Below are positions 1-42,403 of a stretch of DNA of 42,403 nucleotides, in pieces (position 1 is the first letter of the stretch; every line of letters begins with the position of its first letter). The stretch is from contig DYGR01000026.1 of NCBI GenBank assembly GCA_020724545.1, positions 1 through 42,403 of the forward strand, read 5' to 3'. This DNA comes from Candidatus Methanoperedens nitratireducens. GTDB taxonomy: Archaea > Halobacteriota > Methanosarcinia > Methanosarcinales > Methanoperedenaceae. The notes under the pieces are model-generated. The model was not told the DNA's origin, made no database searches, and saw only the letters and a list, made by a program, of their open reading frames with translations. The position numbers and the translations under genes are program-made.

Positions 1-99
1 TTGTATGCAAAAGAGTTAATCTAGAGGTTGTTTGAGTGAATTGGCGGATGGTCTCACCGCTATCACAAACTTGATAAGGAAGCGATTGCATATACGGCT

Positions 100-138
100 G
101 TTTTATAAATTAAAGCCATTAGATTTGAAAGCGGTGAT
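100..138 (+). promoter_or_regulatory. Promoter and RBS of the AbiJ-like gene
   Basis: A TATA-like element (TTTTATAAAT, 101-110) lies about 35 bases before the ATG at 142. A Shine-Dalgarno-like GGTGAT at 133-138 sits 3 bases before that ATG. Both support the chosen start. Positions are seen directly; function is inferred from the usual archaeal promoter layout. Confidence 0.5.
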
Positions 139-141
139 TGT

Positions 142-1035
142 ATGGAATTGTTTTCCCATAGAAAAGGCATCACGCCAGTTAAGAAGATTATACAAGTTGA
201 ATCTATAGATGATGATTTGCGTAATAAGCTGTGGAACGCCTTAACTATTATCTATTGGAATAAAGCAGGGACTAAGAGGCCATCCTGGATTTCTTATATA
301 CCTCGAATTTATCCTAATTATAATATTGTTATATTATTAAACAATTTATGGCATGATTACTATAAGCGACCGGTAGATACTATGGACGATTATTGGCCAC
401 AGACTTATAAATATATCAGAGAGTCTTTCTTTAAATGCGAATGGTATGAAGTTTATAATTTTATAGAATTTATTGTTAATAATTATTCTAATAAAAATGA
501 TTCAGAAAACTTGAAATTTATGGGACTTTGTAATTCTATTTTAATGGAAGAATCATCTGCATATCGTTTTGTCGGAGGAAAGATTGTACAGATAACAAGC
601 GAAAACGAGATAGCTGAAATAGAAGAAGCCCTACATGCGTCTATATCTCCAGTTCAGCAACATATAAATCGTGCATTGGAACTCCTGTCTGATAAAAAAT
701 CTCCTGATTATAGGAATTCTATTAAAGAATCTATTAGTGCTGTAGAGGCAATTTGCAAGTTAATAGCGAACAATAAAAATGCAACATTAACACTGGCCAT
801 AGAAACAATAAAAAAAGGGAAAAAAATGAAGATACATCCTATGCATCCTGATTTAGGAATTGCGTTTAGTAAATTATATGGTTACACAAATAAATCAGAT
901 GGGATTCGCCATGCTCTAATGGATGAGCCTAATTTGGACTTCGAGGATGCGAAGTTTATGCTAGTATCATGCTCAGCATTCATTAACTATCTTATAGTGA
1001 AATCATCAAAAGCCGGAGTTCAGATTAAGCTATAA
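142..1035 (+). CDS. AbiJ-like abortive-infection protein
   Basis: The 297-residue protein has an N-terminal half (about 1-150) rich in Trp, Tyr and Asn that resembles the AbiJ N-terminal domain 4 family. Its helical C-terminal half (about 160-297) carries a conserved-looking SDGIRHALMD segment of the HEPN-like kind found at the end of AbiJ-family proteins. That family is linked to phage-resistance loci, where HEPN domains commonly act as ribonucleases. The gene is visibly more AT-rich than the GTPase gene that follows and stands alone, which suggests horizontal acquisition. It has its own TATA box and Shine-Dalgarno. The family assignment is by pattern recognition; RNase activity is inference, because the motif is only an RH pair and not a textbook Rx4-6H. 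Confidence 0.6.
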   Translation: MELFSHRKGITPVKKIIQVESIDDDLRNKLWNALTIIYWNKAGTKRPSWISYIPRIYPNYNIVILLNNLWHDYYKRPVDTMDDYWPQTYKYIRESFFKCEWYEVYNFIEFIVNNYSNKNDSENLKFMGLCNSILMEESSAYRFVGGKIVQITSENEIAEIEEALHASISPVQQHINRALELLSDKKSPDYRNSIKESISAVEAICKLIANNKNATLTLAIETIKKGKKMKIHPMHPDLGIAFSKLYGYTNKSDGIRHALMDEPNLDFEDAKFMLVSCSAFINYLIVKSSKAGVQIKL

Positions 1036-1195
1036 CTTGCACTAAGGGTAACTATAGTTTATTAAATTGCTTTATCCTTTCATATACATTAAACTTTTTT
1101 ACGTATGTGCATTTTTTATGTAACAGTATAAAACAAAATAATATTGTTAGCAATATCTTAGTAAGAATTAAGTCCACAGGAACTGTATTAAGAGC

Positions 1196-2368
1196 ATGGC
1201 CGTCTCAATAGCACTTGCAGGAAAACCAAATTCAGGAAAATCAACATTTTTTAAAGCCGCCACTTTAGCGAATGTTGAGATTGCAAATTATCCGTTCACC
1301 ACTATCGATGCAAATCATGGCGTGGCGTATATAAGAACGACCTGTCCATGCATGGAATTGAACCTCAAATGCGGGAACTGCAGGGATGGCGTGCGGTTTG
1401 TGCCCATAGGAATGATAGATGTGGCAGGGCTTGTCCCTGAGGCCCATAAGGGGCGCGGGCTTGGGAATGCCTTCCTTGATAACCTGAGGCAGGCAAAGGC
1501 GATAATACATGTAATAGACACATCAGGCGGAACAGATATCGAGGGAAATCCCGTACCTGTGGGTTCACATGACCCGCTTGAGGATATAAAATTCCTGGAG
1601 CACGAAATAACAATGTGGATCTTCGGGATCCTGAAGCGCAATTGGGAGAGGCTATCACGTAAAATCCAGGCAGAGGGGCTCAGGCTTGAGGAGACAATCG
1701 CAGGGCAGCTTGAGGGCGCAGGGATTAAAGAGTCCCATGTGAGAACAGCGCTTGCGAAACTGAAATTGCCCCGCGATAAGCCTCACGTATGGACTGATGA
1801 GCAGATCACTGAGCTTTCGGATATGCTCAGGGCTGAGAGCAAACCCCTCATCATTGCAGCAAATAAGATAGATATGGCTCCACAGCAGAATATCGAGCGC
1901 CTTGTAAAAGCCAGCGCAATCCCTGTCAGCGCCGCAGCCGAAGTTGCGCTGCGTCTTGCTGATAAAAGCGGGGCGATAAGATATATACCTGGAGATGATG
2001 ATTTTATTGATTCGCCAGACCTCTCAGATGCACAGAGAGAAGCGCTTTTGAAAATACGTGCCCTTATTAAGAAAAATAACGGAACAGGCATCCAGAGATG
2101 TGTTGATGAAACAGTATTCAGACTTCTTGATCTTATAATCGTTTATCCTGTAGAGGATGAGAACAGGTTCACGGATAAGAGCGGAAGGATACTTCCAGAT
2201 GCCTTCCTGTTAAAGAGAGGAAGTACCCCGAAGGACCTGGCTTTCATGGTCCATACCGATATAGGCAAGGGATTTCTATATGCTGTGGATGCGCGCACCA
2301 GGATGAGGCTTGGCGATAAATACGAGTTGAAGAGTGGGGATATCGTAAAGATCGTAGCTGTGAAATAG
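1196..2368 (+). CDS. YchF/Obg-type GTP-binding protein (archaeal)
   Basis: This 390-residue P-loop GTPase belongs to the OBG/YchF group. It has G1 GKPNSGKS (residues 9-16), a TTID switch, G3 DVAGL, G4 NKID, and a C-terminal TGS-type domain ending in the GDIVKIVAVK style usual for the family. An insertion with four cysteines (CPCMELNLKCGNC, around 50-62) follows the switch region, as in the archaeal subgroup. YchF-type proteins bind ribosomes and hydrolyse ATP or GTP; the physiological role in archaea is unsettled. The gene is monocistronic as far as can be seen, with a TATA-like GTATAAAAC at 1127-1135. Confidence 0.9.
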   Translation: MAVSIALAGKPNSGKSTFFKAATLANVEIANYPFTTIDANHGVAYIRTTCPCMELNLKCGNCRDGVRFVPIGMIDVAGLVPEAHKGRGLGNAFLDNLRQAKAIIHVIDTSGGTDIEGNPVPVGSHDPLEDIKFLEHEITMWIFGILKRNWERLSRKIQAEGLRLEETIAGQLEGAGIKESHVRTALAKLKLPRDKPHVWTDEQITELSDMLRAESKPLIIAANKIDMAPQQNIERLVKASAIPVSAAAEVALRLADKSGAIRYIPGDDDFIDSPDLSDAQREALLKIRALIKKNNGTGIQRCVDETVFRLLDLIIVYPVEDENRFTDKSGRILPDAFLLKRGSTPKDLAFMVHTDIGKGFLYAVDARTRMRLGDKYELKSGDIVKIVAVK

Positions 2369-2384
2369 ATTAGAAGAACAGGGC

Positions 2385-2624
2385 TTACAGCCCTGCTCTC
2401 TCAACGATTACGTCTGCTACCTGTTTTGCGCTTCTGAAGGGGAAGTCACTTGCTTTAAGCAGTTTCCCGGCATCACCTGCTTTCATCTCAACATTGCCTG
2501 CCTTGCATGTGGTATTTGCTCCATCAGGAAAGGCTGCCAGGAGTTCTTCTGGCGTCCCTATCGGGAACTTTGCATCTGCAAGTGCCCCGGTAATCTGCGC
2601 ATGTATCTCATCGCGGACAGTCAT
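2385..2624 (-). CDS. MTH865-like family protein
   Basis: The 79-residue protein matches the MTH865 family of small methanogen proteins almost end to end. It has DEIHAQITGAL at the N terminus, the FPIGTPEELLAAFPDG segment, a TTCKAGNVEMKAGDAG core and a C-terminal PFRSAKQVADVIVERAGL. The family has a known small helical fold but no established function. A strong Shine-Dalgarno (GAGGTGAT on the minus strand) lies just before the ATG. The gene is divergent from the winged-helix regulator at 2774, and the intervening 149 bases hold two palindromes, so the two may be co-regulated. Confidence 0.9.
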   Translation of the reverse strand: MTVRDEIHAQITGALADAKFPIGTPEELLAAFPDGANTTCKAGNVEMKAGDAGKLLKASDFPFRSAKQVADVIVERAGL

Positions 2625-2658
2625 TCATATCACCTCATAACCCTATTGTTAAGTTATT

Positions 2659-2705
2659 AGTATATACTTATTCGTTATTAAAATATACTAAGTACATTAA
2701 TGTAC
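2659..2705. promoter_or_regulatory. Divergent promoter with two palindromes
   Basis: Between the MTH865 gene and the regulator gene lie a 10-bp palindrome AGTATATACT (2659-2668), probably also the minus-strand TATA box, and a 14-bp perfect palindrome GTACATTAATGTAC (2692-2705). A TATA-like AAAATATACTA near 2680-2690 could serve the plus strand. Palindromes of this size beside a winged-helix gene are plausible operators for it. Regulation is inference. Confidence 0.45.
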
Positions 2706-2773
2706 ACAAGAGTAACTTTCAAAGTCGTAATAGAAACTTTTTTTAGCTCATATGGTAAAGTAGACCAGTATAC

Positions 2774-3520
2774 ATGGAAAGAGAAAAATTTCATCAGGAG
2801 ATCCTTGAGATAAAAGAAAAGCTGTCTGATATGCATACTGACATAAAACGATCTATAGAGCAATCAGGCCAGCAGCATATTGAATCGATCCTCGCGGGTA
2901 TAAGAAAGGACTTCTCTAATGTTATCGCAGGGCATGTTATAGAAAATATAGACTATGATCTTGAGAGCAATATGGTCAAAAAATGCCAGATGCGGGATAC
3001 CTGCAAATCTATTTTCAGTGGATTCCTGCAAAAGAACGCAGGCCTGATAAGGCACGATACCGTGCAGGAGGATACTATTTTGAAAAACCAGTCTGAATTA
3101 AAAGAGATGAAAAATGCAGCACCCTTCAAGAGATGCGATAAGTGTTTCTCTGAGGTTTACTGCCTCTTTGAGAAACAGCTCCGTTTGATGCGCTCCCTGC
3201 GTATCTATAACACAAAGGAAGAAAAAAGACAGGATATATCGACGCTCCCTGAGGACTTTATCGTCAACGATGTGCTTGAGCCGCTATCCAATAGACAGCG
3301 GCTTCAAATATTAAAAGCAACGGCAACTGAGACAAAAACTTTTTCAATGCTCTCTGAATTAACCGGGCTTCGAGGCGGCAATCTACTGTTTCATCTTCAA
3401 AAATTGCTCGATAGCGGAATGATCCTCCAGCGCCATGAGAGAGGGGATTACATGATCACAGAGAAAGGATACAAGCTCCTGAGATCCCTCAGTGAGGCTT
3501 ATGCCATGTTAAAGGAGTAA
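2774..3520 (+). CDS. Winged-helix (ArsR-like) regulator with cysteine-rich middle region
   Basis: This 248-residue protein starts with a helical, coiled-coil-like stretch (1-60). A middle region follows with five cysteines: C71, C77, C121, C124 (CDKC) and C130. The C-terminal winged helix spans about 165-248 (LSNRQRLQILKA, then LTGLRGGNLLFHLQKLL as recognition helix). The C-terminal part is of the ArsR-like kind common in Methanosarcinales. The cysteines could bind a metal or Fe-S cluster or sense redox state, but that is inference. It is divergent from the MTH865 gene and convergent with the Dph6-like gene, whose stop lies 2 bases away. Confidence 0.75.
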   Translation: MEREKFHQEILEIKEKLSDMHTDIKRSIEQSGQQHIESILAGIRKDFSNVIAGHVIENIDYDLESNMVKKCQMRDTCKSIFSGFLQKNAGLIRHDTVQEDTILKNQSELKEMKNAAPFKRCDKCFSEVYCLFEKQLRLMRSLRIYNTKEEKRQDISTLPEDFIVNDVLEPLSNRQRLQILKATATETKTFSMLSELTGLRGGNLLFHLQKLLDSGMILQRHERGDYMITEKGYKLLRSLSEAYAMLKE

Positions 3521-3522
3521 AT

Positions 3523-4194
3523 CTAATCTTTCTCAACAAGCTCGGCTTTTATCACTCTCATAACCCCGTGATCCCCCATCCAGATGTTCCTTATCTCAAG
3601 CAGGTTGATCCTTTTTTTATAATACGGCGCATCAAGCACAAGTGTCTCGTACTCGCCTCCCTCTCCCATAATATGAACCCTGTACCTCAGATTAAGAGAC
3701 TTTAGATCTTCCAGCATCTTCTCATCAAAGCGCCGCCCAAGCCATGATTCATCCATGCCTGCAGCGGCAACCTTGACCATCCTGATATCCATGCATTTAA
3801 TCATCTCGCGGAGCAACCCAGGAGGCTCCATATGCCAGAGCGGTGCATACATCTGGAGGCCAAGCTCACTGCAGATGCGCCGCACGCGTGATGCCTGGTA
3901 TTCAGATTCGATGGCCCCGACCACAACACCATCCACTTTTAAAGAGCGCAGTGCATCCTTCAGGTCATCGAGTTCCTTCTCTTTCTCACCTGAAGAGGTC
4001 CTTGAGGTCAGAGGGATGCCGCACGCCTGTGATATCAAATCGGTAAGGTGAATATTTGCAGAGTGGAACATATAGGAATCCTCACTCTCAGGTTTTATTG
4101 TAACAAGATCTGTTACAGTATGACCTTCCTGTAAGGCCCTGTATATTGCAAATGATGAGTCCTTGCCGCCTGAGATCAACGCAGCCAGCTTCAT
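3523..4194 (-). CDS. Diphthine--ammonia ligase family protein (Dph6-like ATP pyrophosphatase)
   Basis: The 223-residue protein begins [16 protein letters not shown], with the PP-loop SGGKDSS of ATP pyrophosphatases. Later it has [20 protein letters not shown] and a [14 protein letters not shown] block, both hallmarks of the Dph6/MJ0570 family. Dph6 amidates diphthine on elongation factor 2, the last step of diphthamide synthesis. The start overlaps the last four bases of the upstream DUF555 gene, so the two are probably co-transcribed and translationally coupled. Length is normal for archaeal members. Exact substrate is assumed from the family. Confidence 0.85.
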
Positions 4195-4592
4195 TTTTTT
4201 ACCTTTTGCTTTATTTTCTCCCTTGTCTCTTTTGTCTCTTTTGGGCTTGGGCCCCCGAACTCCTCAACCTCAACAACATTGAGCGGAGTATTTTTTAATA
4301 CCTTGCCTATTGTGGATTTTGCAATCCTTGCCGCATGCTCCTCACTCTGGGCATCATAGACCTTCATCTCAAGCAGGACGCCCACAAGTGCTGTACCTGC
4401 TGCCATGAAGACGCTGTCAAAAGCTTCACCGCATGCAGGACAGCTTGTAGTACCTACCTCGATATCCACGAAGTTCAAATCAGGGTTGAGCAGTTTTCCT
4501 ATCTCTGAGATTGCTATATTCATTGCATCATCAACGCTTTCAACATCCTTCACAAGCCAGGCGGCTTCAAGTGTAACTCTATAATTTCCCAT
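4191..4592 (-). CDS. DUF555 (UPF0212) family protein
   Basis: The 133-residue archaeal protein matches UPF0212/DUF555. It has [23 protein letters not shown] at the start, a [12 protein letters not shown] segment with a CxxC pair, and [25 protein letters not shown] near the end. A basic Lys-rich tail follows. No function is established; the CxxC suggests metal binding or redox chemistry. It forms a two-gene operon with the Dph6-like gene, overlapping it by four bases. Confidence 0.88.
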
Positions 4593-4750
4593 TTGATTAT
4601 TCCTCTTATCTTTTAAATAGTAACCACATTTAAAAGTACATGTTTATTTTTACTAAAGAATAGTTCTAAAGACTTCATATTTTACTATAGGTTACAAAGA
4701 TACTTAAGCGTATAGAAAGTGCCCAGAGGCATATTTAAAGAGCTTCAGAC

Positions 4751-4766
4751 AAACGATATATCGTTT
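4751..4766. promoter_or_regulatory. 16-bp perfect palindrome, candidate operator
   Basis: AAACGATATATCGTTT equals its own reverse complement. It lies in the 668-base gap upstream of the DUF555 gene, and 31 bases before an ATG (4798) that opens a small broken reading frame. A TATA-like TTATATAAAAATG stretch lies between palindrome and ATG. Such a position suits a repressor site for that frame. No adjacent regulator gene was found. Confidence 0.4.
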
Positions 4767-4797
4767 TAGTTTAATATTATATAAAAATGTTTATATA

Positions 4798-5006
4798 ATG
4801 CAGGAAAAAAAAAGAGGCTAAACAAGAAAAAAATCAAAGAAAAACATCATCAAGACCTTATTAAAGCAGCATCAATATTTGGAAAACGTTCTGCACACCC
4901 AACAACAGGGTTTTTCACAAAAGAAAAAGCATCCCTTGTTTTAAACGGCTTATTAATACGGATAGATGAGGTCTTTACACTGGATGATAAAGCTAAATTA
5001 GGATAA
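4798..5006 (+). pseudogene. Small reading frame interrupted in an A-run (possible frameshifted gene)
   Basis: An ATG at 4798 reads MQEKKRG and stops. One frame over, an open frame runs from the A9 run (4805-4813) to a TAA at 5004-5006 and encodes a basic then mixed peptide (RLNKKKIKEKHHQDLIKAA ... GFFTKEKASLVLNGLL ... DEVFTLDDKAKLG). One extra A in the run would join them into a protein of about 68 residues. This could be a decayed gene, a sequencing error or a slippage site. I do not recognise the product. The peptide composition looks protein-like and no other frame covers it. Confidence 0.35.
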
Positions 5007-5095
5007 ATATATAAACTCATAGAATTTATATTGAAAAGATCATGGTATTAATGAATAACGAAGGGACTGCTTTCACTCGGAATGAAAAATCTACG

Positions 5096-5164
5096 AACCG
5101 CAGATGAACGCCGATAAACCCAAATGGTTGTTATCTGCGTTCATCTGTGTTTATCTGCGGTTTA
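5096..5164. repeat. Imperfect inverted repeat, copy 1 of a two-copy family
   Basis: The left arm begins AACCGCAGATGAACGCCGAT and the right arm ends with the near reverse complement (AACCGCAGATAAACACAGAT when read on the minus strand). Together they would form a long hairpin. The arms are built from short CGCAGATGAA / CGCAGATAAA units. A second, diverged copy lies at 42190-42256. It lies in the gap between the DUF555 and DUF357 genes. It resembles dispersed intergenic palindromic repeats (non-autonomous or terminator-like). Function unknown. Confidence 0.8.
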
Positions 5165-5260
5165 TTATATTTTCTAAACCATTTATAATTACATAAGAAT
5201 CTGATTATAGGTGGAAGAATCTTGTTGATCTAATTCAACAAAGAAAAAAGACATAAATTT

Positions 5261-5548
5261 TTATATCGTAAAAAGATTTTCATCACTCGCTTTAAATACG
5301 CCGAGTTTCACGCCCGCATCCAGCCATGCATGACCATAACTGAAGCAGGCAAGTGCGTTCACCATATCCCCCTGCTCAATGAAATATAAGCCATCATCAT
5401 AATAAGAGCTTGCCATACTGGAAAAATCATCTGCAACTCTTCTCAGATGGGATTTTTCCTGCGGTGCGATCTCAAATGCCAGGAGTGCTTTACGTAACAG
5501 GCTCTCATATCTCTTTACTTTTTCTTCAAGAATAGCAGGTTGTTTCAT
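5261..5548 (-). CDS. DUF357 family protein
   Basis: This 95-residue helical protein carries the family core SSYYDDGLYFIEQGDMVNA followed by LACFSYGHAWLDAGVKLGVF, near the C terminus. DUF357 proteins are small archaeal proteins of unknown function; the length is typical. It is transcribed alone on the minus strand, divergent from the PPC-domain gene at 5787, with a structured 55-base segment between them. Confidence 0.9.
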   Translation of the reverse strand: MKQPAILEEKVKRYESLLRKALLAFEIAPQEKSHLRRVADDFSSMASSYYDDGLYFIEQGDMVNALACFSYGHAWLDAGVKLGVFKASDENLFTI

Positions 5549-5620
5549 TAAATCATATTATCGTGGCACAGATATGTAAAGATTATTGTAATTTTAAACC
5601 TTAAGATTATTTAAAAGGAG

Positions 5621-5675
5621 GTAGAGGATTACAAGATTTTATGGATAGGAAATCTTGAAAATAGTTATCCTCTAC
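5621..5675 (+). ncRNA. Two-tier hairpin, candidate structured RNA or leader
   Basis: An outer perfect 9-bp stem (GTAGAGGAT 5621-5629 with ATCCTCTAC 5667-5675) encloses an inner perfect 8-bp stem (CAAGATTT 5632-5639 with AAATCTTG 5650-5657) and a 10-base loop. It lies between the divergent DUF357 and PPC genes. It is too far upstream to be a simple terminator of either. An AT-rich TTTTAAACCTTAAG element precedes it. It may be a small RNA or a DNA cruciform-type regulatory site. I do not recognise a known class. The strand is a guess. Confidence 0.4.
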
Positions 5676-5786
5676 TGACGGCCACATTATTTTAATATAT
5701 ATTAATAGTTTTCCAGAAAGATACCCAAATCATACCCAGATTATATTCTCCACAAGTTTTAAATCACGCCTGGATGTACTCAGTGC

Positions 5787-6218
5787 ATGGATTATCGGAA
5801 GGGCTCAATAGGTCGTGTATTTGTTGTAAGGGTTGATCACGGTGAAGACCTGCTTGCTGAATTATCAGGACTGGCTCTCAAAGAGGACATAAGATCAGCG
5901 TTTTTTATAATACTCGGAGCAATGGGGAGAGCAGAATTAGTCACAGGACCGGCAGAGAAAGTAGTGCCACCTGCTGTTGTGTGGTCGGCGTTCGATGATG
6001 TGCGTGAGATCCTTGGAGCAGGCAATATCTTCTGGGAAAAAGGCGCGCCCAGAACACATCTTCATGCGGCTGCGGGCAGCAGCAGAGAGATTACGATTGG
6101 CTGCATCAGGAAAACGGCGCAGGCATTCATGGTGCTTGAGATATTCATAATGGAGATAGATATCCAGGCTGAAAGAGTATTCAGCGAGAAGATAGGATTT
6201 TCACCGATAACATTTTAA
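5787..6218 (+). CDS. PPC (DUF296) domain protein
   Basis: The 143-residue protein is a single plants-and-prokaryotes-conserved domain. It has YRKGSIGRVFVVRVDHGEDLL at the start, GAMGRAELVTGP in the middle, and HLHAAAGSS as the metal-binding-type HxH region, then a C-terminal FIMEIDIQAERVFSEKIGF. In plants the domain partners with AT-hook DNA-binding regions; prokaryotic stand-alone copies have no firm function. A TTTTAAATC element 22-30 bases before the ATG suggests a nearly leaderless transcript. It runs toward the tRNA-Thr gene. Confidence 0.88.
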   Translation: MDYRKGSIGRVFVVRVDHGEDLLAELSGLALKEDIRSAFFIILGAMGRAELVTGPAEKVVPPAVVWSAFDDVREILGAGNIFWEKGAPRTHLHAAAGSSREITIGCIRKTAQAFMVLEIFIMEIDIQAERVFSEKIGFSPITF

Positions 6219-6225
6219 TAAAGCA

Positions 6226-6299
6226 AGCCCCGGGAGGGATTTGAACCCTCGACCTAGAGATTACAAATCTCTCGCTCTGCCAGGCTGAGCCACCGAGGC
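6226..6299 (-). tRNA. tRNA-Thr (UGU)
   Basis: The minus strand folds into a full cloverleaf. The 7-bp acceptor stem GCCUCGG/CCGGGGC has one U-G pair and a discriminator U. The D-arm opens with GCUC. The anticodon stem is AGAGA/UCUCU with loop UUUGUAA, giving anticodon UGU (bases 6263-6265). The T-arm is GAGGG-UUCAAAU-CCCUC. CCA is not encoded and no intron is present. Confidence 0.97.
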
Positions 6300-6316
6300 C
6301 TGAGGAAAATACTTCT

Positions 6317-6326
6317 CTATTTAAGG
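6317..6326 (-). promoter_or_regulatory. TATA box of tRNA-Thr
   Basis: CCTTAAATAG on the minus strand is centred about 22 bases before the first base of tRNA-Thr. That is the expected spacing for transcription to start at or near the mature 5' end. Confidence 0.55.
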
Positions 6327-6354
6327 TTTGATTTAGATTTAAAAGCTTCGGTAA

Positions 6355-8022
6355 TTAATCCTCTCCAACATATTTTTTACCTGGATCTTCCATAAGCAGG
6401 TCTTTGATAATTATAGCATATGCAGGTCTTGCTATACCGACTCCGATAAGCACGCCCACTATGGTAATTACAGCAAACCCCTTAATAGCGCCAAATCCCA
6501 TAAATAAAAGGGGCGACATGGCTATGAGTACAGTCGCCGCAGCTGCAAATATAATTGCAAACGCTTTTGTTAGGCGGGATTTATATACCTTACTTGGCGG
6601 CATGGCACCGCCGGCAAGAACCTCATCTGTTATAATTATAAGATGGTCTACACCTGTACCTATAACCACAATAATGCCTGCTATAGTTGCAAGATCAAGC
6701 TGGTATCCGATAACTGCTGTAAAACCCAGTATGATAATAACCTCGCTAAATGAAGTGGCAAGCATAGGTACGATTATACTTGGCTGTCTGTATCTGAAAT
6801 ACACGGCAATCGCTACTGTCATCAGAGCTATTATTCCTGCTATCGCTACCTGCTCCTTGAACTTCTCTCCAAGATCTGCCGAGACCTGCCCTGATCCTAT
6901 CACCTCTACATTGACAGGCAATGCTCCTGCCCTTAGATGAATCTGGAGTTCTCTTGCTCTGATCTGCCCCTCTTCACCGGTGCCTGTAGTTGCGAAAAGT
7001 TCTCTCACAGGTATGCTCTGTATGTTCCTTGCAAGATCAGGAGCCAGTGGCGCATCAAACACAAGTCTATCATCAAGGTACATCCCCAGATAATGTGCGT
7101 CCGGGTCTGTCACTGCGCCATACTGTACTGCAGCATCCCGCAGTGCTGCTGCACCCTTTTCGCTAAGCTTAAAAGGTACACCCCATGAATCTCTTTCTTT
7201 CTGGACCGGGTCCACTCCTATTATCTCATTGCCGTAGAGCACATGTGCGGTCTCGTTTCCCTGCACCTGTATTCTGATCTCGAATTTTCCAGGTTTAGCT
7301 GCGATCTCTCTTGCGGTTGCCATATCCACACCCGCGAGGTCTATCAGGATGTAATTATCACCAACTGTCCTGATGGGCATTTCTTTAAATCCAAGTGTGT
7401 TAATTTTATCCTCAAGTATCTGTTTGGTTAAATCCCGTGTCTCCTCTGTCACTCCTGCCCGGAACGGAGGGATAACTCTTCCGCCAACAGGCTCCAGAAT
7501 AGCGTTCAATTCATCCTCAGTTACAGCTTTCCTTATCTCCAGTGTGATAAATCTGCCCTCGATTGGAATGACCTCTGCATTCAGGCTGTTCTCAAGGTAT
7601 TTTTTGATCAGGAGATCCTTATTTGTTTGAAGTGTTACCCTGGTACCGCCATCAGTACCTTTTGATATGGTGGATATGCCATACCCGAATGAATCGATTG
7701 TATTTTTATCAATCTCTTTTGGTGTTGTAAAGATGACAGAATTTGCAGCGGTTTCATCGATCGTAATTGCAGAACCATCAAGCAGTCTCCCAAATTCTGC
7801 CTTGACTATCTTTCCATTATCCGCATCCACCTGGACAACCGCACCCTGCAGTTGTAGCTGCAGCCATGAGCCGCCCTCAAGATCAAGGCCGTATTTTAGA
7901 TTACTCTGGATCCTTAATTCGCCATCTGAGTATGAGATCATTACGGCTGCAATAGAACCAAGGACTACAAGTACAAGTAATAAGAAGCGCGAGGTTTTAT
8001 AAAAAGGTTCATCACCGTTCAT
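6355..8022 (-). CDS. secD: Protein-export membrane protein SecD
   Basis: This 555-residue membrane protein has one N-terminal segment (FLLLVLVVLGSIAAVMISY, about 13-31), then a large external domain with DLEGGSWLQLQLQG, and five membrane segments from about residue 390. The conserved GTGVDHLIIITDE of the SecD family lies in the fourth of its six membrane segments. SecD with SecF aids protein export through the SecYEG translocon using the ion gradient. The archaeal protein lacks SecA-related features, as expected. The start overlaps the secF stop by four bases, so secF and secD form one operon, transcribed toward tRNA-Thr. Confidence 0.95.
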   Translation of the reverse strand: MNGDEPFYKTSRFLLLVLVVLGSIAAVMISYSDGELRIQSNLKYGLDLEGGSWLQLQLQGAVVQVDADNGKIVKAEFGRLLDGSAITIDETAANSVIFTTPKEIDKNTIDSFGYGISTISKGTDGGTRVTLQTNKDLLIKKYLENSLNAEVIPIEGRFITLEIRKAVTEDELNAILEPVGGRVIPPFRAGVTEETRDLTKQILEDKINTLGFKEMPIRTVGDNYILIDLAGVDMATAREIAAKPGKFEIRIQVQGNETAHVLYGNEIIGVDPVQKERDSWGVPFKLSEKGAAALRDAAVQYGAVTDPDAHYLGMYLDDRLVFDAPLAPDLARNIQSIPVRELFATTGTGEEGQIRARELQIHLRAGALPVNVEVIGSGQVSADLGEKFKEQVAIAGIIALMTVAIAVYFRYRQPSIIVPMLATSFSEVIIILGFTAVIGYQLDLATIAGIIVVIGTGVDHLIIITDEVLAGGAMPPSKVYKSRLTKAFAIIFAAAATVLIAMSPLLFMGFGAIKGFAVITIVGVLIGVGIARPAYAIIIKDLLMEDPGKKYVGED

Positions 8023-8966
8023 GCTCTCTGCCTCCTCTTTTTCGATCTTTCAATCGGTTTTTCCTGTATACCCCTTTTTGTTATGTACCATTTTAAGATT
8101 CCCACGTTGGTCATCCATGTGTTTATCAGATCTGCAACCAGACCGAAAATAAGAACAACCGAGATATCTCTTATTATATCAATACGTGTGAATGATGAAA
8201 TAAGATAAGAACCTGATGATACTAAGAATAATACAATAAAGGCAGCAAGCGTTGTCGCTGTCATCGTCAATCCTGTTTTCATGGCATCCTTTATCTTATC
8301 ATTCAACTCCCCTTTTCGCTTGAGCAGCCGCGTGGTTAAAAGTATGTCTGTATCCACAGAGTAGCCGATGATCATCAGGAGAGCAGCCACAGTTCCAAGG
8401 GACAGAACAATCCCGAATACATTCATCATAGCAGCAGCGAACGCTATATCAGAAAAAGCCGCGATCACTACGGCTATGGATGGGACAAAGGTCCTGAAAA
8501 TTATAAATACCACGAGCGCCATCCCAAAAAATGATAGAAGTACGGCACGGAGTGCCTGTCCTTGCAAAGATTTACTGACTATTTCTCCCATCTGCTTTAT
8601 TTCCACATTGGTGTATTCAGAGTTTATTTTTCTGATGAGTTCGTTCTGATCGGATTCCGTCATTGGACTGAACTGTACTAATTTGCGCTCGGTTCCTCCA
8701 TACTCCCTTGCCTGAATCACAGGATAATCCTGAAGTTCGACTTTCAATTGATCAGGTGTTTTGGGACTATCAAAAACTATCGCAGTACCGCCCTTGAACT
8801 CTACTCCGAGTTCAACAGGTGCGCCGGTTGTGTAGGTCGTGTAAGCTAGAATTGAGAGTGATAACAAAAGCAATATTGCAGGAATAACAAGCATCTGTTT
8901 TAAATTAATGCTTTTAACGTAGGTTTCAATGGCTTTTTCATTAATTAAGTTCATTGGATTCTCCAT
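8019..8966 (-). CDS. secF: Protein-export membrane protein SecF
   Basis: The 315-residue partner of SecD has an N-terminal membrane segment (MLVIPAILLLLSLSILAYT), an external domain beginning with GVEFKGGTAIVFDSP, and five further membrane segments containing IGYSVDTDILLTTRLLKRKGE, the typical SecF loop. The C terminus is basic (SKKRRQRA), fitting a cytoplasmic tail. A start at Met5 is also possible. It is first in the secF-secD operon; the order F then D is common in euryarchaea. Confidence 0.95.
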   Translation of the reverse strand: MENPMNLINEKAIETYVKSINLKQMLVIPAILLLLSLSILAYTTYTTGAPVELGVEFKGGTAIVFDSPKTPDQLKVELQDYPVIQAREYGGTERKLVQFSPMTESDQNELIRKINSEYTNVEIKQMGEIVSKSLQGQALRAVLLSFFGMALVVFIIFRTFVPSIAVVIAAFSDIAFAAAMMNVFGIVLSLGTVAALLMIIGYSVDTDILLTTRLLKRKGELNDKIKDAMKTGLTMTATTLAAFIVLFLVSSGSYLISSFTRIDIIRDISVVLIFGLVADLINTWMTNVGILKWYITKRGIQEKPIERSKKRRQRA

Positions 8967-9197
8967 TCGACAATTCAGGACTTGCTTAAATTATAGCATA
9001 ATAAATCTTATCCAGGTTGTTAATTTTATAGTATAGATATCAATCTACTTCCTGAACTTACACTACCTATAGCCTTAAAAACTTGTTGAATCAAAGTGAG
9101 CTTCCTCACGCTTGTGCTGTGAAGCTTCCTGATATGTCTGCTGGTTTTCTCTACAATGAGCCTATGTTTTATACTTTGACTAACTAACTTGGTTCTA

Positions 9198-9497
9198 ATG
9201 GTAACGGTCAGTGCAAGGAAAAGACTTGAGTCCATAGAGCGCGATATACTTCCTTCCATGTTCGTGGGAGTGCTATCCAAAGACGAGAAATGGCTAAAAC
9301 GTACACTCGAAGATACGCTGCCAAAACTTGAGGAGCGTGCTCTTCGCCTGGCTTCGGCATGCAAAAAGAGCGGGGAATGCGCAGAGGGTGATCCGCTATG
9401 CGATGAGGAACGTATAAAGACGTTATTTGAAGAGACGCGCCTGGGGCTTGAGAGAGAGCATAAGGTCAGAAAGGCACGCACAAGGTTTCACCATTGA
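9198..9497 (+). CDS. Conserved-looking hypothetical protein with three cysteines
   Basis: About 99 residues from the ATG at 9198; a TTG three codons upstream is a weaker alternative. The sequence is charged and helical (ARKRLESIERDILPSMFVGV, later LPKLEERALRLASACKKSGE), with cysteines spaced C-x5-C-x6-C near the middle. The Lys/Arg/Glu composition favours this frame over the Ser-rich opposite one. I do not recognise a family. It lies 52 bases before the next plus-strand gene and may be co-transcribed with it. Confidence 0.6.
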   Translation: MVTVSARKRLESIERDILPSMFVGVLSKDEKWLKRTLEDTLPKLEERALRLASACKKSGECAEGDPLCDEERIKTLFEETRLGLEREHKVRKARTRFHH

Positions 9498-9549
9498 TAA
9501 TCACCAGATCGCCACTAACTATTTATCACACCGCTACGATTAATCATCC

Positions 9550-10353
9550 ATGCAAGGCTCAAGTGAAGCGTTTGAAGAATCATATACACTATGGATAAAA
9601 TCTGCGGCAAAAGATGTCGCTTTTGCACTGAACCAGCTTAAATATGATGAACTAAAGAAAATAATCACCCGGAACGAGCGGTATCTGAGAGAGCCTGAAT
9701 CTGTGTATGGAAGGGATGGGCTTGAGGAGGCTAAAAAACTCGTGCCCGGGAATATTTTGCTGCTATCAACCGATGCTGTGGTGTTCTCTCAGAGTATCTT
9801 TGTCCCTATGCCCTCTATCTTTGATTATGCAGTTGCACTTAACAGGCGGTATTACCTTGGTTCCTGGTATTCGATAATAACCCTCAATAAGGCTTATTTA
9901 AAGGAAGCCAGTGAGACCATGTTAAAATACATGCTCCTTCACGAAATGCTTCAAAAAGAGATATATGACGAAAATATGAAAGATGGGGGACGGAAATTCA
10001 CATACGAGGAGAGGCGGAAGATCAGCGATGAGACTTTAAAAAATGCAATTGAGCAGAGCGGGATCACCAATGACGAACTTGCAAAGGAGAAGAAGCTCAT
10101 GTTAAAAATCTCCTATACATCCCCGCTTGTCCCAAAACCCTTTGCTGAGGCTGCACTCTACTGGTATATGGAAAAAAACCTTGAAGAACTGAATCATTTC
10201 GGTGAAGCGAGCAAAACAGAGAAAGAAGATGAGCTCGGGAAGAAATTGAATTCTGATTTCAAGGGATGGCTTGATTTCTCAACAAATACATATGGTATAT
10301 TCCTGTCCGAGATCAAAAAAGAATTGAACTATACAGATTATGGATACGTATGA
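9550..10353 (+). CDS. Hypothetical protein, coupled to a phosphoesterase gene
   Basis: This 267-residue soluble protein belongs to no family I recognise. It has a mostly helical, charged sequence. Notable parts are LVPGNILLLSTDAVVFSQSIF and MLKYMLLHEMLQKEIYDENM; the HExxQ there is not a canonical zinc-protease HExxH. The stop overlaps the ATG of the metallophosphoesterase gene by four bases, so the two are almost certainly translated together. No signal peptide or membrane segment is visible. Confidence 0.75.
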   Translation: MQGSSEAFEESYTLWIKSAAKDVAFALNQLKYDELKKIITRNERYLREPESVYGRDGLEEAKKLVPGNILLLSTDAVVFSQSIFVPMPSIFDYAVALNRRYYLGSWYSIITLNKAYLKEASETMLKYMLLHEMLQKEIYDENMKDGGRKFTYEERRKISDETLKNAIEQSGITNDELAKEKKLMLKISYTSPLVPKPFAEAALYWYMEKNLEELNHFGEASKTEKEDELGKKLNSDFKGWLDFSTNTYGIFLSEIKKELNYTDYGYV

Positions 10354-10898
10354 AAATAATAGCAATCGCAGATACACATATTAAATCCGGCTCCATCATA
10401 GAGCATCTCCCTGCCAGGCTTATTGCATTGCTCAAAGAGGCTGATCTGGTAATCCATGCAGGTGATTTTGTCACCAAGGCGGCGTTTGATGAACTCTCAG
10501 GTATCTGCAGGCTTGAGGCTGTACACGGGAACATGGATGATGCAGCATTAAAAGAGTTACTCCCCGGGCAGAAGGTGATAGAAGTCGAGGGCACAAGGAT
10601 CGGGATAATCCATGAGGCAGCCCTTTCTATTCAGGATACCACGGGTGCATGGTATCTGGCAAAAGAGATGAATGTCGATATACTCATTTTTGGCCATACC
10701 CACAGGCCGGTTATCGAGAAATCAGATGTGCTCCTTGCCTGTCCTGGAAGTCCCACCTATCCGAGATTATCAGAGCCAGGCGCCATTGTGCTGGATATAG
10801 ACCGCGGAAAAATATCAGGAAAAGTGGTCACGTTTGAGGGATCAGTATGCAGCATCATTGAGAGTGCCGTATCATATCATATGCAGAATGGACGATAA
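10350..10898 (+). CDS. YfcE/MJ0936-type metallophosphoesterase
   Basis: The 182-residue protein carries the full calcineurin-like metal-binding set: DTH at residues 8-10, HAGDF, GNMDD, IIHE and GHTHRP, followed by PGSPTYPR, which marks the YfcE/MJ0936 subfamily. Members hydrolyse phosphodiesters with Mn or Ni in vitro; the physiological substrate is unclear. The third-to-last motif reads IIHE where many relatives have a Gly after His. It is coupled to the upstream hypothetical gene by a four-base overlap and converges on the activase gene at 10906. Confidence 0.9.
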   Translation: MKIIAIADTHIKSGSIIEHLPARLIALLKEADLVIHAGDFVTKAAFDELSGICRLEAVHGNMDDAALKELLPGQKVIEVEGTRIGIIHEAALSIQDTTGAWYLAKEMNVDILIFGHTHRPVIEKSDVLLACPGSPTYPRLSEPGAIVLDIDRGKISGKVVTFEGSVCSIIESAVSYHMQNGR

Positions 10899-10905
10899 CC
10901 GTATA

Positions 10906-11595
10906 TTAACAATAATACTTTAATGCGCCAAGTGCATTAATTATCTGAGGCTCAGTCGGTATCAGGATTTTTTTCTTGAGTATATCTCCAAGTGCCATGA
11001 CCATTCCATCATTTTTTACAGTTCCTCCGATCAGGACAATTATCTGTGCTTGCGGTATCATAGATGAGATCCTGCGGGCGAAAGCATAATGCATTCCAGC
11101 TATGACCTCTTCTTTTGAATAACCTGCCACAAGCTGCGATATCATCTCAGAGATAGCAAATACCCCACATGTGTTGTTGATATCCGGGATGCGATCAGCT
11201 TTTAGATGAAGCCTGCCCAATTCATCCAGATCCATCCTGAAGTAACCTGCTATAAACTCAAGGAAAGCACCTGTTCCAGCGCTGCATTTATCGTTTATTA
11301 TAAAATTATTTCTCTTAACGTCGATCACCTTAGTATCCTGTCCTCCAATATCCACGATAACATCGACATCAGAGAAATAGTGTGAAACACCATAGATAGC
11401 AGCGGTAATTTCAGTTACTGATGCCCTGTGAGGCACTGAGTTTCTAAAATATCCTGTTGAGATTATATCATCTTTTTCTATTCCTTTTATAAGATCTTTC
11501 CAGTTATGGGTTGATGTTATCTGGTATTTAACCTCTCCACTCTCTATTTTTACCATTTTTGCAGTTGTACTGCCTACATCAAGTCCTATCTTCAT
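10906..11595 (-). CDS. BadF/BcrA/HgdC-type activase ATPase
   Basis: This 229-residue ASKHA-fold ATPase begins MKIGLDVGSTTAKMVKIE and has VDIGGQDTKVI. The two cysteine motifs NDKCSAGTGAFLE and NTCGVFAISE bind the [4Fe-4S] cluster shared across the dimer in 2-hydroxyacyl-CoA dehydratase activators. A C-terminal GGTVKNDGMV loop completes the nucleotide site. The family couples ATP hydrolysis to low-potential electron transfer into a dehydratase or reductase. No such partner is encoded nearby, so the target is unknown. The length is slightly short but all motifs are present. Confidence 0.85.
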   Translation of the reverse strand: MKIGLDVGSTTAKMVKIESGEVKYQITSTHNWKDLIKGIEKDDIISTGYFRNSVPHRASVTEITAAIYGVSHYFSDVDVIVDIGGQDTKVIDVKRNNFIINDKCSAGTGAFLEFIAGYFRMDLDELGRLHLKADRIPDINNTCGVFAISEMISQLVAGYSKEEVIAGMHYAFARRISSMIPQAQIIVLIGGTVKNDGMVMALGDILKKKILIPTEPQIINALGALKYYC

Positions 11596-11690
11596 GCAAC
11601 TTCAACAAACTATATATTCTTTTAATACTATATATCTTTTGCTTATCCCGAAATGCAACTTCAACAACTGTTTTTTGGGATAGGTATTAT
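11594..11690. repeat. Direct 15-bp repeat and hairpin upstream of the activase gene
   Basis: ATGCAACTTCAACAA occurs at 11594-11608, overlapping the activase start codon, and again at 11653-11667. The second copy is the loop of a hairpin whose arms are TATCCC (11644-11649) and GGGATA (about 11677-11682), each with adjoining A/T pairs. The region also separates the activase from the divergent METTL5-like gene. It could be a regulator site or a leader structure. Function is unknown. Confidence 0.5.
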
Positions 11691-11717
11691 AAAAGAGCCT
11701 GAGAGATAATCCATAGT

Positions 11718-12323
11718 ATGAGACAAAAACATCTTGAGATACTGCTTGAACAGGTCGAGGGCTTCAGATCTCCAAAGCCTTCAAGAGAACAGTACTCTAC
11801 ACCCGCAACTGTAGCTGCAGAACTGCTTCATTTTGCATTCATAAAAGGAGATATCACGGATACGGTCTATGATCTTGGGTGCGGCAGCGGAATTCTTGCG
11901 ATCGGAGCAAAACTTCTGGGAGCAGAAAAGGTTATAGGTTTTGATGATGATAATGGCGCACTTGAGATTGCGCGGGCAAATGCAAAAAAACTCGGCGTAG
12001 ATGTCGAGTTCGTATGCACCGACATAAATGAAGTGCACGGAAAAGCGCATACAGTGGTGATGAATCCACCATTTGGCGCACAGGTAAGAGGAAGCGATCG
12101 CCCTTTTTTGAGGAAAGCCCTCGAACTAAGCAGCGTGGTTTACTCAATACATAATGCCGGTAGTATAGAATTCATAAAAAAATTCATTAGCCCATCAATC
12201 ATAACAGATTATAAATTAATCGGTTTTCCCATTAAGAGGACATTCAGGTTTCATACCAAGGAAACACAGATAATAAAAGTAGAGATATACAGAATAGAGA
12301 AAAGAGAGAGGGATCGTTATTAG
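11718..12323 (+). CDS. METTL5-like RNA N6-adenine methyltransferase
   Basis: The 201-residue Rossmann methyltransferase has the SAM motif DLGCGSGILAIGA (about 54-66), a GFDDDNGALEIA acidic loop, and catalytic NPPFG. The N-terminal MRQKHLEILLEQVEGFRSP resembles the METTL5 lead-in. Eukaryotic METTL5 with TRMT112 makes m6A in 18S rRNA; an equivalent rRNA role is likely here. It stands first in a cluster with csl4 and rpo11, a neighbourhood common in archaea. Confidence 0.85.
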   Translation: MRQKHLEILLEQVEGFRSPKPSREQYSTPATVAAELLHFAFIKGDITDTVYDLGCGSGILAIGAKLLGAEKVIGFDDDNGALEIARANAKKLGVDVEFVCTDINEVHGKAHTVVMNPPFGAQVRGSDRPFLRKALELSSVVYSIHNAGSIEFIKKFISPSIITDYKLIGFPIKRTFRFHTKETQIIKVEIYRIEKRERDRY

Positions 12324-12393
12324 AATCAAGAGAAAGAAGGTTACAAGCAGAAGGAAACTTGGAAAAGACGATGTAAGAGAAAAGGCTGAGAGA

Positions 12394-13047
12394 ATGGAAG
12401 AAAAAGAGCTTGAGGAGAGGGAGGAAGAACTCCAGGTTGAAGAAGAGATAGAACAACCTGAAGAAGGTACAGTAAAGGAAGAACCCACAGATAACAAGAT
12501 CGTACTGCCAGGGGATCTCATCGGGACATCAGAGGAGTTCACACCAAAAGAGGGAACTTTCGTAGATAAAGGAAATATATATGCAGCGACGACAGGGATT
12601 GTAAAAGTAAATAGTAAAGAGCGTTCGATCTCAGTTATCCCGGTTACGAACGTACCCCCGCATCTACAGGTAGGAGACATCGTAATTGGCCAGGTCACTG
12701 ATGTAAAAGATTCAGTTGCTCTGGTTGAGATCGCAAGCATTAAAGATAAAGGCGAGCGAGAGATTATCAATGTAGATCAGGCTGCAATCCATGTATCAAA
12801 TGTCAAGGATGCCTATGTAAAGGAACTATCTGCTGAATTTGAACCTTTTGACATAGTTAAAGCAAAAGTGATAGACCTGAGGAACATGCGACTCTCTACT
12901 GTAAATAAAGAGCTTGGCGTCATGAAGGCTTACTGCAGCAGTTGCAGGACTGTGATGAAAAAAGAGAATGGCAAACTTAAATGCCCTAAATGTAATAGGG
13001 TCGAGACAAGAAAACTATCTTCGGATTACGGAACAGGTGTTATTTAG
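12394..13047 (+). CDS. csl4: Exosome RNA-binding subunit Csl4
   Basis: The 217-residue protein has a Csl4 N-terminal domain (KIVLPGDLIGTSEEF onward), an S1 domain (HLQVGDIVIGQVTDVKDSVA onward), and a C-terminal zinc ribbon (CSSC ... CPKC). Csl4 caps the archaeal exosome with Rrp4 and guides RNA to the Rrp41/42 ring. An unusual acidic Glu-rich N-terminal extension of about 38 residues precedes the domain. The frame is open further upstream to the METTL5-like stop but without ATG, GTG or TTG, so 12394 is chosen. It is followed after 8 bases by rpo11. Confidence 0.92.
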   Translation: MEEKELEEREEELQVEEEIEQPEEGTVKEEPTDNKIVLPGDLIGTSEEFTPKEGTFVDKGNIYAATTGIVKVNSKERSISVIPVTNVPPHLQVGDIVIGQVTDVKDSVALVEIASIKDKGEREIINVDQAAIHVSNVKDAYVKELSAEFEPFDIVKAKVIDLRNMRLSTVNKELGVMKAYCSSCRTVMKKENGKLKCPKCNRVETRKLSSDYGTGVI

Positions 13048-13055
13048 GTGGTATC

Positions 13056-13334
13056 ATGGAACTTACAATCATAAATAAGACAGAGAATGAAATAAATATA
13101 AAGATTGCAGGTGAGACGCATACCCTCCTTAATGCTCTGAAGGCGGTTTTGTTAAATAACGAACATGTCGAGATAGCGACATACGATATTAAACATCCTA
13201 CAATAAGCGAACCTGTACTGTTTGTCAGGACAGACGGTGCTGATCCCATAGAGGTGATTAAAAAAGCATCAGGCGAACTTGTTAAACAATGTGACGAATT
13301 TATTAATCTCTTCAAGAAGAAGGCGATGGGTTAA
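13056..13334 (+). CDS. rpo11: RNA polymerase subunit Rpo11 (L)
   Basis: The 92-residue protein has the Rpo11/RpoL fold sequence: MELTIINKTENEINIKIAGE, then THTLLNALKAVLLNN and the KHPTISEPVLFVRTDG block. Rpo11 pairs with Rpo3 to form the assembly platform of archaeal RNA polymerase, like the bacterial alpha dimer. It lies 8 bases after csl4 and overlaps the convergent DUF2240 stop by four bases. Confidence 0.95.
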   Translation: MELTIINKTENEINIKIAGETHTLLNALKAVLLNNEHVEIATYDIKHPTISEPVLFVRTDGADPIEVIKKASGELVKQCDEFINLFKKKAMG

Positions 13335-13807
13335 CGCGGGCTAACCAGAGCCGCATATTCCTCTTCAAGCAGATCGTTCACTGCTACGCCATGCTCCAGT
13401 GCAACGAGTATGGCACTGACTTCTATTTCAACAAGTTTGGATAGCTCTTCCTGTTTTTTATTAATTAGCGATATCACTTTACGTTTTTCCATGCCTGTGC
13501 CGGTTATAATACGCTCAATAATCCTATCAAACAGGGTTTTTTTCTCAAGGTTTTTTAAAAGAACATCCCGACCAGGCCTGAATCCTGGAGGGATCTCTAC
13601 TGAGGATATATCAAATGCAGGCGCAACCATCTCCCCATCTCTTTTTATAAAACCTTCTCTTTCTGCATAGTTCAATATGTTTTTTGCCTCCTCCGGGTTG
13701 AACCAGTTTAAATCAATAGCAAGTACAAGTATAAACTCACTATCCTTGAGTACTTCCTTACCTTTTCTTTTGAAAGGTACCGAAACAGAGTATATCAGAT
13801 CAGACAT
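13331..13807 (-). CDS. DUF2240 family protein
   Basis: This 158-residue archaeal protein fits DUF2240. It has a winged-helix-like first half (EEAKNILNYAEREGFIKRDG), a central PPGFRPGRDVL, and a helical C terminus (ISLINKKQEELSKLVEIEVS). Function is not known. Its start overlaps the stop of the preceding hypothetical gene by eight bases, so the two form an operon that converges on rpo11. Confidence 0.8.
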   Translation of the reverse strand: MSDLIYSVSVPFKRKGKEVLKDSEFILVLAIDLNWFNPEEAKNILNYAEREGFIKRDGEMVAPAFDISSVEIPPGFRPGRDVLLKNLEKKTLFDRIIERIITGTGMEKRKVISLINKKQEELSKLVEIEVSAILVALEHGVAVNDLLEEEYAALVSPR

Positions 13808-14279
13808 TGGGTGTGTTTCTTATAATCTCATCAACAATAGTATCTGCTATCCTTGCGCATTCAGTCCTGCCCATACCCTCGATGTGGTGCACTTTCACTG
13901 TAAGTATACCGTTTTCAAGTTCGACACGGATAAGATAGGAGTCTCCCCTGAACGGGACGCGGTCGTACTTCTCATTTAAGAAGGAGTATTTGAGATTTAC
14001 CCTGAAATCAATAGTCCCCTCCCTATCCATACTCTGAAGCACATACTCAAGTGTATCTTTGTTTAGTGGATAAAAATTAACGCTCCTATCTGCAATTTCA
14101 ACACCTATACTCCTCTTTGCTTTAATTAGGCCTTTGAGATCAGGAGCATCGGTAATGAAAGTCCCGGATTGTCCATCCATCCCGGCTATTATCTTAACGA
14201 TGTAGGGAAGGTCCTCCCTGAAATTATACCTTCGCTCAAGCTCAGGTTTCTGCGGGAACTGATGATAGGTACGCCTCAT
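13800..14279 (-). CDS. Hypothetical archaeal protein, operon with DUF2240
   Basis: The 159-residue soluble protein is not one I can name. It is an alternating beta/helix sequence with RYNFREDLPYIVKIIAGMDG near the start, DRVPFRGDSYLIRVELENG in the middle and a C-terminal helix GRTECARIADTIVDEIIRNT. The eight-base overlap with the DUF2240 gene suggests a shared task. Divergent from the lipid reductase gene. Confidence 0.7.
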   Translation of the reverse strand: MRRTYHQFPQKPELERRYNFREDLPYIVKIIAGMDGQSGTFITDAPDLKGLIKAKRSIGVEIADRSVNFYPLNKDTLEYVLQSMDREGTIDFRVNLKYSFLNEKYDRVPFRGDSYLIRVELENGILTVKVHHIEGMGRTECARIADTIVDEIIRNTPNV

Positions 14280-14354
14280 ATGAGTGCTGTATGATCAGCG
14301 ATTCTTAAAAACTTTCTGCTAAGGATTAATTATCAGGTGATACATGAGGAGAAT

Positions 14355-15521
14355 ATGAAGTACGATGTAGTCGTGGTCGGCGCTGGACCGGCAGGTGCTA
14401 TTGCCTCTAAATACGCAGCCAGAGGAGGGGCAAGAACCCTGTTGATAGAGGAACATGCCAGTATCGGCTCACCCACACAGTGCACAGGACTGATAAGTAA
14501 AGCCGCACTTGTGGAATGCGAAATAGGGGAGGAAAGCTTTGTCCTTGCAAAGATAAGGGGTGCATTTGTGTATGCCCCGGGTGGAGAAGAGCTTACAGTA
14601 CGGGGAAAAGATACAAAAGCGTATGTTATAGACAGGAAGATCTTCGACAGGGCTCTTGTTGAGCGCTCGCTGGATCAGGGTGCGGATATACTTTTAAAAA
14701 CCCGCTTCATCGGTATGAACAGGGATAAGATATCGGTAATAGCAGACGGTGAGCAAAGAGAGATTCATGCTGATATTATTATAGGAGCAGACGGAATACA
14801 GAGCAGCGTTGGACGGGCGGCTGGAATACCGAGATGCAAAAAATTCCTATCCGGGATACAGTTTGAAGCCCCTTATACTGCAAAAGATCCTGAATTCGTG
14901 GAGATATTCACAGGAAACGATATTGCGCCTGGATTTTTTGCATGGGCTGTACCTTTTGGCGGTATAGCCAGAATAGGTCTTGCCAGGAGCCAGGATGATA
15001 TGCCGGCTATTAGCTATCTTGAAAGACTGCTAAAGCATCCTGTAGTCGCTTCAAGGTATAGAGGTTCGCTCACAGAGCTTGTTCTTGGAGGCATTCCCCT
15101 TGGCCCGCCAGATAAAACCACAAAAGATAACGTGATCCTTGTAGGGGATGCTGCAGGACAGGTGAAACCAACATCAGGCGGAGGTATTTATATGGGAGCA
15201 GTATGTGCAAAGCTTGCAGGTGAGATTGCGGCAAAAGCATCCCGTAAAGAGGCACGTTTAGGGGAATATGAAAAAAGATGGCGCAACTCCATAGGGCGGG
15301 AACTTGCCACAGGGATGAGGATTCATAAGAGCCTCGGGAAACTGAGGGATGATGACCTGGATGAATTTATAGCATATCTGAACCAGCCACAGATAAAAGA
15401 GATCATCACAGAATACGGCGATATGGATCATCCCTCGATCCTTTTTCGGAAACTCATCAGCATTAAAGATAAGAAGAATCTTATAAAATTAATGGGTATT
15501 GCATTTAAAACGCTGTTCTGA
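14355..15521 (+). CDS. Digeranylgeranylglycerophospholipid reductase family flavoprotein
   Basis: The 388-residue protein has an N-terminal FAD motif YDVVVVGAGPAGAIASKYAA, then CTGLISKAA in the position of the active-site Cys region, GADGIQSSVGR, an APGFFAWAVPFGG segment (the PGxYxWxFP-like membrane-lipid motif) and GDAAGQVKPTSGGGIYMG. The family saturates the geranylgeranyl chains of archaeal ether lipids. I prefer the ATG at 14355, preceded by GAGGAG at 14346-14351; a GTG at 14337 would add six residues. Monocistronic, with a strong hairpin about 60 bases after the stop. Confidence 0.88.
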   Translation: MKYDVVVVGAGPAGAIASKYAARGGARTLLIEEHASIGSPTQCTGLISKAALVECEIGEESFVLAKIRGAFVYAPGGEELTVRGKDTKAYVIDRKIFDRALVERSLDQGADILLKTRFIGMNRDKISVIADGEQREIHADIIIGADGIQSSVGRAAGIPRCKKFLSGIQFEAPYTAKDPEFVEIFTGNDIAPGFFAWAVPFGGIARIGLARSQDDMPAISYLERLLKHPVVASRYRGSLTELVLGGIPLGPPDKTTKDNVILVGDAAGQVKPTSGGGIYMGAVCAKLAGEIAAKASRKEARLGEYEKRWRNSIGRELATGMRIHKSLGKLRDDDLDEFIAYLNQPQIKEIITEYGDMDHPSILFRKLISIKDKKNLIKLMGIAFKTLF

Positions 15522-15548
15522 GGATATTCAATATAAATCGAGCACAAA

Positions 15549-15558
15549 CTATATATAC
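15549..15558 (+). promoter_or_regulatory. TATA box before the 15580 hairpin
   Basis: ACTATATATAC-type sequence is centred about 26 bases before the first base of a long stem-loop at 15580. A 12-bp palindrome TTATGATCATAA (15572-15583) overlaps the expected start point. The spacing suggests the stem-loop is transcribed as its own RNA. Confidence 0.4.
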
Positions 15559-15579
15559 AATATGAGCATTATTATGATC

Positions 15580-15646
15580 ATAACAAGCGGGTAGGTATAA
15601 CTTTTTTAAAACTAACCCCCACTCCCACCCCCTACCCGCTCGTTAT
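15580..15646 (+). ncRNA. Long stem-loop, candidate small RNA (or terminator)
   Basis: ATAACAAGCGGGTAGG (15580-15595) pairs with CCTACCCGCTCGTTAT (15631-15646), a 16-bp stem with one A-C mismatch. The 35-base loop contains a T6 run and a C-rich stretch. T-rich sequence (TTATTCTTATTCT) follows. It begins one TATA-to-start distance after 15549-15558. It could be a free small RNA or a large terminator hairpin of the lipid reductase gene. No known RNA family is recognised, and C/D box motifs are absent. Confidence 0.45.
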
Positions 15647-15712
15647 TATTCTTATTCTATAAAATCAGAGTCTTATTCACTTCAAATATAACTTATGAAA
15701 GAGTATCGGATA

Positions 15713-15735
15713 TCTCCCGACTTCAGTCGGGGAGA
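15713..15735 (+). mobile_element. Orphan hairpin resembling an IS200/IS605-type right end
   Basis: TCTCCCGACTTCAGTCGGGG followed by AGA forms a compact hairpin (CTCCCGAC/GTCGGGGAG with a TTCA loop and one bulged G), then GGTCTCAATG. Archaeal IS605/IS1341 (TnpB) elements carry subterminal hairpins of this style at the 3' end. No tnpA or tnpB reading frame is present here, so it would be a relic. It sits 55 bases before tRNA-Phe. The assignment is by resemblance only. Confidence 0.3.
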
Positions 15736-15755
15736 GGTCTCAATGTTTCCGAAGA

Positions 15756-15765
15756 ATAAATATAC
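15756..15765 (+). promoter_or_regulatory. TATA box of tRNA-Phe
   Basis: ATAAATATAC is centred about 30 bases before the first base of tRNA-Phe (15791), the expected archaeal distance within a few bases. Confidence 0.55.
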
Positions 15766-15790
15766 TATGTCAACAATTAGCACCTTGTAT

Positions 15791-15864
15791 GCCCAGATAG
15801 CTCAGCCTGGGAGAGCGCTGCGCTGAAGACGCAGATGTCCCTGGTTCAAATCCGGGTCTGGGCA
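15791..15864 (+). tRNA. tRNA-Phe (GAA)
   Basis: A complete cloverleaf: acceptor GCCCAGA/UCUGGGC with discriminator A, D-arm GCUC...GAGC, anticodon stem CUGCG/CGCAG with loop CUGAAGA (anticodon GAA), and a T-arm around CUGGUUCAAAUCCGG. No intron and no encoded CCA. Its 3' end abuts the truncated SPFH frame only 26 bases away, making it a candidate integration or rearrangement point. Confidence 0.97.
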
Positions 15865-15890
15865 TCAACCTTTTCAGTTATCTTAGATTT

Positions 15891-17594
15891 TTGATCCATG
15901 TACAAACAGAAATTGGAACAATTGAGTCCATAGATGGTGAACCTATACCAACAGGAAGATTGTTGGGTGATGCTGTAGAGTGCAATCAGTTCCAGGATGC
16001 AAAAATGTTTTTAGATGGTGGAGGTAAAAAAGGACCACAGATTGCTATCTTACGTCCAGGAGCATATCGTATAAATACAAGAGTGTTTAAAGTGACTAAA
16101 CATCCTGTTACAAAGATAGATGAAGAAAACATTGGTATTGTTGTAGCAGTTGATGGTCGGCCATTGCCATCTGGATATATAATTGCTCCAAAGCCAGAGA
16201 ATGATGAGCATAAATATTATCAAGATGGGCAATCGTTTGTAACAAATGGTGGTTATAGAGGTCCACAGCTTGATACACTTCAGCCAGGTGAATATTACAT
16301 AAATCCCTTATTATTTAAAATAAAGCAGTATGAGGTTGCAGAAGTTCCGCCAGGGTATGTAGCTGTATTAAGATCTAACATTGGACCTGAGCTTTCCGAA
16401 TCAACATTGCCACAAGATCCTGTGAAAGAGGACAAATCCTTCAAACATGAGATGAATGAGAAAGAAGAAGTGCTATTAACTACTGATGTAAATCATAGAG
16501 GCATATGGGAGAAGCCTGTTGGACCCGGAATTTATAACTTGAATTTCTTGGCTTTAACGCCATATCTTGTTCCAACAAGTGCAGTAACTATTGATTGGGC
16601 AGCAGGAGCTGGAATTAAAGCTGAAGACAAGGGTCTTTTAGAAAAAACTGCTGGGAAAAAAAAGGTATTAAAAGAATCAGAAATTGAAACGGAGAGAGCG
16701 ACAGAGTTCTTTAAGTTCAGCCAGCTAATCCTCACGTCTAAAGATGGTTTTACACTTGAAGCTGATGTAAGACTTATAATCAGAATTAGGCCGCAACATG
16801 CCTCGTTTATCATTGCGAGATTTGGTTCAGTACCTAATCTAATAGAACAGATAGTACAACCATTAATAGATAGTTCTTTTAGAAACAAAGCAGGAGAGAA
16901 GAAAGCTATAGATTTTATTCAGAGCAGAACAGACATTCAGAGAGAAGCTCTTGAAAAAGCTCATGAAGAATTTGAAAAATACTATGTTGAAGCTAAGAAT
17001 TTGCTATTAAGCTACATAAAAGTAGATGCAACTCTTCTAAAAACACAGACCGATAGAGAAATTGCAATACAGCAACAGGAACAATTCCAGCAGCAAGCCA
17101 AGGCACAGGAAGAAAATATAGTAGTTCAAGAGAAGACTGCTCGTGCTGAAAAACAAAGAGATGTTATAGCTGCAACATTATCAATACAAATTAATAAAGA
17201 CAGAGCAGCTGCATTAGTTGAAGAGGCGACAGGTATAAAGACGGCGACAATGCTAAAAGCTGATGGAGAAAGATACAATCAGGCTGAAATTGGAAGAGGT
17301 CTTGCAGATGCATATAAAGCACAGGCAGAAGTTGTTGGACCAGAAAGACTTGCAGTGATAAAAGTTATGGAACAAGTTGCTTCTGGAGAAGTTAAGATTG
17401 TACCTGATCTCCTTATAACAGGTGAGGATGGAAAAGGAGGAAATCTCTTTAACACCTGGATGGCAACTATGCTCTCTTCTGAAATAAAGAGACAACAAGT
17501 TGAGAGACTGCAAATTGAGAAACTGCAAGTTGAGAAGCTGCAAGTTGAGGAACAACAAATTGAGGAACAACAGGTTGAGGAACAGCAGAAATAG
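15891..17594 (+). CDS. SPFH/band-7 domain protein, N-terminally truncated
   Basis: The 567-residue frame encodes two copies of a G(E/R)P(I/L)P(T/S)GR...GP(Q)..L.PG.Y.IN unit (about 10-65 and 80-130), then a band-7/SPFH region (about 140-370), and a long Gln/Ala/Glu-rich coiled coil ending in six five-residue repeats. SPFH proteins form membrane-bound ring scaffolds. Full-length relatives start with a membrane anchor. Here the frame is open back into tRNA-Phe with no ATG or anchor, and TTG at 15891 is only a formal start. It looks 5'-deleted at the tRNA. The sequence is AT-rich compared with the hsd genes. It may be non-functional. Confidence 0.7.
   Translation: MIHVQTEIGTIESIDGEPIPTGRLLGDAVECNQFQDAKMFLDGGGKKGPQIAILRPGAYRINTRVFKVTKHPVTKIDEENIGIVVAVDGRPLPSGYIIAPKPENDEHKYYQDGQSFVTNGGYRGPQLDTLQPGEYYINPLLFKIKQYEVAEVPPGYVAVLRSNIGPELSESTLPQDPVKEDKSFKHEMNEKEEVLLTTDVNHRGIWEKPVGPGIYNLNFLALTPYLVPTSAVTIDWAAGAGIKAEDKGLLEKTAGKKKVLKESEIETERATEFFKFSQLILTSKDGFTLEADVRLIIRIRPQHASFIIARFGSVPNLIEQIVQPLIDSSFRNKAGEKKAIDFIQSRTDIQREALEKAHEEFEKYYVEAKNLLLSYIKVDATLLKTQTDREIAIQQQEQFQQQAKAQEENIVVQEKTARAEKQRDVIAATLSIQINKDRAAALVEEATGIKTATMLKADGERYNQAEIGRGLADAYKAQAEVVGPERLAVIKVMEQVASGEVKIVPDLLITGEDGKGGNLFNTWMATMLSSEIKRQQVERLQIEKLQVEKLQVEEQQIEEQQVEEQQK
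17499..17588 (+). repeat. Six 15-bp tandem repeats in the SPFH gene tail
   Basis: Six in-frame units run back to back to 6 bases before the end of the gene, each of the type (G/A)TTGAGRARCWRCAR. They encode VERLQ, IEKLQ, VEKLQ, VEEQQ, IEEQQ, VEEQQ. The exact 15-base period and the drift from KLQ to EQQ units imply copy-number change by slippage. The peptide would extend the coiled coil. Confidence 0.9.
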
Positions 17595-17697
17595 TAGATT
17601 CCTCCTTCTCTCTATTTATTGTGAGGTTTATGACGATAGGAGATTTTTGAAAGAAGACAATACTTTGGAAATAAAAAGCAACTGAGAAGGCAGCTTT

Positions 17698-17716
17698 CGC
17701 ACCAGTGCGTTTTTCT
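17698..17716 (+). terminator. Weak hairpin plus T-run after the SPFH gene
   Basis: CGCACCAGTGCG forms a 4-bp stem with a 4-base loop, followed by TTTTTCT. It sits about 100 bases after the SPFH stop and could help end its transcript. Weak evidence. Confidence 0.3.
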
Positions 17717-17773
17717 CGCGTAGCCTTTAAAACCCAACATTCGAACGAAATATTGCATTTTAAAATCACATGC

Positions 17774-17862
17774 TTATAAATATACACTAAGTTATATGCT
17801 CTGTCATTCTAAAGGATGCCTGCCGTCCTGAGCGGGTCGGTATAAGAAGGAGATATAAGGTG
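17774..17862 (+). promoter_or_regulatory. hsdM promoter and RBS
   Basis: A TATA box (TTATAAATAT, 17774-17783) precedes hsdM by about 90 bases. Two Shine-Dalgarno-like runs follow: AAGGAG at 17847-17852 and AAGGTG at 17857-17862, the latter 5 bases before the ATG at 17868. The layout fits a leadered transcript of the restriction locus. Confidence 0.5.
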
Positions 17863-17867
17863 TAAAA

Positions 17868-19418
17868 ATGTCAGGCAATCATAACGAGATCGAAAAGCGC
17901 CTTTGGGATGCCGCAGATGAGCTTCGAGCTAATTCCAAGTTGAAATCTTCCGAATACTCGGTCCCGGTTCTTGGATTGATTTTTCTTCGTTACGCTGATC
18001 ATAAGTTCACTATAGCCCAGAAGGAACTGGCAGGCAAGAGTACAGGCAGGCGCCCTGTGAGCAAGACTGATTACCAGGCGCGCGGTGTCCTGTACCTGCC
18101 TGAAGCCTCAAGATTTTCCAAACTTCTCAACCTGCCGGAAGGTGCTGATATCGGAAAAGCCATCAATGAGGCAATGCGTGCAATCGAAGTTGAGAACGAG
18201 GAACTCAAGGACATACTCCCAAAAACCTATAACCATCTCGATAACAGCACCCTTGTAGAGTTATTAAAGACTTTCAACTCTGTGCCTATGGACATTGAAG
18301 GCGATGCCTTCGGAAAGATCTATGAATATTTCCTGGGCAAATTCGCCATGAGTGAGGGGCAGAAAGGAGGCGAGTTCTTTACACCCACCTCTATTGTCAA
18401 ACTCATAGTCGAGGTAATCGAACCCTACCATGGGCGCATCTTTGACCCTGCGTGCGGCTCAGGCGGTATGTTCGTCCAGAGCGCGCGTTTCGTGGAAAAT
18501 CACAAGAAGAATCCCAATGCTGAGATCAGCGTCTATGGACAGGAAAAGACCGCCGAGACCGTGCGCCTGTGCAAGATGAACCTTGCTGTTCACGGTCTTT
18601 CTGGAGATATTCGTGAGGGCAACAGCTACTACGAAGATATTCACAAGAGCGTCGGAAAATTCGACTTCGTGATGGCAAATCCACCGTTTAACGTTGACAG
18701 GGTGGACAAGGAGCGCATCAAGGACGACCCCCGTTTTCCGTTTGGCATGCCAAAGCCCGATAATGCCAACTATCTCTGGATTCAGATATTTTACAGCGCC
18801 CTGAATGAGAAAGGACGCAGTGGATTCGTGATGGCGAACTCTGCCAGCGACGCCCGTGGAAGCGAGCAAGATATCCGAAAGTCGCTTATTGAAGAAGGCG
18901 CTGTGGATGTGATGGTTGCCGTGGGCTCAAACTTCTTCTATACAGTCACGTTACCATGCACCCTCTGGTTCCTTGACCGAGATAAGACAAAAACGCCGCG
19001 CAAGGACAAAGTCCTCTTCCTTGATGCCCGGCATATCTTTCATCAGGTTGACCGCGCTCATCGGGATTTTACCCCTGACCAGATCGAGTTCCTTGCCAAT
19101 ATCGTGCGGATATACCGGTGCGAGCAGCCTGAGACAACAAATGGCAGCACACCGATGTTGAAAGAGAAATTCCCGGATGGAAAGTATGTTGATGTGCCCG
19201 GTTTGTGCAAAGTGGCTTCACTTTCCGAGATCGAGGCGCAGGGCTGGAGCCTGAACCCGGGACGCTATGTGGGGGTGGCAGAGCGCGAAGCTGACGATTT
19301 TGATTTCAAGGAACGCCTGGAGGAGCTGAATGAAGAGCTTGAAACACTTAATGCAGAGGCGCGGAAACTGGAAGGGCGCATTGCTGAGAATGTTGAGAAG
19401 CTGCTGGAGGCTGAGTGA
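17868..19418 (+). CDS. hsdM: Type I restriction-modification methyltransferase subunit HsdM
   Basis: The 516-residue protein has the HsdM N-terminal helical domain (about 5-140) and an N6-adenine methyltransferase domain. The SAM motif DPACGSGG lies at 193-200 and catalytic NPPF at 271-274. [17 protein letters not shown] just before motif I is characteristic. A C-terminal coiled coil ([20 protein letters not shown]) should contact HsdS. It methylates adenine in the sequence chosen by HsdS and is needed for the HsdR complex. It is followed by a 136-base gap with a half-site array and then the MNT-HEPN pair. Confidence 0.95.
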
Positions 19419-19479
19419 CGAAGGATTCGGATATGTATCATATATACTGATATGGGTCCGAATGTGCGATTAGAGATTA

Positions 19480-19540
19480 ATTTACAAATCGTAAACATAT
19501 TGTTTATGAACCGTAAACAAAAAGTTTATAGTTTGTAAAC
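19480..19540. promoter_or_regulatory. Six phased half-sites: operator array of the MNT-HEPN genes
   Basis: Half-sites start every 11 bp exactly: ATTTAC 19480, GTAAAC 19491, GTTTAT 19502, GTAAAC 19513, GTTTAT 19524, GTAAAC 19535. They alternate in orientation and give three inverted pairs with 5-bp spacers. The array ends 14 bases before the MNT ATG (19555) and overlaps the TTTATA element that would be its TATA box, so bound protein should block transcription. The MNT protein has its own HTH domain and is the obvious candidate ligand. The array is seen directly; autoregulation is inference. Confidence 0.75.
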
Positions 19541-19554
19541 TCGTGTAAGTTATT

Positions 19555-20088
19555 ATGCTGACCGAGCTTTTTAAAACAAAAGAACGAGTTAGAATAATTT
19601 CGTATATATTGTATCATAAAAGTTTTACAGTTAACCAGGTTTCAAATAAAACAGGGATTACAAAAGGTCTTGTCTCCCGATACCTTAAATACGTATATGG
19701 AGTCGGACTTTTAACAAAGACAAAAAACACATACCAACCGATCGATTGCGCTCATACCAGAGCCATCAAATTGCTTTTGAACCTGAATAAAATCAATATA
19801 AATTCACTGGATATAAGCTGGACAACAGGCATTGGTATTTTTGGAAGCTGGGCGCAGGGAACAAACACTTATGAGAGCGACCTTGATATATGGGTTAAAG
19901 CTGACGCTTATCCAGCCGAATATCAGCTGGCGCGTTTGCAGAGAGATATAAGTGCAATGGCTGGCGTGGAAGTCAATATGCTTGTCCTGACGCCGGAAAA
20001 AATTAAATCAATCAAAATGGCAGATCAGCCGTTCTATAACTCGCTGCTGCGAACATCTATTGTGCTAAAGGATGGTTCGATTGAATAA
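19555..20088 (+). CDS. HTH-nucleotidyltransferase (MNT) protein, antitoxin-type
   Basis: The 177-residue protein fuses an N-terminal winged HTH (about 1-55: SFTVNQVSNKTGITKGLVSRYLKY) to a minimal nucleotidyltransferase domain with GSWAQGT (from 97) and the catalytic ESDLDIW pair D109/D111. MNT proteins paired with HEPN proteins are antitoxins; characterised ones add AMP to the HEPN partner. Here the HTH suggests it also binds its promoter, where a phased half-site array lies. No Shine-Dalgarno is visible, so the mRNA may be leaderless. It overlaps the HEPN frame by 17 bases (an ATG or GTG slightly inside is possible for HEPN). Confidence 0.85.
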   Translation: MLTELFKTKERVRIISYILYHKSFTVNQVSNKTGITKGLVSRYLKYVYGVGLLTKTKNTYQPIDCAHTRAIKLLLNLNKININSLDISWTTGIGIFGSWAQGTNTYESDLDIWVKADAYPAEYQLARLQRDISAMAGVEVNMLVLTPEKIKSIKMADQPFYNSLLRTSIVLKDGSIE

Positions 20089-20515
20089 TATAGAGGATTG
20101 TTTCAGGAAGGGTCTATTGCGAAGAGTTGAGCCTTCTTTAACAAAAAGCAAGGAGTCAATAGCTGAGTCGAGGGAATGGCTCTCCGAGGCGAGGAAAAAT
20201 ATGGCTGCAGAGGCGTATAAATCAGCCATCTCATCATTATATCTTGCGATGTTTCATTCTGCGAGGGCGGTGCTTTTCAGGGACGGTGTGAGGGAGAAGA
20301 GCCATTACTGTGTGGGTGTTTATCTTGGGAAATATGTTGAGCAGGGTGTTTTAGAGGAGGACTGGGTTTTGATATTCGACAGGATGAGAAGCGTACGGCA
20401 CGCCGACCAGTACTCATTCCAGGCGCATCCTTCAAAGGAAGAGGTGGAATCAGGAATAGATATCGCAGGGAAGTTCGTGAATAGGATGGAGAAGCTGCTG
20501 GAGGGGGTGGAGTGA
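20072..20515 (+). CDS. HEPN domain protein, toxin-type partner of MNT
   Basis: The 147-residue helical protein matches archaeal HEPN proteins: RVEPSLTKSKESIAESREWL, EARKNMAAEAYKSAISSLY, MFHSARAVLFRDG, and a RMRSVRHADQYS segment in which R104 and H110 are spaced as Rx5H. HEPN toxins of such pairs are ribonucleases neutralised by the MNT partner. The frame as given starts inside the MNT gene; the two are clearly co-translated. The TGA overlaps the hsdS ATG (TGATG junction), so this pair is physically built into the restriction operon. Confidence 0.82.
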   Translation: MVRLNNIEDCFRKGLLRRVEPSLTKSKESIAESREWLSEARKNMAAEAYKSAISSLYLAMFHSARAVLFRDGVREKSHYCVGVYLGKYVEQGVLEEDWVLIFDRMRSVRHADQYSFQAHPSKEEVESGIDIAGKFVNRMEKLLEGVE

Positions 20516-21783
20516 TGGTAACTGCTGAAACGAAAAGTTCTGGAAGGCATTATGAAGAATGTAAAAATAATTTGGGAGGTCATGAAGTTTCTCTTCATGG
20601 CTGGAAGAAATACCGAATCTCTGATATGGGAAAAGTCGTGACTGGACGTACACCTCCCTCAGGTAAACCACAATGTTTTGGTGATAAATATCCGTTCATA
20701 ACTCCATCTGATATGGATGGTAGAAAGAAAGCTGATGTGACTGAGCGTTATCTTTCGGATGAAGGTGCTGATTTGTTAAAAAGTAATCTTGTACCATCCG
20801 GAAGTGTATCTGTATCTTGTATTGGTTGGCAGATGGGAAAATCAATTATGACTTCCCGCCCATCTTTCACAAACCAGCAATTGAATACTATTATCCCTAA
20901 TGACAAGGTTGATACTGACTTTCTATATTATTCACTTTTGATACGGAGAGAAGAACTCCTGTCCCTTGGTGCAACAACAGGTGTGCGTACACCGATTCTT
21001 AACAAATCTGCCTTCTCAGATCTAGATATAGTACTGCCACCTCTCCCCACCCAGCGCAAAATCGCCGCCATCCTCAGCGCCTACGACGACCTCATCGAAA
21101 ACAACACGCGGCGCATCAAGCTCCTGGAAGAGATGGCGCAGGCGCTTTACCGCGAGTGGTTTGTGAAGTTTAGGTTTCCGGGGCATGAAAATGTAAGGAT
21201 GGTGGAGTTGGAGCTTGGAATGGTGCCGGATGGGTGGGGAGTAAAAAAGGTTAAAGATATTTTAAAGAGATTGAAAGCAGGTAATGTATATGCAGAGCAT
21301 GATGTTATTAAAGCTGGACATGTGCTAGTGATAGATCAATCTCGTGATAGCTTCTTAGGATTCCATAATAACAATCCAGACCATATGGCTACACCAGAAA
21401 AGCCCATTATAATTTTTGGTGATCACACTTGTAAAATGCAACTCATGGTTGAGCCATTTTCTGTTGGTCCTAATGTTGTGCCTTTTATATCGCAAAATGA
21501 AGCGCCTATATTGTATCTATATTTCCTTGTAAGGAATTTGGTTGAAACTAAAGAATATAAGCGCCATTGGACTGAATTGACAAACAAGACCGTGGTTCTG
21601 GCCTCAAATGAGTCTGCGAGGAGATTTGCAAGTTTTACAATGCCTATATTCGAACAAATCGATTCATTGATGAGGAAAAATCTAAATCTCCGCCGCACTC
21701 GTGACCTGCTGCTGCCGAAGCTCATCTCAGGCGAGGTGGACTTGGAAAAGCTGAATATAAAAATCCCAACTGAGGCAGTATGA
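20515..21783 (+). CDS. hsdS: Type I restriction-modification specificity subunit HsdS
   Basis: The roughly 422-residue protein has two target-recognition domains. The first runs about 20-175, beginning GWKKYRISDMGKVVTGRTP and ending with LPPLPTQRKIAAIL. A helical spacer follows (SAYDDLIENNTRRIKLLEEM). The second recognition domain (about 230-390) starts VPDGWGVKKVKDIL. The C-terminal helix is RRTRDLLLPKLISGEVD. Each domain reads half of a bipartite DNA site. The ATG at 20515 overlaps the HEPN stop; the first domain is more AT-rich than the spacer, consistent with domain exchange. It overlaps the DUF429 gene by four bases. Confidence 0.93.
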   Translation: MVTAETKSSGRHYEECKNNLGGHEVSLHGWKKYRISDMGKVVTGRTPPSGKPQCFGDKYPFITPSDMDGRKKADVTERYLSDEGADLLKSNLVPSGSVSVSCIGWQMGKSIMTSRPSFTNQQLNTIIPNDKVDTDFLYYSLLIRREELLSLGATTGVRTPILNKSAFSDLDIVLPPLPTQRKIAAILSAYDDLIENNTRRIKLLEEMAQALYREWFVKFRFPGHENVRMVELELGMVPDGWGVKKVKDILKRLKAGNVYAEHDVIKAGHVLVIDQSRDSFLGFHNNNPDHMATPEKPIIIFGDHTCKMQLMVEPFSVGPNVVPFISQNEAPILYLYFLVRNLVETKEYKRHWTELTNKTVVLASNESARRFASFTMPIFEQIDSLMRKNLNLRRTRDLLLPKLISGEVDLEKLNIKIPTEAV

Positions 21784-22700
21784 AAGTCTATGGCATAGAC
21801 TTCACCAGTGCGCCAGGTCACAGGAAACCAATTACATGTGCAGATTGCACACTTGAAAATGGATTTTTGCATTTTAACGACATAAAGTATCTGGAAACCT
21901 TTGATCAGTTTGATGAATTTCTCGCCAGTGGGACAGAATGGATAGCAGGAATGGACTTTCCCTTTGGCCAGCCAAAAAAACTAATAGAAAATTTGGGATG
22001 GCCTCTTTCGTGGGAGGGCTATGTTGGTATCATCGATAAAATGGACAAACAGAAATTTGAGAATATGCTTAAAGAATATGGTCAACAAAGACCAGAAGGA
22101 GATAAGCATCACTTCCGTGAAACCGACAAAAAAGCGGACTCTCGTAGTCCAATGATGCTTGTTCGAGTTCCTGTTGGCAAAATGTTTTTTCAGGGTGCTC
22201 CAAGGTTGCTGAAATCTGGAGTTAGCATTCTCCCCTGTCATAAAAATGGAAGTAGAAAGATCGTGGTTGAAGCATATCCAAAACTTGTTGCGAAGAAATT
22301 GATCTCCAAACCTCAATACAAAAATAATACTAATAAGAAGCAGACCCCTCAATTTGATGCGCGGCGAGAAATCATGAAAAAGTTGAAATCAGATATTATC
22401 AGATTTCACTATGGTTTCAATGTAGAATTAAAGGAAGATTTGGCAACTAAAATTATTGGTGATAATAAAGGTGATTGTCTTGATGCTTTGCTCTGCGCAA
22501 TTCAAGCCGGATGGGCACATGAACAGAGAGAACATGGGTATGGTATTCCAGAGGGATTTGAGCTTGAAGGGTGGATTGTTGATCCAGAGCTAAATGACAG
22601 GCAGCTTCTTATGCACTTATTTCCACCGCTGATATCTCAGCAGCATTCCCGAGCGCTTCTGCCTCTTCATTATTATGGGAGAACATCGTTATTGAGTTAA
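21780..22700 (+). CDS. DUF429 protein (predicted RNase H-fold) inside the restriction operon
   Basis: The 306-residue protein fits DUF429. An N-terminal MKVYGIDFTSAPG carries D7, GMDFPFG carries D59, and a late GDNKGDCLDALLCAIQAGW carries the third acidic cluster. These fit an RNase H-like active site. FRETDKKADSRSPMMLVRVP and VVEAYPKLVAKKL are further family-type blocks. The biochemical role is not established. It begins inside the last codons of hsdS and is followed by hsdR, so it is expressed with the restriction system and may modulate or aid it (inference). Confidence 0.8.
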   Translation: MKVYGIDFTSAPGHRKPITCADCTLENGFLHFNDIKYLETFDQFDEFLASGTEWIAGMDFPFGQPKKLIENLGWPLSWEGYVGIIDKMDKQKFENMLKEYGQQRPEGDKHHFRETDKKADSRSPMMLVRVPVGKMFFQGAPRLLKSGVSILPCHKNGSRKIVVEAYPKLVAKKLISKPQYKNNTNKKQTPQFDARREIMKKLKSDIIRFHYGFNVELKEDLATKIIGDNKGDCLDALLCAIQAGWAHEQREHGYGIPEGFELEGWIVDPELNDRQLLMHLFPPLISQQHSRALLPLHYYGRTSLLS

Positions 22701-22725
22701 AACTTTTCTATGTTCGCATAATCAT

Positions 22726-22735
22726 ATATATTTAA
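22726..22735 (+). promoter_or_regulatory. TATA box of hsdR
   Basis: ATATATATTTA-type sequence is centred about 25 bases before the hsdR ATG (22756). With the usual spacing, transcription would start at or next to the ATG, giving a leaderless hsdR mRNA separate from the hsdM-hsdS transcript. Confidence 0.5.
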
Positions 22736-22755
22736 AAATTCATTTGGTATAAAGA

Positions 22756-25700
22756 ATGGCAATGAACGACTACTCTGAAGATTTACTTGTGGAACAGCCC
22801 GCCATCGCGCTTTTTCAAGAACTGGGCTGGGAGACCGCTAACTGCTTCCATGAGAAATTCGGCGCAAATGGCACTCCTGGACGTGAGACTTCAAGTGAAG
22901 TGGTGCTTGTGCCCCGCCTTCGCGCCACGCTTGTGCGCCTGAACCCCGACCTGCCATCAGAGGCGATCGCGCTCGCAATTGAAGAGCTCACCCGCGACCG
23001 CAGCGTCATGAGCCCTGCGAATGCCAACCGCGAGGTTTATAGATTGCTAAAAAACGGCGTAAAAGTCTCTTTCAGGGGCAAAGAAAACGAAGAGACGGTT
23101 GAGAATGTCCGTGTGATTGACTGGAATGAGCCTTCCAATAACGATTTCTTCCTTGCGTCGCAGTTCTGGATTTCCGGGGATATGTACAAGCGCCGTGCCG
23201 ACCTTGTTGGCTTTGTTAACGGTCTGCCGCTCATCTTCATCGAACTCAAGGCATCGCACAAGCGGCTGGAACATGCATACAGGGATAACCTGCGCGATTA
23301 CAAGAATACAATACCGCAGATTTTCTGGTATAATAGCTTCATTATTCTTTCAAACGGCAGCCAGAGCAAAATAGGCAGCATGACAGCAGAGTGGGAGCAC
23401 TTCGCAGAGTGGAAAAAGATCAACAGCGAAGGCGAGAAGGGTATCGTATCACTGGATACAATGATCAGGGGAACATGCGAGCCAGCGCGCCTTCTTGATA
23501 TTGTTGAGAATTTCACGCTGTTCAGCGAAGCCAGCGGCGGAATTGTAAAGCTGGTTGCGAAGAACCACCAGTACCTTGGTGTGAACAACGCTACTGAGGC
23601 ATTGAAGCAGATCGAAAAGAACAGAGGACGCCTCGGGGTATTCTGGCACACCCAGGGCAGCGGGAAAAGCTACTCTATGGTCTTCTTTTCGCAGAAAGTG
23701 CTGCGAAAAATCCCCGGTAATTTCACGTTCGTTATCGTGACCGATAGACAGGATCTGGACAACCAGATATACAAGAACTTTGCCGGCGCAGGCGCCGTGA
23801 CTGAGGAGCAGGTGCAGGCAGAGAGCGGAGAACACTTAAAGCAGCTACTGCGTGAAGACCACCGCTACATCTTCACTCTTATCCAGAAATTTCATAAAAA
23901 GAAGGGCGAAACCTATCCTATGCTTTCAGCTCGCAAAGATATCATTGTCATCACAGATGAGGCACACCGCAGCCAGTATGATGCCCTTGCCCTGAACATG
24001 CGAAATGCCCTTCCCAATGCGGCATTCATCGCCTTTACGGGCACGCCTCTCATTGTCGGTGAAGAAAAGACAAAAGAGGTTTTCGGAGACTACGTCAGCA
24101 TCTACAACTTCAAGCAATCCATAGATGACGGTGCTACAGTTCCGCTTTATTATGAAAATCGCATCCCAGAGCTTCAACTCACCAACAAGGAATTGAATGA
24201 AGACCTGCAACGCCTCATCGATGAGGCTGAACTCGATCCAGACCAGGAGAATAAACTTGAGCGTGAGTTCGCGCGTGAATACCACCTGATAACAAGGGAT
24301 GACCGGCTGGAGAAGATAGCCAAAGACATTGTCGCTCATTTCATGGGACGTGGACAATTTGGGAAAGCAATGGTCGTCTCCATTGACAAAGCAACTGCTG
24401 TTCGGATATACGATAAGGTGCAGAAGTACTGGAAAACGTACCTGAAAGATCTACAGGCCAAGCTGGTAAAATGCCAAGATTCCGAGAAAAAGGAACTTGA
24501 AGAGAAAATCAAATTCATGAAAGAGACCGACATGGCGGTCGTGGTGTCCCAGTCGCAAAATGAGATTGAAGACTTTAAGAAAAAGGATTTGGACATCGCT
24601 AAACATCGCAAGAGGATAGTAAAAGAGGACCTTGACAGGAAGTTCAAGGACCCGGATGACCCGTTTCGCATCGTATTCGTGTGCGCCATGTGGATGACAG
24701 GCTTTGATGTACCATCCTGTTCCACCATCTACCTTGACAAACCCATGCGTAACCATACCCTCATGCAGACCATAGCACGGGCAAACCGGGTGTTCAGAGA
24801 TAAATTAAACGGTCTGATAGTTGATTACGTTGGAGTGTTCAGGAACCTGCAGAAAGCATTGGCAATCTACGGCTCTGGCGCAGGCGGGGGAATAAAAGAA
24901 GGTGAAACTCCAGTAAAGGACAAGAGTGTGCTCGTTGAACAACTAAAAAATGTTATTTTGGAAACCACAGCATTTTGCACAGAACGAGGCATTGACATCT
25001 CAAAGATACAAGCAGCCTATGGTTTTGAGCGCGTCAAGTTGATTGATGATGCGATTGATACAATATTGATTAACGATGAATCAAAAGCGAAGTACCTTTC
25101 GATGGCAGCTAATGTGGTCAGGATATACAGGGCTATCCTCCCCGACCCGGCAGCCAACGAGTTCGGCCCGAAACATCTGCTTTTCGCTAAAATTGCAGAA
25201 ACGATTCGTTCTCTGTCTCCTGAAACTGACATTTTTGAAGTCATGGAATCAGTCGAAAATCTGCTGGATGAGTCCATCGCCACTGAAGGATATGTTATCC
25301 GGGAAAGATCTGATGGATATCGCCTTGTGGATTTGAGCCAGATCGATTTTGAGGCACTAAAGGCAAAATTTGAGAAAAGTCGAAAGCGGATTGAGACTGA
25401 AAAACTCAGGGGCGCTATCAATCGCAAACTGGTGCAAATGGTTCGCTTGAACAAAATCAGGGTTAATTACCTGGAGAAATTCCAGAAATTGATAGATGAT
25501 TACAATTCAGGCTCCTATAATGTGGAAACATTCTTCGCCAATCTTGTGGAATTCGCGCAGGGTCTCAATGAAGAAGAAAAGAGAGGAATCGCTGAGAATC
25601 TTACTGAGGAAGAACTGGCAATCTTCGACCTATTGATAAAACCTGAAATGATCCTTAGCAATAAGGAGCAACAAGAGGTTAAAAAGGTGGCACATGATCT

Positions 25701-25914
25701 TCTGGAAACATTAAAGAAGGAAAAACTTGTTCTCGATTGGCGTAAGCGCCAGCAATCGATGGCAGCTGTAAGGCTATCTATTGAAGAAATTCTGGACCGC
25801 CTGCCGCGGAGCTATCTACCTGAATTGTATCAGCATAAATGCGATGTGGTGTATCAACACATATATGATTCTTATTTTGGACAGGGACAGAGTATTTATC
25901 AACCTGTGGTTTGA
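22756..25914 (+). CDS. hsdR: Type I restriction endonuclease subunit HsdR
   Basis: The 1052-residue motor-nuclease has an N-terminal PD-(D/E)xK domain with D149 and E163-x-K165 in RADLVGFVNGLPLIFIELK. The translocase has Walker A QGSGKS at 300-305, DEAH at 401-404, FTGTPL, and helicase motif VI-like QTIARANRVFRDK. A helical C-terminal domain follows for binding HsdM/S. HsdR pulls DNA with ATP and cuts far from unmethylated sites. Full length with no disruption. It likely has its own promoter (22726). Confidence 0.96.
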   Translation: MAMNDYSEDLLVEQPAIALFQELGWETANCFHEKFGANGTPGRETSSEVVLVPRLRATLVRLNPDLPSEAIALAIEELTRDRSVMSPANANREVYRLLKNGVKVSFRGKENEETVENVRVIDWNEPSNNDFFLASQFWISGDMYKRRADLVGFVNGLPLIFIELKASHKRLEHAYRDNLRDYKNTIPQIFWYNSFIILSNGSQSKIGSMTAEWEHFAEWKKINSEGEKGIVSLDTMIRGTCEPARLLDIVENFTLFSEASGGIVKLVAKNHQYLGVNNATEALKQIEKNRGRLGVFWHTQGSGKSYSMVFFSQKVLRKIPGNFTFVIVTDRQDLDNQIYKNFAGAGAVTEEQVQAESGEHLKQLLREDHRYIFTLIQKFHKKKGETYPMLSARKDIIVITDEAHRSQYDALALNMRNALPNAAFIAFTGTPLIVGEEKTKEVFGDYVSIYNFKQSIDDGATVPLYYENRIPELQLTNKELNEDLQRLIDEAELDPDQENKLEREFAREYHLITRDDRLEKIAKDIVAHFMGRGQFGKAMVVSIDKATAVRIYDKVQKYWKTYLKDLQAKLVKCQDSEKKELEEKIKFMKETDMAVVVSQSQNEIEDFKKKDLDIAKHRKRIVKEDLDRKFKDPDDPFRIVFVCAMWMTGFDVPSCSTIYLDKPMRNHTLMQTIARANRVFRDKLNGLIVDYVGVFRNLQKALAIYGSGAGGGIKEGETPVKDKSVLVEQLKNVILETTAFCTERGIDISKIQAAYGFERVKLIDDAIDTILINDESKAKYLSMAANVVRIYRAILPDPAANEFGPKHLLFAKIAETIRSLSPETDIFEVMESVENLLDESIATEGYVIRERSDGYRLVDLSQIDFEALKAKFEKSRKRIETEKLRGAINRKLVQMVRLNKIRVNYLEKFQKLIDDYNSGSYNVETFFANLVEFAQGLNEEEKRGIAENLTEEELAIFDLLIKPEMILSNKEQQEVKKVAHDLLETLKKEKLVLDWRKRQQSMAAVRLSIEEILDRLPRSYLPELYQHKCDVVYQHIYDSYFGQGQSIYQPVV

Positions 25915-25963
25915 ACAAGCCCTCTTTGTCTGACAATCAAGAGCCTTATAAAAAATACAGTGT

Positions 25964-27481
25964 CTATAAGACCTGTAGAGGCCGTATATGCTCAAGAAGC
26001 ATGCCTTCCACGATCATTGGATACTCCTTTTCTGCGCCTTTCAGGGCATTTGTAAGCTTCCAATCCTTATCAGCAAAGATCGTGATGAGTGGTTCACCTT
26101 TCTTAACCAGTTCACCTTTTTTCTTATTGATCCAGACGCCGGCTCCGATATCTATTGGAGAACCCGCAGCCCTGGCAATCTCAACTATGCGCTTATTATC
26201 AAATTCAATGACATAACCATCCGCAGGTGATAAAAGTTCTCCCCTGTACTCGCCAGGTTTAATATCTGTATGCGTTATATTTGGATTTCCACCCTGTGCC
26301 TCTATAATTTCTTTTAATTTTGTAAGTGCTTTGCCAGAGCGCAGTGTCTCCATTGCAAGCTCCTTACCATGCCCTCTGGTAGCAACTCCTACCATCTCAA
26401 GCAAAATCCCGGCAAGGCCTGTGCTCTTCTCAATAAGGCTATTTGGTCCCTGCATTGTTTCCAGTACCTTCAGCGCCTCTCTCACTTCGATTGCAGGGCC
26501 TACTGTCCTGCCCACTGGCGAAGCACCGTACGTCATTGCACATTCCACACTGATCCCGAGCCTCTCCCCCAGTTCGATTAAATCTCTTGCCAGCCTTTTT
26601 CCTTCATCTGCTGTAGGGATTTTAGTTCCTGCGCCAGTGGGAAGATCGATAACAACATAATCTGCGCCAACAGCGCCTTTTTTTGCTATTATCGATGCAA
26701 GAAGCTGAGAGCGCGGGTCAATCGATAGTGGATATTCGGAGCGTATTAACTTATCATCGGCAGGGGCTATGTTAGTGGCGCCTCCCCATGCTATTACACC
26801 TCCCACCCTCTCTGTTATGTATTTTATCTCATCTGCAGAGAGTTCAACAGGTGCAAGCACCTCCATCAGATCAGCGGTACCCGCAGCGCCGGTTATCGCC
26901 CTTGAACTGGTCTTGGGTATGAGAAGATCGTTTGCCGCTATTATAGGGACAACAAGCAGTGATATCTTGTTCCCCGGCACTCCACCTATGCTGTGCTTAT
27001 CCACAATGGGGTGCGTATCGAACTCGATCTTTTCACCAGTGTCAATCATGGCTCTTGTGAGCCATTCAACCTCATCTGCGCTCATCCCATGGATATATGA
27101 GGTCGTAACGAACGCTGCCATCTCTATATCTGTCAGGTTTTCCCGGACTATATCCTGAATGATCTGATAGATCTCTTCCTGTGTCAGCTTCTGATGATCC
27201 ATCATTTTTTTAATAAAGCTGATCGAGCTGGGTCTTGCAGTAGGGACTATGTTTATTACCAGTGGGCATACTTTTCCCAGCTTCTCACAGCATTCCTGAT
27301 ATACCCCGACATCACCTTTTGCGATCATATCTCCTGTCTCAACGATCGCTGTCAGGTAGCTATGGTCTTTTAATTGCACACGGTCGCCGCTGCGAACCCC
27401 AAGTTCTTTTGCATCTTCTGGACTAAGAACTATTTTATATTTTCCTACTTTGATTCTGAGTGGTTGGACTTTAAGTTCCAT
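25964..27481 (-). CDS. deoA: AMP phosphorylase (archaeal DeoA type)
   Basis: The 505-residue protein has the archaeal N-terminal domain (about 1-85, VQPLRIKVGKYKIVLSPEDA), then the thymidine-phosphorylase fold with DKHSIGGVPGNKISLLVVPI, TSSRAITGAAGTADLMEVLA and GTKIPTADEG, and a C-terminal lipoyl-like domain. AMP phosphorylase splits AMP with phosphate to ribose-1,5-bisphosphate, which feeds ribulose-1,5-bisphosphate and type III Rubisco. The partner isomerase and Rubisco are not in this window. The gene converges on hsdR, 49 bases apart. Confidence 0.93.
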   Translation of the reverse strand: MELKVQPLRIKVGKYKIVLSPEDAKELGVRSGDRVQLKDHSYLTAIVETGDMIAKGDVGVYQECCEKLGKVCPLVINIVPTARPSSISFIKKMMDHQKLTQEEIYQIIQDIVRENLTDIEMAAFVTTSYIHGMSADEVEWLTRAMIDTGEKIEFDTHPIVDKHSIGGVPGNKISLLVVPIIAANDLLIPKTSSRAITGAAGTADLMEVLAPVELSADEIKYITERVGGVIAWGGATNIAPADDKLIRSEYPLSIDPRSQLLASIIAKKGAVGADYVVIDLPTGAGTKIPTADEGKRLARDLIELGERLGISVECAMTYGASPVGRTVGPAIEVREALKVLETMQGPNSLIEKSTGLAGILLEMVGVATRGHGKELAMETLRSGKALTKLKEIIEAQGGNPNITHTDIKPGEYRGELLSPADGYVIEFDNKRIVEIARAAGSPIDIGAGVWINKKKGELVKKGEPLITIFADKDWKLTNALKGAEKEYPMIVEGMLLEHIRPLQVL

Positions 27482-27540
27482 CGTATCGTACCTGCTTAAC
27501 CTATATATCGTGTTTATAATTTAGCACTATTCATTAATTC

Positions 27541-28554
<1,014 letters not shown>

Positions 28555-28574
28555 CTATATGAAATATATATTAT

Positions 28575-28580
28575 GAGGTG
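28575..28580 (+). promoter_or_regulatory. Shine-Dalgarno that decides the aif1A start
   Basis: GAGGTG ends 5 bases before the codon CTG at 28586-28588, ideal spacing for initiation there. No ATG, GTG or TTG in frame lies between the upstream in-frame TGA (28574-28576) and codon 27 of the gene. Confidence 0.65.
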
Positions 28581-28585
28581 TTATA

Positions 28586-28900
28586 CTGAAACAGCGACAA
28601 AATAATAGGCAAGAGCCTGAAGAAATCACAAGGGTTCGCATTCCCCAGAAGAGTGCAAACGAGGTGCTGGGCACTGTTGAAAGCCTGTTGGGGGCCAACA
28701 AGATAAGAGTCAGGTGCATGGATGGCGTAGTAAGGCTCGCTCGCATTCCTGGTAAAATCAAAAAAAGGATATGGCTCAGGGAGGGGGATGTTGTTATAGT
28801 TGTTCCATGGTCTTTCCAGAATGAAAAAGCGGATATCACATGGAAATACAGCGGCCCTCAGGTAAACTGGCTGCAGCGCAAAGGGTTTTTAAAAAGCTAA
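28586..28900 (+). CDS. eif1a: Translation initiation factor aIF1A, apparent CTG start
   Basis: The OB-fold factor reads EEITRVRIPQKSANEVLGTV, then RVRCMDGVVRLARIPGKIKK and a REGDVVIVVPWSFQNEKADI block, ending LQRKGFLKS. It binds the ribosomal A site during start selection. The first conventional in-frame codon is a GTG at 28664, which would remove the conserved VRIP strand. Extending to the CTG at 28586 behind a GAGGTG Shine-Dalgarno gives the normal length of about 104 residues. It heads the conserved aif1A-rio1-KH cluster. A sequencing error is the main alternative. Confidence 0.88.
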   Translation: MKQRQNNRQEPEEITRVRIPQKSANEVLGTVESLLGANKIRVRCMDGVVRLARIPGKIKKRIWLREGDVVIVVPWSFQNEKADITWKYSGPQVNWLQRKGFLKS

Positions 28901-28911
28901 ACTAATCTTTT

Positions 28912-29700
28912 ATGGTCAGTGACAAAAAGCTCAGCCGCATGGAGGAGAGAATCGATGAGTTCCGTATGCGGATCAAGGACTCAAGCCAGAGGGAGGTATT
29001 TGCTGATGTCTTTGATACAGCAACATTGATGGCTCTCTATGAGCTTTCAAAAAAAAGTTATATAACTGCCATGGGGGGTTCTGTAAGTACAGGAAAAGAG
29101 GCAAATATCTTCCATGCCATCTCCAAAAAAGATGATGCCCTGGAGATCGCCGTGAAGATATATATGATATCTACTGCGAATTTTAATGCAATGAAAGACT
29201 ATATTTTAGGAGACCCGCGTTTTAGCGGGATTAAGCAAACCAGGAAAGATATAATCCTGGCATGGGCAAAAAAAGAATTTAAGAATCTGAAGCGAGCCGA
29301 GGATGCAGGTGTGAGGGTACCAAAGCCGTATATCACAAAAAGGAATATACTGTTAATGGAATTTATCGGAAAGGATGGCGTACCCATGCCTCAATTAAAG
29401 GATGTTAAATTAACCGGGAAAGAGGCTCAGCATATTTTTAACAGGATTATAGAATATATGACCCTGCTGTATTCCAGGGCAAGACTTATTCATGCGGATC
29501 TTAGCGAGTACAATATACTGATCGATATGAATAATATGGAGCCTGTTATTATAGATATGGGTCAATCAGTGATGATAGAACATTTTAACGCAGGGAAGTT
29601 CTTAAGACGGGATGTGGATAATATTGCGCATTTTTTTAAAAAATTAAACATTCCAGTAAATGAAGAGAGAATGATATCAATCATAAAGGAGGAAATATGA
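28912..29700 (+). CDS. rio1: Serine/threonine kinase/ATPase Rio1
   Basis: The 262-residue RIO1-type protein has a nucleotide loop GGSVSTGKEANIF (about 55-67), lysine in AVKIY, catalytic HADLSEYN at 194-201 and metal-binding IDMGQSV (214-220), the RIO1 signature. Rio1 acts in late small-subunit ribosome maturation. It lies 11 bases after aif1A and overlaps the KH-protein gene by four bases, the classic archaeal arrangement linking initiation and small-subunit assembly. Confidence 0.95.
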   Translation: MVSDKKLSRMEERIDEFRMRIKDSSQREVFADVFDTATLMALYELSKKSYITAMGGSVSTGKEANIFHAISKKDDALEIAVKIYMISTANFNAMKDYILGDPRFSGIKQTRKDIILAWAKKEFKNLKRAEDAGVRVPKPYITKRNILLMEFIGKDGVPMPQLKDVKLTGKEAQHIFNRIIEYMTLLYSRARLIHADLSEYNILIDMNNMEPVIIDMGQSVMIEHFNAGKFLRRDVDNIAHFFKKLNIPVNEERMISIIKEEI

Positions 29701-30233
29701 CCGAGCATATTAAAATTCCGCTTGAGAGGGTGGCAGTTTTAGTCGGGCCAAAAGGTAGCGTTAAAGAACTGATCGAAAACAAATCAACAGCCACGCTTAA
29801 TATCGATAGCCAGAGCGGGGATGTTGAGATTACGGAAGCAAAAGACCCGATCAAAGGATTGAGAACAAGAGAGGTAATCCATGCGATCGCAAGGGGTTTC
29901 AGTCCTGAGAAAGCACTCCGGCTATTTGATGACGATCTTCTTATGTTTGAAACTATCGACCTGTCGAATATCGCCAGATCAGAAAAGGACCTGCAGCGCA
30001 TAAAAGGAAGAATAATCGGTAAAGCAGGCAAAACCCGGGAGGTCTTTGAGAACCTGACCAGCTCGCAGATCTCGGTCTATGGAAAAACAATATGTTTAAT
30101 CGGGTATCCTGAGCAGAACGCTGTAGCCCGGGCGGGTATAGAGATGCTCCTGGAAGGGTCAACGCACGGGCCGGTATATAAGTTCCTTGAGAAAAAAAAG
30201 AGTGAACTGAAGCGTGTCGAGATGGGGTTCTAG
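29697..30233 (+). CDS. KH-domain rRNA-processing protein (Dim2/Pno1-like)
   Basis: The 178-residue protein has two KH domains. The first (about 3-75) has VAVLVGPKGSVKELIENKST. The second (about 95-165) has RIKGRIIGKAGKTREVFENLTS with the GxxG loop. Archaeal Dim2/Krr1-like proteins bind the 3' region of 16S rRNA and cooperate with Rio1 and Nob1. It is coupled to rio1 by a four-base overlap and converges on flpA 16 bases away. Confidence 0.92.
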   Translation: MTEHIKIPLERVAVLVGPKGSVKELIENKSTATLNIDSQSGDVEITEAKDPIKGLRTREVIHAIARGFSPEKALRLFDDDLLMFETIDLSNIARSEKDLQRIKGRIIGKAGKTREVFENLTSSQISVYGKTICLIGYPEQNAVARAGIEMLLEGSTHGPVYKFLEKKKSELKRVEMGF

Positions 30234-30249
30234 ATACATCCAGTAGACG

Positions 30250-30918
30250 TTATCTTTTTTGTGCTATCACTGCTGTATGATCTGAATGGAAAGGTTCCAG
30301 GTTTATTAATTCCTTGATATTGAAATGATCCTCTAATCTTTTTATCTCACTTCTGGCCACTTCACCTGTTTTTTTAATAGAATTGATGCTTTTTAATTTT
30401 ATCATCAATATCAGGAGGCCATTCTTTTTAAGGAATAGTCGGGCGTTCCTTATGGCTATCCCGGCCTGCTCGCGCTGGGCCACGTCCTGGTAGATAAAAT
30501 CAACTTCTGAAACCATATTCCTGTATGAATCAGGATACCGGGCATCGGCAAGAACAGGGATAAGATTCATCCTGGGGATACTGATGCGGATAAGATCCTT
30601 CATAGCTCTTGGTGAGAATTCCACTGCAAAAACAGTTCCTTCCAGGACAATATCTGATACATGGCTGACAGTAGTTCCGTTAGCAGCACCAAGATAGAGT
30701 ACAGTTGAATCTTTCTTTATCAAAATGGATGAACCTTTTAGTATTATGGCAGCAAGTTTGCTGCGATACGGGTCCCAGATACGGAACTCCTCATCCCCGA
30801 CTGTTATTGTTTTTTCGCTGTGTACTCCTGGAACAAGGTTCTTTGTGGCTAATCTTTTTGAGCCATTCATTGATAAAGTAAAGACGTTATCCAGTCCGGT
30901 TTGCCTGATATCCCTCAT
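30250..30918 (-). CDS. flpA: Fibrillarin-like 2'-O-methyltransferase FlpA
   Basis: The 222-residue protein has the fibrillarin core: TVLYLGAANGTTVSHVSDIV (SAM-binding), VFAVEFSPRAMKDL, NLIPVLADARYPDSY and DFIYQDVAQREQAGI. It is the catalytic subunit of C/D box RNPs that methylate rRNA and tRNA ribose. Its usual neighbour nop5 is not adjacent; instead it lies one base downstream of a dehydrogenase gene, so the two are probably co-transcribed. Confidence 0.95.
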   Translation of the reverse strand: MRDIRQTGLDNVFTLSMNGSKRLATKNLVPGVHSEKTITVGDEEFRIWDPYRSKLAAIILKGSSILIKKDSTVLYLGAANGTTVSHVSDIVLEGTVFAVEFSPRAMKDLIRISIPRMNLIPVLADARYPDSYRNMVSEVDFIYQDVAQREQAGIAIRNARLFLKKNGLLILMIKLKSINSIKKTGEVARSEIKRLEDHFNIKELINLEPFHSDHTAVIAQKR

Positions 30919-30919
30919 C

Positions 30920-32047
30920 TCATACAGCTTTGATTAATCGCGCTATATCGTCCCCTATATCAGAGGTCGTACTTGAGCCGCCCATGTCATATGTTCTCAC
31001 TTTACCGTTTACGATATTCTGTTCGATTGCCCTGACTACTGCGGAAGCGGCATCCTTTTCACCGATCTGATCAAGCAGTAATGCTCCAGCCCATATGGTC
31101 GCAATAGGGTTTACCCTGTTCTGGCCCTTGTATTTTGGTGCACTTCCATGTATGGGTTCAAACATGCTTGTCCCTTCGGGGTTTATGTTCCCGCCAGGAG
31201 CAAGGCCAAGGCCGCCCTGTATCATCGCACCAAGGTCGGTTATGATGTCGCCGAACATATTCGGCGCTACTACGGTGTCGAACCACTCAGGGTTCTTAAC
31301 GAACCACATCGTTATGGCATCCACGAAGTTAAAATCGGTTTTAACATCAGGGTATTCGGATGCGATCGAACTGAACTCTTCTCGCCAGAACCCGTAAACA
31401 TCAGACAGCACATTTGCTTTATCTACGGATGAGAGGTGTCTTTTCCTGTTCATTGCAAGCTCAAAGGCATAACGGATGACCCTTCGTGTGCCCTCTTTGC
31501 TGATAAGGCCGAGTTGATAGCCGATCTCATCGCTATCTGAATCTATATCAAGGCCGAATTTTATACTATACAGGTTTCGTACAACCTCAAGTGTTTTCTT
31601 GCTCTTTCCCTTCTTAGAGCGCCCGCCGATCCCGATATAGAAATCCTCGGTATTTTCACGCACAACCACAAAATCAATGTCAGCAGATGTTTTATCCTTG
31701 AGAGGAGTCCAGACCCCTTCGAGTAGTTTTATTGGTCGCAGATTGACATATTCATCAAAATAAAAGCGGATGTTCAGGAGAATGCCCTTCTCCAGTATGC
31801 CGGGTTTAATCCTCTCATCGCCTATGGCGCCGAAATAAATAGCCCTGTACTGAGAGAGTTCCTTGAGCGTATCCTCAGAGATAAGTTCGCCAGTCCCAAG
31901 GTAGTGGTCAGCGCCGTGCGGGTATTCTGTCCATTCGATATCGAAGCCGAACCGCTCACCAGCAGCATCGAGCACCTTGCGCCCTTCTCTTACTATCTCA
32001 GGGCCTATCCCGTCGCCAGGGATAACAGGGATTTTGTATTGTGTCAT
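30920..32047 (-). CDS. Isopropylmalate/isocitrate dehydrogenase family enzyme, probably 3-isopropylmalate type
   Basis: The 375-residue beta-decarboxylating dehydrogenase starts [16 protein letters not shown] and has [18 protein letters not shown], the metal-site [12 protein letters not shown] and nucleotide-site [12 protein letters not shown]. The substrate loop reads [16 protein letters not shown]. The Leu-Leu-x-x-Arg pattern suits isopropylmalate or malate/tartrate enzymes and lacks the Ser of isocitrate dehydrogenase. The [14 protein letters not shown] insertion sets it apart from classical LeuB. Leucine biosynthesis is the best guess, D-malate or tartrate oxidation the alternative. It is translationally close to flpA. 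Confidence 0.82.
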
Positions 32048-32122
32048 GTACGATCCTCTTGTATTAACTGTACCTTAGAATTCCTGCAAGGTAATTAAAT
32101 TAACTAAATGGGTCGCTCATTT

Positions 32123-34861
32123 TCATTCACTCAGAACCTCACGTATGGTTCTCAATAGTTTTTCAGCAGTATAAGGCTTTGACAAAAAGGCATGTACAGT
32201 AGTGCCTGCAGCTTTTATAAGCCCCCCGTTCCCCGTCAATCCGCTGACTGCGATAATCCTGACACCTGGATTGATCTTACGCAGCGCCCGAATGCATGCC
32301 TGTCCGTCCATGATCGGCATCATCATATCCACAAGAACAACCTCGATCACTTCCCTGTACTGTACATACAGTGCCACTGCCTCTGCTCCATCATTGGCTG
32401 TTATCGCTTTGTATCCATGTGTTTCCAGTACCCTTCTTGTACTCTCACAGATCCTGGCCTCATCATCCACAACAAGAACCAGTTCTCCCTGCCCTGCAGG
32501 CGGTTCATATCGCTGCACCTGTTCTTTCAGTTCTTCAGTTGTTGTAATTGCAGGCAGATATACCTTAAACGTAGTCCCTTTTCCGATTTCGCTGTACACA
32601 TTTACAAACCCTCCATGCCCTTTCACAATTGCATGAACTGTAGAAAGACCCAGGCCAGTACCTTTATCTGGCTCTTTTGTTGTGAAGAATGGCTCAAAGA
32701 TCCGATCCATTACTCCAGGAGAAATACCATCTCCTGTATCCGAGACTGTAATGACGATATAATTGCCAACTCTGGCATCAATATTCATCCTGGCATAGTT
32801 CTTATCAATAAAAAGATTCTCAGCCGACATACTGAGGATACCGCCGTCCTGCATCGCGTCGCGGGCATTCACGCACAGGTTCATCAGGACCTGGTGCAGA
32901 TGTGTGGCATCTCCAGATATAGTCCAGAGGTCTTTCACTGCTTCAGTTCTGATTTCGATCGATCTTGGGAATGTCTCTTTTGCGATCTTCTTGATCTCAT
33001 AGATAAGGTGTTTCACTTGAAGGGTCATACGCTCACCCTCAACCCCCCGTGCAAATGACATAACCTGCTTTATCAGGTCTGCTCCGCGCTGGGTGTTTGT
33101 CTCGATAATATTAAGCAGCCTCTGATCCTGTTCATCTGTGAATTTTTCCCGCAATATCTGCGATGTCAGCATTACTGGCACAAGCACATTGTTGAGGTCG
33201 TGTGCAATACCGCTTGCGAGCGTACCTATGCTCTCCATTCTCTGGGCACGGAAGAACTGCGCCTCGATCTTCTTTTTCTCCGTTATATCAGTGTTGACGA
33301 CAAGTATTGATTTCGGCCTTCCTTCGCTGTCGTGCACCAGGGTCCAGCGGCTTTCTACAATGATCTTTTTACCATTTTTCGTTACCTGCTCAAGCTCACC
33401 GATCCATTCTCCTTCCTCAATCACTCTCTTTCTGGCTTCTATAAGTATGTGTGGTTCTTCTTTATATAGAAGCTCATCTGCTTTTTTACCTGTGATCTCA
33501 TCTGCCGTCCAGCCGTACATGTGCTCAGCTCCTTTATTCCAGTAGGTGATTCTGTGCTCTAGATCTCTAACTCCGATAGCATCACGCGCTTTGTCCAGAA
33601 GAGAAGCCTGCTCCCGTATTTGTTCCTCAGCCTGCCTGCGCTCGGTAATATCCTCTCCAGATCCCAATACAGCGATAATTCTTCCTGTTTCGTCCCTCAA
33701 TACAGAATTGTGCCATGCAATTAATCTCTCTTCACCGCTCCTGATCAGAACAGGATTCTCATAGAATTCAACAGGTTCAATATCTCCAGCCATCAGCTTG
33801 TTAAAAACAGCCTTTATGTTATCCCTTATCCTCTGTGGGATAAAGGTATCAAACCAGTTTTTGCCCACTATTTCATTTTCATTATATCCTAAAATATCAC
33901 AGCCTTTTTTATTTACCAGGGATACTTTTTGATCAGCATCAATAACCACCAGTGCAACTCCTGCAATATCGAGATACTTTTTTGCCTTATCACGTTCATT
34001 TTTAAGTGCCTCCTTGGCGCGCCTGCGCTCTGTGATGTCGGTATCAGCACCGCGGTAACCTGAAAGATCACCCCTCTCATCCAGGATCGGCATACCGCTT
34101 GTTTTCAGGATAACGATATTGCCGTTCTTATGCACGCTCGGATTAACAAAGCCCCTGAAGGATTCTTTCCTGGCAAAATTCTCAAATGCTGCTTCTTTTA
34201 GCTCTTCTCTTACATCTGGCGCAAAAAAATCATAAAAATGCTTTTTTCCAACAATTTCATGCGGCTTATAGCCAAGTATTTTCTCAATGGCAGGACTTGA
34301 ATAAGTATACAAACCATCAGCATCGACTTCCCAGATCCATTCACCCGCGCTTTCTGCAATCTGCCTGAAGCGCTCCTCACTCTTTCGAAGTTCCTCCTCT
34401 GCCCTCTTGCGCTCGGTAACATCGCGTGCGACTGCATAGAGCAGATTCTCCTCAACGACAGACCTTGCGGTCCAGACAAGCCACTTATATGAGCCATCCC
34501 TGCACAGGTAGCGGTTCTCAAAGAAGATTGTGTCTGCACCAGTCCTGAGCTTCTGTAATTCGGCATCTGTCGCTTTCCTGTCTTCAGGATGGACAAATTC
34601 AACAAAGGGCTTTGACTTGAGCTCATCTCCTGTAAAGCCCAGTGTTCTTTCCCAGACAATGTTCAGTTTCTTTATATAGCCATCAAGACCTGTAATACAG
34701 AACATATCGAGTGAGAGGTTAAAGAACCGCTCAAGTTCTTTCTCAGCCCTGCTGTGTTTTATGATCTCAGCCCGTAAGGCCTCGTTGGTTTTTTTCAGTT
34801 CTGCTATTAGATTTATGAGTTGTTCTTTAGTCTGATCCTCGTTTTTCATCCTATTTACCAT
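32123..34861 (-). CDS. Hybrid sensor kinase: four PAS domains, histidine kinase, receiver
   Basis: The 912-residue cytoplasmic protein begins with a short coiled coil, then PAS domains at about 42-155, 163-282, 290-410 and 418-532. Each ends in a DxTE(R/K)(R/K) linker. A HisKA region follows with phospho-His H554 (GIAHDLNN), an HATPase domain (N-box [23 protein letters not shown]), and a C-terminal receiver (D799/D800, phospho-acceptor D845, K895). No membrane segment is seen, so it senses internal signals. It is the last gene of the Kai-linked block, 68 bases after the preceding kinase gene. Confidence 0.93.
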
Positions 34862-34929
34862 GCGACAAAGTAATATATTAATCCTGGCGGAGATTCCTCA
34901 ATAAAATCTCAAAATCCTGGATATCTCCT

Positions 34930-36468
34930 TTATATTCTGGTTATTTCATATACTCTCAACGGTATTGTGAAATAGAATATCGATCCTTTTCCAGGTTCAG
35001 ACTCAGCCCATATCCTTCCTCCGTGGCGCTCCACGATCTTCTTGCATATCGCAAGGCCTATGCCTGTTCCAGGGTATTTATCTCTTGTGTACTCGCGCTG
35101 GAATAACTGGAAAAGCCGATCGAAGAATTCAGGTGCTATGCCTATCCCGTTATCCCGTACTGAGAATATCCATTCATTCTCCTTAATCCTGGCCGAGATA
35201 TGGACACGCGGTACCTCTTCTCCTCTGAATTTGATACCGTTACTGATCAGGTTCTGGAACAGTTGGACCATCTGGGAATCATCAGCCATAACAGTGGGAA
35301 GAGGATCGTGCGTCACTGCGGCGCCATTGTGCTCAATAGCCACCCCGAGGTTGGTCACTGCCTGATCAAAGACTGCTTCAAGATTAGTAGGCTCAAACGA
35401 CTTGCCCTGCGTGCCGACCCGTGAATACGCCAGCAGATCCTCTATCATCCTCTGCATCCGCGCTGCTCCGTCCACGATATAGGCAATGTACTCATCAGCA
35501 CTCTTATCCAGCTTACCTTTATATCGCCTTGCCAGGAGCCGGGTAAAGCCTGATATCATGCGCAGCGGCTCCTGAAGGTCATGGGAGGCCACATAGGCAA
35601 ACTGCTCTAATTCAGCATTTGAGCGGGCAAGCTCAGCAGTCCGTTCCTGAACCCGCATCTCCAGCCCATCATGCGCCCTGCGAAGCGCCTCCTCCATCCG
35701 CTTGCGCTCGGTGATATCGCGGGCAATGCCAAGACCGCTGATAGCTTTCTCATCATATAACTGCGGTGTTACTGTGAACTCCATAGTTGCATAGCTGCCT
35801 GATTTTGTACGTATGCGCAGTTCAAATCTCTGCGGTGTTTCTCCATTCATGACGCGTCGATAGATCTCATCTACCGAGGATAGATCATCGGGGTGAACAA
35901 TGGGCACAAAGCTCTTATCAATCCATTCAGCACGCGACCAGCCCGTAATTGCTTCAAATGCAGGGTTAAGGGAAGTAATCTTACCCTCCTGGGAGATGGT
36001 GAAGATAATATCCCTTGCGCTCTCAACAAGATTTCGATAGCGCGCCTCAGATTCACGCAGTTCCTCAAGAGCCCGCCTTCTTTCCCTGCGTACCTCTGCT
36101 TCACGCATCTCACGCTCGATTGCAGGGACAAGCCTTGTTAAATTCCCTTTTATGATATAGTCATGCGCGCCTGCCCTCATTGCATCTACGGCTATATCTT
36201 CCCCGATCTTTCCAGATATGATTATGAACGGCAGGTCAAGCCCGCCTCTCTGCAGTACTCTCAAAGCCTCAAACCCGCCAAAATGAGGCATGACATAATC
36301 AGAAATAATGACATCCCATGTCTTTTTTTCAAGTGCCTCGCTCATGGCCTCCGCTGTATCCACGCGCTCAAAGACCGGGTCATAGCAGCCGCAGCGCAGC
36401 TCGTGCACTACCAGTAAAGCATCGTCTTCTGAATCCTCGACAATTAATACACGCAACTGCGTGCCCAT
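34930..36468 (-). CDS. REC-PAS-histidine kinase
   Basis: The 512-residue soluble protein has an N-terminal receiver (E11, D12, acceptor D57, SGKIG), a PAS domain (about 143-256) and coiled coil. A phytochrome-like HisKA with H296 ([15 protein letters not shown]) and an HATPase domain ending FYFTIPLR follow. The receiver at the front means it is itself controlled by phosphate input. Its ATG directly follows the stop of the single-domain response regulator. It is a close paralogue of the kinase at 38197, sharing a 421-bp ungapped block at the 5' end. Confidence 0.93.
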   Translation of the reverse strand: MGTQLRVLIVEDSEDDALLVVHELRCGCYDPVFERVDTAEAMSEALEKKTWDVIISDYVMPHFGGFEALRVLQRGGLDLPFIIISGKIGEDIAVDAMRAGAHDYIIKGNLTRLVPAIEREMREAEVRRERRRALEELRESEARYRNLVESARDIIFTISQEGKITSLNPAFEAITGWSRAEWIDKSFVPIVHPDDLSSVDEIYRRVMNGETPQRFELRIRTKSGSYATMEFTVTPQLYDEKAISGLGIARDITERKRMEEALRRAHDGLEMRVQERTAELARSNAELEQFAYVASHDLQEPLRMISGFTRLLARRYKGKLDKSADEYIAYIVDGAARMQRMIEDLLAYSRVGTQGKSFEPTNLEAVFDQAVTNLGVAIEHNGAAVTHDPLPTVMADDSQMVQLFQNLISNGIKFRGEEVPRVHISARIKENEWIFSVRDNGIGIAPEFFDRLFQLFQREYTRDKYPGTGIGLAICKKIVERHGGRIWAESEPGKGSIFYFTIPLRVYEITRI

Positions 36469-36501
36469 TTATTTCTTCCTCACTGGTGGCGGCGGCTCGT
36501 T
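36081..36501 (-). repeat. 421-bp direct repeat, copy A (receiver region and regulator tail)
   Basis: This segment lines up base for base, at a constant offset of 3339, with 39420-39840. It covers the 5' part of the REC-PAS-kinase gene and the last codons of the response-regulator gene. It reveals a recent tandem duplication inside the signalling cluster. Confidence 0.85.
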
Positions 36502-36921
36502 CAGAACTAACCAGTACAACTCAAGTTCACGCACTGCTTCCACGAATTTGGTGAAGTCCACAGGCTTGCGAATATAGCTATTGGCACCAAACCTGTAGCT
36601 GTTGATCAGATCCTGCTCCTCTCTGGATGAGGTGAGAACGACCACGGGAAGAAGTTTTGTTCGCTTATCGGCACGCATGCGCTTGAGCACCTCCAGGCCG
36701 CTTATCCTTGGCAGTTTCAGATCCAGCAGAATAACTGTTGGCATCTTGCTTATATCGCGACCTGCATGGGTACCTGTGCCGAATAGATAATCCAGTGCCT
36801 CAACCCCATCTTTAGCTACGACCACTTCGTTTGCAATTTTACTCTTCTTAAGCGCGCGCAGTGTAAGCTCAACGTCATCAGGATTGTCTTCAACCAGCAA
36901 TATATCTCCTTTGTTATCCAT
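36469..36921 (-). CDS. Single-domain response regulator (Rcp1-like)
   Basis: The 150-residue protein is a lone receiver: E11/D12 acidic pair, acceptor D67 in VILLDLKLPRISGLEVL, T/S in VVLTSS and K in YIRKPVDF. The long beta4-alpha4 region and lack of an output domain resemble Rcp1-type regulators paired with phytochrome-like kinases. It sits 19 bases after the PAS kinase (36941) and immediately before the REC-PAS kinase, so it probably shuttles phosphate between them. Its C terminus VLNEPPPPVRKK is mirrored by the relic before the 38197 gene. Confidence 0.93.
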   Translation of the reverse strand: MDNKGDILLVEDNPDDVELTLRALKKSKIANEVVVAKDGVEALDYLFGTGTHAGRDISKMPTVILLDLKLPRISGLEVLKRMRADKRTKLLPVVVLTSSREEQDLINSYRFGANSYIRKPVDFTKFVEAVRELELYWLVLNEPPPPVRKK

Positions 36922-36940
36922 CTTTATCCCTCCTCTTCTG

Positions 36941-38200
36941 TTAAAGTGTATAATAAAATGTAGCGCCCTCTCCTACCTTGCCCTGTGCCCAGACCTGCCC
37001 GCCGTGTCTTTGAATGATGCGCTTGACCGTAGCAAGCCCTATACCCGTGCCAGGAAACTCAGTCGCTGCGTGTAGCCGCTGGAAAGGCGTGAAAAGTTTA
37101 TCTGCATATGCCATGTCAAAACCAACACCGTTATCCCGCACGAAATATGCAGGTTTACCCTCGTGCTCTGTAACACCAAATTCTATTTTTGAAATCTTGT
37201 TTTTTGAGGTAAATTTCCATGCATTGCCAAGCAGGTTCTCAAGCACTATCTGAAGAAGCGGGGCATCGCCATACACAACCAGTCGCGGTGCAATGGTAAA
37301 CTCAACCTTGCGCCCGGGTTCTCTTCTCTTAAGTTCTCCTGCAATATTCTTTGCAAGAGAGCTCAGGTCAACCCTCTCACGCTTCATCTCACGTCGTGTT
37401 ACGCGTGAGAGAGACAGCAGATCATCTATGAGCTGCGACATTCTCTGGCTGGCCGCACGCACACGCTGCAGGTAGTCTTTGCCCTGCGGATCTAACTTTT
37501 CTGAATAATCCTCCAGCACCGCCTGGCTGAACCCATCGATACTCCGCAGCGGGGCGCGCAGGTCATGAGAAACAGAGTAGCTGAAGGCTTCCAGTTCGCT
37601 GTTGACAGCTTTGAGCTGTGCAGTACGCTCGATCACGCGGCGCTCCAGATCCTCATTCAGCTTTCTGATCTCTTCTTCAGCCCGCTTGCGCTCGGTCAGA
37701 TCTACTGCAACAAGATAGGTGGCAGATAACCCATCCAACCGCAGGACGTTGATTGAGATGTATGCAGGCACAGGCGTTCCATCCCCTGCCATGAAGGTGA
37801 TTTCTCCCCTGCCGTTCCTGCCCCCTCCTGTTCTGATCCGCCGCAATAACTCCGCAAACCTCGCTCTATCTTTTGGCGATATAAAATGCGTAATATCGGC
37901 ACCCATCACTCTCTCAAGCGGCATCTTGAGCATCCCGGCAAAGCCGTGATTGCAGTAAAGAACAGTATCATCGGATGCAAGCGTAGCCGCCCCCTCCCTC
38001 ATTTCCTCAATAAGGGCACGGTAGGGCTGCTCAGCACCTCTTAATGTATAAACCTGCTCTCCCTGTGCCCCGGTGATTACAAGTGCATCCACCTCGCCGC
38101 TTTTGATAGCGCGCAGCGTCTCTTCGGCTTCTGCAAGCCTCTCGCGAAGTTTCTCAACTTCAAGCTTGAGTTCCTCGCATGTCCGGGCTGTTTCATTCAT
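36941..38200 (-). CDS. PAS-histidine kinase
   Basis: The 419-residue soluble protein has an N-terminal coiled coil (1-35), a short linker with [20 protein letters not shown], a PAS domain (about 60-172) ending [14 protein letters not shown], a HisKA with H212 ([16 protein letters not shown]) and an HATPase domain ([25 protein letters not shown]). No receiver is attached. The start overlaps the upstream kinase stop by four bases, giving tight coupling. It likely passes phosphate to the regulator 19 bases downstream. Confidence 0.92.
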
Positions 38201-39807
38201 GATATCACCCCGTTCTTCCCTCTTGCTGGTATTGTGAAGTAGAACGTCGAACCTCTGCCGAGCTGTGATTCTGCCCAGATCCTGCCGCCGTGGTGCTCAA
38301 CGATCCTCCTGCAGATCGCAAGACCTACGCCTGTGCCGGGGTATTCGCTTACAGCATGCTCGCGCTGGAATATCTGGAAGAGGCGTCCCATAAAATCAGG
38401 AGATATCCCTATCCCATTATCGCGCACAGAGAAGACCCATTCATTCTTCTTTCTTTCGGCAGAAACATGAACACGCGGCGCCTCCTCTCTTCTGAATTTA
38501 ATGGCATTACTGATCAGGTTCTGGAACAACTGGACCATCTGTGAGGCATCGGCCATTATTGCGGGCAGAGGATCATGTGTCACCGTGGCTTTATTTTCCT
38601 CGATATCCACCCCAAGATTAGCCACTGCTTGATTAAATACATCCTCGCAGTTGACCTGCTCAAATGGTTTTGCGTGCGTGCCGATCCGTGAGTACGTAAG
38701 TAGATCCTCGAGCATCTGCTGCATTCTGATAGCACCATCCACTACGTAGCCAATGAACTCATCAGCACTCCTGTCAAGCTTACCTTTATAGCGCCTTGCC
38801 AGCAGTTGGGTGAAGATTGATATCATGCGCAGCGGTTCCTGAAGGTCGTGTGAAGCGATATAGGTAAACTGCTCTAACTCGGCATTTGAGCGCCGCAGTT
38901 CCTCCTCAGTCCGCTTGCGCCCTGTGATGTCATAGACCGATGCTAACCAGCCTGTTGTTCTCCCCTGGCCGTCTTTTAGTGGAGACAGCAATATAATTAC
39001 ATCAAAGCGCTCCTCATTGCGCCGCCGAAAGCGCACCTCAATGCCGCCAGGTGGTATCTTGCCGTTAAGAACGTCTCTAAATCCAGCGCTAATGACCTCT
39101 ACATCCTCAGGCGGCCAGTACACAAAGGGAGGCATGGCCCCTATCAATTCTTCCTCGCTCCACCCCACCATCTTGCAGAAGGCAGGATTGACATAAATTT
39201 GCCTGCCATCCAGATCCACTGCAGCTACGCCGCCGGGCATAGAATCCTCTATTGCTTTGCGAAAGGCGTGTTCAGATCTGATCGCCTCTTCTGCCCGCAT
39301 GTGCTCGGCTATCTCATCCCGCAAGGCCTCGTTTGCGCGTGCCAGCTCTGCCGTCCGTTCCCTGATTCTAATTTCTAACTCATCGTATGCTCTGCGCAAT
39401 GTCTCATCAGCCTGCTTTTTTTCCCTGCGTACCTCTGCTTCACGCATCTCACGCTCGATTGCAGGGACAAGCCTCGTTAGATTGTCTTTCATTATATAGT
39501 CATGCGCCCCTTCCCTCATTGCTTCTACGGCTGTATCCTCCCCGATCTTTCCGGATACGATTATGAACGGAAGGTCAAGCCCGCTTCTGTGCAAAAGCCT
39601 GAGTGCCTCTAATCCGCCAAACCGAGGAATGACATAATCTGAAATAATAACATCCCATGTCTTTTTTTCAAGCGCCTCGCTCATGGCCTCCGCTGTATCC
39701 ACGCGCTCAAAGACCACCTCATAGCAGCCGCGGCGCAGTTCGCGCACTACCAGCAGGGCATCGTCCTCTGAATCCTCTACAATTAATACACTAAGCGGAG
39801 TACCCAT
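38197..39807 (-). CDS. REC-PAS-histidine kinase next to kaiB
   Basis: From the ATG at 39807 the protein has about 536 residues. It carries a receiver (EDSEDD, acceptor D in [12 protein letters not shown]), a coiled coil, a PAS domain ([20 protein letters not shown] onward), a HisKA with H in [16 protein letters not shown], and an HATPase ending [15 protein letters not shown] at 39815-39820 lies 7 bases before this ATG, so I prefer it over the TTG at 39849. The frame is open up to that TTG because it runs through the relic of a response-regulator gene. It lies 70 bases after kaiB and is a paralogue of the kinase at 34930. Confidence 0.92.
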
Positions 39808-39840
39808 CTGATCACTCCTCACCAGCGATGGCGGCTCGTT
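39420..39840 (-). repeat. 421-bp direct repeat, copy B
   Basis: Counterpart of 36081-36501 with no gap in the alignment. Its outer part (39808-39840) is non-coding relic in this copy, whereas in copy A it is the end of a working response-regulator gene. Confidence 0.85.
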
Positions 39841-39849
39841 CAAAATCAA
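39808..39849 (-). pseudogene. Relic of a response-regulator 3' end fused in frame to the kinase
   Basis: Upstream of the kinase ATG the frame reads ILNEPPSLVRSDQ, matching VLNEPPPPVRKK-stop at the end of the regulator at 36469. The DNA aligns without gaps, including an identical GCGGCTCGTT, and the former TAA stop has become CAG. The rest of that regulator gene is gone; similarity fades beyond 39850. Confidence 0.7.
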
Positions 39850-39876
39850 TATTCGGTCAACATCTCCCTTATAAAT

Positions 39877-40215
39877 TTACTCTTTTTTAAGCGGGCGCAG
39901 GTCAAGCCCCACAAGAACACGCTCGGTCTGGGAGAGATCCCCGATTGTTTTTCTCAAAGGCTCAGGAAGCTTCCGTATTACCGTTGGAACGGCAAGTATC
40001 TGATCATCCTTAGCCCGTTCGGGATTTTTGGTCAGATCGATCACTTCAATCCTGTATTTTCCAGCCAGGTGTTCTTCACATATTCTCTTGAGGTTGGCAA
40101 GGGCTGCATCTGATCTGACTGTTTGTCCGGCAATATACAGTCGCAGCTCCCATACATCAGGCTCTGTCTCCTGTCTTTCGGATTCCTGTAGTTGTGGCTC
40201 TTTTATATCATTCAT
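39877..40215 (-). CDS. kaiB: KaiB-like clock/signalling protein
   Basis: The 112-residue protein has an acidic N-terminal extension (1-20) and a full KaiB domain: [60 protein letters not shown]. The fold-switching thioredoxin-like KaiB binds the KaiC CI ring in cyanobacteria. A strong purine-rich Shine-Dalgarno (AGGAG at 40226-40230 on this strand) precedes the ATG. It follows kaiC by 68 bases in the same orientation and precedes two sensor kinases. No KaiA is encoded. Confidence 0.93.
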
Positions 40216-40283
40216 TTTAACCCCTCTCCTTACGTTGTTATTGTTTATATATATAAGTCCGGGTCTTATATCAACATTTTTGC

Positions 40284-41993
40284 TTACGGAACATCAGCCT
40301 TACGGATGCGTGCTATTTCTTTGCGCACCTCTTCCTGCACTTCCTTCCTGCGCTCCTCTTCCTGGGTGAACTTCCTGAATTCGTCCTCCCTGGTCTCATA
40401 CTCAGCTCGTATAGCGGCGAGCTGCGCCTCTACCGCTTTTCGCTGGCGCTCAAGGTCGCGCTTTTTGCGCTCGATCTCCTCTTCACGCTCAACCTCAAGA
40501 ACCCTATCCTTTGTCTGCTGTGCAACGCGAGCTGTACCTGTAAGTACGCCTGCAGGGCCGGTATACGCATCGATTATATCTATGCCCTGGCCTGTCATGA
40601 GGAATTCGCGTATCTGGTTAGAATGCTCCATGCCGCGGGATTTAAGGATATATATTCCGCGGTTGCGCTCACCGCCTAATTCAATATCGCGCAGCAGAAC
40701 CCATGTATCTATCAGTGATGAGACGCCCATCTCTGTTAATTCAAGAGGGGCTCCGCCGTGTGTCAGATGTGTAAAGAAGGCAGTAATCTTGCTGGCTTTA
40801 AGCATGTCAATAAGACGCGTCAGCATTGATTTAACTTCTGTTTCACTGCCTACAGTGATCAGATTTGTAATCGGGTCAACGATAGCGACAGATGGTTTAA
40901 ATTCATTGATCATTTTATACATCGTTACAAGATGCAATTCCAGGCCAAAGATCGTGGGACGTGCAGCATGGATCTTCAAAAGACCCTGGTTTACATATGG
41001 CTCAAGATCAATACCAACGGTACGCATATTGCGTATGATCTGTCTTGGGGCTTCCTCAAAGGCGAGATAGAGGCACCGCTCACCGCGCTCACATGTTGCT
41101 CTGGCAAAGCTGGCTGCAAGAGTGGTTTTGCCTGTTCCTGCCGTGCCTGAGATGAGGATGCTGCTGCCGCGATAGAATCCCCCTCCCAGCATTGTATCAA
41201 GACGGAGGACTCCAGTTGGGATCCGCTCGGTGGATACATCGTGATCCAGTTCAAGTGAGGTAATGGGCAGCACTGAGATGCCGTGCTCATCTATCAGGAA
41301 CGGATACTCATTTGTGCCGTGCTTTGAGCCGCGGTATTTGACAATGCGCAGCCTTCGGGTTGCGATCTGCCCTTCCACCCTGTGGTCAAGCGTGATCACG
41401 CAGTCCGAGACATATTCCTCAAGTCCGCGCCGTGTAAGTGTTTCTCCACCTCCCCGTTCTCCTGTAATGATTGCGGTCACGCCTTTGGTTTTAAGCCAGT
41501 AGAACAGCCGTCTTAGCTCAGCACGCAGGATGCCCTCATTAGTCAGTGCAGAGAATAGCGACTCGATGGTATCCAGTACAACCCGCTTCGCTCCGATAGA
41601 GTCGATCGCATAGTTGAGGCGGATGAAGAGCCCTTCAAGGTCGTATTCACCCGTTTCTTCGATCTCACTTCGCTGGATGTGAATATAATCAACAAGGAGC
41701 TTTTTTTGTGCCACAAGTTCTTTTAGATCAAAACCAAGTGAAGCAAAATTTTTGATCAGGTCTTCTTCTCTCTCTTCAAATGCAATAAAGACGCCAGGCT
41801 CGTTATACTGGGTCGCACCCCGCACGAGAAACTCCATGGCTATCAGGGTTTTACCGCTTCCAGCCCCACCTGCTACCAGTGTCGGACGTCCTCTCGGCAG
41901 TCCCCCATCCGTGATATCATCCAGACCCCTGACTCCGGTTGGACATTTTTGAAGAACTTCCGGGAATTCGGTATTATCTGTTACTTCGATCAT
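40284..41993 (-). CDS. kaiC: KaiC-type double-domain ATPase
   Basis: The 569-residue protein has two RecA-like KaiC domains. CI (about 13-245) has Walker A GGAGSGKT (42-49) and catalytic E73/E74. CII (about 250-485) has Walker A GTAGTGKT (283-290) and E313/E314. The CII segment [17 protein letters not shown] aligns with the cyanobacterial autophosphorylation loop and places S425/S426 at the S431/T432 positions. A charged coiled coil (495-560) replaces the short KaiA-binding tail. It is first in the Kai-kinase block, with a TATA-like element about 90 bases upstream. Confidence 0.95.
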
Positions 41994-42077
41994 TAGCTAA
42001 CTTCTTCTCCCTGTTTTTTTCAATGAACACTCTGTCATGATTTTAGTGATTCACTCAGTAGATGTCCTCTTCGAATA

Positions 42078-42087
42078 TAAATATACT
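42078..42087 (-). promoter_or_regulatory. Probable TATA box of kaiC
   Basis: TATATTTATA on the minus strand, about 85-94 bases before the kaiC ATG, is the clearest TATA-like element upstream of the signalling block and would give a leader of about 60 bases. A small dyad GTGA-T-TCAC lies between it and the gene, within a TAGTGATTCACTCAG context. Confidence 0.45.
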
Positions 42088-42189
42088 GTATCCTGAGAAC
42101 CCGTCCAATAATTAGACAGATATTAGTGGCAATTTTTTATATAGACCATGAAATCTATAGTTAGGTGCTTAAATAACAGTAAATAAAGA

Positions 42190-42256
42190 ACCGCAGATGA
42201 ACGCGGATTAACGCAGATGCAGGTTATCTGCGTTTATCTGCGTTCATCGGCGGTTA
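42190..42256. repeat. Imperfect inverted repeat, copy 2
   Basis: The left arm AACCGCAGATGAACGCGGAT and the reverse complement of the right arm AACCGCCGATGAACGCAGAT can pair to form a hairpin. The same CGCAGATGAA / CGCAGATAAA units as at 5096-5164 build the arms. It lies between kaiC and the partial kinase. Confidence 0.8.
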
Positions 42257-42353
42257 ATAAAATTGAACATAAAATACGGAAATTTAAGAAATAGGCTATA
42301 GGACACTACCGATTTTTAACTCTTGAAGATAATATGTAGATATAGATAAATGA

Positions 42354-42403
42354 TCATGTTCGTTCACCTTTTCTCACCGGTATCGTGAAATAGAATGTCG
42401 AAC
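42354..42403 (-). CDS. Partial histidine kinase C terminus (runs off the window)
   Basis: The last 16 codons read [15 protein letters not shown] and stop at 42354-42356. The FYFTIP ending is the same as in the kinases at 34930 and 38197, so this is the end of another HATPase domain of the same paralogue family, upstream of kaiC in the same direction. Confidence 0.75.
   Translation of the reverse strand, partial: STFYFTIPVRKGERT

Follow-up and report, generated by a model that had tools for sequence, protein, structure and literature searches.

A KaiC2-type kaiBC locus with a conserved module-bearing histidine kinase in the methane-oxidising archaeon Candidatus Methanoperedens nitratireducens

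The histidine kinase SasA of cyanobacteria, an output kinase, is tied to KaiC via a KaiB-like domain, and the kai operon of Legionella pneumophila reportedly contains two kaiB genes and a kinase. Operons of the form kaiC-kaiB-PAS/HK are described for R. sphaeroides and R. palustris in PMC4794148, the kaiC-kaiB-kinase arrangement being already published for bacteria. A clade of tailed, two-serine KaiCs and a KaiBC hourglass governed by ATP/ADP are described in PMC10076222. A further class, known from PMC5847659 citing Makarova et al. 2017, comprises archaeal KaiC-like signalling hubs, in which a KaiC-family ATPase is encoded beside two-component genes. Our search of the literature, which took in few subscription journals, returned no paper naming both Methanoperedens and KaiC.

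The window analysed here, i.e. the whole stretch of DNA under study, is one complete contig of 42,403 nt from Candidatus Methanoperedens nitratireducens, and the kai block that it carries is therefore cut at the contig end. On the minus strand kaiC (40284..41993) is followed by kaiB (39877..40215) and then, directly downstream at a distance of 27 bp, by the gene for HK1, a REC-PAS-HisKA-HATPase kinase (38197..39849); its start is TTG as called, with an in-frame ATG 42 bp further on being equally plausible. Next come HK2, a PAS-HisKA-HATPase kinase with an additional N-terminal module (36941..38200), a lone receiver (36469..36921; Pfam Response_reg), HK3, a second REC-PAS-HisKA-HATPase kinase (34930..36468), and HK4, a hybrid kinase with four PAS domains, HisKA, HATPase and a C-terminal receiver (32123..34861), the architectures of all four kinases having been assigned with Pfam. 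The intergenic gaps from kaiC to HK4 are, in order, 68, 27, -4, 19, 0 and 68 bp, in agreement with the tight spacing pointed out in a preliminary description of this DNA. All seven genes and domains named there are likewise present, but their order after kaiB is REC-PAS, PAS, REC, REC-PAS and hybrid, instead of two REC-PAS kinases in succession. At 42354..42403 translation by eye and a DNA match to a sister-species locus (L043) point to the C-terminus of a further kinase of the HK1/HK3 kind; the contig breaks within repeated kinase sequence. The G+C content by windows is 0.38-0.48 before HK4, 0.44-0.47 across most of that gene and 0.48-0.52 from 34 kb onwards, a step that is only suggestive as a sign of bacterial origin. 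A scan for sigma-70-type promoters, a motif type that excludes archaeal promoters, stayed at chance level (13 found as against 13.1 expected), and Rfam recovered two tRNAs with no further matches.

The KaiC protein (569 aa) contains two ATPase domains (Pfam PF06745 twice) and scores 754 bits against NCBIfam PRK09302 (cut-off 408). Among solved structures it matches R. sphaeroides KaiC best (8dba, E 1.3e-192), with the alignment spanning query residues 15-549 of 569, tail included. The serine pair S425-S426 aligns with the position occupied by EE in 8fwi and is unvarying across nine aligned KaiCs of the genus, and the coiled-coil-like C-terminal extension of about 50 residues, a hallmark of KaiC2, is present and aligns with the tail of the R. 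sphaeroides KD131 KaiC. As is typical of KaiC2 systems KaiB is present, with four copies in the genome, and KaiA is absent: the preliminary description had seen no KaiA in the block, and we found no match to it across the whole genome. By these hallmarks the protein can be classified as a tailed two-serine KaiC2. Given that its best match is the R. sphaeroides KaiC, the clock is not peculiar to archaea, as the label "archaeal Kai" had implied, but of the KaiC2 type, which bacteria have as well. The protein is 60-68% identical (best segment) to the KaiCs of the bacterial loci listed and only about 30% identical to the two other two-domain KaiCs of its own genome (contigs C81 and C87). In a KaiC tree computed by a quick method (101 rows, leaving out loci L055-L061, which lie mostly on the same contigs as other genus loci and were also excluded from the KaiB tables), the Methanoperedens KaiCs group with one further archaeon with a support of 80. 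A bacterial origin of the archaeal KaiC was considered and dropped, since the deep branches of this tree are poorly supported and its archaeal members fall into more than one clade.

The KaiB encoded next to kaiC has R. sphaeroides KaiB (8fwj_M) as its best PDB match beyond its Pfam KaiB assignment, and falls in the kaiC-adjacent type I clade of the KaiB tree, types I and II having been separated at the midpoint of a FastTree tree (support 81). Three additional kaiB genes are found on two other contigs, a pair on C88 and one on C5. The listed contamination of the genome is 5.44%; nonetheless, the C88 pair has the same neighbors in the sister genome G015.

The N-terminal module of HK2 (37982..38176), of approximately 65 residues, has no Pfam match. 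It comprises a helix, a β-hairpin and the start of the PAS N-cap, and a structure model of module and PAS together has a mean pLDDT of 90.5, dropping to 68-80 around the hairpin; a fold search with this model recovered PAS and LOV proteins throughout the 50 matches listed. In this genome HK2 is the sole match to the module at E <= 1e-8. Of the 31 genomes in the genus, 12 encode this KaiC (69-94% identity among genus matches), and a kinase with an HK2-type front module is found in 11 of the 12 genus KaiC loci retrieved, and hence the locus is not a chance assembly. Searches of larger genome samples with a 21-row alignment (A2) gave a consistent picture. Among 392 Halobacteriota genomes there are 24 module matches in 18 genomes, all of which belong to the 23 that possess KaiB, and 23 of the 24 copies lie within 3 kb of kaiB; one archaeal copy is 138 kb from the nearest KaiB on the same contig. 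Among 180 Pseudomonadota genomes, 27 of which have KaiB, seven contain one match each, every one within 80 bp of kaiB. Among the seven is the centre genome, which had been selected on account of its kai locus, and the module kinases of the other six adjoin KaiCs scoring 661-934 bits with the KaiC2 profile; the 22 module-free kai loci of this sample reach at most 413 bits. A set of 30 bacterial genomes, picked for having a KaiC2 locus and partly used to build the module model, has 32 of 32 matches at kai-locus coordinates, the informative part being the lack of copies elsewhere, because the genomes were selected for that locus. The module is also present in the kaiBC kinase of R. sphaeroides KD131 (RSKD131_RS21470, 57 bits). 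The exact order kaiC - KaiB-I - KaiB-II - module kinase is seen in 81 of 104 loci, and the gap from KaiB to the module kinase is at most 30 bp in 75 of 93. Thus, in the genomes sampled the module is nearly exclusively linked with kaiB and kaiC2, and judging from its sequence relatives HK2 is a widely conserved KaiC2 partner kinase. The module is not essential to every KaiC2 system, given that it is undetectable in 6 of 102 KaiC2 loci with enough contig, where the profile derives from the window and 70 of those named loci, so that detection in them is partly by construction. The relative L044 encodes KaiC and KaiBs of types I and II together with an HK4-like kinase that lacks the module. A literature search of titles and abstract openings, again with few subscription journals, found no such kinase module named, which is weak evidence of novelty.

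The remaining signaling genes are of a different character. HK1 and HK3 share 59% identity and are paralogs within an expanded local kinase set, which is larger and rearranged in the sister species. The C-terminal half of HK4 is 62% identical to the kaiB-adjacent kinase in L044 and 66% identical to that in L049, and a receiver-fronted kinase, with the receiver read by eye from sequence, occurs near kaiB in three other archaeal KaiC2 loci. Block genes are partly co-conserved with kaiBC in relatives, and not devoid of such conservation, the outcome that the preliminary description had named as speaking against it. The lone receiver, which we take to be Rcp1-like, has a relative within about 1.5 kb of kaiB in all 16 KaiB-bearing, module-free Pseudomonadota tested (of 20 such), this being the best genome-wide match in 14 of the 16; in a Nitrospirota kai locus a relative with 54% identity follows the module kinase. 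It is not a constant partner, since the relative G008 lacks a match at E <= 1e-15 despite encoding KaiC2 and a module kinase, and both matches in G249 are far from its kai genes. The phosphorelay suggested in the preliminary description would, in the strict sense of a His-Asp-His-Asp chain, be no more than putative: according to a profile derived from the four receivers of the window, 35 of the 89 module kinases whose contigs are long enough have a receiver in the next gene or within the kinase itself. The Pfam scan of the block found receivers and kinases, with no match to a Hpt-type phosphotransfer domain or to a DNA-binding domain, and phosphotransfer partners may be encoded elsewhere. The earlier statement that there is no DNA-binding output accordingly holds for the block itself, but the relative L050 encodes a receiver protein with a weak winged-helix match, just below the Pfam cut-off, about 6 kb from kaiB. 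Candidate ORFs of a similar receiver/winged-helix kind, picked out without a domain scan, are present in L047 and L051. On the whole the earlier interpretation is partly supported: the block is indeed a KaiBC-linked two-component cluster without KaiA, but its five signaling proteins are not equivalent, with HK2 being the conserved partner and HK1 and HK3 paralogs.

Beyond the observed gene content, KaiC2 type and conservation of the locus, we consider it probable that the block constitutes a KaiC2-type KaiBC switch with a dedicated two-component output, in which HK2 reads the state of the switch via its module. By analogy with the R. sphaeroides proteins, the pair may operate as an hourglass or energy-state timer without KaiA: KaiC hexamers would probably pair via their C-terminal coiled-coil tails, a high ATP/ADP ratio would favor autophosphorylation on S425/S426, and KaiB would bind KaiC and assist its resetting, a cycle described for R. 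sphaeroides. HK2 might then sense the KaiC/KaiB state via the module ahead of its PAS domain and pass phosphate to receivers, the simplest candidate being the lone receiver, whose gene lies 19 bp further downstream. The other kinases, namely HK1, HK3 and HK4 plus one or more past the end of the contig, would represent added sensors, of the REC-PAS or fourfold PAS kind, which may feed environmental signals into the same receivers or branch from them. Weighing against this reading are the place of HK1, and not HK2, right behind kaiB in this block, the KaiC2 loci and the relative L044 in which the module is missing, the archaeal module copy far from any KaiB, and the inconstant presence of a receiver beside the module kinases. 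No use of light is known for this methane oxidiser, and the likely cue for such timing would be the energy state, i.e. electron-acceptor or methane supply.

A different division of labor, which we regard as unlikely but worth spelling out, is that the second KaiB, of type II (KaiB-II; its gene lies on contig C88 here), acts as a reader of KaiC with a lasting thioredoxin-like fold, which together with the module kinase does the job of the one-piece cyanobacterial SasA. In the gene order given above, KaiB-II adjoins the module kinase and KaiB-I adjoins kaiC. The KaiB-II profile matches the N-terminal domain of SasA (6x61_B, E 5.6e-5; 1t4y, E 1.5e-4), whereas the KaiB-I profile reaches SasA only via 6x61_B with an E of 0.086. 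Moreover, a natural archaeal KaiB-module-PAS-PAS-kinase fusion (L168, in a one-contig genome) has a KaiB half scoring 116 bits as type II versus 104 as type I. Another apparent KaiB-module fusion, in G674, was not counted: its KaiB half runs by eye into an MnmA-like stretch, possibly through mis-assembly. KaiB-II is also predicted to be fold-switched and thioredoxin-like, at 0.9 A from the crystal structure 4kun, but two of the five models are of low confidence, the prediction covering KaiB-II alone; further, AlphaFold with a broad alignment gives the fold-switched form even for a ground-state-preferring KaiB according to PMC10808063, and the switch residues of R. sphaeroides KaiB published there do not cleanly part types I and II. 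In R. sphaeroides itself the module kinase occurs alongside just one KaiB, assigned by score to type I (132 versus 117 bits), and the single KaiB of three Pseudomonadota loci scores about equally for both types. The table of type II against module (93-1-3-5 over 102 loci, with three of 105, L089, L094 and L121, left out as cut by contig ends) gives a Fisher p of 3.9e-6 that ignores relatedness, and a relatedness-aware test with 5 to 6 independent pairs is not significant (median p 0.625). The notion of KaiB-II as a prerequisite for the module is weakened by the single-KaiB loci and by this latter test.

The flow of information could also run in the opposite direction, with HK2 and the REC-PAS kinases sensing redox or gas via PAS and setting the KaiC/KaiB state, though we would give this no more than a minor share of the probability. 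Such a role is at odds with the resemblance of the L168 fusion to the architecture of the output kinase SasA and with the missing KaiA in this genome, and to our knowledge there is no KaiA-like receiver protein for KaiC2. PAS domains are nevertheless present in all four kinases, PMC10931921 raises oxygen sensing towards the clock as something that the R. sphaeroides kinase might do, and PMC11372060 describes KaiA3, a receiver-KaiA chimera at work in a different Kai system. Least probable of all is that duplicated kinase genes simply piled up beside an unrelated kaiBC pair. The paralogy of HK1 and HK3, the larger and rearranged cluster of the sister species and the contig breaks in repeated kinase sequence are what such a process would leave, but it accounts for the HK1/HK3 expansion only: the HK2 module is kai-linked across phyla, and the lone receiver as well as receiver-fronted kinases recur at kai loci.

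A methane-oxidising archaeon, then, carries the same simple KaiB-KaiC energy/time switch as purple bacteria, with the known sequence hallmarks of KaiC2; a role as a light clock is improbable here, and the switch may instead read the energy state. That the kinase beside this switch bears the module across many bacteria and archaea suggests a route by which the signal is passed on, and the near confinement of the module to KaiC2 loci in the genomes sampled singles out a single protein in R. sphaeroides, and within it a region of 65 residues. The KaiC and KaiB of that species have already been purified and solved. More tentatively, and with doubt on our part, the module might define a previously unrecognised family of KaiC2-reading kinases across Bacteria and Archaea, including R. 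sphaeroides, with the second KaiB of two-KaiB operons acting as a free-standing SasA-like reader and kaiC2-kaiB-kaiB-kinase amounting to a split SasA output.

Among the known systems, a SasA-like layout is approached by the one archaeal KaiB-module-kinase fusion, with no KaiB-family match being found in HK1-HK4 (Pfam), and of the 50 matches listed for the KaiB-II model, the Legionella pneumophila KaiB homolog Lpp1115 (4kun) superposes with the lowest rmsd. Unlike the archaeal KaiC-like hubs, the KaiC here is a full-length, KaiB-paired KaiC2. The R. sphaeroides and R. palustris operon, in a comparison that rests on KD131, has one kinase (HWE type by annotation), whereas the present locus, in an archaeal host, encodes four or more kinases plus a lone receiver; what KD131 shares with it is a tailed two-serine KaiC, a KaiB and, directly downstream, a kinase with the same N-terminal module.

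The window is one entire contig (C63, 42,403 bp) of a 2.9 Mb genome in 88 contigs. According to gene calls and Pfam, its minus strand encodes, in order, kaiC, kaiB, the histidine kinases HK1 (REC-PAS-HK) and HK2 (PAS-HK), a lone receiver, HK3 (REC-PAS-HK) and HK4 (4xPAS-HK-REC), followed by genes for an isocitrate/isopropylmalate dehydrogenase and fibrillarin. Successive gaps from kaiC to HK4 measure 68, 27, -4, 19, 0 and 68 bp, with 75 bp between HK4 and the dehydrogenase gene. As the contig end cuts the C-terminus of one further kinase, the kai block extends past the window. By eye, an inverted repeat of the 'CGCAGATGAACGCGGAT' kind lies upstream of kaiC (42180-42255). Another contig of this genome, C88, carries at its end a pair of KaiBs of type II and type I beside an imidazoleglycerol-phosphate dehydratase (L026:9243-10613). 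Since a similar pair in the sister genome G015 (L043:2739-3428) lies at the distal end of the kinase cluster, the break in the assembly probably falls within the kai region.

KaiC matches that of R. sphaeroides (8dba) with E 1.3e-192 over residues 15-549, reaching the coiled-coil tail, and the S. elongatus forms far more weakly (E about 1e-104); its serine pair aligns with the EE of 8fwi. Its sequence is in keeping with the tailed KaiC2 clade, for which an ATP/ADP-driven hourglass is described (PMC10076222). The top structure match of KaiB is R. sphaeroides KaiB, and no match to KaiA was found anywhere in the genome. The genome has three more KaiBs and a total of 23 KaiC-family matches; two other two-domain proteins of this family (on C81 and C87) are ~30% identical to the window's KaiC. 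With a cut-off of E <= 1e-60, KaiCs of the same kind (69-94% identity) occur in 12 of the 60 close genomes searched, each of them one of the 31 in the genus, and 22 of 392 Halobacteriota genomes have a relative at E <= 1e-120. A survey gave at least 542 relatives, and the best 80 include many from Bacteroidota, besides Pseudomonadota, Thermodesulfobacteriota, Planctomycetota, Myxococcota, Nitrospirota, Chloroflexota and Methanoperedens; the KaiC tree gave no decision on whether Bacteria or Archaea had KaiC2 first.

The kaiC-kaiB-kinase context has already been published (PMC4794148, PMC3164672). We found the exact order kaiC, KaiB type I, KaiB type II and a kinase with the N-terminal module described below in 81 of 104 KaiC2 loci, and none of the ordered loci has a type II KaiB interposed between kaiC and its first type I KaiB; KaiB and kinase lie <=30 bp apart in 75 of 93 measured cases. 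The module (37982..38176, minus strand, in HK2, the sole copy found in this genome) spans ~65 residues at the N-terminus of the kinase following kaiB, with the consensus ELxxExExLRxRLxEAxETxxAIRxGxVDAxVVxGxxGxQVYTLKxADxxYRxxIExMxEGAVT. Pfam returned nothing better than E 0.01 for three copies, and the 25 listed of 81 NCBIfam matches to HK2 start at residue 52 or beyond. AlphaFold models the HK2 front as a helix (8-34), a lower-confidence hairpin (39-52) and then the PAS domain.

Linkage of the module to kai loci was examined in Halobacteriota, kai-picked bacteria and Pseudomonadota. It occurs in 18 of 392 Halobacteriota genomes, all among the 23 KaiB-positive ones, with 23 of 24 copies <=3 kb from kaiB; the only unlinked archaeal copy found (G401:C1:318035-318226) is separated by 138 kb from the closest KaiB of the same contig. 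In 30 bacterial genomes selected for their kai locus all 32 copies fall at kai-locus coordinates, and the module is thus absent elsewhere in those genomes. Among 180 Pseudomonadota genomes, 27 are KaiB-positive and seven, one being the centre genome, have a single module copy each, always <=80 bp from kaiB. KaiC is KaiC2-like at the six other module loci (661-934 bits) and not so at 22 fetched module-free kai loci (at most 413 bits). The kaiBC kinase of R. sphaeroides KD131 carries the module (57 bits), as do three further plasmid-borne alphaproteobacterial kai kinases (60-94 bits), all of those fetched. A frame at L211:2831-4687 (G674) joins a KaiB N-terminal half, a stretch we read as MnmA-like and a module kinase, possibly through mis-assembly. 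No module was detectable at six of 102 KaiC2 loci with a usable contig; three of these (L162, L163, L165) instead have near kaiB a kinase fronted, by eye, by a receiver.

The type II KaiB profile matches SasA, which the type I profile hardly does. Type II is predicted to be fold-switched (two of five models with low confidence), and the first structures that its model matches are those of Lpp1115 and of KaiB bound to KaiC or stabilised in the fold-switched state, with SasA next. An archaeal one-contig genome (G249) encodes a natural KaiB-module-PAS-PAS-histidine kinase fusion in one 640-aa frame (L168:6682-8604). These features are compatible with the hypothesis that type II KaiB and the module kinase might jointly act as a split SasA. 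We keep it as a hypothesis because the R. sphaeroides locus has only one KaiB, a tree-aware test of the type II/module association (102 KaiC2 loci) gave no signal, and AlphaFold has a known bias in KaiB fold prediction (PMC10808063).

By analogy with R. sphaeroides, the archaeal KaiC may undergo a comparable cycle; any oscillation or timing in the archaeon would be hypothetical. The linkage of the module to kai loci suggests that HK2 could read the KaiC/KaiB switch; the phosphotransfer routes are guesses ordered by gene proximity. The lone receiver is not a constant partner: no relative of it reaches E <= 1e-15 in G008, and those of G249 are located away from kai. Its relatives lie near kaiB in 16/16 tested KaiB-bearing, module-free Pseudomonadota genomes (the best hit in 14), which have another KaiC type; four further such genomes, outside the receiver search, show none within the fetched kai stretches. 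Among the non-KaiC2 loci L178-L197 of Pseudomonadota, many encode near kaiB both a lone receiver and another protein of ~270-350 aa; in Pfam, three scanned examples of the latter match a receiver domain but not KaiA, and these proteins may be KaiA3-like nonetheless. In a Methanoperedens relative, a receiver protein some kb from kaiBC (L050:10050-10628) has a weak winged-helix match in a Pfam scan of this copy, making it a possible DNA-binding output; similar ORFs are found at L047:13879-14457 and L051:12269-12850.

HK1 and HK3 are 59% identical, the C-terminal half of HK4 is 62% and 66% identical to kaiB-adjacent kinases of two relatives, and the sister species G015 has a bigger, rearranged kinase set. 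HK1 is receiver-fronted like the kaiB-side kinases of L162, L163 and L165, and the window, with HK2, therefore appears to combine the two types of kaiB-side kinase. Much like the window, a Nitrospirota kai locus has a lone-receiver relative after its module kinase, and then genes for a receiver-PAS protein and a hybrid kinase with PAS (domains partly by eye).
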